From positions 1 through 64,000 of the forward strand of contig SVJJ01000005.1 of NCBI GenBank assembly GCA_015069045.1: a stretch of 64,000 bases of DNA. Direction: 5' to 3'. The position numbers were made by a program, and so were the translations under genes. Below the pieces are notes generated by a model. It saw only the letters and a program-made list of their open reading frames with translations. It did no database searches and was not told the origin of the DNA. Below are positions 1 to 64,000 of the stretch, one piece after another (the stretch's first letter is position 1; each line of letters begins with the position of its first letter). The DNA comes from Oscillospiraceae bacterium. Lineage in GTDB: Bacteria; Bacillota; Clostridia; UBA1381; UBA9506.

Positions 1-1
1 T

Positions 2-91
2 ATTCTGTTTGGGTATTCAGCTTTTATTAAAGATTTATCAGAAGAACAAAAGGGCAGAGAGGATGCCGAAGATGAAGAATTAGATTTGTAA
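2..91 (+). CDS. 3' end of a truncated hypothetical protein (ILFGYSAFIKDLSEEQKGREDAEDEELDL*)
   Basis: Open frame from window edge to TAA at 89-91; acidic C-terminus; no family recognised. Confidence 0.4.
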   Translation: MLFGYSAFIKDLSEEQKGREDAEDEELDL

Positions 92-132
92 ATTATGGCG
101 AAAAATTTATCAAATGATTGTGAAATGATGAA

Positions 133-369
133 ATGTTTATAGAATATGGAGATGTTGATTTATCAATAGACTATTTTAATACAAATTGGTGGCATATTTC
201 AACCCTTGATATAGAATTTGATATTGTCAAGGAAAACGGCGAATGGTATGTTCTTTGTGATGCTAAATTAAAAGAGCCAACCGAAGACTTTAAAATAGTG
301 ACTTCCAATAAGTCAAGAAAAATAAAGTTAGATGAAATTAAAAATTCAGTGTTGTTTATTGGACCATGA
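133..369 (+). CDS. hypothetical protein, 78 aa
   Basis: ORF only; aromatic/acidic composition; no recognised family. Confidence 0.35.
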   Translation: MFIEYGDVDLSIDYFNTNWWHISTLDIEFDIVKENGEWYVLCDAKLKEPTEDFKIVTSNKSRKIKLDEIKNSVLFIGP

Positions 370-429
370 TTTTTTACTCCTATATCAATACGAAAAAGTT
401 TTGCATCTAAACCTTATGTGTCGCAATTA

Positions 430-649
430 CGGTGCACAGCACCGCAGCGATATGAATTCTTGCGAATTCTCGATATGTGCTTCGCACTCGATATGCCTGA
501 CGGCTCGATATGTTGCTGACGCAACGAGAATTCATATTATATCGAGTTTGACCGAAGGGAAAACATATCGATTTTACGAAGTAAAAATATCGAGCAAACT
601 TTAGTTTGCATATCGACAAAAATTTTGTCCCTAACTTGACAAAATCATA
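430..649. repeat. Array of short, non-identical hairpins joined by TCGATAT/ATATCGA linkers, ending in a TTTTGTC-CCTAACTT-GACAAAA hairpin
   Basis: Stems read directly: CGGTGC/GCACCG 430-444, GAATTC/GAATTC 454-469, GTGC/GCAC 477-487, GCC/GGC 495-504, GTTGC/GCAAC 512-525, TTTTAC/GTAAAA 572-586, GCAAAC/GTTTGC 594-609, TTTTGTC/GACAAAA 623-644; linkers at 470-476, 488-494, 505-511, 610-616. Confidence 0.8.
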
Positions 650-663
650 AAAACATGAGTGGC

Positions 664-703
664 AATTAAAACGCCCTTCCATATCAGGAAGGGCGTTTTA
701 ATT
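664..703 (-). terminator. Rho-independent terminator of the GntR gene (possibly bidirectional)
   Basis: Perfect 17-bp stem aattaaaacgcccttcc / ggaagggcgttttaatt with loop atatca. Confidence 0.8.
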
Positions 704-726
704 ATCTTTGAACTGCACACAAAAAC

Positions 727-1410
727 CTAATCTCTGTATGCAGCATAATCAGTCGTGAGGTGCTTAAGCATTAAATCTTTTGCAAGGTTTTCGTCCTGTG
801 CTATGATTGCATTTAAAATTTCATGGTGGATGGCAATATCACGTTTATAGACATCAGAGGTCAGAAAATCGCGTTCACGCATTTTTAAAAGCTGCAGAGA
901 AATAGAGTCGTGCAGTTGCGCCATCACACGATTTTTTCCTGCAGAAATCAGTGCCAGATGGAATCGATATCCATAGTGGAGAAGCTGTTCTTTGTTTTCG
1001 GAGGACTCCATACTGTGAATTGCTTCCTGCATTTTTTTAATATCTTCATTCGTTCTGCGGCCGGCGGCAAGAGCAGCAGCGGCGGGCTCTAAAATGCAAC
1101 GGATTTCAATCAGTTCAGAAAGGGCGTTTTCATCTAAAATCAGTTCGCCTAAGCCTGCGTGAGAAATAGCTATCATAGCATTTTCTGATACAAAGGTACC
1201 GCGACCGGCAGTTGAAGTTAAAATGCCGGACATTTGCAAGCTTTTAATCGCTTCACGAACAGAACTTCTGCCAACCTGAAACATTGCGGCAAGGTCAGTC
1301 TCCGTCGGCAGATGACTCCCTTCGCTAAAGGTGTGATTGCGTATTAAAAGAACAATCTGGTCAGCGACAGATTCATATTTTTGCTTCGTTACAATAGGTG
1401 TTACTTCCAA
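727..1410 (-). CDS. FadR-subfamily GntR transcriptional regulator (wHTH + FCD domain)
   Basis: LPTETDLAAMFQVGRSSVREAIKSL wHTH and FCD-type C-terminus. TTG start at 1410 preferred because the ORF-track ATG (1428) overlaps the SD (AAAGGAGTG). Confidence 0.85.
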   Translation of the reverse strand: MEVTPIVTKQKYESVADQIVLLIRNHTFSEGSHLPTETDLAAMFQVGRSSVREAIKSLQMSGILTSTAGRGTFVSENAMIAISHAGLGELILDENALSELIEIRCILEPAAAALAAGRRTNEDIKKMQEAIHSMESSENKEQLLHYGYRFHLALISAGKNRVMAQLHDSISLQLLKMRERDFLTSDVYKRDIAIHHEILNAIIAQDENLAKDLMLKHLTTDYAAYRD

Positions 1411-1502
1411 GAATAACACTCCTTTCATATATTACATATTATATCAATTTTTTTTTTGGATTGTAAAGAGATTTTGAGTCAGAGAAAAAGTAAAAAAGAA
1501 CA

Positions 1503-1531
1503 TTGCAATTTGTCAGACAATATGATAATAT
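1503..1531 (+). promoter_or_regulatory. Sigma-A-type promoter with embedded GntR/FadR-type operator TTGTCAGACAA (1510-1520)
   Basis: TTGCAA (1503-1508), 17-bp spacer, TAATAT (1526-1531) with extended TG; palindrome TTGTC-A-GACAA in spacer. Confidence 0.65.
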
Positions 1532-1559
1532 GATAATATAAAATATGGAGGTGTTAATT

Positions 1560-2546
1560 TTGGACAAAAAAACAGTTGTTTTAACAAATGAAATGGTAAA
1601 AAAATATGTTTCCATTGATGATGTGATTGAGTGCGTTGAAAATGTGTGGAAGTGGTATGGCGAGAAGCAGGTTATTATGCCGCCGAAAATCACAACCGAT
1701 ATGAGTAGTCTTGGTGTTAAGGGATGGTTTAATTCTATGCCGTCATACATCGGTCCTTTGGATTCTGCCGGTATTAAAGTTGTTGGCGGTTATGATGATA
1801 ACCCCAAAAAGGGATTGCCCTTTATTCGCTCAAATATTTTGGTGACAGACCCTCATGACGGCTTTTTAAAGGCTTTGGTTTGCGGTGACTGGATTTCTGA
1901 CGCAAGAACCGGCGCACAGCCTGCAATTGCTATGAAATATCTGGCTGCAAAAAGTGATATTATCACTGTTCTCGGTGCCGGTCGTCAGGCTTTTTATGCA
2001 GTGACCTGCATCAGCCGTGTACATAAAATCAAGGAACTGCGTATTTGTGATATTTCCAAAGAAGCGCGTGAAAAGTTTGCTTCTTACTTCCCAGATGCTG
2101 ATTTTAAAATCACACCTTATGAAAGTAATGAAGAAGCCTGCAGAGAATCTGATGTGATTATTACCTTGACAACAGCCAATGCTGTTTTGGTTGAAGAACC
2201 CTGGTGTAAACCGGGATGCCTTGTGCTGACGATGGGCTCATTTCAGGAAGTATCTGATGATATTGCCAGAAAGTTTGACAAGCTCTACCTTGACCATATC
2301 GCTCAGGGCTTGCATCGTGGTCAGTTCCTGCCTATGGCACACAGAGGCGAAATTACAGAAGATGATTTTGCAGCGGAGGTTCCTGATATTGTTGCAGGTA
2401 AAAAACCGGGTAGAACCGATGACAAAGAGCGCTTAATGTGCGAACTTGTGGGAATGGGAAGCCCTGATTTGTGTGTAGCAACACTGGCTTATAACCGGGC
2501 GATGGAATCCGGCGAAGCTATGACCGAAATTGATATGATGGGTTAA
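1560..2546 (+). CDS. ornithine cyclodeaminase / mu-crystallin family protein
   Basis: GWFNSMPSYIG, GDWISDARTGAQPAIAMKYLA, TVLGAGRQA motifs; TTG start at 1560 after SD GGAGGTG (track start 1545). Confidence 0.88.
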   Translation: MDKKTVVLTNEMVKKYVSIDDVIECVENVWKWYGEKQVIMPPKITTDMSSLGVKGWFNSMPSYIGPLDSAGIKVVGGYDDNPKKGLPFIRSNILVTDPHDGFLKALVCGDWISDARTGAQPAIAMKYLAAKSDIITVLGAGRQAFYAVTCISRVHKIKELRICDISKEAREKFASYFPDADFKITPYESNEEACRESDVIITLTTANAVLVEEPWCKPGCLVLTMGSFQEVSDDIARKFDKLYLDHIAQGLHRGQFLPMAHRGEITEDDFAAEVPDIVAGKKPGRTDDKERLMCELVGMGSPDLCVATLAYNRAMESGEAMTEIDMMG

Positions 2547-2550
2547 CGAT

Positions 2551-2584
2551 AAAAGACCTGACAGCTTTAGCTGTCAGGTCTTTT
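2551..2584 (+). terminator. Rho-independent terminator
   Basis: aaaagacctgacagc-ttta-gctgtcaggtctttt. Confidence 0.85.
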
Positions 2585-2618
2585 GCTGTCATTGACCAAT
2601 TTGGAAAAATATATTATA

Positions 2619-2754
2619 ATTGACACATATAGAATTTTATTTCATAAAATTCTTAGAGCTGCCGCTCTTATGTGCTCTTTCGAGCACTGTGCCAATTGAC
2701 GGCGTCGTAAAAATGCCCTTGCAAGCAAGCATTTTTACTCCTGGTAAAATTGAC
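2619..2754. repeat. Second array of non-identical hairpins, flanked/separated by ATTGAC
   Basis: Stems AGAATTTTAT/ATAAAATTCT 2631-2653, AGAGC/GCTCT 2655-2668, GTGCTC/GAGCAC 2672-2687, GTAAAAATGC/GCATTTTTAC 2707-2738; ATTGAC at 2591, 2619, 2695, 2749. Confidence 0.72.
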
Positions 2755-2852
2755 AATCTAAATTATGTACTGTTTTTAAAGTATGATATACAAGGGATAA
2801 AAAGTCTTGTCGCAAGTGAAATTATGTAAATGAGACTGAAAGGAGAGGTTTT

Positions 2853-3437
2853 ATGACTAAAACTAAAAAGATTATAATAGGATTGTTAATTGCAGTTGTT
2901 TCTGTTTTAGCAGTTTTTAAAGTATTATCTGTTTTAGAATTGTTTAGTTTGTTTGTAGAACAGAAACCTCCTCAAATTACAGAGGGTGAATTTCCTTTTG
3001 TTGTTGAATATGAAATTGCTGGCGAAAGATACATAATTGAAGATACGGTTGTGTGCTCATTTGACGGATATGACCATTCGGCATGGTTTGCTAAGCCAAG
3101 AACATGAAATGAGCATTTGAAAAGCGGAGACGAAGACAAACGAATTATTTTACACGAAGAAAATAATTATTCCGTACTAACACCAGGAAGATTAAACGAA
3201 CAATCAAGAGTTGTTTTGAATTATGGTAGTGGAGCATATTATATGGGTGACAAAACCAACTCAAGAAGTATGATATATGCTAAGCCGTTTTTCTATTATT
3301 CTGAAAGATATAAAACTGATGAAAAAACAACATATAATACAGGGGAAAAGCTTTCTGAGAAAGAACTGGAAAAACACTTTGGTATTAGGATAATAAGATT
3401 TGAATTTAGTAAACCGATAAAGAATAAATTTAAATAA
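2853..3437 (+). pseudogene. membrane-anchored hypothetical protein interrupted by an in-frame TGA (3105-3107)
   Basis: ORFs 2853-3107 and 3117-3437 are in the same frame; protein reads ...HSAWFAKPRT*NEHLKSGDEDKR... continuously; SD aaaggagagg upstream of 2853. Confidence 0.72.
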
Positions 3438-3440
3438 TTT

Positions 3441-3467
3441 TTTTGTCCCTAACTTGACAAAATCATA
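3441..3467. repeat. Second exact copy of the 27-bp hairpin sequence TTTTGTCCCTAACTTGACAAAATCATA
   Basis: Identical to 623-649. Confidence 0.85.
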
Positions 3468-3481
3468 TAATGAATTAATAT
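3454..3481 (+). promoter_or_regulatory. Putative promoter using the TTGACA inside the 27-bp repeat
   Basis: TTGACA 3454-3459, 16-bp spacer, TAATAT 3476-3481, upstream of the TRIC gene. Confidence 0.5.
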
Positions 3482-3510
3482 TGCAAATTGTTACAAGGAG
3501 TTATATCATC

Positions 3511-4167
3511 ATGAATGAAATAGTTAAAGCGATGGAAATAATAGGAACAATTGCCTTCGCGGTATCCGGTTCAATTGTTGCAATTGATGCATGTCTAGAT
3601 ATATTTGGTGTTGTGTTTGTTGGATGTATTACAGCAGTTGGAGGAGGAATTGTAAGAGACCTTTTGCTTGGCATAAACCCACCATCAATTTTTAACAATT
3701 TCTCTATTTTTTTAATCGCGATGATTACATGTATTTTGGTTTTTATAATTGCGTACATAAACAGAAAAAGATTTGATCTTTTTAAAGAAAAAATAGAATA
3801 TATCAATAATTTTTTTGATGCTATTGGATTGGCGGCATTTACTATCATTGGTTCAGAAGTTGGTTTTATACACGGTTTTGCAAATAATTATTTTATAATT
3901 ATAGTAATTGGTATGATTACAGGCGTAGGTGGCGGTATTTTCCGTGATGTACTGATTGACAGAACGCCATATGTATTTAAAAAATATGTTTATGCAGTGC
4001 CTACGATATTAGGAAGTTTGCTGTATTTTATAATGAGAATATATATTGAAAATATCGTATTGACTTCCATGTTACCGATGATTTTAATAATTATTATACG
4101 CTTTTTGGCAACTAAATATCGTTGGAGTTTGCCGAAAATACATATTGATAATAATGTAGAGAAATAA
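3511..4167 (+). CDS. trimeric intracellular cation (TRIC) channel family / UPF0126 membrane protein
   Basis: AFAVSGSIVAIDACLDIFGVVFVGCITAVGGGIVRDLLLG and a second GVGGGIFRDVL repeat; SD aaggag before ATG 3511. Confidence 0.88.
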   Translation: MNEIVKAMEIIGTIAFAVSGSIVAIDACLDIFGVVFVGCITAVGGGIVRDLLLGINPPSIFNNFSIFLIAMITCILVFIIAYINRKRFDLFKEKIEYINNFFDAIGLAAFTIIGSEVGFIHGFANNYFIIIVIGMITGVGGGIFRDVLIDRTPYVFKKYVYAVPTILGSLLYFIMRIYIENIVLTSMLPMILIIIIRFLATKYRWSLPKIHIDNNVEK

Positions 4168-4272
4168 ACTTGCATTTAAATCACCCATAGATTATAATAA
4201 TAATATATGGTTATATAATTTTTTGTATGTTGTATTGCGAAAAGGTGTTTCAAATCAATAAAACTGCTTACT

Positions 4273-4965
4273 GTGAGTATAGTTATGAAGTGGAGTGATT
4301 ATGTGGTTGACTTACATACACACGCACTACCCCAAATTGACGATGGAGCACAAAGTGTTGAGGAAAGTGTTTGCATGCTTTTAGACAACATAAAACAAGG
4401 TGTTACGACGTGCGTTTTAACACCGCATTGTCATGTTATTAATTCACAGCAAATTCATGATTTTATTCAAAAAAGAGAAAAACATTTTGAAATGCTGACG
4501 GACCATTTTCGTGATTCTCGTATTAGGCTTTTGTTGGGTGGAGAAGTTTATTTAGATCGTGATATTAGTCAATATGATGGTGTAGAGCAATTATGTATAA
4601 CCGGTACGAACTATATGTTGGTCGAATTACCCTATCATAATAATCCGGATAGTGTTTCAGAGTGGATATATTCCTTAAATTTACTTAATATAACTGTTAT
4701 TCTAGCCCACATAGAGCGATATAATAATTGGCGAGAAATTATGAAATCCATATCTGAGTTGGATGTAATTTTCCAACTTAACTCAGCACTATTTTTAAGT
4801 TTTATGGGTCGGCGTTTGGCTAAAAAGATTCTATCACAACATACGCGCTTTGTTGTTTCAAGCGATATGCATAATATGGACAAACGAAAATCTACCATGA
4901 GTAAAGCTTTTCAAATTATTCAAAAAAAATTTAGTGATAATGAGATGTTTATGTTAACACTTTGA
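4273..4965 (+). CDS. CpsB/CapC-type tyrosine-protein phosphatase (PHP fold)
   Basis: VDLHTHALPQIDDGAQS, LTPHCH, ILAHIERY, SDMHN metal-binding motifs; start may be 4285. Confidence 0.85.
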   Translation: MSIVMKWSDYVVDLHTHALPQIDDGAQSVEESVCMLLDNIKQGVTTCVLTPHCHVINSQQIHDFIQKREKHFEMLTDHFRDSRIRLLLGGEVYLDRDISQYDGVEQLCITGTNYMLVELPYHNNPDSVSEWIYSLNLLNITVILAHIERYNNWREIMKSISELDVIFQLNSALFLSFMGRRLAKKILSQHTRFVVSSDMHNMDKRKSTMSKAFQIIQKKFSDNEMFMLTL

Positions 4966-4993
4966 AGAAAATTTTTTAAGAAAGGGAATACAG

Positions 4994-5611
4994 ATGGCTA
5001 AACGAGGTAATCGTGAACAAGAAATTCTAGATTTTATCAATGAACAAGTCAGAAAAAAGGGATATCCGCCCTCCATTCGCGAAATTTGTATGGCGGTTGG
5101 CTTACAATCTCCCTCGACGGTTCATACATATCTAAAAAAATTAGAGGCTAAAGGTCTTTTGGTTAAAGATGGCTCAAAGACACGTGCCATTCGATTAATT
5201 GAAACAGATGCAGAACGGATTGCAGAGCCAATTAGCGAATATTTATCAGTGCCTGTTATTGGCAATGTGGCAGCTGGTGCGCCTATTTTAGCAGAAGAAA
5301 ATGTAATGGACACATTCCCAATGCCTATGATGTTTGCCCATAACAAGAACGTTTTTATGCTGAAAGTTAAAGGTGACAGCATGATTAATGTCGGCATTTT
5401 AAGCGGTGATTATGTGATTGTAGAACAACAAGAAACTGCGCGAAATGGTGATATTGTTGTCGCTTTATTAGACGATTCTGCCACAGTTAAAACTTTTTAC
5501 CAGGAGAAGGATTATATTCGTCTTCAGCCTGAAAATGATGCATTATCGCCAATTTTAGTCCAAGATGTAAGAATTTTAGGCAAGGTTACTGGTGTATTTA
5601 GAATATATTAG
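4994..5611 (+). CDS. lexA: LexA repressor
   Basis: N-terminal wHTH, A-G cleavage context (GNVAAGAP), catalytic Ser (KGDSM) and Lys (ATVKTF). Confidence 0.95.
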   Translation: MAKRGNREQEILDFINEQVRKKGYPPSIREICMAVGLQSPSTVHTYLKKLEAKGLLVKDGSKTRAIRLIETDAERIAEPISEYLSVPVIGNVAAGAPILAEENVMDTFPMPMMFAHNKNVFMLKVKGDSMINVGILSGDYVIVEQQETARNGDIVVALLDDSATVKTFYQEKDYIRLQPENDALSPILVQDVRILGKVTGVFRIY

Positions 5612-5621
5612 GAGACATACA

Positions 5622-6797
5622 ATGGAGATTATTAAACAGATTGCAGAGGAAATTTTTGAAGAAATTAAGGAAGTACGGCGTCATTTACACAGTCAGCCGG
5701 AAGTAAGCTTTTGTGAATATAAAACATCGGATTATATTTGCGCATACTTAGATCGTTTAGGCATTCCCTATCAAAGGGATATTGCAAAAACAGGGGTTGT
5801 GGGTTTACTTATGACGAATGAAAAGGCGAAAACCCTGTTAATACGTGCTGATATGGATGCGCTTCCTATACAAGAGGTTTCAGAATGCACATTTAAATCT
5901 GAAAATGATGGTGTTATGCACGCCTGCGGCCACGATGCTCACATGGCTGTTTTATTGGGAACGGCCACAATTTTAAGTCGATTAAAAGATAAACTTGCTT
6001 GTAATGTAAAGTTTGTTTTTCAGCCGGCGGAAGAAACCGAGGGCGGTGCTGAGCCTATGATTGCTGCCGGCATTTTAGAAAACCCTCATGTAGATGGGGC
6101 TGTAGGTGGCCATGTAATGAATCATGTGCCTGCAGGGAAGATATTAGTTAAATATGGTGAGATGATGGCCTCACCTGATGATTTTGTAGTGACAATCCAT
6201 GGAAGAGGTGGCCATGGCGCCTTGCCTCACGAATGTGTTGACCCCATTGCAATTGGCGTTCAAATATTAAATGCTTGGAATGCTTTATCTGCCCGCTACA
6301 CTAACCCATTAGAAAAGCATTTAATTTCTGTCAACATTTTTCAAGCCGGCACCAGCTACAATGTAATTCCGGATGAGGCGTATATTAGCGGTACCGTTCG
6401 TGTTTTTGATGAAAACATCCGTCAAAAACTTGCGATACGCATGGAGGAGATTGCCAATAATTTATCGGAAACCTTTGGTGCAACCTGTGATTTTACATAT
6501 AATTTTCGGTATCCGCCTCTTGTTAATGATAAGAATATGACAGATGCTGTTAAACAAAGTGCAGAGCATATTTTAGGTGCTGCAAATGTTATAGAGGGCA
6601 CTACGCCTTCCATGGTTGGAGAAGATTTTTCCTATTTTGGACGTCATGTTCCGGCAACGTTTATAAATTTTGGTTCGGGAAATGAAACCATGGGAATAAC
6701 GATGCCGCTGCACAGTGCAAATTTTTTGATTGACGAGACCTGTTTAAAGACAGGCATGATGGTTATGAGTCAGTTTGCAATGGATTTTGGCAGATAA
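5622..6797 (+). CDS. M20 family metallopeptidase / amidohydrolase
   Basis: RRHLHSQPEVSF, RADMDALP, HACGHDAHMA, QPAEE motifs; ATG 5622 follows SD ggag. Confidence 0.92.
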   Translation: MEIIKQIAEEIFEEIKEVRRHLHSQPEVSFCEYKTSDYICAYLDRLGIPYQRDIAKTGVVGLLMTNEKAKTLLIRADMDALPIQEVSECTFKSENDGVMHACGHDAHMAVLLGTATILSRLKDKLACNVKFVFQPAEETEGGAEPMIAAGILENPHVDGAVGGHVMNHVPAGKILVKYGEMMASPDDFVVTIHGRGGHGALPHECVDPIAIGVQILNAWNALSARYTNPLEKHLISVNIFQAGTSYNVIPDEAYISGTVRVFDENIRQKLAIRMEEIANNLSETFGATCDFTYNFRYPPLVNDKNMTDAVKQSAEHILGAANVIEGTTPSMVGEDFSYFGRHVPATFINFGSGNETMGITMPLHSANFLIDETCLKTGMMVMSQFAMDFGR

Positions 6798-6818
6798 GAG
6801 AAAGGGAAAAAGGAGAAC

Positions 6819-8588
6819 ATGAAAAAAAGAAAAAAAGGTTTGTTGCTTCGGTTTATTCCCTATTTTAAAAAATATAAATGGATTTTGTTTCTTGATTTAT
6901 TTTTCGCATCCTTAACCACGGTATGTGAATTGGTTTTGCCGTTGCTGGTGCGACTTATTACAGATTGTGCATCGAATTCGCTGGAAAGTTTGACAGTTCA
7001 GTTAATTCTATCTGTTGGTTTGTTCTATTTGGTATTACGCGTGATTGATGCATTAGGTAGTTACTATATGGCCGACGTAGGTCATGTTATGGGGGCGCGG
7101 ATCGAAACCGACATGCGACGGGACCTATTTACACACCTATCCAATTTATCCTTTTCGTATTATGATAATGCCAAAATTGGTTCCCTTATGTCCCGCTTAA
7201 CCGGCGATTTGTTTGATATTACTGAGTTTGCTCACCATTGTCCGGAAGAATTTTTTATTTCCTTTTTGAAAATTACAGCGGCTTTTTGCATTTTGTGCTC
7301 GGTTAACGTGTGGTTAACATTCATTATTTTTTCCTTTTTACCTTTTTTGTTTTTGGTATCGTTACTTCTCAATCGTAAAATGCGAAAGACATTTAAAGAA
7401 TCTCGTGTGCAGGTTGGGGAATTAAATGCACAGATTGAAGATAGCTTATTGGGGATTCGTGTTGTTAAATCCTTTGCCAATGAGTCGGTGGAAATTGAAA
7501 AATTTAAGAAGGGAAATGAAAAATTTCTTAAAATAAAAAGACTTTCTTATCGATACATGGCGCTCTTTCAAAGCAGTACTCGTTCTTTCGATGGTGTCAT
7601 GTATGTGGCGGTTTTAGTTTCCGGTTCATTATTTATGATGAATGGGCATATAACATCAGCAGATTTAATCGCTTATCTGCTATATGTTAACACTCTGCTG
7701 ACATCAATTCGACGTATTGTTGAGTTCACAGAACAATTTCAACGGGGTATGACAGGGATAGAACGATTTTGCGAAGTGCTGGATGAACCCATACAGATCC
7801 GGGACAAGCAAGGTGCTATACCCCTGCCAAAGGTTCAAGGGTATATAACATTTGACCATGTTTCATTTCGTTATGCCGAAGGGTTGACAAATGTTTTGAC
7901 GGATATCAATTTATCTATCTTGCCCGGAGAAAGTGTAGCTCTTGTTGGTCCTTCCGGTGGCGGAAAAACAACTTTATGCAGTTTGCTTCCGCGTTTTTAT
8001 GATGTAACAGAAGGGAAGATAACAATTGATGGTCATAATGTTCAAGATGTTACACTAAAATCTCTTCGCACTCAAATTGGCGTGGTACAGCAGGATATTT
8101 ATATGTTTTCAGGAACAGTATTTGATAATATTGAATATGGTATGCCCGGGGCAGATATGAATGCTGTTGTTGAGGCAGCAAAATTGGCCGGTGCTCATGA
8201 GTTTATTACACAACTACCGGAGGGATACCATACTTACGTTGGTGAACGAGGTGTTAAGCTTTCCGGCGGTCAAAAACAACGCATCGGCATTGCTCGTGTT
8301 TTTTTGAAAAATCCACCAATTTTAATTTTAGATGAAGCTACATCTGCTCTGGATAACGAAAGTGAACGACTTGTACAAAAATCATTAGAGAGTTTAGCAA
8401 AGGGTCGTACAACGTTTACTATTGCTCACAGATTATCTACCATTCGAAATGCCCGCATCATTTTAGTGTTGACGGAAAAAGGCATTGAAGAGCAGGGAAG
8501 TCATGAAGAATTAATGGCTGCCGGTGGGCTATATTATCATTTATATCAAGCAGCAACGGAGCAGGAAGATGCAACCGAACTATCTTGA
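6819..8588 (+). CDS. ABC transporter, fused permease/ATP-binding (MsbA/MdlB type)
   Basis: Walker A GPSGGGKTT, signature [14 protein letters not shown], Walker B ILILDEATSALD. Confidence 0.93.
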   Translation: MKKRKKGLLLRFIPYFKKYKWILFLDLFFASLTTVCELVLPLLVRLITDCASNSLESLTVQLILSVGLFYLVLRVIDALGSYYMADVGHVMGARIETDMRRDLFTHLSNLSFSYYDNAKIGSLMSRLTGDLFDITEFAHHCPEEFFISFLKITAAFCILCSVNVWLTFIIFSFLPFLFLVSLLLNRKMRKTFKESRVQVGELNAQIEDSLLGIRVVKSFANESVEIEKFKKGNEKFLKIKRLSYRYMALFQSSTRSFDGVMYVAVLVSGSLFMMNGHITSADLIAYLLYVNTLLTSIRRIVEFTEQFQRGMTGIERFCEVLDEPIQIRDKQGAIPLPKVQGYITFDHVSFRYAEGLTNVLTDINLSILPGESVALVGPSGGGKTTLCSLLPRFYDVTEGKITIDGHNVQDVTLKSLRTQIGVVQQDIYMFSGTVFDNIEYGMPGADMNAVVEAAKLAGAHEFITQLPEGYHTYVGERGVKLSGGQKQRIGIARVFLKNPPILILDEATSALDNESERLVQKSLESLAKGRTTFTIAHRLSTIRNARIILVLTEKGIEEQGSHEELMAAGGLYYHLYQAATEQEDATELS

Positions 8589-8593
8589 TAATC

Positions 8594-9055
8594 TCACTCT
8601 GCAACGTCATCCTTAGTTTGTGTTACATTTTTTAATAAATCGCGAATTTCTGTCAAAAGCTCTTCTTGCGTGGGTGGTGCGGGTTCTTCTGCTTTTTCCT
8701 CTGCTTCTTCAACTGCTTTGGCGGCACTAACGGCCTTTCTGGCTTTTGTAAGCATGCGAATGATGAAGAAAATAGAAAAGGATATAATTAAAAAATCCAA
8801 GACATTTTGCAAGAAATTACCGTACATAATTGCCGCCTCAGCTTTTACAATGGTATCGTTTTCTATTACAGCAGGGCTTAGAACAAATTTTAATGCTTTA
8901 AAATCCATTCCCGCTGTTAAAAACCCAAAACATGGCATAATTAAATCGTTTACAATAGATGTAACAATTTTTCCAAAAGCACCGCCAACAATGACACCAA
9001 TTGCCATGTCCATAACGTTACCTTTCATTGCAAAAGCTTTAAAATCTTTTAACAT
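8594..9055 (-). CDS. mscL: large-conductance mechanosensitive channel MscL
   Basis: MLKDFKAFAMKGNVMDMAIGVIVGGAFGKIVTSIVNDLIMP; start at 9055 after SD aaaggagag. Confidence 0.95.
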   Translation of the reverse strand: MLKDFKAFAMKGNVMDMAIGVIVGGAFGKIVTSIVNDLIMPCFGFLTAGMDFKALKFVLSPAVIENDTIVKAEAAIMYGNFLQNVLDFLIISFSIFFIIRMLTKARKAVSAAKAVEEAEEKAEEPAPPTQEELLTEIRDLLKNVTQTKDDVAE

Positions 9056-9080
9056 AGTTCTCTCTCCTTTAATCATTTGT

Positions 9081-10028
9081 TTATGTTTGTGGCCATACGT
9101 CACATATAATGGCTTTCATGTCCTCCAAGGTGGTGGCAGTGAAGGCCTTATTTTTATATATAGCAGAATGGGGAATGCCTTTTAAATACCAGGCTATGTG
9201 CTTGCGTGCTTCTAAAATACCTAACTTTTCGCCTTTGTGTTTCACTAATAACTCCAAATGGTGCAGAATGGTTTCTTTCTTTTCAATTTCAGTTATAGCA
9301 CGATATGTACCACTTTTTAAATATTCCTTGCAGCTTCGAAAAATAAATGGATTTCCTAAGGCGCCTCGACCAATCATAATGCTATCGCAGCTTGTTTCTT
9401 TTAACATGGCCATTGCTGTTTCGGGGGAAGTAATGTCACCATTACCAATCACCGGAATAGTTACAGCCTTTTTGACCAAACGAATATCTTCCCAGCATGC
9501 GGAGCCCGCATAAAACTGTTCTCGTGTCCGTCCATGGAGCGTAACGGCTGATGCCCCTTCTGTTTCTGCAAGCTGTGCCAATTGAACACAGTTTTTAGAT
9601 TTATCATCCCATCCAGAGCGAAATTTCACACTAAAGGGAACAGAAAGCTCACGATGCATAGCCCTTATAACAAGTTGTGCTTTTTCTAAATTGCGTCCTA
9701 ATGCAGCGCCATCGCCGTTAGTGACAATTTTAGGTGTAGGACAACCCATATTCAAATCAATGGCCTGCGCTCCTTGCTTTTGCACATAAACTGCGGCACG
9801 GGCCACAATGTCCGGTTCGCTACCAAAAATTTGAACGATTAGTGGCGCTTCTTCGGGACACGTCTTTAGCAAACGATTCGTTTTTTTATCTTGGTATTCA
9901 ATTCCCTTGGCGCTTATCATTTCAGAAACGACCAAGTCGGCATCAAAGCTTTTGCAAATGAGACGAAAGGGTAAATCTGTTACCCCTGCCATAGGAGCTA
10001 AAAAAATTTGATTGCAATAGTTTATCAT
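9081..10028 (-). CDS. dusB: tRNA-dihydrouridine synthase
   Basis: LAPMAGVTDLPFR, DLNMGCPTPK, VKFRSGWDD, HGRTREQFY, GNGDI, MIGRGALGNPF. Confidence 0.92.
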   Translation of the reverse strand: MINYCNQIFLAPMAGVTDLPFRLICKSFDADLVVSEMISAKGIEYQDKKTNRLLKTCPEEAPLIVQIFGSEPDIVARAAVYVQKQGAQAIDLNMGCPTPKIVTNGDGAALGRNLEKAQLVIRAMHRELSVPFSVKFRSGWDDKSKNCVQLAQLAETEGASAVTLHGRTREQFYAGSACWEDIRLVKKAVTIPVIGNGDITSPETAMAMLKETSCDSIMIGRGALGNPFIFRSCKEYLKSGTYRAITEIEKKETILHHLELLVKHKGEKLGILEARKHIAWYLKGIPHSAIYKNKAFTATTLEDMKAIICDVWPQT

Positions 10029-10091
10029 AGTTGTTATACCTCAATATATTTTGAGATGATATACATACTCTTTGTTTTATTACAAAAAATA

Positions 10092-10122
10092 AAAGTCGAA
10101 GTCATATGATATGACTCCGACT
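10092..10122 (-). terminator. Terminator downstream of tRNA-Thr
   Basis: Imperfect hairpin AAGTCGGAGTCATATCATATGACTTCGACTTTTATTTTT on the minus strand. Confidence 0.65.
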
Positions 10123-10197
10123 TGGAGCTGGTGGTCAGAATCGAACTGACAACCTGCTCATTACGAATGAGCTGCTCTGCCATTGAGCCACACCAGC
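10123..10197 (-). tRNA. tRNA-Thr(CGT), 3' CCA encoded
   Basis: Minus strand GCTGGTG-TG-GCTCAATGGCAGAGC-A-GCTCA-TTCGTAA-TGAGC-AGGTT-GTCAG-TTCGATT-CTGAC-CACCAGC-TCCA; full cloverleaf, anticodon CGT. Confidence 0.95.
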
Positions 10198-10333
10198 ATA
10201 TTTCGCTTATCAATCCTATTTATTATACTATGAATCACTTTTTTTGTCAATACTTTAATCGTTATTTTATTCATCCGTATCATGAAAAGAGAGCGAATGT
10301 ATACCTATTCACCCTCTATATCATATATTTACT

Positions 10334-11077
10334 TTACAACACTTTACTTAAGAAGGATTTTGTCCGAGAATTTTTTGGATTTTCAAAAATGTCTTGGGGT
10401 GTTCCTTCTTCAACAATTTGTCCCGCATCCATAAATAGCACACGGCTGGCAACTTCTCGTGCAAAACCCATTTCGTGGGTTACCACAGCCATAGTCATGC
10501 CACTTTCGGCCAAATTTTTCATAACATCTAAAACTTCGCCAACCATTTCTGGATCCAGGGCAGAGGTTGGCTCATCAAAAAGCATTACATCTGGTTCCAT
10601 ACATAAGGAACGGACAATAGCCACACGTTGTTTTTGACCGCCGGAAAGCTGGCTGGGATAAGCATCAGCTCTATCTTCCAGGCCAACTAATTTTAACAGT
10701 TCATGAGCTTTTGCTTCGGCTTCAGCCTGGGTTTTCTTTAAGAGCTTTATAGGTGCAATAGTTAAATTGCGCAAAATCGTCATGTGGGGAAAAAGATTAA
10801 AATGTTGAAATACCATACCCATTTTTCGACGATAAACATTAACGTCCAGCTTGGGGTTTGTAATATCCACACCTTCAAAGAAAATGGAGCCTTTTGTAGG
10901 CGTTTCTAAAAGGTTTAAGGAGCGTAAAAAAGTAGATTTTCCGGAGCCGGAGGGACCAATAACAACAACAACCTCACCTTTTTTAATATCAACCGTAACT
11001 CCGTTTAAGGCGCGGATAGTTCCATCCTTGTAATGCTTGCATAGTCCTTCAGTTCTTATAATAACATTATCGTTCAC
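10334..11077 (-). CDS. polar amino acid ABC transporter, ATP-binding protein (GlnQ/HisP type)
   Basis: Walker [36 protein letters not shown] 11077 preferred over ATG 11098, which overlaps SD AAAGGAGG. Confidence 0.92.
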
Positions 11078-11843
11078 TTTTCCGCAGCCTCCTTTCAAAA
11101 ATGCTAAGCAGCTTGGTCAGTATCATAACAATAATTAAATAAATAGCGGCTAAACTAATATAAGGTATAATAGCTGTATATGTTTTGCTAACAACAATCT
11201 GTGCCGCCTTTGTTACATCGGTTAAAGCAATAACAGTTACCAAAGAAGTATCCTTTAGTAAAGTAATCATCTCATTACCAAGGGCGGGCAAAACATTTTT
11301 AAAAGCCTGGGGTATAATAATATAACGCATTGTCTGAACATAGTTAAAGCCAAGGGAACGGCCGGCTTCTGTTTGGCCAATATTAATTGACATAATGCCT
11401 GAACGGGCGATTTCGGCTACATAAGCACCGGAATTAATACCTAAGGTGACAATAGCACACAGTACAGTTTCAAATTCACTCTTTGGTATCATCACAACAA
11501 ACCCCATAATTAAAAGCTGAACCATCATAGGGGTACCGCGAATAACAGTTAGATATATTTTGCAAATGGAGTTTAAAATTCGTAAAAACACAGGAGGTTT
11601 TCGCTGAATGCTATCGTGTGATGAGCGGATGATAGCGATTATCATACCAATAATGACGCCTAATAAAAGAGCGCCTAATGTTACAATAAAAGTAATAACA
11701 AGGCCATTAGCAAAAAACTTCCAACGATTTTCAAATATAAAAGTTTGATTAAACTGAAAAATTAATCGTTGCAGCCACTCCGGCAACGAAAGAATGAAAG
11801 TTGAGGCTGTTCCCAGCCAACTGGAAAAGGTAATTACCTGCAT
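11067..11843 (-). CDS. polar amino acid ABC transporter, permease
   Basis: [12 protein letters not shown] and [33 protein letters not shown] (EAA motif). Confidence 0.92.
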
Positions 11844-11864
11844 GTAGGCGCTCCTTCCTGTAAG

Positions 11865-11892
11865 AAAGGAGCGGCTTTAAAGCCGCTCCTTT
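11865..11892 (-). other. Intercistronic stem-loop between binding-protein and permease genes
   Basis: Perfect 28-nt palindrome aaaggagcggctttaaagccgctccttt. Confidence 0.7.
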
Positions 11893-11914
11893 TTGCATTT
11901 AAGTACCATTTAAC

Positions 11915-12679
11915 TTATTCGGCTTTGATGTATTTGCTGATGATTTCATCAATTTTGCCTTCAGCTTTCAGTTCAGCAATAGCGCCGTTTACTTTTTCTA
12001 ACAACTCGGTATTGCTCTTTGCAATTGCAGCTGCATAATCTTCAACAGCAAATTCTGTTTCTAAAATCTTTAAGCCTTCGTTAGCTTTAACAAATTCTTT
12101 AGCAGGCTCATTATCAATAACAACACAGTCAATCTGTTTATTAGAAAGAGCTGTTACAGCTAAAGCACCATTATCATAGCGAGAAACAGCTTCTTCACCG
12201 TAACCTCCATCTTCCGGAGCAGAGGAGCAATAAATGTCACCTGTGGTTCCAGATTGAACACCAATTTTTTTGCCGGTTAAATCGTCAATGGTTGCAATGT
12301 CGGAATCTACAGGGACAATAACAACCTGAACACCGGTTGCATAGGACTCGGTAAAGTTAACAGATTCTTTTCTTTCTTCTGTAACGGTCATGCCTGCCAA
12401 AACAATGTCAACAGCACCTTGGTCAACAGCTGTAATTAAAGAATCGAAAGCCATGTCTTTGATTTCCAAGGTCATGCCCAACTTCTCAGCAACTGCTGCA
12501 GCAATTTCAGCATCAATACCAACGATTTCGTTGTTTTCATCAACAAATTCATAAGGCGGGAATGCTGCGTTAGTACCCATTGTTAAGGTTTCACCAGATT
12601 TTGTTCCGCCGCAAGCGGTGCAAAGCATAGCACACATTACAACGGCCAAAACAAGAGCTAAAACTTTTGAAACTTTCAT
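11915..12679 (-). CDS. polar amino acid ABC transporter, substrate-binding lipoprotein
   Basis: Lipoprotein signal (AMLCTACGG), TMGTNAAFPPYEFVDENNEIVGIDAEIAAAVAEKLG. Confidence 0.92.
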   Translation of the reverse strand: MKVSKVLALVLAVVMCAMLCTACGGTKSGETLTMGTNAAFPPYEFVDENNEIVGIDAEIAAAVAEKLGMTLEIKDMAFDSLITAVDQGAVDIVLAGMTVTEERKESVNFTESYATGVQVVIVPVDSDIATIDDLTGKKIGVQSGTTGDIYCSSAPEDGGYGEEAVSRYDNGALAVTALSNKQIDCVVIDNEPAKEFVKANEGLKILETEFAVEDYAAAIAKSNTELLEKVNGAIAELKAEGKIDEIISKYIKAE

Positions 12680-12736
12680 TAGAAAATCCTCCCATAAATG
12701 TTGTTAAATTATCGTCATATCACGATGATTGTTATT

Positions 12737-12765
12737 ATTATATCGTATAATTATACAATTTTCAA
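12737..12765 (-). promoter_or_regulatory. Promoter of amino-acid ABC operon with palindromic spacer
   Basis: Minus strand TTGAAA - 17 bp - TATAAT; spacer contains GTATAATTATAC (12745-12756). Confidence 0.65.
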
Positions 12766-12856
12766 GTATGAATTTTAAAAAAATACATAATTTATACTGA
12801 AATTATTTCTGTATTGTTAATTTTTTATTGAAAGTCTTTCTATTTACAAAGGAATA

Positions 12857-12865
12857 TGATATAAT
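12857..12865 (+). promoter_or_regulatory. Extended -10 promoter (TGATATAAT) upstream of clpE
   Basis: TGATATAAT; no good -35. Confidence 0.4.
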
Positions 12866-12928
12866 ATATTCAATCTTTTATAGGAAGAAATAAAATTTTT
12901 TTACACCGAAATATTATAATAAAGTGAG

Positions 12929-15217
12929 ATGATGAAAATGCTGTGTGTGAACTGCAAGGAACGAGCAGCGGTTGTTTTTATAAAGAAATTTGACCCGGTT
13001 AATAAAACTGAGAGTACAGATGGGTATTGCCTTCAATGTGTTCGTCAATTAGGCTTAGGACCCGTGGATGATGTGCTCAAGGAAATGGGTATAACACCCG
13101 AACAGGCTGATGCTTTATCTGAAGGCGTAGAAGAACTTATGAACCAATTGGGTGGGGATGAGTCTATGGAAGGTATGGATGGCGATTCTCCTCTTATGAT
13201 GATGGGAATGAGTGGCATGTCAGACTTTTTTCAGGCCGGCGGTGAGATGCCGGAGGGAAAGGGCGGTACGCAAACGGCTACCAAACAACGCAAAAAAGAG
13301 AAGAAAAGGATTTTAGATACCTATGGTACTAATTTAACAACGAAGGCTAAAAATAATTTAATTGACCGTATTATCGGTCGTGATGGAGAAATTAGTCGCG
13401 TTATTCAAATTTTAAATCGTCGTTCAAAAAATAATCCTGTTCTTTTAGGCGAACCCGGTGTAGGTAAAACAGCTATTGCAGAAGGTTTAGCTGTCCGTAT
13501 TGCAGAAAAACGCGTGCCGGCAAAACTTTTAAATAAAGAAATTTATTTATTAGATTTCACTGCTATTGTTGCCGGTACTCAATTTCGTGGTCAATTTGAA
13601 GCTCGTCTGAAAAAGATAATTGAGGAAGCTAAGGAAATGGGCAATGTAGTGTTGGTTATTGACGAGCTTCATAATATTGTGGGCGCCGGAGATGCGGAAG
13701 GTGCCATGAGTGCTGCCAATATTTTAAAACCGGCTTTAGCACGTGGTGATGTGCAGGTGTTGGGTGCTACAACTTTGAGTGAATATAGAAAGCATATTGA
13801 GAAGGATACAGCTTTGGAGCGTCGTTTTCAGCCGGTGATTGTGGAAGAACCATCCATTGAAGATTCCATTAACATTTTGAAAGGTATTCGTGATTACTAT
13901 GAACAATTTCATCGCGTCATAATATCTGATGAGGTTATTAAACAAGCCGTGCTCATGTCTGAACGATATATTACAGACAGGTTTTTGCCCGATAAAGCCA
14001 TTGATGTTATTGATGAGGCTGGTTCTAAGGTCAACTTAGAGAATAAGGCATTGTTAAAATTAACACAACTAAAAGAACAATTACGTCTGATTCAAATGGA
14101 AAAGGATTCTGCCATCTCCAGCGATTCCACAGAAAATTACCAAAGAGCTGCTGAGTTAAAAGCCCGGGAGTGTGTACTTGTTGAGCAAATCAATCAAATG
14201 GATGCAGCTGGCATTGACAAGGAATTAACAACTCAGGATGTGGCAGCCGTTATTGAGGATTGGACCAAAATTCCGGTAAAGAGCATTACAGAGGCTGAAA
14301 GTGCAAAGCTTTTAGACTTAGAAAATCGGCTTCATGAACATGTGGTTGGTCAAAATGAAGCAGTTTCTTTAATTTCTCAGGCAATTCGTCGTAATAGGGC
14401 AAGACTTTCCGGAAAACGCCGTCCTGTTTCCTTTATTTTTGTTGGCCCTACCGGTGTTGGAAAAACAGAGCTTGCTAAAACCCTGGCTCGTGTTATGTTT
14501 GATAACGAAGAGGCAATGATTCGGGTTGATATGTCAGAATATATGGAAAAGCACACTGTTTCGAAACTCATTGGTGCACCACCGGGATATGTAGGTTATG
14601 ATGAGGCGGGTCAATTAACAGAAAAAGTTAGACGCAAACCTTATTCCATCATATTGCTGGACGAAATAGAAAAGGCTCATCAAGATGTGTTTAATATTTT
14701 ACTTCAAATATTAGATGATGGTCGTGTGGCCGACAGTCATGGTCGCATTGTTAATTTTGAAAACACCATTATCATTATGACGTCCAATGCCGGTTCTGAT
14801 TTTAAAAATGCCAGTTATGGCTTTAATAAAACGGAACATGATTCAATTCAAAATAAAGTACAGTCGGCTTTAAAGGATATTTTCCGTCCAGAGTTTTTAA
14901 ACAGAGTTGATGAAACAGTTATCTTTAATCAATTAACCGAGGAAGAGCTTTCTGCCATAATTGATATTATGATTCTTGATTTGTCCCAAGAACTGATGAA
15001 TCGTGAGATTGTGTTTACCATTACACCTGAGGCAAAAGCACTTGTGATGCAACAGGGATATAACCCAAAATTTGGGGCAAGACCCTTGCGTCGGGCAATT
15101 GAAAAGCTGATTCAAAATCCTATTGCTGATTTTATGTTAAAAGGAGATGTTTCGCGTCACGCTCAATTACAAGCAAGTGTTTTAGACGGGAAAATCCGCA
15201 TTGAAATCATTAAATAA
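12929..15217 (+). CDS. clpE: ClpE-like ATP-dependent Clp protease ATP-binding subunit
   Basis: N-terminal zinc finger (CVNC...CLQC) instead of Clp-N, two AAA+ modules ([18 protein letters not shown]), UVR-like middle segment. Confidence 0.85.
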
Positions 15218-15227
15218 ACTGATATTC

Positions 15228-15256
15228 GAAAGCTTTCCGCTATGCGGAAGGCTTTC
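15228..15256 (+). terminator. Terminator after clpE
   Basis: gaaagctttccgc-tat-gcggaaggctttc. Confidence 0.6.
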
Positions 15257-15278
15257 CTCTATATCATAGGGGGCAAAA

Positions 15279-16406
15279 ATGAATTTTCAATCTTTAACCG
15301 ATTTTTTGAATACTTTACCGTCACTTGGTGTACCGGGGACAGATTGTGTTATATATCACAAACGGAAAGAAGTATATAGACATCAATCAGGCTTTATGGA
15401 TATCGAACAGCAGATTCCTATGGCTTTAAACGCAATTTACAATATGTATTCAGCCACAAAGCCGGTTACCTGTACAGCGGCATTGCAACTTTATGAACGA
15501 GGGCTTTTTACATTATCTGATCCGCTTTATGCCTATATTCCTGCATATAAGACAATGTACATTAAGGAAAATGGCAGTATAAGAAAAGCGGAAAAACCAA
15601 TTTTAATTCGTGATTTATTTACAATGACAGCCGGATTTGATTATAACATACGTTCGGATGCCATTACTTCTGTTAAACGAAATACAAACGGTGCGGCGCC
15701 GACTCTTGCCGTTGTTAGAGCCTTGGCCACAGAACCCCTATCTTTTGAGCCGGGGACTCGTTTTCAATATAGCTTGTGTCACGATGTGTTAGGTGGTTTA
15801 GTTGAAGTACTCAGCGGGAAAACATTGGGGCAGTACTGCCGTGAACATATTTTTGAACCTCTTGGCATGCAGGATACCACCTTTTTACCTACAGAAGAAA
15901 CAGAGGAGAGATTAGCACCTTTATATATGCATTATCCTGACAAAAAACGGACTGTTAAAATTTCCTCTCAAAATGTTTTTAGGTTTGGAACGGCTTATGA
16001 AAGTGGTGGTGGCGGGCTGCTATCTACCACAGAGGATAGTATTCGCTTTGTTGATATGTTAGCATCCGGCGGGCGTACTCAGCAGGGTGAACTTGTTCTC
16101 AGTCGCGGAACAATATCACTCATGCGTACAAATCAAGTCAGTCCCACAGCACTATATGATTTTGGTTGGACTCATATGGCAGGTTACGGATATGGTTTAG
16201 GTGTACGTACCATGATTGATAAAGAAAAAAGCGGTTCTTTAGGTTCTCTTTACGAATTTGGTTGGGGAGGTGCAGCGGGTGCCTATATGTTAGCCGATAC
16301 GGAACGGGAGCTTGCTGTTTTTTATACCCAGCACATGTTAGAGAGCATGGAAGCCTATATTCACCCGCGATTGAGAAATTATGTTTATGAAGGTATTGAT
16401 GCATAA
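15279..16406 (+). CDS. serine hydrolase, beta-lactamase family (class C / esterase type)
   Basis: SATKP (SxxK), YSLCHDVLGGLVE (YxN-like), FGWGGAAG. Confidence 0.88.
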   Translation: MNFQSLTDFLNTLPSLGVPGTDCVIYHKRKEVYRHQSGFMDIEQQIPMALNAIYNMYSATKPVTCTAALQLYERGLFTLSDPLYAYIPAYKTMYIKENGSIRKAEKPILIRDLFTMTAGFDYNIRSDAITSVKRNTNGAAPTLAVVRALATEPLSFEPGTRFQYSLCHDVLGGLVEVLSGKTLGQYCREHIFEPLGMQDTTFLPTEETEERLAPLYMHYPDKKRTVKISSQNVFRFGTAYESGGGGLLSTTEDSIRFVDMLASGGRTQQGELVLSRGTISLMRTNQVSPTALYDFGWTHMAGYGYGLGVRTMIDKEKSGSLGSLYEFGWGGAAGAYMLADTERELAVFYTQHMLESMEAYIHPRLRNYVYEGIDA

Positions 16407-16431
16407 AGCCTATTATTTTAAAATATTTTTC

Positions 16432-16460
16432 TTGTAATTTTAATTTTATTATTGTACAAT
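16432..16460 (+). promoter_or_regulatory. Promoter of PqqD-peptidase-ABC operon
   Basis: TTGTAA, 17-bp spacer, TACAAT. Confidence 0.55.
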
Positions 16461-16499
16461 GAAATATATAGATAACTTTTGTATGGAGGCTTGTAGTTT

Positions 16500-16769
16500 A
16501 TGAAAATAAAAGATGGTTTTGTTGTGAAGAAAATTGCAGATAGTACAGTGGTGGTTCCTGTTGGTGATAATTTGGTGAATCTACAATTGATGATAACATT
16601 AAATGAGAGTGGTGCATTTTTGTGGAATTGTCTCCAATCAGAAACAACAGAAGAAGAACTTGTTGCGGCTATGACTGCAGAGTATGCTGTGGATGCTGAA
16701 ACAGCTCGACAAGATGTTAATGCCTTTATTATGCAGTTAAAGGAGCACAAGATTTTACATGAAGCCTAG
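16500..16769 (+). CDS. PqqD-family protein
   Basis: Small protein with LNESGAFLWNCL...TEEELVAAMTAEYAVDAETARQDVNAFIMQLKEHKIL, typical PqqD/RRE layout. Confidence 0.82.
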   Translation: MKIKDGFVVKKIADSTVVVPVGDNLVNLQLMITLNESGAFLWNCLQSETTEEELVAAMTAEYAVDAETARQDVNAFIMQLKEHKILHEA

Positions 16770-17241
16770 TATTAGCTGTGAACAAATTGAAACACGGCTC
16801 TTGTTACCTTTTTTAAATGAATTACTTTTGGCAGGGCAAAATGTTCGTATGACTGTAACGGGGGTCAGTATGTATCCTATGCTAAGGAACCGGCAGGACA
16901 GCGTTTGTCTTACAGCCCAAAAAAAACCGAATAAATATGATGTCGTTCTGTTTGTTCGTGATAGTGGGGAGGCTGTTCTTCACAGAATTATTGCCTGTCA
17001 CAAAGATGGTTTTATCCTTTTGGGAGATAACCAGCTAACGCCTGAAGGGCCTATTGTGTCTTCTCAAATTCAGGCGGTTGTGGACGGGTTTTACAGAGGA
17101 GATACATATATTCCCGATGGCACTTTATGGTATCATGTATATCGTGTTATTTGGGGTCGATTTTGGCGTGCAAGACGGTTATTGCGTCCTTTTGTGATTG
17201 GTTTTGGTCGACTTCTAAAGCATTTGAAGCGAATGGAGTAA
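16759..17241 (+). CDS. S24/S26 family (signal peptidase I-like) peptidase
   Basis: VTGVSMYPML (catalytic Ser), KYDVVLF, VLHRIIA (Lys position replaced), ILLGDNQ. Confidence 0.8.
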   Translation: MKPSISCEQIETRLLLPFLNELLLAGQNVRMTVTGVSMYPMLRNRQDSVCLTAQKKPNKYDVVLFVRDSGEAVLHRIIACHKDGFILLGDNQLTPEGPIVSSQIQAVVDGFYRGDTYIPDGTLWYHVYRVIWGRFWRARRLLRPFVIGFGRLLKHLKRME

Positions 17242-17245
17242 GGCA

Positions 17246-18883
17246 ATGAGATGGATTATTAAACAAGTTAAAAAAATTTGGTTGGGTCTCCTTGCACAAA
17301 TGGCCACCGGCATGGTCATTTCCCTAATGGGCGTTTATTTTGCGTTATTGTCCAAAAAGGTGTTGGATGTTGCAACAGGACAGGTCCCTGGTGATTTATT
17401 GCAGACCGGATTAATTTTGTTTGTATTTTTAGCCCTTCAACTTATTTTAGAAGTTATTTTATCTGTTTTAAATGTGCATGTGAGCGGGCGCTTTTATATT
17501 GCATTAAAAACGGAGTTATTTACTCAAATCATGCGTAAGGACTATATGCAAATAACAGGCTATCACACAGGGGAACTGCTAAACAGAATTAATAGTGATG
17601 TAGGTATTGTGGCCGATGGACTTTTACAAATGCTGCCTAATTTTGTGTTTTATTTAACAAAAATTGTGGCATGTTTCTTGGCTCTTTATATTCTTGATCC
17701 ATTTTTTTCACTATTATGTTTATTGTTAGGACCCTTGATTTTTTTTACCGGATGTTTATATCGCAAACAGATGAAAAAGCTACATAAAGATTGTCAAGAA
17801 GCAGATGGCCGTAATAAATCCTTTATGCAAGAAACGCTTAAAAACTTACTGGTCATTAAGTCTTTTGGACGTGGGCGAATGGCTGCCCAAAAAAGTCGTT
17901 TGCTGCAATGGGATGCGTTTAAACTGAGTATAAAACGAAATAAAATCAGCATTGCAGCTAATATTCTTTTCTATGTTGGCTTAACTGTCGGCTATTATTT
18001 AGCACTTACTTGGGGTGCCTATAAAATTTCCGTAGGCGTCATGACATTTGGTACGTTAACAGCGTTGTTACAGCTTGTAAACCAAATTCAAACTCCCTTT
18101 CAAGGCTTATCTTCTTTGCTTCCGCAATATTTTGCTATGTTAGCTTCAGCAGAACGGTTAGTAGAATTGGAGAAACTGCCTGAGGATAAAACGGAGAATC
18201 GTATAGAATGGAAAGAGGCCTCATGGTCCCATGTTGCACTACGTGATGTCTGCTATGCCTATCAATCAGAAAAGGTTTTAGAAGATACAGATTTTGATAT
18301 TCATCATGGTGAATTTATTGTTATAACCGGCATGTCCGGAACAGGAAAAAGTACATTGCTCAAAGTGCTTTTGGGAATTTTGACACCACAATCGGGAGAA
18401 ATGGTTCTTCGCTTTTCGGATGGTAGTAGTATTCCTCTTGCCGATGAAGATAAACGGTTGTTTTCTTACGTTCCACAGGGAAATTTAATTGTTTCTGGTA
18501 CCATTCGTGAAAATATTTTGTTTTTTAAAACAAATGTACCGGAGGAACAGGTTGTTGAAGCTGCTAAAACGGCTCAGATTTGGGATATGATCAGTGAACT
18601 GCCACAGGGACTTGATACTGTACTGGGTGAAGGTGGTTTAGGCCTTTCTGAAGGACAAATCCAACGCCTGGCTATTGCAAGAGCAGTTCTCTCTGATGCA
18701 CCGGTGTTGCTTTTAGACGAAGCTACATCAGCTTTAGATGAAGCTACAGAGCTGGCTATTTTGGATGCATTGAAACAACGGCAGGATAAAACCTGCGTGT
18801 TGGTTTCACACAAAAAGGCTGCTTTATCCTTTTGTGATGCGGTTTATCAATTTGAAGATGGACATTTAATGAAACAAATTTAG
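17246..18883 (+). CDS. ABC transporter, fused permease/ATP-binding exporter
   Basis: TMD plus GMSGTGKST, LSEGQIQRLAIARAV, LLLDEATSALD. Confidence 0.92.
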   Translation: MRWIIKQVKKIWLGLLAQMATGMVISLMGVYFALLSKKVLDVATGQVPGDLLQTGLILFVFLALQLILEVILSVLNVHVSGRFYIALKTELFTQIMRKDYMQITGYHTGELLNRINSDVGIVADGLLQMLPNFVFYLTKIVACFLALYILDPFFSLLCLLLGPLIFFTGCLYRKQMKKLHKDCQEADGRNKSFMQETLKNLLVIKSFGRGRMAAQKSRLLQWDAFKLSIKRNKISIAANILFYVGLTVGYYLALTWGAYKISVGVMTFGTLTALLQLVNQIQTPFQGLSSLLPQYFAMLASAERLVELEKLPEDKTENRIEWKEASWSHVALRDVCYAYQSEKVLEDTDFDIHHGEFIVITGMSGTGKSTLLKVLLGILTPQSGEMVLRFSDGSSIPLADEDKRLFSYVPQGNLIVSGTIRENILFFKTNVPEEQVVEAAKTAQIWDMISELPQGLDTVLGEGGLGLSEGQIQRLAIARAVLSDAPVLLLDEATSALDEATELAILDALKQRQDKTCVLVSHKKAALSFCDAVYQFEDGHLMKQI

Positions 18884-18896
18884 TTTAAAACACCAT

Positions 18897-18925
18897 AAGG
18901 GACTGTAGATTTGCTACAGTCCCTT
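18897..18925. terminator. Bidirectional terminator overlapping the lonB stop codon
   Basis: aagggactgtag-atttg-ctacagtccctt. Confidence 0.8.
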
Positions 18926-20650
18926 AGTTGTTTTTCTATGAGATTGAGTTCCCTGTGCGCTGGCAAACGAGGCCGATATTGGCATGGGTGATTCTGCATA
19001 TTGAATAGGCGTGTGTGTGCAGGAAATTATATGATTTAAAACATCACAAACATGTGAAACCGAGATAATTTCTACATTTTCGAAATGGAATATATCCCCA
19101 TAATTTTCTTTTGGGATAAAAACAGTTGTTATACCAGCTTCAACTGCAGCGGCTACCTTTGTTGCAACACCACCCACAGGCATAACTTTTCCGTGAATAG
19201 ATATTTCTCCTGTCATGGCAATGCGGTTACTAATGGGAACGCCACAAATAGCAGAGTAGACAGCCGTCATAATGGCTATTCCAGCTGACGGACCATCAAT
19301 CGGTGTTCCACCCGGGAGATTAATGTGTATATGATAGGCGCTGGTATCAATATCGTAAAAACGTTCTAAAACAGTTATCATATTTTTCACCGACGCACAA
19401 GCTGAACTGGAACGGATTAATTTTTGTCCTCGACCCTCTAACTCTTGACTTTCTACAATGCCGGTTATGGAAAGAGTGCCAACACCGGCAGAACAAGGGG
19501 TTGCTGTTGCCTCCACATCAATCACCATACCTTGGGCGCCGCAAACAGCTAATCCATTGACAAGACCAATATAGGATTCATCTGTGACCTTTCTGTCATA
19601 GCGTGGGGTGTAATGGCCAAATTCAGCCACCCATTCCACATCGGAGGGCTCAATCTTTTGTCGATTTTCCAGCTGGGCAACACTTCCTGCAATTTGTACC
19701 ATATTGACGGCATCACGGCCGTTTTGTGCATATTTACACACTTGGCCAAGTGCTACATCCTCTATACTAAATCCCCCTTTTTTAGCGGCATTTTGAGCGA
19801 TGCACCGTAGCTGGGAGGAGGAAAGTGGTGTGAAAAAAATTTCTACACACCGAGAACGAATAGCAGGCGGAATGTCTTCCGGTCCACGGGTGGTAGCACC
19901 AATTAGTCTAAAATCGGCAGGAAGACCTTTTTGAAAAATTTCGTGAATATGAGAGGGAATATTTCGGTTGCCGGGAGTGTAATAGGCGCTTTCTAAAAAT
20001 ACCTTTCTATCCTCTAATACCTTTAAAAGCTTATTCATTTGAACAGGATGTAATTCACCAATTTCATCTAAAAATAAAATACCACCGTGGGCTTTTGTTA
20101 CAGCGCCGGGCTTTGGTTGAGGGATGCCTGCTGACCCGTATGCGCCGGCTCCTTGATAAATAGGGTCATGAACTGAGCCGATTAATGGGTCTGCAATGCC
20201 ACGTTCATCAAATCGAAGGGTTGTGGCATCCATTTCTATAAAAGTTGCCCCTGCGTGAAATGGAGAGATTTTGGCGGCAATAGCTTCTTTTAATACAACG
20301 CGAGCAGCTGCCGTTTTTCCAATGCCGGGAGGACCATAAATGATAACGTGCTGAGGATTTGGGCTGCATAATGCTGCCTTTAAAGCTTTAATTCCCTCCT
20401 CTTGACCAATAATTTCCGATAAATCGTCCGGTCTAGTTTTTTCTGAAAGAGGTTCCGTTAAACGAATATTTTTTAGTCGACGAAGTTTTTCTAATTCTTG
20501 TGCCCCATTATTTTCTATGCCGGATTTATTGTTATGTTGACCGCGTAACATATTAAAAAAATATATTCCCATAACGGTGGTAAGAAATAACTGCAATACC
20601 ATTACAATATTATTAAACAACTTATACGCCTCCCGCTTTTTTTGTGTCAC
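18914..20650 (-). CDS. lonB: ATP-dependent protease LonB-type (sporulation-associated)
   Basis: N-terminal TM, GPPGIGKTAAARV, GILFLDEIGELH, Lon Ser-Lys dyad region GPSAGIA...GGVATKVAAA. Confidence 0.88.
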   Translation of the reverse strand: MTQKKREAYKLFNNIVMVLQLFLTTVMGIYFFNMLRGQHNNKSGIENNGAQELEKLRRLKNIRLTEPLSEKTRPDDLSEIIGQEEGIKALKAALCSPNPQHVIIYGPPGIGKTAAARVVLKEAIAAKISPFHAGATFIEMDATTLRFDERGIADPLIGSVHDPIYQGAGAYGSAGIPQPKPGAVTKAHGGILFLDEIGELHPVQMNKLLKVLEDRKVFLESAYYTPGNRNIPSHIHEIFQKGLPADFRLIGATTRGPEDIPPAIRSRCVEIFFTPLSSSQLRCIAQNAAKKGGFSIEDVALGQVCKYAQNGRDAVNMVQIAGSVAQLENRQKIEPSDVEWVAEFGHYTPRYDRKVTDESYIGLVNGLAVCGAQGMVIDVEATATPCSAGVGTLSITGIVESQELEGRGQKLIRSSSACASVKNMITVLERFYDIDTSAYHIHINLPGGTPIDGPSAGIAIMTAVYSAICGVPISNRIAMTGEISIHGKVMPVGGVATKVAAAVEAGITTVFIPKENYGDIFHFENVEIISVSHVCDVLNHIISCTHTPIQYAESPMPISASFASAQGTQSHRKTTKGL

Positions 20651-20713
20651 ATTTGAATTTAGTATAAACCATTACGACGAAAATATTGCATTTGGCGTGA
20701 TTTTTATAAAAAT

Positions 20714-20748
20714 AAGCTGTAACAAAACAGAGTTGTTTGTTACAGCTT
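20714..20748 (-). terminator. Terminator after pcrA
   Basis: aagctgtaacaaa / tttgttacagctt. Confidence 0.7.
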
Positions 20749-20754
20749 GTTCAT

Positions 20755-22959
20755 TTAATTTTCTTTTATCAATTTTGTAAAAGAGCCCAGTAATGTTTTT
20801 GTACCATATTCATCAAAGGCAATTTCCAATTGAATATCGTTTCCGGTGGGTGTAACAGAAATTACCATACCACGGCCAAATTTTTTATGAGAAACAACAT
20901 CTCCTGGCGAATAGGATAATGAGGCAGTTTTTCTTTCTAATTTATCCTTGGATAAGGCAGAGAGGAGAGATTGCGTATCGTCATAAAACCGGTAGTCGCG
21001 TTTTTGAGAGGATGTTTTAGAAATAGTTTCTGTTTCTTTTACAATGGCATTTAAACATGTTATAGGGATTTCCTCTAAAAAGCGTGATGGCATTGTATAT
21101 CCGCCACTGCCATATTGGTTGCGATACCCTGCGTGACTAAGAACTAAGTGTTTTTTTGCCCGGGTGATGCCTACATAACAAAGCCTGCGTTCCTCTTCAA
21201 TTTCATTATCGGTCATGGATTTTAAGCTGGGAAACAATCCTTCTTCCATGCCGCAGAGAAAAACCCGGGGAAACTCTAAACCTTTGGCACTATGGAGCGT
21301 CATCAATACAACGCTTTCAGCCTCTTTGTCATAATTATCTATATCAGATATTAAGGCAGTTAATTCCAAAAATCCGGCAAGTGTTGGCTCTTCCTCGTTT
21401 CGTTCGTATTCGGCAGCTGCATTTAAAAATTCATGTATATTATCAAGTCTTGTTTGATTTTCAATGGAATCATCAGCAGAAAGCATGTCTCCATATCCTG
21501 TTTCAGATACCACAAGTTCAATCAATTCTGAAGGCAGTTTGTCAGCAACGCAATCCTGTAAATGACGAATAAGGGTTGTAAAAACGGAAAGCTTGTCAGC
21601 TGCTTTAATTAAATCCGGTTCATCTTTGGCTTTTTCCATTATCGTAAACAGACTGCATTCGGAACGTCGAGCTGCCTGGGTCACTTTTTCTAAGGTAGCT
21701 GTACCAATTTTACGGGAAGGTTCGTTAACAACACGGAGTAAGCTAATGCTATCATTAGGATTTTGTATTAAACGCAGGTATGCTAAAATATCTTTTACTT
21801 CTTTTCTGTCATAAAAACGAAGTCCCGCTAAAACACGATAGGGAATACCATGACCGCTTAATGTAGTTTCAATCACCCGTGATTGTGCATTAGTGCGATA
21901 TAAAATAGCACAATCGGCATAGGAATCGCCGTTTAAAACTGCATCTTTAATTTGTGCAGCAATAAACTCTGCCTCATCATATTCGTTATCGGCACGGTAT
22001 AAGTCTATGGGTTTTCCACCGTCATTTTGCGTCCAAAGTTGCTTTCCTTTTCGACCTTGATTGTTTGCAATTACAGCGTTGGCTGCATCTAAAATGGTTT
22101 GTGTTGAACGATAATTTTGTTCAAGCTTAATAACTTGTGCACCCGGAAACTCTTTTTCAAAATTTAAGATGTTTTGAATATTAGCTCCACGGAATTTATA
22201 AATGCTCTGATCATCATCACCCACCACACAAATATTTTTATAACCTTGGGCCAAAAGACTGACCAACATGGATTGAGAATTGTTTGTGTCTTGATATTCA
22301 TCAACAAATATATAGTGAAATTGTTTTTGATAACGAGATAAAATCTCCGGTTCTTGAGAAAGAAGTCGTACCGTGAGCATAATAATATCGTCAAAATCTA
22401 AGGCGTTGGCCTCAGTAAGTTGTTTTTGATATAGACGATATGCATCGCCAATCAACTTTTTTCGATAATTTCCTTCGTTAATTGAAAGATATTCTTCAGG
22501 ACCAAACAATTCATCCTTAGCAGTTGAAATCTCATATAGTACACTGCGGACCGGTAACATTTTTTCGTCAATATTCAGGGTTTTTAACACCCTTTTCATT
22601 AAGGTTTTTTGGTCAGCAGTATCGTAAATAACAAAGTCGCGATTATAACTCCCCAGGCAATGAATATCTCGACGCAAAATGCGTACACAAATAGAATGAA
22701 AGGTACCAATCCACATGCTTGCGGCGCTTTCTCCAACTGTTTTTTCAATTCGTTCCTTCATTTCGCCTGCGGCTTTATTTGTAAATGTAATAGCTAACAT
22801 TTGCCAAGGTTCAGCTAATTTTTGTTCTAATATGTAGGCTATTTTATTAACCACAACTGTTGTTTTGCCGCTACCGGCACCTGCTAAAATCAGCAGAGGT
22901 CCATCGGTGGATGTAATAGCTTTTTGTTGTTCTGGGTTAAAGGGTGTTAAATTTATCAT
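20755..22959 (-). CDS. pcrA: ATP-dependent DNA helicase PcrA/UvrD
   Basis: [54 protein letters not shown]. Confidence 0.95.
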
Positions 22960-24257
22960 AATGTTTCTGTAATTCCTTTCATAATGGAAAGAGCACGCAG
23001 GGAAATTTTACGATAACGTTCTCGTTTATTTCGCTCCCGTTCTTCCAAGGAGTCAATAATGCCAAAATTAATATTCATGGGCTGAAAATTTTTACTGGAA
23101 TAGTTGGCAATATAATGGCCCAGGGCACCTGTTGCCGTGGCAGAAGGGAAGATAACTGGTGGCTTATTTAAAAGATAATGGGCGGCATTGATTCCTGCCA
23201 CAATACCGGAGGCAGCTGATTCTACATAACCTTCTACACCGGTCATTTGACCGGCAAAATACAGTCCTTTGCGGTTTTTAAAGGCAAAGGTTTCATTTAA
23301 GAGACCGGGGCTGTGAATATATGTATTTCTATGCATGACACCAAAGCGAACAATTTCTACATTTTCCAAGCCCGGAATCATAGAAAAAACGCGCTTTTGT
23401 TCCCCGAATTTAAGATGAGTTTGAAAACCCACCATGTTATAGAGTGTGCCGCATGCATTATCTTGCCGTAACTGCACAACGGCATGATATCGCTGGCCGG
23501 TTTCAGGATGTTCTAATCCCACGGGCTTTAAAGGACCAAAAGTTAATGCTTGCTCCCCGCGTGATGCCATGACTTCTACAGGCATACAACCTTCAAAAAC
23601 ACTATTATTTTCAAAATCTTTCAGCTGGGCAGTTTCAGCAGAGATAAGAGCCTGATAAAAAACATCATATTCTTCTTTTGTCATGGGACAATTAATATAA
23701 TCTGCGGTACCTCGATCATATCGTGCTTTTCGGAACACTTTTGACATATCAATAGATTCAGCCGTGATAATGGGGGCTGCGGCATCGTAAAAATAAAGTT
23801 GATTTTGACCGCATAAGTCACCAATTTTTTTAGAAAGCGTTGCAGAGGTTAAAGGGCCGGTAGCTATTACAACACAGTTTGCCTCGGGAATATCCGTTAC
23901 TTCCTCAGATATAAGCCGAATCTGGGGACATGCACTTATGGTATCGGTTATTAATTTCGAAAAGGTAGTTCTATCAACAGCTAAAGCTCCTCCCGCAGGC
24001 ACACGGCATTGGTCTGCGGCTTGCATGACAATAGAGTCTAATAAACGCATTTCTTCCTTAAGTAAGCCGGCACCGTTTTCTAAACCTTCCGCCCGCAAGG
24101 AATTTGAGCAAACCAATTCCCCTAAGGTTTCTAAGTTGTGAGCAGGGGAGTGTTTATTTGGCTTCATTTCATATAAATCAACATTAATATTTCGTTTGGC
24201 AAGTTGCCAAGCAACTTCACATCCGGCTAAACCGCCACCAATAACAATTGCTTTCAT
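22956..24257 (-). CDS. trmFO: methylenetetrahydrofolate-tRNA-(uracil-5-)-methyltransferase TrmFO
   Basis: [49 protein letters not shown]. Confidence 0.95.
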
Positions 24258-24266
24258 ATGTGCTCC

Positions 24267-25406
24267 TTAGTCTCTTAAAATATGATTGATATAATTATAT
24301 TCTTTAGGGTATAGCTTGTCTAAAATACAAATAGCATCCTGATTGGCAGTTAGTCGGCCGATTATTGCAAGCTCTTGCGCCGAGGCATAACCCATAATGA
24401 GTTGAGTTAGGCTGCCAATATCAATTTTTGCATCGTAGGATTTTTGGTTTGTTTTAATAACTTTTCCCTCGTTACCTTCATAAACACCTGTGTTATTTGG
24501 TAGGAAAGCATCGGTAACATGCAAACGCAATCCATTCAAGCCGGCTGATAAAGCGGCCGGAATGTTCAATATTCGTGCCATAGCCGTGGGAGAATATTTG
24601 CAGGCAGGTGGCTCAGTAAACATAAACGGAATAGGACTGTTTGTTGGCAAGGTAAAATGGATGTGCGAATTGGTGGAAAAATGAGAGGCAATAAAGGCAA
24701 TCAGTGCGTTTAAGCCTTCTGTATCTGTATAAGCCGCTTCAGTCACACAAAATTCTTTGTCATTTTTTATATAACTAAGATAGGCCGATACAGTGCCGGC
24801 TTGATTGCGAAAACCATAAATATATCCGTTGGTTAAGGGAAGCATGTTAAAAATATATTTCCATTCTGCCTCTTTGCGAACAGTATATCCGTTTTTATCA
24901 CGGCAAAAGATATTATAAACATGGCATAAATCTTTTATATCATCCACGCTTGCAGGGAAAAAACCCGCCTTCATGTATAATTTAGGAAAGGCAGCAGCAG
25001 GCACATGACAATGAATTTCTTGGTAACAGGCTGTGTACCCCATTTTTTCATAAAAGGAATAGGAAAAGGGAATTAAAAGGCTTATGGTTTCTTTGCGTTC
25101 CTGTTGCTTTTTTAAAGCGCCTCTCATTAAGGTAGCAGAAAGACCGCGACCACGCGCCTCCGGTGCGATAGATACACCAACAATATAGGAACAAGCGGTG
25201 GGCGTGTTTCGAAGGGCAATTTGATAGGGTACCAACTCTAAGGCGCCAACCACCCTTTGATTTTGGATGACAGTTACGGCATTTTTGCCATTCCATATAG
25301 AATCAAAGTATGCATTAACAAAAGTATCGGTTTCTGAAAAAGCATAGGACCAAAGTGCTTTAATTTGATTTTTATATTGGGTATTATCTGTGAGATTTAC
25401 ATCCAT
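24267..25406 (-). CDS. GNAT family N-acetyltransferase (Eis-like, C-terminal SCP-like domain)
   Basis: VSIAPEARGRGLSATLMRGAL acetyl-CoA motif, FYEKMGY. Confidence 0.82.
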   Translation of the reverse strand: MDVNLTDNTQYKNQIKALWSYAFSETDTFVNAYFDSIWNGKNAVTVIQNQRVVGALELVPYQIALRNTPTACSYIVGVSIAPEARGRGLSATLMRGALKKQQERKETISLLIPFSYSFYEKMGYTACYQEIHCHVPAAAFPKLYMKAGFFPASVDDIKDLCHVYNIFCRDKNGYTVRKEAEWKYIFNMLPLTNGYIYGFRNQAGTVSAYLSYIKNDKEFCVTEAAYTDTEGLNALIAFIASHFSTNSHIHFTLPTNSPIPFMFTEPPACKYSPTAMARILNIPAALSAGLNGLRLHVTDAFLPNNTGVYEGNEGKVIKTNQKSYDAKIDIGSLTQLIMGYASAQELAIIGRLTANQDAICILDKLYPKEYNYINHILRD

Positions 25407-25565
25407 GCTTTAATATCGCCCCTTTTATCCAAGTGTTTTCATAGCACTGTTTTCTCTCAATTGTATTTATCTGCAGGACATTGTAAAATTATATCACATA
25501 CTCCGTTAAATTGCAAGATTTAACATGTTAGCATATCAATGTATTTTAGATTCTATAAGGAATTT

Positions 25566-25598
25566 TGAATAATTTTCAATATTAGGTAAATCATAACA
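25566..25598 (+). promoter_or_regulatory. Putative forespore (sigma-G-like) promoter of sleB
   Basis: TGAATAA 25566-25572, 19-bp spacer, CATAACA 25592-25598; the -10 region AATCATAACA is shared with the SASP gene. Confidence 0.35.
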
Positions 25599-25626
25599 AT
25601 AAACAGCTTTATAAACGGAGGTAGTT

Positions 25627-26097
25627 ATGAAAAAAAGAATATGGTCTTTAATTGTTTGTGCAATCATTTTATCCACTGTTTGTGTGGTTAAGTTTCAAGA
25701 TCAAACACCATTTAAAAAAGCCTATGCGTACGTTAACTCAACAAATGATGTTCAACTTTTGGCTCGCTGCGTGAATGGTGAGGCACGTGGTGAACCATAT
25801 GAAGGTCAAGTGGCGGTAGCTGCCGTGATTTTAAATCGAGTTAAACATCCTTCTTTTCCCAATACCATTGCCGGTGTTATTTATCAACCAAGAGCTTTTA
25901 CAGCAACAGTAGATGGTCAAATTCATGTTCCTATTAGTCCTAACAGCACGGTTTATAAGGCCTGTCAAGATGCTATGAATGGCTGGGACCCGTCCAATGG
26001 TGCTGTGTATTATTATAATCCACGAAAAACAACGAACCAATGGATTTATTCCCGCGAAGTGGTTAAAGTAATTGGGAGCCACCGATTTGCAAAATAA
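25627..26097 (+). CDS. sleB: spore cortex-lytic enzyme SleB-type cell wall hydrolase
   Basis: LLARCVNGEARGEPYEGQVAVAAVILNRVKHPSFPNTIAGVIYQPRAF; signal peptide; next to ypeB. Confidence 0.88.
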   Translation: MKKRIWSLIVCAIILSTVCVVKFQDQTPFKKAYAYVNSTNDVQLLARCVNGEARGEPYEGQVAVAAVILNRVKHPSFPNTIAGVIYQPRAFTATVDGQIHVPISPNSTVYKACQDAMNGWDPSNGAVYYYNPRKTTNQWIYSREVVKVIGSHRFAK

Positions 26098-26142
26098 TTT
26101 TTTAAATTGGCATCATACTAAAAAAGAAAGGAAAATTTTCTA

Positions 26143-27504
26143 ATGAACCATGGACACTATGCTCCGAAGCATAGAAATTTCGGACTATTAATTGGTATAT
26201 TAATGTTTGGGCTGATTCTTTTAATAGCCGTCAGCCTTTATCAATATAGGCGAGCGAATGCTTTAGAACTTGCTGTTGAAAATCAATACGTACATTCTTT
26301 TCATGAGTTAACCGATTATGTAAAAGATGTAGATGTGTTATTACAAAAATCAATGCTAATTTCCGACCCGCGACAAATGTCAGCCATATCATCAGAAATA
26401 TATATGCAAACAGCAGCCGCTAAATCAAATTTGGCGCAGTTACCGGTATCGGAACTAAATTTATCTGATACATCAAAGTTTTTATCTCAAATAGGGGATT
26501 ATACGGCTTATTTATCAAGCAAAGTGATTAATGAGGATAGTATTACAGAAGAAGAGTTTAGTAATCTTGCCAAGCTTTCGGAATATGCATCATCCATGAG
26601 CGGACATTTACAAACTATGGAAGAACAACTTTATGCACAGAAATTAAGCTTTCGGGAAGCATCGGCCATGACTGCTTATGCGGCGGGCGGTGATTTTGCA
26701 AGTGGTATGGAGGGAATAGAGCAGGTTTTTCAGGATTATCCCTCCTTAATTTATGATGGACCTTTTTCAGAACACATTGAAAATAGTGAGCCGGTAATGT
26801 TAAAGAATAAACCCACCATTAGACGTGAAAAAGCTCATGAAATTGCCAAACAATTTGCAGGGGATGGCCGTGGTGATGTTTTGAACTATAGCGGTGAAGG
26901 CGGTGGTTCCATCCCCACGTATGATTTTTCCGGCACAGATAATAGCGGCAGACAAATTAGTTTGAGTGTGACAAAAAGGGGCGGATTTATTTTATATATG
27001 CTAGATAGTCGGGAAGTTACGGAAGTAAAACTAACGGTGGAGGAGGCTATCAAAAAAGCAGAAAATTTTTTAACACAAAAGGGATTTAACAATATGATCC
27101 ATACCTATTATGATATGGCTGGGAATACGGCAACTATTAATTTTGCAGCCAAGCAGGAGGATGTTGTTTTGTATTCCGATTTAATTAAAGTTAAAGTGGC
27201 GTTAGATAACGGGGAAATTGTTGGGTTTGAATCAAAGGGATATCTTATGACCCATGAAATTCGTCACTTTCCTGAAGATATAATGTCGGAAGAGGATGTA
27301 AAGGCAAACCTTAACAGCCACCTTTCTCTTGGGGAAATACGAAAAGCTCTCATTCCGTTAAACAGCACTCGACAAGTATTAACCTATGAATGTAAAGGTA
27401 CGCACCTTAACAATAATTTTTTGATTTATATTAATGCTGAAACGGGGCAGGAAGAAAAAATTCTTATGCTCATTGAATCCGAAAATGGTATTTTAACCAT
27501 GTAA
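26143..27504 (+). CDS. ypeB: germination protein YpeB
   Basis: N-terminal TM, three PepSY-like repeats, operon position after sleB. Confidence 0.88.
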   Translation: MNHGHYAPKHRNFGLLIGILMFGLILLIAVSLYQYRRANALELAVENQYVHSFHELTDYVKDVDVLLQKSMLISDPRQMSAISSEIYMQTAAAKSNLAQLPVSELNLSDTSKFLSQIGDYTAYLSSKVINEDSITEEEFSNLAKLSEYASSMSGHLQTMEEQLYAQKLSFREASAMTAYAAGGDFASGMEGIEQVFQDYPSLIYDGPFSEHIENSEPVMLKNKPTIRREKAHEIAKQFAGDGRGDVLNYSGEGGGSIPTYDFSGTDNSGRQISLSVTKRGGFILYMLDSREVTEVKLTVEEAIKKAENFLTQKGFNNMIHTYYDMAGNTATINFAAKQEDVVLYSDLIKVKVALDNGEIVGFESKGYLMTHEIRHFPEDIMSEEDVKANLNSHLSLGEIRKALIPLNSTRQVLTYECKGTHLNNNFLIYINAETGQEEKILMLIESENGILTM

Positions 27505-27593
27505 AATGAAACAAATTTTTCCAGGTTATTTTGCTTCTTACAGGTAATACTATGAGTGTAGCCAAGAGCTACGAATGTGTTTGTTATGTGAAA

Positions 27594-27624
27594 TGATATA
27601 TAAAATTAACAAAGAATCATAACA
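27594..27624 (+). promoter_or_regulatory. Putative forespore (sigma-G-like) promoter of SASP gene
   Basis: TGATATA, 17-bp spacer, CATAACA. Confidence 0.4.
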
Positions 27625-27641
27625 GACCAAGGAGTGTATAA

Positions 27642-27815
27642 ATGAGTAAAAAATCAATCATGTCAAATCAGTTAAAAGAAGAAATCGCTAAAGAATTAGG
27701 CGTTTATGAAACGGTAAAGAAAAATGGCGGTTGGGGAGATGTTTCCTCACGTGACTGCGGCAACATGGTGACAAAAGCGATTGAAATGGCAGAACGATCT
27801 GTTTCACAATCCTAA
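27642..27815 (+). CDS. alpha/beta-type small acid-soluble spore protein (57 aa)
   Basis: My translation MSKKSIMSNQLKEEIAKELGVYETVKKNGGWGDVSSRDCGNMVTKAIEMAERSVSQS*; SD aaggagtg; below the ORF-track length cutoff. Confidence 0.88.
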   Translation: MSKKSIMSNQLKEEIAKELGVYETVKKNGGWGDVSSRDCGNMVTKAIEMAERSVSQS

Positions 27816-27899
27816 AGCACTCATCAAAAGACACTCATAATTGTCTTTTACGCTGATAATATTTTTACAGAAAAATAAAGTATCAGCCCATGTAAAAGC

Positions 27900-27930
27900 A
27901 GCCGGACATTTCCTTTGGTTATGTCCGGCT
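27900..27930 (+). terminator. Rho-independent terminator
   Basis: agccggacat ttcctttggtt atgtccggct followed by tttta. Confidence 0.8.
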
Positions 27931-27993
27931 TTTTATATGTAAAGATAAACTGTAAAAAATATCAATTTATTGTTAATTTTTTATGATTTAGGC

Positions 27994-28022
27994 TTTACAG
28001 AAACCGCAATATATAGTATAAT
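27994..28022 (+). promoter_or_regulatory. Promoter of M50 protease-scpAB cluster
   Basis: TTTACA, 17-bp spacer, TATAAT; implies CDS start downstream of the ORF-track start 27970. Confidence 0.6.
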
Positions 28023-28059
28023 ATATGAGTGTATTATACAGATGGTAGGATGTGATTGT

Positions 28060-28707
28060 TTGTTTAGAATGGGCAGGTTCGACCTAATTGAGCTGTTGGT
28101 GCGTGTCATTGCTGTGTTGTTGGCTATATCCATCCATGAAATGTCCCATGGCTTTGGTGCTTACCTTTTAGGGGATAAAACAGCCAAATCTATGGGTCGA
28201 CTTTCATTAAATCCGCTCCGTCATTTAGATATTGTAGGCTCTTTGTGCTTGTTGTTTTTTGGTTTTGGTTGGGCTAAGCCTGTTATGGTTAATCCTGGAT
28301 ATTTTAAAAAACCAAAAAGGGATATGGCCCTTACCTCGCTGGCAGGCCCCCTTTCTAATTTTGTTATGGCTTTTTTGGGGTTGCTTATTTTTAAACTCTT
28401 GTCCATGGCAGGTCTTCTTTTCTACGGACAATTGTGGTCGGAAATTGTAGCTGAATTTTTAAGTACTTTTGTAATGCTTAATATTGGTTTAGGCGTTTTT
28501 AATTTAATTCCGATTCCGCCCTTAGATGGTTCTAAAATATTTTTACCTCTTTTACCTAATCGAATATATTTCGACATCATGCGTTATGAGCACTTGGGGT
28601 GGATTGTACTTATGGTTGCATTAACGTTAGACGTGTTAGATCCAATTATAGGCAATTTAGGTGCACTTGTTTTTAACGGATTGTCCTTTTTGGTAGGTGG
28701 TGTATAA
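28060..28707 (+). CDS. site-2 protease / M50 family membrane metalloprotease
   Basis: HEMSHGFGAYLLGD (HExxH), NLIPIPPLDGSK; start uncertain (28042 ATG, 28060 TTG or 28069 ATG). Confidence 0.88.
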   Translation: MFRMGRFDLIELLVRVIAVLLAISIHEMSHGFGAYLLGDKTAKSMGRLSLNPLRHLDIVGSLCLLFFGFGWAKPVMVNPGYFKKPKRDMALTSLAGPLSNFVMAFLGLLIFKLLSMAGLLFYGQLWSEIVAEFLSTFVMLNIGLGVFNLIPIPPLDGSKIFLPLLPNRIYFDIMRYEHLGWIVLMVALTLDVLDPIIGNLGALVFNGLSFLVGGV

Positions 28708-29444
28708 TGGATACGCTGTCATTTCAAATTGAGGTTTTTGAGGGTCCCCTAGAGTTGCTTTTGCATCTTTTAAAGAAGAACAAGGTTAGTATTTTTGATA
28801 TTCCAATTGAGAAAATAACAACACAATATATGGAATATTTGGACAAGCTTCAGTCTTTTGATATGGAATTATCCAGTGAATTTCTAATTATGGCATCTGA
28901 GCTATTATATATAAAGTCCCACGTGTTGCTACCACGACATGAGGAGATTGAAGAGGATCCGCGTAAAAATTTAGCAGATAGATTGTTAGCATATCAAAGA
29001 ATGAAAACAGCGGCAGCTTATTTAAAAGAACATCAAGATGCTAGCAGATATTTATTTTTTAAAAAGCCGGATGATATTGGTCAGCCACCACCGGATTATA
29101 GCAATCAGGCCTTTGATGTTGAACAATTAATAGAGGCCTTGTCTGAGGTACTTTTGAAAACTCAGCGAAAGGAACCGCCACCAAAAGCTGCTTTTGTTGG
29201 CATCTCCGGTCATGAGAGAGTGTCCTCTGCACAGTGTGCATCTCATGTAAAAAGTCGCTTATGCGTTGGTAAAAAGGTTCCATTTCGTCAAATTTTTTCA
29301 GGACTTGATTCGAAACCGAAAATTGTTGTGTCCTTCTTGATTATTTTAGAAATGATACGGCTGAATTTAGTCATTGCAGATATATCCGGGCGTGAAATTT
29401 ATTTAACACAGATTAAAGACGGGGAGATTACCAATGAGTTTTGA
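28707..29444 (+). CDS. scpA: segregation and condensation protein A
   Basis: FEGPLELLLHLLKKNKVSIFDIPIEKITTQYMEY. Confidence 0.94.
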   Translation: MDTLSFQIEVFEGPLELLLHLLKKNKVSIFDIPIEKITTQYMEYLDKLQSFDMELSSEFLIMASELLYIKSHVLLPRHEEIEEDPRKNLADRLLAYQRMKTAAAYLKEHQDASRYLFFKKPDDIGQPPPDYSNQAFDVEQLIEALSEVLLKTQRKEPPPKAAFVGISGHERVSSAQCASHVKSRLCVGKKVPFRQIFSGLDSKPKIVVSFLIILEMIRLNLVIADISGREIYLTQIKDGEITNEF

Positions 29445-30009
29445 GCCATGCAGCCTTTTAGAAAGTATTTTATTTGCAGCCGGAGACAGTGTATCGGCTC
29501 AACAACTTTCTTCAATTTTAGAAATATCTGAAACGGATTTAGCCATTGTAGCCCAGCGCCTTAACGAGGATTATATAAATAGAGGACGAGGCTTACGAGT
29601 GTTGTTTTTAGAAAATAATTATCAGTTATGTACAGCCGAGGCATTTTTTCCATACATACAACAGCTAAAAGAACCTCGGAGGAGACAAAATTTATCCCCT
29701 GCGGCCTTAGAAACCCTGGCTGTTGTTGCCTATCATCAACCAGTGACACGTTCCAGCATTGAGTTTATTCGCGGTGTTAATTCCGATGGGCCGGTTAACA
29801 AACTGATTGAACGGGGTTTAATTGAGGAAAATGGTAGGCTAGATGCACCGGGACGACCCATTTTGTATGTAACTACCCAAGAATTTTTACGTTCATTTGG
29901 TCTTTCTTCTTTATCCGGCTTGCCCGATCCGGAGCCTCTCCGTATAGATGACGGGGAAAATGTACATACTACAAGCGAGACGGAAGAACTTGCTAATCTT
30001 GAAGATTGA
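29434..30009 (+). CDS. scpB: segregation and condensation protein B
   Basis: LESILFAAGDSVSAQQLSSIL, LAVVAYHQPVTRSSIEFIRGVNSDGPVNKLIERGLI. Confidence 0.94.
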   Translation: MSFEPCSLLESILFAAGDSVSAQQLSSILEISETDLAIVAQRLNEDYINRGRGLRVLFLENNYQLCTAEAFFPYIQQLKEPRRRQNLSPAALETLAVVAYHQPVTRSSIEFIRGVNSDGPVNKLIERGLIEENGRLDAPGRPILYVTTQEFLRSFGLSSLSGLPDPEPLRIDDGENVHTTSETEELANLED

Positions 30010-30015
30010 GGTGGT

Positions 30016-30639
30016 GTGATGCTGCTTTGTTCCATATTAGGTGGCATTTTATTGCTTCTTGTTTTACTTTTATTTCTCCCAACCGAGGTGGATTTGGATT
30101 ATAAGCTGGAAAACAAGCTCCAATCTTTACGCATACGGCTACGAATCCTAACAATTTCTATTTCGTTTAAAGTGCCTATAAATGAGGGAAAAAAACAAGG
30201 TAAGAAAAACGAAAAGAAACAAAATAAAAAAGCAGGACGGCAAGTAACACCTAAAAGCTTTATTGCTTTTTGCAAGGAGTTGCATCGAATTTATATTGAA
30301 ACCGAGGATGAATGGATGTCTTTAATTTGTGAAATCAGAAAACATCTCAGTTGTAAAGATGTTTCTTTATCTATTTGGTATGGTACAACAAATCCGGCTC
30401 GGACAGGTATTTTAAATGGTGCTGTTTGGACGGCAGGGAGTTTATTGCTTAAGTTGGTTGATGCAGCCCTGTTGGCATCTAAGAAATCACTCTATGTATA
30501 TCCGGAGTTTAATCGAACCTGTATGTGCATACATAGCAAGGGGACCTTTCGATTTAAAATGATAAATGCCTTTCGGAATATATGGAGAGTCATGAAATTG
30601 GTTCGTTTATTTAAAAGTAAAATCACTATAGAATTTTAA
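30016..30639 (+). CDS. DUF2953 domain-containing protein
   Basis: N-terminal TM, YGTTNPARTGILNGAVW, YVYPEFNR; located before ytfJ. Confidence 0.78.
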   Translation: MMLLCSILGGILLLLVLLLFLPTEVDLDYKLENKLQSLRIRLRILTISISFKVPINEGKKQGKKNEKKQNKKAGRQVTPKSFIAFCKELHRIYIETEDEWMSLICEIRKHLSCKDVSLSIWYGTTNPARTGILNGAVWTAGSLLLKLVDAALLASKKSLYVYPEFNRTCMCIHSKGTFRFKMINAFRNIWRVMKLVRLFKSKITIEF

Positions 30640-30656
30640 AAAGGATGGTGTTAATT

Positions 30657-31094
30657 ATGGCAGAGCATCCCATTAAAGGATTAATGGAAACCGCAATGAG
30701 TAGTATTAAGGAAATGGTGGATGTAAACACTATTGTTGGAGAAGCGGTTAATGCTCCTGATGGTACCGTTATTATTCCAATTTCAAAGGTATCCTTTGGT
30801 TTTGGTGCCGGTGGCAGTGAGTTTGGAGAACGTACCAACACAACAGTTGACGCAGGAGCCAATTTCGGTGGCGGTTCCGGCGGTGGCGCTATGATAGAAC
30901 CGGTGGCATTTATGGTTGTTGGTCAGGGGCAAATTCGCCTTATGTCCATTGACAGAAATCCTTCGCCTGTGGAGGAGATTATGGAACGTGTGCCCAGTTT
31001 GCTTGAAAAAGCCTTTGATTTTTTCAAAAAAAAGGAATGCAAGAAAAACAAAGGCGAAGAAGTTTGCATAGTTGAAACCATTGAGGCAGAGTAA
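30657..31094 (+). CDS. ytfJ: GerW family sporulation protein (YtfJ)
   Basis: IIPISKVSFGFGAGGSEF, GGGSGGGAMIEPVAFMVV; ATG 30657 chosen over 30645. Confidence 0.9.
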   Translation: MAEHPIKGLMETAMSSIKEMVDVNTIVGEAVNAPDGTVIIPISKVSFGFGAGGSEFGERTNTTVDAGANFGGGSGGGAMIEPVAFMVVGQGQIRLMSIDRNPSPVEEIMERVPSLLEKAFDFFKKKECKKNKGEEVCIVETIEAE

Positions 31095-31099
31095 TTATT

Positions 31100-31137
31100 A
31101 GGCAAGAGTTCTCCGTTATAGGCGGAGGGTCTTGCCT
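31100..31137 (+). terminator. Terminator after ytfJ
   Basis: aggcaagagttctccg ttata ggcggagggtcttgcct. Confidence 0.75.
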
Positions 31138-31144
31138 ATTTCTC

Positions 31145-31173
31145 TTGACAATGCAATATATGTATGATAAGAT
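31145..31173 (+). promoter_or_regulatory. Putative promoter of fucI
   Basis: TTGACA, 17 bp, TAAGAT. Confidence 0.45.
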
Positions 31174-31288
31174 TGTAATGAAATTATAATCGATTTGTAA
31201 GTGGTTTAAAATGTGAATTTTGCATAATCATAGTGTGTTTTGGTTGTATGCTTACAAGTAAAAAATTTTATGAAAAGGAGTTTTGACA

Positions 31289-33067
31289 ATGAAACCGGTT
31301 ATTGGCATCAGACCAGTTATTGATGGTCGTGGCGGCGCTTTAAAACTGCGCGAAAGTCTTGAGGGTCAAACAATGGCTATGGCAGAGGCTGCCAAGAAAT
31401 TATTTGAAGAAAATTTATGCTATTCAGATGGAACACCTGTTCAGGTAATTATTTCCAATACTACCATTGGCCGTGTGCCTGAATCAGCCGCTTGTGCTGA
31501 ACAATTCAGAAAGGCTGGTGTAGATATTACCTTATCTGTTACACCTTGCTGGTGTTATGGTTCAGAGACTATGGATATGGATCCAAAGACTATTAAGGGT
31601 GTTTGGGGCTTTAATGGTACAGAACGTCCCGGGGCAGTTTACTTAGCATCTGTATTGGCAACTCATGCACAAAAAGGTTTACCCGCATTTGGCATTTATG
31701 GACACGAAGTGCAGGATAGAGATGAAGTAACACAAATTCCTGAGGATGTTAAGGAAAAACTGTTACGCTTTGGTCGTGCAGCTGTTGCTGTGGCTTCTAT
31801 GAGAGGTAAATCATATTTGCAGATTGGTTCCGTTTGTATGGGTATTGGTGGCTCTATTATGGACCAGGCTTTCATGGAAGATTACTTAGGTCTACGCGTT
31901 GAATCTGTTGATGAGGTTGAGGTTCTGCGTCGTATGGAAGAAGGCATTTATAACAAGGATGAATACGAAAGAGCTCTGGCTTGGACAAAGGAACATTGCA
32001 AAGAGGGTAGAGACGATAACCCCGACAGCGTTAAATTTACTCCCGAGCAAAAAGAAAAACAATGGGAATTTACCATTAAGATGTACTGTATTATTAAGGA
32101 TTTGATTCAGGGCAATCCCAATTTACCCGATGGTTTTGAAGAGGAAAAATTAGGTCATAACGCAATTTGTGCCGGTTTCCAAGGTCAACGTCAATGGACA
32201 GATCACTGGCCGAACTGCGACTATCCTGAGGCTGTTTTAAACTCCAGCTTTGATTTTGAGGGTAAAAAAGAGCCCATTATTCTTGCAACAGAGAACGATG
32301 TACTCAATGGTATTGGTATGCTGTTTGGTAAATTATTGACGAATCGTGCTCAAATTTTTGCAGATGTAAGAACTTACTGGTCGCCTGAAGCTACAAAGCG
32401 GGTTACCGGCTATAGTTTAAAGGGTAAAGCTAAAGAAAACGGCGGTATTATTCATCTCTTAAACTCCGGTGCTGCTTGCCTGGATGCTTGTGGTGAGTGT
32501 GTAGATGAAAAAGGCAACGCTACCATGAAAAAATGGTGGGATGTTACCGAGGAAGATATTAAAAAAATGACAGATGCAACCGTTTGGTGCGAAGCCGGTT
32601 ACGATAATTTCCGTGGCGGCGGTTTCTCCTCTCACTTTACAACAAGAGCAGAGATGCCTGTAACCATGATGCGATTAAACTTAGTGAAGGGTTTAGGCCC
32701 TGTTCTGCAAATTGCAGAGGGTTGGACAGTTAAGCTCCCTGATGATGTTTCCGACAAATTGATGGAACGAACCAATCCCACATGGCCCTGTACTTGGTTT
32801 GCTCCTCGTTGTGATGGTAAAGAAGGTAGTCCTTTTAAAACCGCTTATGATGTTATGAATAACTGGGGCGCAAACCACGGCGCAATTTCTTATGGACATA
32901 TTGGTGCTGACCTCATTACATTATGCTCCATGTTGAGAATTCCTGTATCTATGCATAACGTACCTGAGGATAAAATCTTCAGACCTGCCAGCTGGAATGC
33001 ATTTGGTATGGATAAAGAAGGCCAGGATTACAGAGCGTGTCAGGCATATGGTCCTTTGTATCGGTAA
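31289..33067 (+). CDS. fucI: L-fucose isomerase (L-fucose/D-arabinose isomerase family)
   Basis: [51 protein letters not shown]. Confidence 0.92.
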
Positions 33068-33088
33068 TCATAAACAAATAAAATAAGT

Positions 33089-33120
33089 AATGGGCAAGAC
33101 AAATATTTGTCTTGCCCATT
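33089..33120. terminator. Bidirectional terminator between convergent genes
   Basis: Perfect 32-nt palindrome aatgggcaagacaaatatttgtcttgcccatt. Confidence 0.85.
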
Positions 33121-33159
33121 TTATATGCCTGCCAACAATATAATTTTTATTTAATCGGT

Positions 33160-33978
33160 TCATTTATCGCCATATTTTTTCATAAATAGATAAATAAAAA
33201 TTATTCCAATAATTAATAATATTATGTTTAAAATTTGCGTGTAAGTATACTCAAAAGTTGGAAATACAGTTATAACAGATGCAAATAAAAAACCGAGAGA
33301 TGCATAATGTGCATAGCCTGAGAACTTATTAAAGGCAACATTAATTGCTTTGATAATGAGAATGGTTGTTGCAATAAAACCAAGAGCTACCCAAAGCAAT
33401 GAAATAATATCAAATTGTGTAATAGAATTAATGATTTTATCATACATTCCCATGTTTATTAGAATAAATGAAGAGCTAATTCCGGGAACAATTAAACCAA
33501 CAGATAAGACAGCACCGCTCATTATATAATTGCCGGCAGAAAGTTCAGTCAGTTGAGAAGAGCTTAATACTTTTGTTGAAATAACAACACCCAATGCAAA
33601 AGCAACTACAAGAGGAATGATAAATGCAAATCTGAAACCATCTTTATTTGCCTCTTTCAAAAAGGAAGGTAAACTACCTATAATCATGCCGATAAAGAGA
33701 TAAATAATGCTGTTTTCAAAGTTTGAAAGCAATGGTTTCATAATAATGCCAAACAATAAAATACCCACAAGTGCGCCCATTCCTAAGGGCAGGAGGTACA
33801 TAATACTGTTTTTAAAATTTCTTGGCATACTGACAACAGCATCTATGGCTTTTGCGTAGACACCAAAGGAAATTGCGATGGCGCCACCGCTTAAACCTGG
33901 GGTTATGGATGCCATTCCTATAACCATGCCTAATAAGGCAAGCTTTAATAATTGTTTATTAGAATAAATGGTATGCAT
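33160..33978 (-). CDS. DUF368 membrane protein (polyprenyl-phosphate transporter PopT family)
   Basis: GMVIGMASITPGLSGGAIAISFGVY and second GLIVPGISSSFILINMGMY repeat. Confidence 0.87.
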   Translation of the reverse strand: MHTIYSNKQLLKLALLGMVIGMASITPGLSGGAIAISFGVYAKAIDAVVSMPRNFKNSIMYLLPLGMGALVGILLFGIIMKPLLSNFENSIIYLFIGMIIGSLPSFLKEANKDGFRFAFIIPLVVAFALGVVISTKVLSSSQLTELSAGNYIMSGAVLSVGLIVPGISSSFILINMGMYDKIINSITQFDIISLLWVALGFIATTILIIKAINVAFNKFSGYAHYASLGFLFASVITVFPTFEYTYTQILNIILLIIGIIFIYLFMKKYGDK

Positions 33979-34150
33979 ATTATAATCTTCCTTCTTAAGT
34001 ATTTGGTTATATCATCTCTTATAACCGATGTAATAAAAGCCTTTGTTAGTTGGTGCAAAATACAAAAATATTATACCACATACAATACATAGTTTCAATA
34101 GAAAGTTATTTTTGGATGAATTTGTTTTGTATAATAAAGCTTAATAGAGA

Positions 34151-34184
34151 AAAACCCTTTCACTATAAAAGAGAAAGGGTTTTA
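34151..34184 (-). terminator. Terminator of the GH106-like gene
   Basis: aaaaccctttc / gaaagggtttt. Confidence 0.7.
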
Positions 34185-34195
34185 TGGTCTTATGT

Positions 34196-37100
34196 TTACA
34201 TTTCTAATTCTATAATTGGTGCAGATAGAAGGCCGGTTTCCTTTAAATTATTGTATTCATAACACCAATCATAACCATCTGTGCGCCAAGAGAAAGGCCC
34301 ACCACTATGTAGTTCTGTTGCTGTTACATGTAAAGCTCCCAATGTGTTGTAGCGGTTGCCAAATACTGTAATACTGCAGGTGTGTTCGCCAGCTTTTATG
34401 GTTTTAGTTGTTAAGGTATATGGGTCAAAGGCAATCACACCCTCATCATTACCATCAATAGAAATGCGCTGCAGCGCTCCTCTGTAATGATTAGACCGAA
34501 TTTTGATTCGACCATCCTTATCTGTTTGGAATGGAATGTGATATGTGATATTACCACCGTAGAAAGGCAAGCCCTGGTTAACGATGCTGCCAAAGCCAAG
34601 AGAGGTTTCTTTAATCGGCGCAAGTTCTGCTCGGCGTCCCTTAAGAGTCACATAAAAATCACCAAGCAGGTAACAACTTTCAATGCCAATGCGTGTGCCA
34701 ATAGGAACAGTTACTTCTAAAATGTTATCTCCCTGAGTTAGGGGAGGTAAAGCCAATGTACCTATGGATTTGTCAATATAATAGCCTGTAGCAGTTGTAG
34801 GAACAGAGACACCGTTTAGGGAAACGGATACGTCTTTAAGTTGCTCCACAGCTAGTTGTGTATTCTCAATTGCAGCTGCACAATGAATAACAAATCGGAG
34901 TGTAACATAGTGAGAAATAGTTTCCTTTTCAATGGCCCAAGGCTGAATAAGGCCAATGTAACGAGCAGGGAAGTTCAACTTGCTGCGACATATATTGTCC
35001 AAACGTAAAATTTCTTCCTTTGCCCTGAATGGTTCTCCATCTAAGGAAAATTCTGCTTGGTCAAGCAATAAAACATTTGGCTCATGGCGTGTGATTGAAA
35101 CAACATCAGGAATAGGCAGTACCTTTCCGTTAAATTCCTTTTTTGCTACAGTAACTGCCTTTTTAGTTGGCGGTGTTAGTTGCAGAAGAAGGCTATCTAA
35201 GGAATATCTTTCCCAGGAAACATAAGTCATATCATTCTTAATTTCATAAGAAATATCAGTAATTTCACCGTTTAATGTATTGTATAATACTGGCGTATAT
35301 TGACCTTTTATTTTAATTGTAAGGTTTTCACGGGTAGAATAAGGTTTACTGTAATATGTTTTAGGAACAGATTGATTTATACCGCCATCTTTACCATAGC
35401 AGTCGGCAATAAATAACCATTTGCAATCTCCATCGGCACGCAAATTATATAATAAATGACTGGCTCGTGTGCCATTTTCAGTTTGAATGTCTATGAACCG
35501 CTCTGATTCTAAAGCTTGTAATGTAGATGCCATATCAAAGGGTATATGTTCGCAGGTTTGGGCGAAATCATATACATCTTTCGAGGGAACAGCATCCAAA
35601 TGTTCAGGTATATTCCCCATGAAAATAACACGTCCACCTGCTGAACGGAAATTATGTAGTGCTTGTAACGTGGAAGAACGCATGGTGAGTAAATCCGGCA
35701 CCAGCACTGTGTCATAGGTCATTTTACCGATTTGTAAACCGGACTCTGTAGGGCAATATTGATCAGGCAATAAAGATTCACTGATAAAGTTAAAATCAAT
35801 TTGATTATACAAAAGCCATTCTGTGAGTTGAGCATGTTTTTTCTCCCGTTCATTGCGTTGAATGGCAGTTTGTTCCAGAGGACCCCACAAAAGCCAGTAG
35901 GATTCAACGGGATGAATAACAGCAACAGAACAAATTGGCTTTCCTCGTGTTAATGCAGTATTTACACGGGCGAAATGGTCTTCTATGTAGCGATATTCCT
36001 TAAACCAGGGTGATTGATAATTAATTGAGGCAGGATAATCACGTTTAGCTTCGCCTTCCATGGAAACCCATGATAAATGGGGCACACGAACGGTTACACC
36101 CAGGGCTGTTTGCCAGTCGCCCTGGAATTTATGCCCACGAAAATCAAAATCCCAATCGGTAATGCCGTATAACTCCGACATCATGCCTTCGCGGCCAAAT
36201 TGTTGTACGGCTGATTGACATTGTTTTGCTGTATTTAACTCTAAACACTTACCTAACATGTCAATTCCCGGAAGATGAAACTTCTTGTAAGAACGCATAG
36301 TATCATTAAAGGTTCTGCCATAAGAGCTTAAACATGCTTCATCCATAACATGGCCTGTAAGCTTACAGTTATTTTTTTCACACCATTTACCAATATTGTC
36401 AAGGAATGATGAGGCAAAAAGATCTGTAACACAACGTATAAAATAATACCGTGTTTTGGAAAAGGCATTATCAGGCAATTGCCACAGTACCTCCGGAAGG
36501 GTTTTAAGCAAATCAATTCCACAGAGATTATAGAATTTTTCAGGTAACTCCGGTGTCCAGGGCAGACCGGCATCTGTGTAACCATCGGCCGTTTTTAAGG
36601 GATTTACACAAGTGGTACATTGTGGTTCATCTGTAAATATGGCTGGCACGGTTTTATCAAATTCGTCTCCAACAGTTTTTTTGTAAAACTCGTAGGTGGT
36701 ACGAATAAATTCATCCATAGATTCTTTATTTAATGTATTAACATAGGTTTGATTATTAAAAAATCCACCTTTGGCCATAACCTTTGCAAAAACATACCAT
36801 TTTGTACCAACAGGGGTGTCGGAAGGTTCTATACGATTGTAAGAGAGTAATTCTTTTTTATCATTTAAACATATATCATAACAAGCAACGAGATAGGTTT
36901 TACCTTCACTTATGGCATCTTTGTATTCAAAATATTCTTCATGGTTTTGGGTAATGCATAAGAAACGATGACGGTAGAGGGGATTTTTTGTTACTAAACC
37001 ACCAGCAGCACCGGAGGGCCAACGATCTTCATCGTAAAGCCAGGATAACATACCTCTTTTTTTTGCCTCTTTTGTGCAAAGACGAACTAAATCGGCAAAA

Positions 37101-37312
37101 TCTTTACTTAAATATTCGGTAGCCATACCGCTGCGAGAATGCATGTGAAAGCCGCCAAAACCCATCTCCTGCAGGTAACCGATTTGTTCCGTTAAAATCT
37201 CCGGGGTAAGTTCGCAATTCCATGCCCAAAAAGGTGCACCCCTATACTCAGATGTGGGATTTTTAAATAAATCCTCAGAAAGAGTTTTTTCTTTTGATTT
37301 TGGGTATAACAT
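34196..37312 (-). CDS. glycoside hydrolase, GH106 / alpha-L-rhamnosidase-like, apparently cytoplasmic
   Basis: YRGAPFWAWNCELTPEILTEQIGYLQEMGFGGFHMHSRSGM; 1038 aa; no signal peptide. Confidence 0.65.
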   Translation of the reverse strand: MLYPKSKEKTLSEDLFKNPTSEYRGAPFWAWNCELTPEILTEQIGYLQEMGFGGFHMHSRSGMATEYLSKDFADLVRLCTKEAKKRGMLSWLYDEDRWPSGAAGGLVTKNPLYRHRFLCITQNHEEYFEYKDAISEGKTYLVACYDICLNDKKELLSYNRIEPSDTPVGTKWYVFAKVMAKGGFFNNQTYVNTLNKESMDEFIRTTYEFYKKTVGDEFDKTVPAIFTDEPQCTTCVNPLKTADGYTDAGLPWTPELPEKFYNLCGIDLLKTLPEVLWQLPDNAFSKTRYYFIRCVTDLFASSFLDNIGKWCEKNNCKLTGHVMDEACLSSYGRTFNDTMRSYKKFHLPGIDMLGKCLELNTAKQCQSAVQQFGREGMMSELYGITDWDFDFRGHKFQGDWQTALGVTVRVPHLSWVSMEGEAKRDYPASINYQSPWFKEYRYIEDHFARVNTALTRGKPICSVAVIHPVESYWLLWGPLEQTAIQRNEREKKHAQLTEWLLYNQIDFNFISESLLPDQYCPTESGLQIGKMTYDTVLVPDLLTMRSSTLQALHNFRSAGGRVIFMGNIPEHLDAVPSKDVYDFAQTCEHIPFDMASTLQALESERFIDIQTENGTRASHLLYNLRADGDCKWLFIADCYGKDGGINQSVPKTYYSKPYSTRENLTIKIKGQYTPVLYNTLNGEITDISYEIKNDMTYVSWERYSLDSLLLQLTPPTKKAVTVAKKEFNGKVLPIPDVVSITRHEPNVLLLDQAEFSLDGEPFRAKEEILRLDNICRSKLNFPARYIGLIQPWAIEKETISHYVTLRFVIHCAAAIENTQLAVEQLKDVSVSLNGVSVPTTATGYYIDKSIGTLALPPLTQGDNILEVTVPIGTRIGIESCYLLGDFYVTLKGRRAELAPIKETSLGFGSIVNQGLPFYGGNITYHIPFQTDKDGRIKIRSNHYRGALQRISIDGNDEGVIAFDPYTLTTKTIKAGEHTCSITVFGNRYNTLGALHVTATELHSGGPFSWRTDGYDWCYEYNNLKETGLLSAPIIELEM

Positions 37313-37415
37313 CTCATCACTCCTAATTGATTACTTGTTGATTTTAGTATATACCTTAGATGAAATAAAATCAATAGGGATGTTAAAAATTTTAATCTAA
37401 TTTTGAAAAAATATT

Positions 37416-37443
37416 AAAGTGCAGGATCATGCTCCTGCACTTT
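37416..37443 (-). terminator. Terminator after ATPase gene
   Basis: aaagtgcagga tcatgc tcctgcacttt. Confidence 0.7.
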
Positions 37444-37460
37444 ATTAAATGTTATAAAGA

Positions 37461-38471
37461 TTATGGAAAAAGGCGAGTAACAATATTTTTTCTGGCACTA
37501 ACCAATTGATCGGTATCAATCATGGTTGTATATGTTTCTTCTGCCTGATTGCAAGCAGTGTTGGCAAGAATTAAATTTTCCGTTGCCATATTGATTTTTT
37601 TCTTATATTCATTGGCAATATGGGATAATTCTTTTTGATACACTCTGTCTGTATCCGGCTGTACGGCTGTGGCGTATAAATCAAGGACTTCATCAGTTGT
37701 TCGAGAAGGAAAATATTCATGAGGAGCTGTTGAATCAAAAAGACAAATGCCCGCTTCGCGAATGATAATCATGTCTAAACTGTTTGGGTCAAAGGAACAA
37801 TGATATCTTTCTGTATGAAACCCACGATTATAAGCTGATTGCGCAATTTTTTTTAATAAAGTTGATTTACCTGTGCCCGGCCGCCCTTTAATTAAATATC
37901 GTTTTATATCAGCAGATAATATATCAATATAATCGACGGAGCCGTTAATGGTAGCAGCACCTAAAAAACGGTCACATAAACTGCCTTTGTGGTCGGTACG
38001 TTTATCCGCAAGTAACATAACAGCTGTTTCTTCTGTAAATTGGTCTAAGGCCGTGTAGTTGGTGGAATTAATATAAATATTTTCCCATTCATCATGAATT
38101 TCTTTAGCTTCAGCAAAACATGCATAAGCTTTTTCCATATAATCTCGATATTTTTTTAATGCCTCATTTTTAAATAAAGCTGCAAGACTTAACCCTTGCT
38201 CATAAATGGGAAAATTCATAAGTGCTGTTTGTAGTTGGGGTAATAGAATACCCTCCAAACTATTATCTAAACAATTATGAATTATTTCCACATCCATTTT
38301 GTTTTGCTTAGCAATAGCGTAACATTCACGCACTAATGTTTCGGCTTTTTTTCGTGGATATCCTTCTAAATAAATCACGTCTTTATATCCGGATAAGGCA
38401 GTTGTTGTATATGTTTTATGTCTGGAAGAACCGTTTGTTGTTAAAAAATAATGTAACTCCATAGCGTTCAA
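37461..38471 (-). CDS. PRK06851-like P-loop NTPase
   Basis: IKRYLIKGRPGTGKSTLLKKIAQSAYNRGFHTERYHCSFDPNSLDMIIIREAGICLFDSTAPHEY. Confidence 0.7.
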   Translation of the reverse strand: MNAMELHYFLTTNGSSRHKTYTTTALSGYKDVIYLEGYPRKKAETLVRECYAIAKQNKMDVEIIHNCLDNSLEGILLPQLQTALMNFPIYEQGLSLAALFKNEALKKYRDYMEKAYACFAEAKEIHDEWENIYINSTNYTALDQFTEETAVMLLADKRTDHKGSLCDRFLGAATINGSVDYIDILSADIKRYLIKGRPGTGKSTLLKKIAQSAYNRGFHTERYHCSFDPNSLDMIIIREAGICLFDSTAPHEYFPSRTTDEVLDLYATAVQPDTDRVYQKELSHIANEYKKKINMATENLILANTACNQAEETYTTMIDTDQLVSARKNIVTRLFP

Positions 38472-38516
38472 CTCCTTTCGGTTCTATTCTATGCTGCATG
38501 GTTCTGAACTATGATA

Positions 38517-38550
38517 AACAGACAGAGACAATGAAATTGCCCTGTCTGTT
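38517..38550 (-). terminator. Hairpin/terminator downstream of spoVAC
   Basis: aacagacag ... ctgtctgtt with inner gacaat/attgcc pairing. Confidence 0.5.
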
Positions 38551-38564
38551 CATTCATTTGTATT

Positions 38565-39011
38565 TTAAAATAAAGATATAATATAATAAATAAGTCCGAC
38601 CACTACAGAGGATATAGTGCCATACACCAATACCGGACCGGCAATAATAAACATTTTTGCTGCCAATCCCAACACTAACCCTTCACTTCTAAATTCCATG
38701 GCAGGTGATACAATAGAGTTAGCAAACCCGGTAATAGGTACAACGGTGCCAGCGCCGGCAACTTTGGCTATTTTATCATATACACCAATACCGGTTAAAA
38801 ATGCACCTAAAAATATCATAATAACAGAAGTGGAGGAGGAGGCCATTTCTGTACTAAGACCGAAACGGCGTAACCCATCTAAAATGAATTGGCCGATTAG
38901 ACAGATAAATCCTCCAATTAAAAAGGCAAAAAACATATTCTTTCCAAGCGTGGAATTAGGTGTTTTTTTATTGATATATTGCTGATATTCTTGCTTTGTC
39001 ATTTTGTTCAT
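38565..39011 (-). CDS. spoVAC: stage V sporulation protein AC
   Basis: FLIGGFICLIGQFILDGLRRFGL, GAGTVVPITGFANSIVSPAMEFRSEG. Confidence 0.92.
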   Translation of the reverse strand: MNKMTKQEYQQYINKKTPNSTLGKNMFFAFLIGGFICLIGQFILDGLRRFGLSTEMASSSTSVIMIFLGAFLTGIGVYDKIAKVAGAGTVVPITGFANSIVSPAMEFRSEGLVLGLAAKMFIIAGPVLVYGTISSVVVGLIYYIISLF

Positions 39012-39035
39012 AAATGTTTTTCCTGCCTTATATTG

Positions 39036-39176
39036 TTAATGCGATTTTTGAGCCATAACTAAAATAGCGTTTAAACGCTCATGGCGATTTGCTGTACGAT
39101 TTTGCAATATTATACCAGCGCAAAGCATGCTCAACATTAAACAAAAAATGCTAATGCGAAGTAGATTGATTCTCAT
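39036..39176 (-). CDS. small single-TM protein (46 aa), unknown
   Basis: My translation MRINLLRISIFCLMLSMLCAGIILQNRTANRHERLNAILVMAQKSH*; SD gggagg; just upstream of spoVAC. Confidence 0.5.
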   Translation of the reverse strand: MRINLLRISIFCLMLSMLCAGIILQNRTANRHERLNAILVMAQKSH

Positions 39177-39297
39177 TTAAATTCCTCCCTTTATATTCTA
39201 TTCTTTTAAAATAAAATAAATTTTATTCGTTTGACTTGTCTTTTTTTCTCTAATTTAGTACAATATAAATAAAAATAATTATAGGAGAAGATAGCAT

Positions 39298-40134
39298 ATG
39301 AGAAAAAAGTTTTTAATTGTTTTATCCATTATCCTTGTCCTATTATTTTTTTGTATTGTATGGGTTATTTATGATTATTTCAATGCTGTGGAAACAACAA
39401 TACCTACATATACTGATATTACATCTATGTTAGAAAAAGATAACCTAACTGATGAGGACTATACGCTATTGTTTCAACAAACAGGTTTAGGGCGATGTGC
39501 CGTGGAAGATTTACGTACTACAGAAAAAGATTTTGTGAATACAATAAAAGATTTTCAAGATCAACGACAAGAACCTCTTTTTTATAAGCAAACCTTTCTT
39601 TTTTTTCCCACAACTACAGCAGAGCAATTGAAAGGAAAAGACATGCAAAGTCGTCTGTTGATGTTACCCCCTTTACAGGGTGGGGATATTTTAATTACAA
39701 AATCTACTAAGACACTTTTATTTCGACATGGCCATGCTGGGTTGGTGTTAAATGGGGGTGAACAAACAGCTGAATCTATGATGATTGGCACAACATCAAC
39801 AATTTTAGAGATTGACAACTGGCGAAGCTATCCAACCCTGATGATTTTGCGTCCCAAACAAAGAGAACATGCAAATAAAGCAGAACAGTTTGCTCGTCAA
39901 AATATGTTGGGGATTCCCTATAACCTTCTAACGGGTCTCATTAAAAAAGACAAAGCAGATGAATCTAATATGACTGGTACCCAGTGTGCACATTTTGTGT
40001 GGCAAGCATATCATCAGGTAGGTATTGAACTTGATTTTGACGGTGGATGGTTAGTAACACCTTACGATCTGGCGAATAACCATGACTTAGATATGGTTTT
40101 TTCATATGGATTTGGGGAAGATGGTCGGTGGTAA
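39298..40134 (+). CDS. YiiX/YebB-like NlpC/P60-type cysteine hydrolase
   Basis: LQGGDILITKS...HGHAGLVLNGG and TGTQCAHFVWQAYHQVGIELD. Confidence 0.72.
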   Translation: MRKKFLIVLSIILVLLFFCIVWVIYDYFNAVETTIPTYTDITSMLEKDNLTDEDYTLLFQQTGLGRCAVEDLRTTEKDFVNTIKDFQDQRQEPLFYKQTFLFFPTTTAEQLKGKDMQSRLLMLPPLQGGDILITKSTKTLLFRHGHAGLVLNGGEQTAESMMIGTTSTILEIDNWRSYPTLMILRPKQREHANKAEQFARQNMLGIPYNLLTGLIKKDKADESNMTGTQCAHFVWQAYHQVGIELDFDGGWLVTPYDLANNHDLDMVFSYGFGEDGRW

Positions 40135-40187
40135 TTTGTCAATTATGCCGATTTTAACATTTTTAATAAATTATTCCATTTTTCCTA

Positions 40188-40217
40188 TTGAAAAAGACAT
40201 GTAAAGTGTGATATAAT
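40188..40217 (+). promoter_or_regulatory. Promoter of tig-clpP-clpX
   Basis: TTGAAA, 18 bp, TGATATAAT (extended -10). Confidence 0.65.
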
Positions 40218-40305
40218 GATTAGACGTGGCTATAATATTCATATTTTTACCACGCTCTTGGCTAAAATAGCCAAATTGAGGAAATAGTAGGAGGACGAAA
40301 GAAAG

Positions 40306-41835
40306 ATGAGTAGCGTATTAGACAAAAAAGAAAAAAACACAGTTGACTTTACTATGACGATTTCTGCTGAAATTTTTAGGGAAGCTCTTGATCGGTCATT
40401 TCGTAAAAATGTAAAGAATATTGCGATGCCCGGATTTAGAAAAGGTAAGGCTCCTAGAAAGTTGATTGAAAAAACCTATGGTGAAGCAATTTTTTATGAT
40501 GATGCTATTGATTTTGTTTTTCCCACAGAATATGAAAAGGCAATTGCAGAATTGGCGATTGATCCTGTAGATGTTCCTAAATTGGATGTAAAAGAAATTG
40601 GTTCCGATAAAGATTTGGTTATGGCTATCAGCGTTACTGTTAAACCTGAATTTGAGTTAGGTGACTATACAGGTATAAAATTGGAAGAAATTGTACATAC
40701 TGTAACCGATGAGGATGTAGAGCGAGAAATTACGCAAAAACAAGAGCGTAACGCACGCCTGATTACAGTTGAAGATAGAGCCGTTTGTGAGGGAGATATT
40801 GCTAATATTAACTTTGAGGGTTTTGTAGATGAAAAAGCCTTCCCTGGCGGTAAAGGTGAAAATTATGATTTAACTATTGGTAGTGGTCAGTTTATACCAG
40901 GTTTTGAGGAGCAAATCATTGGTAAATCTATTGGTGATGAATTTGATGTTACCGTAACCTTCCCTGAAGAATATCATGCTGAAGATTTAAAGGGCAAGCC
41001 TGCTGTATTCAAAGTGAAGGTTAACAGCATACAATATAAAGAGCTTCCTGCTTTAGATGATGAATTTGCCAAGGATGTCAGCGAATTTGATACCCTGGAT
41101 GCCTTGAAAGCAGATATACGTTCAAAGTTAACCGAACAAGCAGAAAAAACTACAAAACAGGAAAAAGAAAATGCTGTTGTTGACAAAATGGTTGAGAATA
41201 CGGAAATTGATGTACCTGCCTGTATGATTGATACACGGGTTGAATCCATTATTCGCGAAAACAATATGCGTATGGCACAACAAGGCTTGTCTTTTGACCA
41301 GTATTTATCTTACATGGGAAGCACTCTTGATCAGTTTAAAGAAATGATGCGTCCCAATGCTGAAAAACAGGTGAAGGCTAATTTGATTTTAGAAGCCATT
41401 GTTAAAAAGGAAGCCTTTGAAATTACTGATGAGATGTTGGTTGCCAAAGTGAAGGAAATGGCTGAGATGTATCATATGGAAGCAGATAAATTAATGGAAA
41501 CTCTTCGTGATCAGGATAAAGAAAATATTAAGGCTGATATGAAGATGGAAACAGCTGTAACTTATTTGGTAGAAAATGCAATCTGGAGCAAGGCTAAAGC
41601 TAAGAGTACAACAACAAAAACAACTGCAGAAAAGAAACCGGCTGCTAAAACAACTAAAAAAGCAGAACCGAAAGAAGCTGCAACTACAAAAGCTGAGCCG
41701 AAAAAGGCTACAACCAAAAAAGCAGAACCAAAAGAAACTGCAACAAAAAAAACAACGCCCAAAAAAGAAACAACTGCTAAAAAAGCAACAACTGTAAAGA
41801 AAACGACCAAGAAGGAAAATGCGGAGGTAGAATAA
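40306..41835 (+). CDS. tig: trigger factor with extended Lys/Thr/Ala/Pro-rich C-terminal tail
   Basis: N-terminal [22 protein letters not shown] domain, upstream of clpP/clpX; tail from about 41587. Confidence 0.93.
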
Positions 41836-42416
41836 TGAGCTTAGTACCCGTTGTTGTTGAACAGACCAATCGTGGTGAGCGTTCCTATGATATTTTTTCA
41901 AGACTGCTTAAGGATCGTATCATTTTTCTTTCTGAAGAAGTGAATGATGTAACGGCCAGTCTTGTTGTTGCTCAAATGTTATTTTTAGAAGGGGAAGACC
42001 CGGATAAAGATATTCAATTTTACATTAACAGTCCCGGTGGTTCTATCACAAGCGGTATGGCTATTTATGACACAATGCAATACATAAAGTGCGATGTGTC
42101 TACTATTTGTATTGGTATGGCGGCCAGCATGGGTGCATTCTTGTTAGCATCAGGTACCCCGGGCAAGCGTATTGCCTTACCCAACAGTGAAATTATGATT
42201 CATCAACCTTTGGGTGGCATGCAAGGACAGGCAACAGATATTAAAATTCATGCTGATCGTATTATTAAAATTAAAGAAACCTTAAATAAAATCTTGAGCG
42301 AAAGAACCGGTAAACCTCTCAGTGTAATCGAACAAGATACCGAGAGGGATAATTTTATGACTGCACAACAGGCTATGGAATATGGTTTGATTGACCAGGT
42401 AATCACCCATAGATAA
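41835..42416 (+). CDS. clpP: ATP-dependent Clp protease proteolytic subunit
   Basis: [37 protein letters not shown]. Confidence 0.96.
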
Positions 42417-42471
42417 ACCGTATCATCTATAGGTATATTTATAGCGAAACCAAATAAGAGAGGTGCGTATT

Positions 42472-43743
42472 TTGGCAAGTAAAGGCAATACTAACGAGCC
42501 ACGTTGTAATTTTTGCGGTTTGTATGAAAGCCAGGTTCTAAAATTATTCAAAGGGCCAAATGTTAATATTTGTAATGAGTGTATTGCTATGTGCAATCGA
42601 TATATGGGCAATAATTTTGATTTTATTGATTCGGATGTAAATTTGTCCGGTTTGCCCAAGCCCCGCGATATTAAGGAACAGTTGGACCAATATGTTATTG
42701 GACAGGAAAACGCAAAGAAAACATTGGCTGTTGCTGTGTACAACCACTATAAACGAATTGAAAACAAACAGCAGGCTGGAGATGTGGATATTCAAAAATC
42801 CAACATTTTATTACTTGGTCCTACAGGCTCCGGTAAAACTTTGCTGGCGCAAACCTTGGCCCGCATTTTAAATGTGCCCTTTGCCATCGCTGATGCAACT
42901 ACGTTGACAGAGGCCGGATATGTGGGTGAGGATGTAGAAAATATCTTGCTTAAATTAATTCAAGCTGCTGATGGCTCTATTGAGGAAGCGCAGCGAGGCA
43001 TTATCTATATTGATGAAATTGATAAAATTACCCGAAAGTCAGAAAACACATCTATTACACGTGATGTTAGCGGCGAAGGTGTGCAACAGGCTTTATTAAA
43101 AATTTTAGAAGGAACGGTTGCGTCCGTACCACCTACAGGCGGTCGGAAACATCCTCATCAAGAGTTTTTGCAGATTGATACAACCAATATTTTATTTATT
43201 TGTGGCGGTGCCTTTGAGGGCATTGAAAAAATAATTGAACGCCGCACTGGTACAAAAACCCTGGGCTTTGGCGGGGATGTTCTTTCCAAAAATAGTCGCA
43301 ATATTGGCGAAATTTTATCTGTAATGGAACCACAAGACCTTTTAAAATTTGGGTTAATCCCCGAACTCGTTGGTCGTTTGCCTGTTATTACAACCTTAGA
43401 CATGTTGGATCAGGAAGCATTAGTTAATATTATTCGTGAACCTAAAAATGCTTTATTAAAGCAATATAAAAAACTCTTTGAGTTGGATGGTGTGAAGCTG
43501 GAGATAGAGGATGATGCTATCGCTGCTATTGCGAATAAAGCATTAGAACGAAAAACCGGTGCCCGTGGCTTGCGCTCCATCATGGAAGAAACATTGCGTG
43601 ACACTATGTATACCTTACCATCAGAGGAAAATGTGGCAAAGTGTGTCATTTCAAAGGCGTGTGTAATAGGTAAGGCTAAGCCTGACGTGATTTATAAAGA
43701 GAAAAATATTAAATCAAAAGAATTAAACGAATCGGTATCATAG
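42472..43743 (+). CDS. clpX: ATP-dependent Clp protease ATP-binding subunit ClpX
   Basis: Zinc finger [10 protein letters not shown]...[37 protein letters not shown] 42472 follows SD agaggtg (track start 42463). Confidence 0.96.
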
Positions 43744-43750
43744 GAGTATA

Positions 43751-43772
43751 GGGCGGTTTTAACCGCCCTATT
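43751..43772 (+). terminator. Terminator after clpX
   Basis: tagggcggttttaaccgcccta followed by tttcc. Confidence 0.7.
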
Positions 43773-43826
43773 TCCATAGTTTTTATGATTAAATATGTAT
43801 GTTCTTTATTGGGGGAGTGATTACAT

Positions 43827-44321
43827 ATGGAATTAATTGAAATCGGACAAGTGGTCAATACACATGGTATTCGCGGGGAATTTAAACTGAATCCCTGGAC
43901 GGATAGCTTGGATGCCTTGACAGACATTAAAGCGTTTTATTATAAAGACGGCGATAATACAATATCCTTGCAGGTAGAACGTTTGCGGATTCATAAAAAC
44001 TGTGCCATTATTCAGGCTGAAAACGTTTACACGGTTGAAAAGGCAGAGGCTTTGCGTGGAAGAGTTTTATATGTAGAACGTGAAGAAAACTTACCGGAAG
44101 GTCGATATTACATTGCAGATTTAATTGGACTACGTGTACTTTTTGAACAGGAAGAAATAGGAAAAATAACAGATGTTTTTTCCACCGGTGCCAATGATGT
44201 CTATGAGGTGCATGGGGCAGGAAAACCGATTTATTTACCCGCAATTTCTCAGGTTATTTTGGAAATAAACATTCAAGGCGGATATGTTCGTGTTCAAATT
44301 CCGGATGGATTACTAGATTAA
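43827..44321 (+). CDS. rimM: ribosome maturation factor RimM
   Basis: IGQVVNTHGIRGEFKLNPWTD, LIGLRV, PIYLPAI. Confidence 0.94.
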   Translation: MELIEIGQVVNTHGIRGEFKLNPWTDSLDALTDIKAFYYKDGDNTISLQVERLRIHKNCAIIQAENVYTVEKAEALRGRVLYVEREENLPEGRYYIADLIGLRVLFEQEEIGKITDVFSTGANDVYEVHGAGKPIYLPAISQVILEINIQGGYVRVQIPDGLLD

Positions 44322-44344
44322 TTATATATGATGAACGAGGATGA

Positions 44345-45082
44345 ATGAAGATGCGTATAGATTGTTTAACTCTTTTTCCGGCCATGCTTCAGTCCGTTTT
44401 GGAAGAAAGCATTATAGGTCGTGCTATTAAGGCGGGACTTATCGATATTCGCTACATAGATATTCGTGATTATGCTGAAAATAAACATAATCGGGTAGAC
44501 GATTCTCCTTATGGAGGCGGAATGGGCATGGTCATGCAAGCAGAACCGATATACCGTGCCTTTCAGTCTGTTTTGCAAACATCTACATCCCGTCCGCACG
44601 TTATTTATATGTCCCCTCAAGGCCGTGTTTTTAATCAATCTATAGCAAAGGAGTTATCTAAGGAAACTCATCTTGTATTGCTTTGCGGTCATTATGAAGG
44701 GGTGGACGAACGTATTTTAGAAGAAATTGTAGATGAGGAGTTATCTATTGGCGACTATGTGTTAACCGGTGGCGAAATTCCGGCCATGGCAGTCATTGAT
44801 GCAGTGGCCCGCATGATACCAGGGGTATTACCTTCGGAGGATGCCTATAGTGAAGAATCTTTATATAAAGGTTTATTAGAATATCCTCAATATACAAGGC
44901 CACCTGAATTTTTAGGACGGCAAGTGCCACCAATTTTACTTTCCGGTCATCATGAAAATATTTCTGCATGGCGTAGGGCAGAGTCTATTCGCCGAACCTG
45001 TGCAAAACGACCGGAGCTATTACAACATGCAGAGTTAACAGAGAAAGAGAAAACACTTGTCGCACAACTATTAAAACAATAA
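44345..45082 (+). CDS. trmD: tRNA (guanine-N1)-methyltransferase TrmD
   Basis: CLTLFPAMLQSVLEESIIGRAI, DDSPYGGGMGMVMQAEPI, SIGDYVLTGGEIPAM. Confidence 0.96.
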   Translation: MKMRIDCLTLFPAMLQSVLEESIIGRAIKAGLIDIRYIDIRDYAENKHNRVDDSPYGGGMGMVMQAEPIYRAFQSVLQTSTSRPHVIYMSPQGRVFNQSIAKELSKETHLVLLCGHYEGVDERILEEIVDEELSIGDYVLTGGEIPAMAVIDAVARMIPGVLPSEDAYSEESLYKGLLEYPQYTRPPEFLGRQVPPILLSGHHENISAWRRAESIRRTCAKRPELLQHAELTEKEKTLVAQLLKQ

Positions 45083-45098
45083 GAAGGCAGGGAAAAAC

Positions 45099-45641
45099 AT
45101 GAAACTGCGTGAAACAACAATAGCTACAGAAAAAATTTATGAAGGTCAGATTATTACCGTGCGTAAGGATACAGTGGCTTTGCCCAATGGAGGAAAATCC
45201 TTAAGAGAAATTGTAGAACATCCCGGTGGCGTGGCAGTTGTGGCTATTGATGAAAATGAAATGGTATACATGGTGCGTCAATATCGTCATGCTTTTGGAG
45301 ATGTTGTTATGGAAATTCCGGCAGGCAAGCTGGATGATGGCGAGGAACCAAATGACTGTTGTGTACGAGAACTCGCAGAGGAAACAGGCCTTAGTGCGGG
45401 ACGATATGATTATTTAGGTAAGTTTATGTTGTCGCCTGGATTTTGCAAAGAATGGATTCATATTTATTTAGCAAGAGATTTATCAATTGGCAAGGCTCAT
45501 TTAGACCCAGATGAATTTTTAGAGGTGATTAAAGTGCCTCTTTCACAGCTCGTGGCTATGATTATGGATAATAAGTTACAAGATGCTAAAACGGTTATGG
45601 GCATTTTAAAGGCATGGGTTATGATTCGCGAGGAAAAATGA
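45099..45641 (+). CDS. NUDIX hydrolase (ADP-ribose pyrophosphatase type)
   Basis: Nudix box GKLDDGEEPNDCCVRELAEETGL. Confidence 0.92.
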   Translation: MKLRETTIATEKIYEGQIITVRKDTVALPNGGKSLREIVEHPGGVAVVAIDENEMVYMVRQYRHAFGDVVMEIPAGKLDDGEEPNDCCVRELAEETGLSAGRYDYLGKFMLSPGFCKEWIHIYLARDLSIGKAHLDPDEFLEVIKVPLSQLVAMIMDNKLQDAKTVMGILKAWVMIREEK

Positions 45642-45671
45642 CATGTTTTTCTGTTTTTTACGCCAAAATGC

Positions 45672-45700
45672 TTGACAAATTAGCAATAAAAAGATAATAT
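45672..45700 (+). promoter_or_regulatory. Sigma-A promoter of glyS
   Basis: TTGACA, 17 bp, TAATAT. Confidence 0.75.
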
Positions 45701-45751
45701 ATTACCCATGAGTATTTGTAAATTATGTATTGAAAATATGCGGAGGTTTCT

Positions 45752-47143
45752 ATGAAGAACACAGAAAAATCAATGGAAAAAATTGTGGCTCTATGTAAGG
45801 GCCGTGGTTTTGTATATCCTGGTTCAGAGATTTACGGCGGCTTGGCTAATTCATGGGATTACGGCCCCCTTGGTGTTGAACTAAAAAATAATGTAAAACG
45901 TGCATGGTGGAAAAAATTTGTGCAGGAATCCCCTTATAATGTTGGTTTGGATGCGGCTATTTTAATGAATTCGCAAACATGGGTTGCTTCCGGCCATGTA
46001 GGTGGTTTTTCTGACCCGCTAATGGATTGTCGTGAATGTAAAGCGCGTCATCGTGCTGATCATTTAATTGAGGAATACTTACAAGCAAAAGGTGAAGCAG
46101 CTGTTGTGGATGGTTGGAGCAACGAGGAAATGGTTGCATTTATTAATGACCATGACGTTGTTTGTCCTAAATGCGGCAAAAAGAATTTTACAGACATTCG
46201 TAAATTTAACTTAATGTTTAAAACTTTCCAAGGTGTTACAGAGGACAGCACATCCGAATTATATTTGCGTCCTGAAACAGCACAGGGTATTTTTGTTAAT
46301 TTTAAAAATGTGCAAAGAACAACACGAAAAAAAGTTCCGTTTGGTATTGGTCAAGTTGGTAAATCTTTTCGTAATGAAATTACACCAGGCAATTTTATTT
46401 TCCGTATTCGTGAGTTTGAGCAAATGGAATTAGAATTTTTCTGCGCACCAGGTGAGGACCTAAAGTGGTTTGAATATTGGAAAGAATTTTGTAAAAACTG
46501 GTTACTTTCCTTAAATATTAGTCTTGAAAACTTAAAATTCCGCGACCATTCACCGGAGGAACTGTCTCATTACAGCAACGCAACCACCGATATTGAATTT
46601 ATGTTTCCTTTCGGCTGGGGTGAACTTTGGGGTGTGGCAGACCGTACAGATTTTGACCTAAAGCAACATGCCACTCATTCCGGAGAAAATTTTGAGTATA
46701 CAGATCCCGTAAGCGGTAAAAAATATATTCCATATTGTATTGAGCCATCCCTCGGAGCTGATCGTATGACGTTAGCATTTTTGACCGAGGCATATGACGA
46801 AGAACAGGTTGGAGATAATGATATGCGCATTGTTATGCGTTTTCATCCCGCTATTGCACCGGTTAAAGCCGCTGTGTTACCTCTTTCTAAAAAACTGTCT
46901 GAAGGTGCTATGGCTCTGTATCAAGAGTTAGCTGGCCACTTTAATTGTGAATTTGATGAAGCGGGCAGTATTGGTAAACGCTATCGCCGTCAGGATGAAA
47001 TTGGAACACCTTTCTGTATTACATATGATTTTGATAGCCCGGAGCAGGGAACTGTTACTATCCGTGAACGTGATACAATGGAACAGGTAACCGTTAAAAT
47101 CGAAGAGGTAGTTACATATTTAGAGGAAAGACTTCGGTTTTAA
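45752..47143 (+). CDS. glyS: glycyl-tRNA synthetase, dimeric alpha2 type
   Basis: [29 protein letters not shown], class II motifs ([25 protein letters not shown]). Confidence 0.95.
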
Positions 47144-47197
47144 TAAACTTATTTGGCATATATTCTGCCTAAACATGAATAATTTTTGAATTTTATA

Positions 47198-47226
47198 TTG
47201 ACAGATTGCTGAAAATTTAGTATTCT
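47198..47226 (+). promoter_or_regulatory. Promoter of HPr gene
   Basis: TTGACA, 17 bp, TATTCT. Confidence 0.65.
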
Positions 47227-47281
47227 ATAAATAGATAATGCTTATAGTTTTCAGTTGCAATGCAGAGAAGGAGCGGTATTG

Positions 47282-47548
47282 ATGTTATCAAAAGAAATTG
47301 TTGTGCAAAATCAAGTTGGTCTTCATGCTAGACCCGCTACATTTTTTATACAAAAATGCAACGAATTCAAATCATCTGTTTGGGTAGAAAAAAATGACCG
47401 TCGTGTTAATGCTAAAAGCCTTTTAGGGGTTTTATCCTTAGGTATTACGAAAGGAACTAAAATTACTGTTATTGCAGATGGAACTGACGAGGCAGAGGCT
47501 ATGGATGCTCTAGCTGGTTTAATTGGTGCCAGTTTTGACGAAGAATAG
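47282..47548 (+). CDS. HPr family phosphocarrier protein
   Basis: GLHARPAT (active His) and NAKSLLGVLSLG (regulatory Ser). Confidence 0.93.
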   Translation: MLSKEIVVQNQVGLHARPATFFIQKCNEFKSSVWVEKNDRRVNAKSLLGVLSLGITKGTKITVIADGTDEAEAMDALAGLIGASFDEE

Positions 47549-47581
47549 GCATAATCGTTTATATGTAATCTAAATAAAAAA

Positions 47582-47631
47582 CAGGGCTGTAGCAAACCGA
47601 TTGCGAAAATCGAATCGCTGCGGCTCTTTTT
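47582..47631 (+). terminator. Terminator after HPr gene (G-U-rich stem)
   Basis: agggctgtagc ... cgattgcgaaaatcg ... gctgcggctcttttt. Confidence 0.55.
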
Positions 47632-47678
47632 AGATTTATTGCACCCCTGGTATACATATTATAAAGAGAAGGTGCGTC

Positions 47679-49535
47679 ATGCTGGATAGAGATTTATTGT
47701 TAAATTTGCCGGAAGAACCGGGCGTATATTTGATGAAAGATAAAAATCATCACATTATATATGTTGGCAAGGCAAAAATACTTAAAAACAGACTCAAACA
47801 GTACTTTACTGCCGTAGAAAATCACACGCCTAAAGTACGCGCTATGGTTTCTAACGTTGCGGATTTTGAATACATTATTACCGATAGTGAAATTGAAGCA
47901 TTGATTTTAGAATGTAACCTTATTAAAAAACATAAACCTTATTACAATATTCTTTTAAAGGATGATAAACATTATCCTTACATTAAAATTACGATACGAG
48001 ACGAATTTCCCCGGATTATGTTAGCCAGAAAAATGATGAAGGATGGGGCAAAATATTATGGTCCCTATGTTAGTAGCGCTGCAGTACGAGAGGCTATTGA
48101 TATTGTTTCAAAATTGTGTAAATTACCAACGTGTAATATACGCATGCCACGAGATATGGGTAAACGAAAGGTATGTTTACATGCACACATAGAGCAATGT
48201 ATTGCGCCATGTGCACGACCTATTACACAGGAAGCCTATCGAAAATTGATTGCATATGCATGCAGTTTTTTAGAGGGGAATCATAGTGAGCTGTTGCAAA
48301 CACTTACAAAGGATATGGAAACCGCTTCTGAACAGTTAGAATTTGAAAAAGCAGCTTTATTGCGTGATAAAATCAATGCCATAAAAAAAATAGAAGAACG
48401 ACAGAAAATTATTTCTGATAAGCAAACAGATGAAGATATTGTTGGCTTTTATCGACAAGATAATAAGACCTTTGGGGAGGTATTTTTTGTTCGTCGTGGT
48501 CGCCTAATCGGTCGACATAGTATGATGATAGATAAAACTGGCGATGTTACAGATGGTGCGTTGTGCAGTGAGTTTTTAAAGCAATTTTACGGCGATTGCG
48601 ATGATATTCCCCCTCGTATTTATACCTGTTTCGTAAGTGAGGAACATGATTTAATATCCCAGTGGCTTACTGGCAAAACCGGACGTAAGACAGTTGTAAA
48701 ATGCCCTATACGAGGCGAGAAAAAGAAATTAACAGATATGGCATGTAAAAACGCGCGACAAAATGCTTTAGACCACCTATTAAAAAACAGCGGACAAAAT
48801 GTTTCTAAGGCTGTTTTAGACTTAAAAGAAAAACTAAATTTGTCAAAATTTCCGCATCGTATTGAATCATATGATATTTCTCATACAGCGGGTAGCAATC
48901 CCGTAGCATCAATGGTTGTGTTTAAAGATGGAAAACCGGCCCGTAGCCAATATCGTCGCTTTAAAATCGAAGAGGCACAAGGAGGCGACGACTGTCAAAG
49001 TTTGACAGAGGCTATCTACCGTCGTTTCAGGCACGCCAGAGATGAAATGGCAATGGATGAAACAGGCACGCTGAAACAAGCAAAATTTTTACCTTTACCC
49101 GATTTAATTTTATTAGATGGCGGCAAAGGGCAAGTACGTGCAATTTACGACTTATTAGAGAAAATAGATATGGATATTCCCCTTTTTGGCATGGTAAAGG
49201 ATGATAAGCATAAAACACGGGGTGTTGTAACGGCTCAGGGAGAAGAAATTGATTTTCTTAAAACCTCTCAGGCTTTTCGATTGATTTGTAGCATACAAGA
49301 AGAGGTTCATCGTTTTGCAATTTCTTATCACAAACTGTTACGAAAAAAGCACATGATAGGCTCCGTTTTAGAAGAAATTGAAGGCGTTGGTCCGGAAACA
49401 AGAAAAAAACTGATTCGTCATTTTAAAAGTGTTCAGGCAATTCAGAAGGCGTCTGTTCAAAGTTTAGCGGAAGTGCCGGGGCTTTCTGCTAAAGTTTCAA
49501 AAAATATTTATAATTTTTTTCATGAAAAATCTTGA
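47679..49535 (+). CDS. uvrC: excinuclease ABC subunit C
   Basis: LPEEPGVYLMKDKNHHIIYVGKAKILKNRL; RIESYDISHTAG; C-terminal HhH. Confidence 0.96.
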   Translation: MLDRDLLLNLPEEPGVYLMKDKNHHIIYVGKAKILKNRLKQYFTAVENHTPKVRAMVSNVADFEYIITDSEIEALILECNLIKKHKPYYNILLKDDKHYPYIKITIRDEFPRIMLARKMMKDGAKYYGPYVSSAAVREAIDIVSKLCKLPTCNIRMPRDMGKRKVCLHAHIEQCIAPCARPITQEAYRKLIAYACSFLEGNHSELLQTLTKDMETASEQLEFEKAALLRDKINAIKKIEERQKIISDKQTDEDIVGFYRQDNKTFGEVFFVRRGRLIGRHSMMIDKTGDVTDGALCSEFLKQFYGDCDDIPPRIYTCFVSEEHDLISQWLTGKTGRKTVVKCPIRGEKKKLTDMACKNARQNALDHLLKNSGQNVSKAVLDLKEKLNLSKFPHRIESYDISHTAGSNPVASMVVFKDGKPARSQYRRFKIEEAQGGDDCQSLTEAIYRRFRHARDEMAMDETGTLKQAKFLPLPDLILLDGGKGQVRAIYDLLEKIDMDIPLFGMVKDDKHKTRGVVTAQGEEIDFLKTSQAFRLICSIQEEVHRFAISYHKLLRKKHMIGSVLEEIEGVGPETRKKLIRHFKSVQAIQKASVQSLAEVPGLSAKVSKNIYNFFHEKS

Positions 49536-49560
49536 ATTTTTAGCTGATTTATAATATACT
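49532..49560 (+). promoter_or_regulatory. Promoter of plsX
   Basis: TTGAAT, 17 bp, TATACT. Confidence 0.55.
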
Positions 49561-49592
49561 TTTTTTATAGTAAGAATAGGTAGGTGCTTGAT

Positions 49593-50609
49593 TTGAAAAT
49601 TGCAGTTGATGCTTTTGGTGGCGACAATGCGCCGTTAGCCATTATTAAGGGTGCTGTACAGGCCGCCAATACAATGCCTGATGATGAAGTTATTTTGGTG
49701 GGAGATAAACAAAAAATTGAAGATATTTTGGCAAATGAAACTGTTTTACATGGTAATATTTCCATACGTCATGCCTCAGAAGTTATTGCCACAGGGGATG
49801 TGCCTGTTGAGGCAATTCGTACCAAAAAAGATTCTTCTCTTATGGTTACAATCGGCATGCTGAAAAATAAGGAAGCTGATGCAACAGTATCAGCCGGCAA
49901 TACAGGCGCCTATCTTGCAGGTGCCTTTCGAACCTTGGGCCGTATTAAAGGCGTTAAAAGACCTGCTCTTGCAACTCTTTTACCAACAGTTGGCGATAAT
50001 CCCGGCATAATTTTAGATATTGGTGCCAATGCAGACTGTCGTCCGGAACAGCTTGTTCAATTTGCTCAAATGGGAGCTGTATATGCAGCACATGTGTTGC
50101 ATATAGAAAATCCTCAGGTAGCCCTTTTAAATATTGGAGCAGAGGAAGCAAAAGGCAACGCATTAACCAAGGAAACCTATCAGTTACTTAAGGAAAAATC
50201 CTTGAATTTTATTGGTAATATTGAACCGCGTGACGTTTTATCCGGCCAGGCTAATGTTATTGTTTGTGACGGATTTACGGGTAATGTTGTTATAAAATTA
50301 ATTGAAGGAACAGCCGGCACGCTTTTTTCTATGTTGAAAAAGGTATTTTATCGTAATATTTGTTCTAAATTGGCAGCCGGTATTTTAAAGCCCGGTCTCA
50401 AAACTATCAAAGCCAAAATGGACTATTCTGAATATGGCGGTGTGCCTTTCTTAGGTCTTGATGGTGTACTTTTTAAAGCTCATGGCAGTTCTGATGCTAT
50501 TACTATTCAAAATGCAGTTTATGCTGCAAAAGAATATATAGCTGCAGGAATCAATGATCAAATTAAAGAGTTAATGGCTACTGCCAATGCAGATGAAAAT
50601 GAAAGATAA
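49593..50609 (+). CDS. plsX: phosphate acyltransferase PlsX
   Basis: KIAVDAFGGDNAP, SAGNTGAYLAGAFRTLGRI, VCDGFTGNVVIKLIEG; start 49584 GTG or 49593 TTG. Confidence 0.95.
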   Translation: MKIAVDAFGGDNAPLAIIKGAVQAANTMPDDEVILVGDKQKIEDILANETVLHGNISIRHASEVIATGDVPVEAIRTKKDSSLMVTIGMLKNKEADATVSAGNTGAYLAGAFRTLGRIKGVKRPALATLLPTVGDNPGIILDIGANADCRPEQLVQFAQMGAVYAAHVLHIENPQVALLNIGAEEAKGNALTKETYQLLKEKSLNFIGNIEPRDVLSGQANVIVCDGFTGNVVIKLIEGTAGTLFSMLKKVFYRNICSKLAAGILKPGLKTIKAKMDYSEYGGVPFLGLDGVLFKAHGSSDAITIQNAVYAAKEYIAAGINDQIKELMATANADENER

Positions 50610-50737
50610 ATTTTGATTATTTTGAGTTTTTACAAAGCTCATGATAATATTGGTCAATCATATGGTACCGGCATGTGATTATAAAAGAAATACTGTTATT
50701 ATGCCGGGTAATGTGTCATTTATTAGGAGGTGAAAAT

Positions 50738-50965
50738 ATGGAGTTTGAAAGAGTTAAGGCAATTATTGTTGAACAGTTGGGAACAGATGAGAATTCTGTT
50801 ACCTTGGAAACATCCTTTGTTGATGATTTAGGTGCTGATTCTTTAGATGTTGTTGAATTAATTATGGCTTTGGAAGAAGAATTTGACATGGAAATTGCTG
50901 ATGGCGAAGTTGATGATATTAAAACTGTAGGGGATGTTGTTGAGTACATTAAAGCAAATTCCTGA
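50738..50965 (+). CDS. acpP: acyl carrier protein
   Basis: [27 protein letters not shown] aggaggtg before ATG 50738. Confidence 0.96.
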
Positions 50966-51002
50966 TTGAAAAGCCCCGCCTTTGCGGGGCTTTTCAATCA
51001 GG
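50961..51002 (+). terminator. Terminator overlapping acpP stop codon
   Basis: 19-bp perfect stem cctgattgaaaagccccgc / gcggggcttttcaatcagg. Confidence 0.85.
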
Positions 51003-51085
51003 TAAAAAAGGGTAGTGAGCCGATTTATTATTAAAGTTCAGAAGTTTTCTGGCCTTTAATGAGGGATTGGCGGAAAGGAAGAGGC

Positions 51086-51787
51086 ATGAACAAATTAAAA
51101 GCCTTTGAAGAGATAATTGGATATAAGTTTTCAGATAAGGAATTGTTGAGGACAGCCATAACACATAGTTCTTATGCAAACGAAAACAGAGGAAAGCATT
51201 TCCTTTTTAATGAACGCTTAGAATTTTTAGGCGATTCCGTACTCAGTTTAATCGTTAGCAACTATTTGTTTGAAAATTATAAATCATTACCCGAGGGCGA
51301 CTTAACAAAAGCACGAGCAACAATTGTTTGTGAACGGTCGTTGTGGGAGTGCGCTGTAAATATTGAAATGGGTAATTACATTATTTTAGGCAAGGGTGAG
51401 GAACTTACAGGTGGCAGAACCCGCGTATCTATTTTGGCAGATGCATATGAAGCACTGATAGCCGCAATTTATTTAGATGGTGGTATTGATGTTGTTCGAG
51501 AATGGTTGTTAGGGCAGCTTTATGACACTATTCTAAATGCAGTTAAAGGCAAAACTTTCATGGACTATAAAACAGCTCTGCAGGAAAAAATACAAGCCCA
51601 TGGTGCCGTAAATATTCGTTATGAGGTTGTAGAAGAATCAGGTCCGGACCACAATAAAACATTTTTGGTCCATGTTTTAGTTAATGAACAGGTTAAAGGT
51701 GTAGGTGAGGGAAGAAGCAAAAAGAGTGCTGAACAGATGGCTGCTCAAGATGCTTTTTTAAAGTTAGGTGCTAATGGTGGAAAATAA
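51086..51787 (+). CDS. rnc: ribonuclease III
   Basis: NERLEFLGDSVLSLIVS, dsRBD GRSKKSAEQMAAQDA. Confidence 0.95.
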   Translation: MNKLKAFEEIIGYKFSDKELLRTAITHSSYANENRGKHFLFNERLEFLGDSVLSLIVSNYLFENYKSLPEGDLTKARATIVCERSLWECAVNIEMGNYIILGKGEELTGGRTRVSILADAYEALIAAIYLDGGIDVVREWLLGQLYDTILNAVKGKTFMDYKTALQEKIQAHGAVNIRYEVVEESGPDHNKTFLVHVLVNEQVKGVGEGRSKKSAEQMAAQDAFLKLGANGGK

Positions 51788-52778
51788 ACATAAAACGATT
51801 CCGATTTTTGTACCTCATTGGGGTTGTCCCGGTAGTTGCATATTCTGCGATCAAAAAAGAATAACCGGACAACGAGAAGAAATGACACCTGAGCGTGCTG
51901 CCGCAATCATCAAGGATGCGCTTCAATATCGTAGACCTGGGGAACATTGGGAAATAGGTTTTTTTGGTGGTAGTTTTACCGGCATTCCAATTCAGCAACA
52001 AGAAGCTTTGCTGAAGGTAGCACAAGAAGCAGTGCAGGCAGGAAAAGTGGAGGGAATTCGGCTTTCGACACGGCCTGACTATATTAATTCTGAGGTTCTG
52101 ACAAGGTTAATGCGTTTTGGTGTATCAACCGTAGAGTTAGGTGCGCAATCTATGGATGATGAGGTTTTGTTAACTTGCCAACGTGGTCACACTGCATATC
52201 AAACTGTTTGTGCAGCTCAAATGATTCAGGAATGTGGTTTAAATCTTGGTTTACAAATGATGGTTGGATTACCGGGAGATACGCCGGAGATTACCATGAA
52301 AACGGCACAAGCCTTTGCAGAAATGCATCCAGCTTGTGTACGAATATATCCAACATTGGTGATTCGCGGAACAGGTCTTAGCAATTTATATCGTGCAGGC
52401 AGTTACACCCCTTTAACTCTAGAAAAGGCAGTAGAGCAATGCAGTCGCTTATATCGTTTTTTTACTGAAAATAAAATTGAAGTCATTCGCATGGGTTTAT
52501 TACAGATGAATGCAAAAGATGTTTTGGCAGGTCCTTGCCATCCTGCATTTGGTGAAATGGTGCTTAGTGCAGCGTGCTATGAACAATTAGCAGAAAAAAT
52601 GAGAAATTTTTTGGGTAAACAAGTTAGAATTCATGTGAATCCTCGTTATGTTTCTGTTTTACATGGACAAAAAAAAGTAAATATAAAACGATTAATATCT
52701 TATTTTCAATTACATGGGATACAGATTGTACAGGATCCTAATCTAACATGGGGAGAATTTGAAATACTTGAATTATAA
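51774..52778 (+). CDS. Elp3-like radical SAM protein
   Basis: CPGSCIFCDQ (CxxxCxxC), FFGGSFTGIP, RPDYIN, VELGAQSMDDEVL. Confidence 0.88.
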   Translation: MVENKHKTIPIFVPHWGCPGSCIFCDQKRITGQREEMTPERAAAIIKDALQYRRPGEHWEIGFFGGSFTGIPIQQQEALLKVAQEAVQAGKVEGIRLSTRPDYINSEVLTRLMRFGVSTVELGAQSMDDEVLLTCQRGHTAYQTVCAAQMIQECGLNLGLQMMVGLPGDTPEITMKTAQAFAEMHPACVRIYPTLVIRGTGLSNLYRAGSYTPLTLEKAVEQCSRLYRFFTENKIEVIRMGLLQMNAKDVLAGPCHPAFGEMVLSAACYEQLAEKMRNFLGKQVRIHVNPRYVSVLHGQKKVNIKRLISYFQLHGIQIVQDPNLTWGEFEILEL

Positions 52779-52811
52779 TGTAAGTATTTCAGAAAGGTAT
52801 GGGTAATACAT

Positions 52812-55800
52812 ATGCATTTAAAGGGCCTGAAAATGCAAGGATTTAAGTCTTTTGCAGATAATATAGAGCTTACTTTCAGTGATGGCATAACAGCTATTGT
52901 TGGGCCAAATGGCAGCGGAAAAAGCAATATCTCCGATGCCGTTCGTTGGGTGTTAGGCGAACAAAGTGCCAAAACCCTTCGTGGTGCAAAAATGGAGGAT
53001 GTTATTTTTAACGGTACACAAACTCGTAAGCGGTTGGGTTTTGCTGAGGTAAGTTTGTACTTGGATAATAAAGACCGTCACTTTAACGCAAATTATGATG
53101 AAATTGTTGTAACGAGAAAGGTGTTTGCCTCTGGTGAAGGTCAGTATTTTATGAACAATGTACCTTGTCGATTAAAAGATATTCATGAAATATTTATGGA
53201 TACTGGTTTGGGTCGTGATGGTTATTCCATGATTGGACAAGGTAAGATTGATGAAATCTTGTCTGGAAAAGCGGAGGATAGACGTCAAATTTTTGAGGAG
53301 GCATCCGGCATTTCCAAATTTCGCTATCGCAAAGAAGAGGCAGAGCGAAAATTACGCCATACCGATGAAAATTTAGACCGTGTAGCAGATATTATCGGAG
53401 AGTTGGAAGCACAACTTGGCCCCTTAGCGCAACAAGCAGAAAAAGCAAAGAAATATTTAACATTATATAACGAATTAAAAATCTACGATGTAAATTTAGC
53501 ACTTCGCATTGTGGAACGCAGTCGAACACAGGGCTTGGTCTATGTAGAAAAATTAACGGCAGTTTTGGCACAGTTAGAAGAAGCGGAAAAACTGTTGACT
53601 GAAACCGATCTAGAGCAGGAACAATGTTATGCCCATTTTGAAAAACTTGACATTGCAACAGCACAGGCAGAAGAGAGCTTACAAAATACAAATAATAGCA
53701 TTGTTATTTATCAGCGGGAAATTGAGGTTTTAAAAAATACAATAGAAGGCAACTTGCGTCTGCTTGAACGAATAGAAAAGGAAACAGAGGACTTGTTTTC
53801 TGAAAAGTTAATGGCTGAAAAAGGTATACAAGATGAAGAACAGAAAATCGCTGCTTTTAACGAAAAACTTGCTGGTATAAAGAAGGAAAAAACGGCTCTT
53901 GCTTCATCCTTAGATGACATGGGGGAAGATGCTAACCGTGAATCCGGTCGGATTGAAGAAATTAAACAAGGTATTTCCAAGGCTTTTGATATAGTTTCTG
54001 ATTGTAAAATTAAACTATCTAATATAGCCTTTTTAGAACAAAATCTTCAAAAACGTTGCAGGGAATTATCTCACGAATTAACCGAAAAACAAAAGGATCT
54101 AGAGGCACAAAAGGACCGAGGCACCAGCTTAGATAAAGAATTTAATCGTAAAACTGAATTCGTAGATGGTATAGAAAAACAATTGGCAGAACAACGTAAG
54201 CAGGAAGAAACGCTACAAAATTTGCTGACAGAAAAACAAAAAAACATAAGCGAATTACAGTTAAATAAAAATCAAAAAATGACCAGACTTCATTTACTTA
54301 CTGAAATGGAGCAAAATTTTGAAGGTTATTATAAAAGTGTTAAAGAGATTATGAAACAACATGATGGCGGTATGCTTCGTAATGCAGGCATTTATGGCCC
54401 TGTTTCAAAATTAATTCATGTAGAACAGGCTTATGCGGTTGCTATAGGTGCCGCCATTGGCGGTGCTCTTCAGAATATTGTTGTAAAAACGGAAGAAGAT
54501 GCAAAGAAAGCCATTGCCTATTTAAAAAAACAAGGTGCTGGTCGGGCTACTTTTATGCCAGTCTCGGCGGTTAGTGGCAGCTTAATTGATGTTAGCAAAA
54601 TTAAAAATGAGCCTGGTTATTTAGGTATTGCATCTGAACTTGTAAGCTATGATGATTGTTATGATGGTGTTATTAAAAACTTATTAGGTAAGACAATTGT
54701 CATTGAAAAAGTAGATGAGGCCATTGCCATCTCGAGAAAATATAAGCAATCCATTCGCATTGTTACTTTAGATGGCGAGGTTTTTTATCCCGGTGGTTCT
54801 ATTGCCGGAGGTTCTCAGCAAAAGGGCAGTCAATTACTGGGTCGCGAACAAGAAATTCGTAAACTAAAAGATGAACTGAAATCTTGTGAACAGACAATAG
54901 TAAATTTAGAAAAAAAGAAAAAAGCTTTAGAAGCTAAAATTTTAGATTTAGCTCAAGAACAAGTTCAAACAGAGAATGTATATCGTGAAAATAAAGAAGT
55001 TCTTTTACTCTTGACACGTGACAGAGATCATCATGGTTTACTTTTGTCTGCTTTGGAGGATGCGATTGTAAACATTAAACAAAGTATAATTGATGCACAG
55101 GCAGAGGGCCAACAATTTATGGCGGAAAAAGAACAAGTAGAGGAGCAACTAAAAGAGGCAGAGGCGTCCATCCAAACAAATCGTGTCATTCTCAATGAGC
55201 TAGAACAAATTCAGGAATCTTTTGCGAATGATAGACAAAAAATTAATGATCAAATCATGGAAAAAGGTTTTGAGGAATCAGCCGTAATGCGTGATATTGA
55301 CCAATGCAAAGAAAAGATGGAAACACTTTTTCATGAGATATCTCAGGCAGATATGCATATTACTTTACGCCACCAAGAAAAAAAGGAAATTTTATCTTCA
55401 AACGAAACCCATCATCAGGATATAATAACAAAAGAGGAGCAGACAAATACATTATCCAAGGAGATTGAAGCTATACGGCAGTCAATGGCAGTTTTTTCTA
55501 CAGAACGTCAGTCTGTTGAGCAAAAACTCCGTGATTTGCAAGGAAATTCTAAGAACAATCATGAAACGATATATGATTTAAAAACAGAAATTGGCCGTCT
55601 TGAAACACAAAAAGAAAAGTTAGAAACAGAGGCAGAGGCAGCCATTTCGCGTCTTTGGGACGAATATGAAATTGTTTTTTCAGAGGCAGCAAAACTTCAT
55701 AAGGATGACTTAGGTACTGATCATGCAATTGCCAAACAAATCAGCATTTTACGAAGTAAAATTCGTGAGCTTGGTAATGTGAATGTAGACGCTATTGAAG

Positions 55801-56375
55801 AAGAAAAAGCAGTAACGGAGCGATATAATTTTTTAACTAACCAACGAGATGATTTACAAAAAGCCAAGCGGGATTTGTTGCGGCTAATTGAAGAAATGCA
55901 AACCATTATGAAACGTCAATTTAAAGAGAAATTTGACAAGATTAACAAACACTTTAAAACAACTTTTTCAGAACTATTTGGCGGTGGTAATGCAGATTTA
56001 AAACTATCTGATGAAGACCATATATTGGAAAGCGGGATTGACATTAATGTTCAACCTCCCGGTAAAAAATTACAAAGCCTTTCCTTGCTTTCCGGAGGTG
56101 AACGTGCTTTATCAGCCATTGCTTTGCTTTTTGCTATTTTACGAATTAAACCAACGCCCTTCTGCTTTTTAGATGAGATTGAGGCGGCTTTAGATGAAAA
56201 TAATGTATATAGATACGCAGAATTTATTAAAAGATTTAGTCGCCATACTCAATTTATTTTAGTTACTCATCGTCGCGGTACTATGGAATGTGCAGATGTT
56301 ATTTACGGTGTTACGATGCAGGAAAAAGGCGTTTCCAAGCTTTTACCATTACATTTAGAGGAAATAGATGCCTAA
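52812..56375 (+). CDS. smc: chromosome segregation protein SMC
   Basis: MQGFKSFADNIELTFSDGITAIVGPNGSGKSNISDAVRWVLGEQ, hinge, LSGGERALSAIALLFAI. Confidence 0.96.
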   Translation: MHLKGLKMQGFKSFADNIELTFSDGITAIVGPNGSGKSNISDAVRWVLGEQSAKTLRGAKMEDVIFNGTQTRKRLGFAEVSLYLDNKDRHFNANYDEIVVTRKVFASGEGQYFMNNVPCRLKDIHEIFMDTGLGRDGYSMIGQGKIDEILSGKAEDRRQIFEEASGISKFRYRKEEAERKLRHTDENLDRVADIIGELEAQLGPLAQQAEKAKKYLTLYNELKIYDVNLALRIVERSRTQGLVYVEKLTAVLAQLEEAEKLLTETDLEQEQCYAHFEKLDIATAQAEESLQNTNNSIVIYQREIEVLKNTIEGNLRLLERIEKETEDLFSEKLMAEKGIQDEEQKIAAFNEKLAGIKKEKTALASSLDDMGEDANRESGRIEEIKQGISKAFDIVSDCKIKLSNIAFLEQNLQKRCRELSHELTEKQKDLEAQKDRGTSLDKEFNRKTEFVDGIEKQLAEQRKQEETLQNLLTEKQKNISELQLNKNQKMTRLHLLTEMEQNFEGYYKSVKEIMKQHDGGMLRNAGIYGPVSKLIHVEQAYAVAIGAAIGGALQNIVVKTEEDAKKAIAYLKKQGAGRATFMPVSAVSGSLIDVSKIKNEPGYLGIASELVSYDDCYDGVIKNLLGKTIVIEKVDEAIAISRKYKQSIRIVTLDGEVFYPGGSIAGGSQQKGSQLLGREQEIRKLKDELKSCEQTIVNLEKKKKALEAKILDLAQEQVQTENVYRENKEVLLLLTRDRDHHGLLLSALEDAIVNIKQSIIDAQAEGQQFMAEKEQVEEQLKEAEASIQTNRVILNELEQIQESFANDRQKINDQIMEKGFEESAVMRDIDQCKEKMETLFHEISQADMHITLRHQEKKEILSSNETHHQDIITKEEQTNTLSKEIEAIRQSMAVFSTERQSVEQKLRDLQGNSKNNHETIYDLKTEIGRLETQKEKLETEAEAAISRLWDEYEIVFSEAAKLHKDDLGTDHAIAKQISILRSKIRELGNVNVDAIEEEKAVTERYNFLTNQRDDLQKAKRDLLRLIEEMQTIMKRQFKEKFDKINKHFKTTFSELFGGGNADLKLSDEDHILESGIDINVQPPGKKLQSLSLLSGGERALSAIALLFAILRIKPTPFCFLDEIEAALDENNVYRYAEFIKRFSRHTQFILVTHRRGTMECADVIYGVTMQEKGVSKLLPLHLEEIDA

Positions 56376-56447
56376 TTTGATAATTTTGGTTATATGTGTA
56401 CATACTAACTTCGAAATACAATGAATTTTTGAAACGGAGTGGTATTG

Positions 56448-56831
56448 ATGCACTTGTTAAACAAAATTTCAAAGCGAACCCTATGGATTTCGGCTCTTGG
56501 TGGCATGCTGGCTGGCTTTTTAAATGGCTTGTTTGGTTCGGGCGGCGGGACCGTGATTGTTCCCTTTTTAGAACACTTTTTAAAACAAGATGAACATACC
56601 TCTCACGCCACAGCAATTTTAATCATTTTGGGTTTTACGATGGTAAGTTTGTTATTTTATGGCCGTCAAACGCCTCTTAATTATAGCTTGGCGCTCCAGG
56701 TCTCCGGTGGTGGTGTTATCGGGGGACTGTTGGGTGCCAAGCTTTTAAAAAAGTTATCAGGCAACTGTATACGCAAAATATTTGGTTCCTTTATGATTCT
56801 TGCTGCTATAAGAATGGTGGTGGGCTCATGA
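56448..56831 (+). CDS. half-size sulfite exporter TauE/SafE family protein (N-half)
   Basis: GGMLAGFLNGLFGSGGGTVIVPFL; about 128 aa. Confidence 0.82.
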   Translation: MHLLNKISKRTLWISALGGMLAGFLNGLFGSGGGTVIVPFLEHFLKQDEHTSHATAILIILGFTMVSLLFYGRQTPLNYSLALQVSGGGVIGGLLGAKLLKKLSGNCIRKIFGSFMILAAIRMVVGS

Positions 56832-57205
56832 TTATTTCTGTTATCATTGGCCTTATATCCGGCATTATTAGCGGTATGGGTATTGGTGGTGGAACGATTT
56901 TAATTCCTTCTCTATCTATTTTTTTGCAAATTGTGCAACACGAAGCACAAGGAATTAATTTGTTATATTTTATTCCGACTGCTATTGTGTCTTTATGGGT
57001 GCATATTAAAAATAAAAGGGTTAATTTTGCAATTGCGTGGCCTATTATTTTATTTGGCCTATTAGGTGCGGTAGGCGGCGCGCTTTTAGCCGGTTTTTTA
57101 AAAGCAGATATTTTACGACGTCTTTTTGGAATTTTTTTATTTATAATGGGCGGATATGAGATACTAAAAAAAGATAAAAAATCAAAAAAAGTGCAAGAAA
57201 AATGA
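56828..57205 (+). CDS. half-size sulfite exporter TauE/SafE family protein (C-half)
   Basis: IIGLISGIISGMGIGGGTILIPSL; 4-nt ATGA overlap with previous gene. Confidence 0.82.
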   Translation: MIISVIIGLISGIISGMGIGGGTILIPSLSIFLQIVQHEAQGINLLYFIPTAIVSLWVHIKNKRVNFAIAWPIILFGLLGAVGGALLAGFLKADILRRLFGIFLFIMGGYEILKKDKKSKKVQEK

Positions 57206-57215
57206 CTTTTTCCTC

Positions 57216-57244
57216 TTTACCAAAGGATAAAAATATGGTATGAT
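57216..57244 (+). promoter_or_regulatory. Promoter of dxs
   Basis: TTTACC, 17 bp, TATGAT. Confidence 0.5.
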
Positions 57245-57306
57245 ATATCTATGTGTGTTCATATTAATACAAAAATCTACATTAGGATAAAAGAACATGT
57301 AAAAGA

Positions 57307-59169
57307 GTGATTTATGTGTACCAATTTTTAGAGGGCATTCAATCGCCTGATGATATTCGAAAACTGAGTTTTCATGAACTGGAGAAACTTGCAGAAGAGA
57401 TTCGCATGTTTTTGATTCAGTCCGTTTCAAAAACAGGAGGACATTTGGCATCCAACTTAGGTGTTGTAGAATTAACCCTGGCCTTGTTTAAAACGTTGCA
57501 CCTTCCGGATGATGGCATCATATGGGATGTGGGTCATCAATCCTATGTTCACAAACTGTTAACTGGACGGATGAAAGACTTTTCTATGTTGCGTCAATAC
57601 GGCGGGCTAAGCGGGTTTCCTAAGAGCTGTGAAAGTGAATATGATGTGTTTAATACCGGTCATTCCTCCACATCTGTTTCTGCTGCTTTGGGAATGACGC
57701 GAGCGGCTGCCATATTAGGAGAGGATAAGCGTACAGTTGCCGTTATTGGTGATGGCGCTTTAACCGGTGGTATGGCTTTTGAAGCCTTAAATGATGCCGG
57801 TACCTATAAGAAAAACTTTATAGTAATTTTAAATGACAATGAAATGTCTATTGCGCAGAATGTAGGCGGAGTTTCACGTTATTTAACAAGGATGAGAACA
57901 AGACCCTTTTATTTTAAGTTAAAATCCCGATTGGAACAAGGGATAGGAAAAATTCCTAAAGTAGGTAAGAGCCTTGTACTTTTAATGAAAAGAATAAAAG
58001 ATTCTTTCCGCTACCTGCTGACACCTTCCACAATTTTTGAAGATTTTGGTTTTACATATTTAGGCCCTATTGATGGTCATGACATTCCATTTTTGTGTCA
58101 GGTTTTAGAACGAGCCAAAGCGATACATGGCCCAGTTTTAATACATGTTAAAACTAAAAAAGGTAAAGGCTATAAATTTGCTGAAGATAAACCAACAGAT
58201 TTTCATGGTGTAGGTGCTTTTGAAATTGAAACCGGTGAACGCAATTGCGGGGGAGAAACCTATTCAGCTGTGTTGGGTCGTACCATGTTTTCTTTAGCAG
58301 AACAAAATAAAAACTTGTGCGCTGTTACGGCCGCCATGTCTGATGGTACGGGCTTATGTGCCTTTGGGCAGCTATATCCCGATAGATTTTTTGATGTAGG
58401 CATTGCCGAGCAACATGGTGTAACCTTTGCTGCAGGTTTGGCAAAAAAAGGAATGCGACCTGTGGTGGCCATTTACTCATCTTTTCTTCAACGAGCCTAT
58501 GACCAAATTTTGCATGATGTATGTTTACAAAATTTGTCAGTTGTATTTTCCATTGATCGGGCAGGTTTGGTAGGGGAGGATGGTGAAACACATCAAGGTG
58601 TATATGATTTGGCATTTCTTTCTCAAATGCCTAATATGACCATTTTGGCCCCTGCTAATTTTACAGAATTTTCAGATATGCTTGCATATGCAACTACAGA
58701 ACATTGTGGTCCAATTGCAATTCGATATCCAAGAGGAGGAAACAGTGTCACATATACTGGGCAATCTTTAAAACCCTTTTTGCCGGATGTTGTATCCCGT
58801 GGAGAGCATGTATGTATATTGTCCATGGGCCATATGCTTTCTGTTGCTATACAATGTAAAGATATGTTAGCAGATGAAGGCTATTCTGCTACAGTTGTAA
58901 ATTTACGTACATTATGGCCTCTGGATTCAGCGTCGTTACAACAGCTTGCTGATGGTTATAAACTCATTGTTACCATAGAAGACGGTGTTAAACATGGCGG
59001 TATAGGTGAAAAAATTATGAATCTTTATCACGGCCGGGCCCGTGTATTGGTTAAAGCACATGAAACCGGTATTGTGCCCCATGGCAAATGTGAGGAATTA
59101 TATCGTGCATGCGGACTAGATGCTAACAATATTGCCGCAGAGATAAAACAAATATTAAGTGAGGTTTAA
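57307..59169 (+). CDS. dxs: 1-deoxy-D-xylulose-5-phosphate synthase
   Basis: GGHLASNLGVVELTLAL, VGHQSYVHKLLTGR, GDGALTGGMAFEALND, DVGIAEQHGVTFAAGLA. Confidence 0.95.
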   Translation: MIYVYQFLEGIQSPDDIRKLSFHELEKLAEEIRMFLIQSVSKTGGHLASNLGVVELTLALFKTLHLPDDGIIWDVGHQSYVHKLLTGRMKDFSMLRQYGGLSGFPKSCESEYDVFNTGHSSTSVSAALGMTRAAAILGEDKRTVAVIGDGALTGGMAFEALNDAGTYKKNFIVILNDNEMSIAQNVGGVSRYLTRMRTRPFYFKLKSRLEQGIGKIPKVGKSLVLLMKRIKDSFRYLLTPSTIFEDFGFTYLGPIDGHDIPFLCQVLERAKAIHGPVLIHVKTKKGKGYKFAEDKPTDFHGVGAFEIETGERNCGGETYSAVLGRTMFSLAEQNKNLCAVTAAMSDGTGLCAFGQLYPDRFFDVGIAEQHGVTFAAGLAKKGMRPVVAIYSSFLQRAYDQILHDVCLQNLSVVFSIDRAGLVGEDGETHQGVYDLAFLSQMPNMTILAPANFTEFSDMLAYATTEHCGPIAIRYPRGGNSVTYTGQSLKPFLPDVVSRGEHVCILSMGHMLSVAIQCKDMLADEGYSATVVNLRTLWPLDSASLQQLADGYKLIVTIEDGVKHGGIGEKIMNLYHGRARVLVKAHETGIVPHGKCEELYRACGLDANNIAAEIKQILSEV

Positions 59170-59171
59170 AC

Positions 59172-60398
59172 ATGAAAAAGCCTGAGCTTTTAGCCCCTGC
59201 CGGAACTTTAGAACGCTTGCAAACGGCCATCGCCTTTGGAGCTGATGCTGTTTATGCAGGCGGCGAGGCTTTTTCCATGCGGAGTGCTGCAAAAAATTTT
59301 TCTAAAGATGATTTAAAACGAGCACGAGAACTAACTCTTTCTGCTAATAAAAAACTATATATTACTGTTAACATTATTCCTCATAATCAAGATTTAGAAA
59401 TGTTATCACGTTACTTAGAGAAATTGGCTGAGCTTACACCGGATGGATTGATTGTGTCGGATTTAGGTGTTTTTACCATGGCACAAAAATTGGCACCCCA
59501 TGTGCCTTTGCATATCAGTACCCAGGCGAATAATACAAATGCGGAAACCTTTTCGGCATGGCATCGGTTAGGTGCCCAACGAGTGGTTTGCGCCCGGGAA
59601 TTATCTTTTGACGAAATACGCGAGATTAGAGAAATAACGCCAAACACATTAGAATTAGAAGCCTTTGTTCATGGCGCCATGTGTATTTCTTATTCCGGTC
59701 GTTGCCTTTTATCCGGTTATATGACAGGTCGCGATTCCAACCAAGGCAGTTGCGCCCATCCATGTCGATGGAATTACAGCTTAATGGAAGAAAAACGACC
59801 TGGAGAATATTATCCTGTTTATGAAAATGACCGAGGTACGTTCATTTTTAATTCTAAAGATTTGTGTATGATAGAGTATATTCCACAGCTTATTGAATGT
59901 GGAATTAGCAGCTTTAAATTAGAAGGTCGCGTTAAAACAGAGTATTATGTGGCTACTGTTGTTAAAACATATCGTGAGGCCATAGACCGTTACTTTGAGA
60001 ATCCCGATACATTTCAAACAGATCCATCATGGCTGGAAGAATTATCGAAAGTCAGCAACCGTCACTATACCACCGGATTTTACACCGGTCAGCCTGATTT
60101 TAATGCGCAAAATTATGAAACAAGTGCCTACGTTCGTACATATGATGTGGTGGCCGTGGTTACCGGTTATGATGAAACGAGCGGGGATTTATTGTTAGAG
60201 CAGCGAAATCGGTTTTTTAAAGGAGATGAACTGGAAACAGTTGTTCCCTACGAAAAAAGTATGACAATTCAAGCAAATACATTGCGAGATGAATGGGGTA
60301 ATGTGATAGAATCAGCTCCTCATTCTCGGCAAAAATTACGTTTAAATGTTGGACGGCCTCTGCCGCCTTTATCCTTATTGCGTAAGAAGAAGGATTGA
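59172..60398 (+). CDS. U32 family peptidase
   Basis: PELLAPAGTLERLQTAIAFGADAVYAGG, ELEAFVHGAMCISYSGRCLLSGYMTGRDSNQGSCAHPCRW. Confidence 0.94.
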   Translation: MKKPELLAPAGTLERLQTAIAFGADAVYAGGEAFSMRSAAKNFSKDDLKRARELTLSANKKLYITVNIIPHNQDLEMLSRYLEKLAELTPDGLIVSDLGVFTMAQKLAPHVPLHISTQANNTNAETFSAWHRLGAQRVVCARELSFDEIREIREITPNTLELEAFVHGAMCISYSGRCLLSGYMTGRDSNQGSCAHPCRWNYSLMEEKRPGEYYPVYENDRGTFIFNSKDLCMIEYIPQLIECGISSFKLEGRVKTEYYVATVVKTYREAIDRYFENPDTFQTDPSWLEELSKVSNRHYTTGFYTGQPDFNAQNYETSAYVRTYDVVAVVTGYDETSGDLLLEQRNRFFKGDELETVVPYEKSMTIQANTLRDEWGNVIESAPHSRQKLRLNVGRPLPPLSLLRKKKD

Positions 60399-60418
60399 AA
60401 ACATAGGAGGAATCAAGA

Positions 60419-61246
60419 GTGGGTTTATTTAACAATGGCGTTACTCGGCCCGGAAAGGGTATTACCAAAGAGGAAGCTGCTCAACGGAATTATTTTGAAA
60501 TTTTAGGTCGACATTTTTTGGATTTAATAAAACTGAATTTACTGTTTGTGCTTTGTATATTAATTTTTATTGGTGCGTCGGTCCTTTTATCTATCCCCTA
60601 CATAGCTAACATAGAAGACGCAATTTTTAACGTTATTTGGCAATCAAATTTTATATTGCCACTAACACCGTTTATTCCTTTTATGTTTATTGGTCCCTTT
60701 GTTGCGGGCTTAACATATGTGTTACGAAATTGGTCGCGACAGGAACATGCTTTTTTAGTGTCAGACTTTTTTGAACATACACAAAAAAACCTGAAACAAG
60801 GACTCATGATGAGTATAATAAGTACAAGTGTAATATATTTATTTTGTAATGCTCTTTTATTTTATGTTAAATCCGGCTTACCGGTTACAATGGTATTGAC
60901 AGTTGCCGGTTTGCTTGCCGTTTTTCTGCTGACAACTAGCTTTTACACCTATCCTATGATTGTTACATTTGATATGAAATTGAAGGATATTATTAAGAAT
61001 TCATTTATTTTTGCAATGGCAAAATTGCCACAAAATTGTTTTTATTTGCTGATCTTATGTTTTGTTCATGTTGGCCTTTTATGGTATTTACCTATAATCT
61101 GGGCTCTGCTTATGGCCGTATTTTTAATTGCCTGGACAGGGTTTACCATTAATTATTACACTTGGCATATCATGAATAAATATATGATTACTCGGCAGCC
61201 TTTTATACAAGAAAATAATGAAACAACATTGAAAGACACCCACTAA
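60419..61246 (+). CDS. YesL/DUF624 family membrane protein
   Basis: Multi-TM protein, FVAGLTYVLRNWSRQEHAFLVSDFFEHTQKNLKQ. Confidence 0.78.
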   Translation: MGLFNNGVTRPGKGITKEEAAQRNYFEILGRHFLDLIKLNLLFVLCILIFIGASVLLSIPYIANIEDAIFNVIWQSNFILPLTPFIPFMFIGPFVAGLTYVLRNWSRQEHAFLVSDFFEHTQKNLKQGLMMSIISTSVIYLFCNALLFYVKSGLPVTMVLTVAGLLAVFLLTTSFYTYPMIVTFDMKLKDIIKNSFIFAMAKLPQNCFYLLILCFVHVGLLWYLPIIWALLMAVFLIAWTGFTINYYTWHIMNKYMITRQPFIQENNETTLKDTH

Positions 61247-61262
61247 GACGGAGGCGGTTTTT

Positions 61263-61931
61263 TTGATAAAAGCAGTAATATTTGATTTAGATGGTACATT
61301 ACTTAATACTTTAGATGATTTGGCGGCTGCCATGAATCGTATGCTCGTTCGGTTTGGCTATCCAACACATACGGACTTATCGTTTCATAAAAAAGTCATT
61401 GGTTATGGTGCTCGAAACTATGTGAAAGGCTGTATGCCTCCAGAGGCAGCAGCAGTAGAGGAGCAGGTGGACAAGTGTCTGGGCGCGTATGCAGAGGAAT
61501 ATCAAGGACGGTCTAACGAAAAAACCGCACCCTATGATGGAATTTTATCTGTTTTGGCATATTTAACGCAGGAAAATATTGCAATTTCCGTTTTATCCAA
61601 TAAACCGGATGGGGCAACAAAAGCTTTGGTTAATAGCTGGTTTTCCGAATATGCTATTACATGCGCCTATGGAGAGCGGCCCGGTGTGCCCCGAAAACCT
61701 GACCCCAAGGCACCTCTTGCTATTGCACATGATTTAGGGTTATCCCCTCATGAAATTGCCTTTGTTGGGGATAGCGAGGTTGATATGCAAACCGGTAAGA
61801 CTGCCGGAATGATACCTATAGGTGTTTTGTGGGGATTTCGTACTCAGGAGCAACTAAAAGAAGGTGGCGCAACCTTTTTAGCAGATAATCCACAGGATTT
61901 AATTAAAATTTTCGAGCAGATCATTCATTAG
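61263..61931 (+). CDS. HAD family hydrolase, phosphoglycolate phosphatase-like
   Basis: VIFDLDGTLLNT, VLSNKPDGATKAL, FVGDSEVDMQTGKTAGM. Confidence 0.9.
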   Translation: MIKAVIFDLDGTLLNTLDDLAAAMNRMLVRFGYPTHTDLSFHKKVIGYGARNYVKGCMPPEAAAVEEQVDKCLGAYAEEYQGRSNEKTAPYDGILSVLAYLTQENIAISVLSNKPDGATKALVNSWFSEYAITCAYGERPGVPRKPDPKAPLAIAHDLGLSPHEIAFVGDSEVDMQTGKTAGMIPIGVLWGFRTQEQLKEGGATFLADNPQDLIKIFEQIIH

Positions 61932-62010
61932 AGTTTAGATTAACTTATATTTCTGAAATCATTACCGGATTGGTTATGAATATATTTTTTGAGAGAAGGA
62001 GAGTTACGGT

Positions 62011-62298
62011 ATGAAAATTTCTAAAGAAGAAGTTTTTCATGTGGCAAAGCTGGCTCGGCTAAAGTTTTCTGATAGTGAAGCAGAAGCCCTGTCTGCCGAC
62101 ATGGAGAGTATTATTGGTTTTGCCAATAAATTAAATGAGCTAGATACAGAGGGGGTTGTTCCAACAGCTCATGCCATTCCAATGAGCAATGCGTTTCGCG
62201 AGGATGTAATTAAACCTTCCTTTGATCGGGATGCAATGCTGCAAAATGCGCCCAGTGCTGAAGATGGTGGATACACCGTACCAAAGGTTGTAGAATAA
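62011..62298 (+). CDS. gatC: Asp/Glu-tRNA amidotransferase subunit GatC
   Basis: EVFHVAKLARLKFSDSEAEALSADMESIIGF; upstream of gatA. Confidence 0.94.
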   Translation: MKISKEEVFHVAKLARLKFSDSEAEALSADMESIIGFANKLNELDTEGVVPTAHAIPMSNAFREDVIKPSFDRDAMLQNAPSAEDGGYTVPKVVE

Positions 62299-62316
62299 TT
62301 CAAAAGGAGCTTAATT

Positions 62317-63765
62317 ATGCATACATTAACAGCCCACGAGATACGTGACAAGATAAAAAATAAAGAGTTTTCTTCACAAGAAATTACAAAGGCCTATTTA
62401 GATAGAATAGATAAGGTAGAGTCTAAAGTGGAAAGCTATGTAACCGTTTTACCAGAAGAAGCAATGAAAAGCGCCGCTATTGTGGATCATAAAATTGCTG
62501 CAGGAGAAAAAATTGGTGCTTTAGCCGGTGTTCCTATGGCTTTAAAGGATAATCTATGCACAAAGGATATCTTAACCACATGTTCATCCAAAATGCTCTA
62601 TAATTTTCGCCCACCTTACGATAGCACCGTAGCGCAAAAGCTTAAGGATGCTGATACAGTTTTGCTGGGCAAAGTTAATATGGATGAATTTGCCATGGGC
62701 TCTTCTACAGAAAATTCATACTTTAAAAAGACAAAGAATCCATATGATATTACGAAAGTGCCTGGTGGTTCCTCCGGTGGCTCGGCGGCTTGTGTATCGG
62801 CAGATGAGGCTGCTTTTACCTTAGGATCTGACACGGGAGGTTCTATCCGTCAACCGGCATCTTTATGCGGTTGTGTAGGCATGAAGCCTACCTATGGTAC
62901 CGTATCGCGTTTCGGATTGGTGGCATTTGCCTCTTCTCTGGATCAAATTGGTCCCTTGGCTAAAGATGTTCAGGACTGTGCATTAATTTTTGACCAAATT
63001 GTTGGGTATGACCCCATGGATTCCACAAGTGTAAATCGTGAATATCCTTCTTTTGAAAAGGCCTTGACTGGTGATGTGAAGGGTCTTAAAATTGGTGTGC
63101 CGGCAGAATATATGGGTGAAGGTATTAGCGAGCCGGTACAGAAGGCTGTTATGGCAGCCTTATCCTCTTTTCATGCCTTGGGTGCCGATTACGAAGAAAT
63201 GCATTTACCCTTAAATGAATATGCATTGCCGGCTTATTACATGATTTCTTCTGCTGAAGCAAGTTCCAATTTAGCACGTTTTGATGGTGTTAAATACGGT
63301 TTTCGTGCAGAAAAGTTTGATGATTTAATTGATTTATATGCACAAACACGTAGCGAAGGCTTTGGTGCTGAAGTGAAACGACGTATTATGATTGGTACCT
63401 ATGCTTTATCTTCCGGTTATTATGACGCATATTACAAAAAGGCACAACAGGTTAGAACCATGATTATGCAAGATTTTGATAAGGCATTTTCTAAATATGA
63501 CGTCCTTGTTACGCCTACCACGCCAACAACTGCTTTTGGGATCGGAGAAAAAACAGACGATCCTTTACAAATGTATATGGCGGATATTTGTACTGTTTCT
63601 GTCAATATTGGTGGTTTACCTGCCATTGTCATTCCTTGTGGCTATGATGCTAATGGTTTACCTATTGGCCTACAAATTATCGGTAAACCTTTTGGCGAAG
63701 AAGCAATTTTGAATGCGGCTTACGCTCTGGAAAAAACTATTTCCAAAGTGAAACCGGTACTATAG
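62317..63765 (+). CDS. gatA: Asp/Glu-tRNA amidotransferase subunit GatA
   Basis: Amidase signature [35 protein letters not shown]. Confidence 0.96.
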
Positions 63766-63776
63766 GAGGATAGAAG

Positions 63777-64000
63777 ATGAAATACGAAACTGTCATTGGT
63801 CTTGAGGTCCATGCTGAACTTAAGACAAATACAAAAATATACTGCGGTTGTAAAAACGAATTCGGCGGCGAGCCTAATACCCATACATGTCCGATTTGCT
63901 CCGGTATGCCGGGCACATTGCCCGTACTAAACAAACGTGTTGTGGACTATGCCATTAAAGCCGGACTTGCTATGAACTGTTCCATTACCAAATATGGTAA
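63777..64000 (+). CDS. gatB: Asp/Glu-tRNA amidotransferase subunit GatB, 5' part (runs off window)
   Basis: My translation [69 protein letters not shown] ggaggat. Confidence 0.94.

Follow-up and report, generated by a model that had tools for sequence, protein, structure and literature searches.

A shape-conserved, S23-associated palindromic repeat dispersed among gut Clostridia

The window analysed here is the whole stretch of 64,000 nucleotides taken from a contig of an Oscillospiraceae bacterium, and no rRNA was found in it. Positions 430-653 (all coordinates refer to the + strand) form a single non-coding, palindromic unit of approximately 224 bp, flanked by a small ORF and a GntR-type gene; after it come a terminator and a gene in convergent orientation. 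A recurrent module, GCATCTAAACCTTATGTGTCGCAAT (403-427), lies to the left of the unit, and sequence comparison within the genus grouped it with the tails at the ends of other copies of the unit and of gene cassettes. Series of small ORFs split by the modules TTTTTGTTCTAACTTGACACGAAC (after stop codons) and GTTTGCATCTAAACCTTATGNNTCGCAAT (before the next gene) were observed at positions 133-427 of the window, at L354, L365 and L369, and at other loci of the genus; these series form cassette-like arrays, and the left edge of the window is one such array. A different palindromic repeat, AAAAAGCCTCCCCTGTGTAAGGGGAGG...CCCTCAGTCAGCTACGCTGACAGCTCCCTTTACACAAGGGAGCC, was present at the genus loci L350, L357, L363 and L372, and some of its copies carry an ORF resembling a DUF559-type endonuclease.

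The unit forms a multi-branched structure, here called the fishbone, in which a main stem of four linker helices has three perfectly paired four-way junctions in between and an apical hairpin on top. The initial annotation had described at least eight hairpins lying head to tail and joined by an invariant TCGATAT linker. All eight hairpins that it named were found in their places; however, the linker reads TCGATAT on the + strand at 470, 488 and 505 and ATATCGA at 539, 565, 587 and 610. Since the orientation flips mid-element and the left and right linkers pair, the unit is one multi-branched palindrome and not a head-to-tail array. Its left end is the hairpin H0 (CGGTGC-ACA-GCACCG, 430-444), followed by the left linker L1 (CGATAT, 448-453), which is invariant in 31 copies, the hairpin H1 (GAATTC-TTGC-GAATTC, 454-469), L2 (TCGATAT, 470-476), H2 (GTGC-TTC-GCAC, 477-487), L3 (488-494), H3 (GCC-TGAC-GGC, 495-504), L4 (505-511), and the apical hairpin H4 (GTTGC-TGAC-GCAAC, 512-525). 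Beyond a spacer (GAGAATTCATATT, 526-538) that is the reverse complement of L1 and the 5' arm of H1, and with which these can alternatively pair, the right half consists of R1 (ATATCGA, 539-545), H5 (GTTT...AAAC, 546-564), R2 (565-571), H6 (TTTTAC-GAA-GTAAAA, 572-586), R3 (587-593), H7 (GCAAAC-TTTA-GTTTGC, 594-609), R4 (610-616), and a right-end tail (CAAAAATTTTGTCCCTAACTTGACAAAATCATA..., 617-653) that includes the hairpin TTTTGTC/GACAAAA. The linkers were read from the sequence, with comparison of copies for L3 and L4, and the side hairpins, H4 and the spacer were assigned by comparison with other copies (parsed copies in the case of H4). In the window copy, L1 pairs with R4, L2 with R3, L3 with R2, and L4 with R1; H1-H3 and H5-H7 occupy the inter-linker positions with almost no unpaired bases, which leaves the junctions nearly fully paired. 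Six side hairpins, two per junction, and H4 thus make seven hairpins on three stacked junctions. The invariance of the linker held inside one copy but not between families, in which it differs (e.g., CGATAT, GTGAAAT, and ATGAAAT).

The pattern TCGATAT-N5..30-TCGATAT occurs five times in the window, always at the fishbone, and was absent from shuffled sequences; single-strand folding gave z = -6.1 on each strand, and none of 200 shuffles was as good. We parsed 37 CGATAT-type copies, complete or almost so, from other loci and compared 28 copies, including that of the window, arm by arm. The linker count was exactly four on the left and four on the right in 27 of the 37 and in the window copy, and the other 10 were truncated, decayed, or altered in hairpin number. 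The earlier suggestion that the element grows by adding hairpins was therefore mostly unsupported, with a tandem duplication of two hairpins seen at L143. Among distinct hairpins, the four closing pairs were intact in 14 of 15 for H1, 18 of 20 for H2, 12 of 19 for H3, 17 of 20 for H5, 18 of 20 for H6, and 14 of 20 for H7. When the 5' arms of H2-H7 were matched with 3' arms from copies in which the arm differs, full pairing was found in only 3-8%, whereas the arm's own partner fitted in most; the same swap was less informative for H1 (40% full pairing with different-sequence copies). The outer base pair of each linker, as in L2, alternated between T.A and G.C among copies. In an alignment of 31 sequences, 93.6% of cells were paired and both sides had changed in 32 of 61 pairs, counts that, like the other pairing and covariation counts given here, are inflated by the structure-guided choice of copies and by their relatedness; none of 500 shuffles reached the observed score, and slid partners paired in only 26-46%. 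The alternative helix formed by L1 and the 5' arm of H1 with the spacer was 97.2% paired and also covaried, and the spacer was the reverse complement of L1 and H1 over 12-14 bases in every compared copy except three, whose mismatch is at the first of the bases compared. The competing pairing noticed earlier (GATATGAATTCT/AGAATTCATATT) is thus real and conserved. Likewise, the arm swaps and the 31-copy alignment bore out the claim of variable stem sequences combined with a preserved structure and linker, and compensatory change was present in homologous copies. These results confirmed the initial observation and indicated that the element is more ordered than had been described. Perfect hairpins, the near absence of G-U pairs and the replacement of whole hairpins between copies could also arise if the hairpins were neutral palindromes, perfected by template-switch repair and functionless; we regard this as very improbable, as it leaves unexplained the fixed 4+4 linker topology and conserved order, the long-distance linker pairing, the presence of the H1 arm a third time, in the spacer, and the gene association described below.

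To address the distribution of the element, we ran a covariance model built from CGATAT-linker copies only on 95 genomes of the order; the genomes compared are fragmented drafts. Matches were patchy, occurring in 22 of the 95 genomes and 13 of 27 genera, with up to 17 per genome (a few places being counted on both strands). The source genome holds four copies, on contigs C9, C14 and C17 and, in the window, on C21. Uniqueness of the locus in its genome and relatives, which the initial annotation would have taken as evidence against a selected hairpin array, was thus not observed. The model also recovered other linker families to which it has no linker similarity (GTGAAAT/ATTTCAC, ATGAAAT/ATTTCAT, GTGATATT/AATATCAC, and ATGAATT/AATTCAT), and the family AGCTAAAT/ATTTAGCT was seen directly; all of these retain the topology and a spacer that repeats the H1 arm. 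Broad pattern scans gave many chance matches, and we retained a locus only if its linker sets were opposed. Because its sequence drifts almost freely at a fixed topology, sequence-based repeat finders would split or miss the element. A chimeric fishbone at L450 (G013:C20) has a TGAAAT-type left end and a CGATAT-type right half, suggesting recombination between families. Two IMG/VR contigs classed as viral (L156 and L163) carry fishbones, perhaps as proviruses or through phage-borne transport.

The ends of the unit were determined by BLAST of positions 1-1500 of the window against the fetched loci. Homology started exactly at 430 in L124, L281, L285, and L268, and the copies were 93-99% identical; the full-length copy at L124 matched at 97.8% over 224 nt (430-653). 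Alignments finished at 653 in L124, L265, and L269 and at 651 in L042, L133, and L288, and the sequence outside was unrelated. The left neighbours differed as well: the L124 copy lies behind a AGCTAAAT-type fishbone, the window copy behind the small ORF and a GCATCTAAACC module, and the L281 copy behind something else. Near-identical copies with exact ends and unrelated flanks indicate a dispersed mobile unit, and thus a non-autonomous mobile element was the best supported of the three options that the initial annotation had offered. Like units were found in tandem (three ATGAATT units with an S23 gene after the last), and unlike units succeeded one another after one tRNA (L438 and L450); contigs break inside the element in some assemblies. 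No empty site for the window copy was found, the neighbouring GntR gene having no close ortholog in the 20 relatives searched for synteny, and the flanks of the C14 copy gave only dispersed matches and no clean empty site. As to features of MITEs, exact unit ends and tail ends that echo the target were found, together with no transposase, no empty site, and no proven target-site duplication; a cognate recombinase was likewise not found.

Copies of different families commonly occupy particular sites: those with CGATAT, ATGAATT, and AGCTAAAT linkers come after TATAAT and a hairpin, and those with GTGAAAT and GTGATATT linkers lie behind tRNA ends (...CCA) followed by a terminator hairpin. A tail, GCATCTAAA..., closes many units, and its final bases are similar to the left-hand flank, namely TTCCA after tRNA-CCA and TATAAT after TATAAT. 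The same tail stands behind S23 genes, either directly or after extra genes, and overlaps the S23 stop codon in the source genome. From such sequence resemblances, integration by a recombinase may be proposed. A second class of cassette after tRNA-CCA (L487 and similar loci) starts with CGTCGGAACAAG..CTTGTTCCGATTTTTTT, has different content, and ends in a shared GCATCTAAACCATTCGGTTCTTCCA tail. An earlier proposal that the CGGAACAAG...CTTGTTCCG hairpin to the right of some copies is a displaced native tRNA terminator was withdrawn, as this hairpin also opens another cassette class with the same tail. The target-matching tails, the hetero-tandem arrays in which each unit opens with its own hairpin and closes with a tail, and the related modules that separate small genes in the genus would fit integron-like cassettes that enter tRNA 3' ends and related sites via the GCATCTAAA tail, with the fishbone as one type of content or as a folded recombination site. 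However, no integrase is tied to these arrays of cassette-like order, the tails are variable, and the window copy has a different one (TTTTGTCCCTAACTTGACAAAATCAT); we therefore hold integron-like behaviour to be unlikely.

Several copies have, within approximately 20 nt after their right end, a ribosome-binding site and then an ORF of approximately 115-120 aa, which belongs to the 23S_rRNA_IVP family (PF05635, E ~1e-22; four helix bundle protein TIGR02436) and has 2rld as its closest solved structure. PF05635 genes were present in 27 of 61 relatives. Among 47 distinct S23 upstream regions, a strict linker detector, which reached the same level in none of 2000 random windows, found an exact-linker fishbone in 14, and the covariance model added 6, so that nearly half of the S23 genes in relatives have a fishbone directly upstream. 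A fifteenth match of the strict detector (L313) was an unrelated repeat and was discounted. About half of the S23 genes are without a fishbone; among them is a tRNA-linked group that has a long, simple inverted repeat. At the tRNA-linked S23 loci L326, L335, L338, L340-L343, and L347, there are no side hairpins, and an inverted repeat (e.g., ACTTATTACCTATTCACTCTTCACT...) lies between the tRNA terminator and the gene. In three genomes (L279, L291, and L297), S23-bearing fishbones are located at the 3' end of a RumA-like rRNA methyltransferase gene, and there the last part of the coding sequence is itself able to fold into H0. Full-length members of the element comprise the hairpin, the fishbone, the S23 gene (sometimes with cargo) and the tail; solo members have only the hairpin, fishbone and tail. 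A PF05635 ORF was absent from the window copy and from most solo copies, and some genomes, such as G001, contain solo copies and no S23 gene. The source genome has exactly one S23 gene, behind the C17 fishbone, and none at the window copy, so that the latter is a solo copy with a possible helper in trans. Given the S23 association, the protein-binding array of the initial annotation is plausible.

The annotation had also considered a structured RNA, and we asked at which level the fishbone acts. G-U pairs made up 2.1% of side-hairpin pairs, compared with 8.4% in 92 tRNAs of these loci (acceptor and T stems); their rarity fits a constraint on both DNA strands, although recent renewal of hairpins by template switching would give the same low value. 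A transcribed leader or small RNA, such as an autoregulatory leader of S23 reused elsewhere, might alternate between the fishbone fold and the pairing of H1 with the spacer. TTGNAA-N17-TATAAT immediately precedes H0 in several copies, which would make a transcript begin with H0 and the fishbone, a Shine-Dalgarno sequence and S23 come after the fishbone in some copies, and the two mutually exclusive covarying pairings are as in attenuators. In other families, however, the promoter lies between the fishbone and S23 (L309, L314, L322, and L331), many copies are behind a tRNA terminator, and the window copy, with a terminator and a convergent gene after it, has nothing to regulate. Rfam searches at gathering and relaxed thresholds gave no relevant match in the region, the best weak one being rliE (E=0.03), far below the cut-off. 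We thus consider an RNA role somewhat unlikely, and the low G-U fraction, the variable place of the promoter, and the copies behind terminators led us to favour a role at the DNA level.

Dispersed intergenic palindromes also recall REP/REPIN-like repeats moved by a Y1 HUH (RAYT) transposase, and RAYT-like ORFs of approximately 160-190 aa are present in many of the genomes examined. Nevertheless, the source genome has only a short, truncated RAYT-like ORF (L512, G000:C18:16648-16755; 92 aa from the first ATG), as opposed to the full ORFs of many relatives; G007, G013, and G018 have fishbones and no Y1 match; and a fishbone-like linker cluster was near only one of the nine RAYT loci read (G020). 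The associated gene is S23 and not RAYT. With no consistent RAYT link, mobilisation by RAYT was unsupported, and we judge a REP/RAYT-type repeat to be quite improbable.

Taken together, the shape, compensatory evolution, copy number, exact unit ends, spread to unrelated flanks, and S23 association make the fishbone a well-supported example of a shape-conserved, S23-associated dispersed element. The window locus is probably a solo, non-autonomous copy of such a mobile palindromic element; recognition by S23, movement, and site preference are the parts of this reading that we infer. The original interpretation was thus partly supported and sharpened. An S23 oligomer would recognise the extruded fishbone, as a DNA cruciform or a single strand, and its binding might mark the fishbone to be moved or protected by a recombinase, whether of the host or another. 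S23 could act in trans on solo copies, and insertion would occur preferentially 3' of hairpins located at tRNA ends, at terminators, and at promoter starts. More tentatively, the fishbone may represent a mobile element of a new class, maintained by its shape and not by its sequence and built as a ladder of four-way junctions that resemble Holliday junctions; this ladder would be bound by an S23/IVP four-helix-bundle oligomer and would move as cassettes into hairpin-marked tRNA-end or promoter sites via the GCATCTAAA tail; we regard this as a doubtful possibility. As a mobile repeat, the element is unusual in that its sequence, linkers included, drifts almost freely and its junction topology is fixed. 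To our knowledge, S23 proteins have no catalytic activity and the S23 branch has no established function. S23/IVP proteins have long been known in connection with ribosomal intervening sequences and are related to the Avd protein of diversity-generating retroelements (DGRs), and the fishbone offers them a concrete candidate ligand. The location of S23 genes beside a defined covarying shape with many gene-less copies makes S23 function testable in vitro, and a shape-kept element recognised by S23 would, if real, give this protein family its missing role.

By the features tested, the fishbone is not a member of the intervening sequence (IVS), REP/RAYT, DGR, or Rfam families. The open-access literature searched yielded papers on IVS and Avd and no prior description of such an element; it seems to be a type of mobile repeat not described before, which is found in many gut Clostridia and frequently adjoins an S23 gene. 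Type III toxin-antitoxin systems were rejected, as the hairpins differ in sequence and are not direct repeats and the gene is S23/IVP and not ToxN. REP/REPIN elements are short dispersed palindromes with a RAYT transposase as helper in trans. The fishbone resembles them in its dispersal and in having a candidate helper gene in trans, but it has seven different hairpins on three four-way junctions, its helper candidate is S23, and a Y1 HUH transposase is rarely near fishbones. MITEs, BOX, and ERIC are non-autonomous repeats that are small, non-coding, multi-copy, and structured, as is the fishbone, which is apparently related to a gene-bearing version; in contrast, the fishbone is conserved by shape and not by sequence, and it has no transposase relative. 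Integron attC cassettes are folded palindromic DNA in cassette arrays with attI/attC sites; fishbone units share the folded palindromes and cassette-like tandem arrays, but in place of attI/attC they have the tail motif GCATCTAAA and are anchored at tRNA ends. Avd, a PF05635-like four-helix-bundle protein, works with a structured nucleic acid in DGRs (PMC10053308); despite this related protein, no template or variable repeats were seen, and Avd-style retro-movement was rejected, as no RVT_1 reverse transcriptase was found in the source genome (G000) or nine other members of the genus. IVP ORFs also occur in rRNA insertions of CPR bacteria (PMC11270868), and 23S rRNA IVSs with an S23/IVP ORF, for example in Coxiella burnetii, have been proposed to be selfish or mobile and are spread across distant taxa (PMC4990558). 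Like the fishbone, these join an S23/PF05635 gene to strongly palindromic sequence, but they lie inside rRNA helices with one long terminal stem around the ORF (PMC4990558). No 23S rRNA helix encloses the window copy, whose neighbours are a small ORF and a GntR-type gene, and the fishbone in general is a multi-junction palindrome upstream of the ORF, located at tRNA ends, promoters, and intergenic sites and dispersed as gene-less copies.
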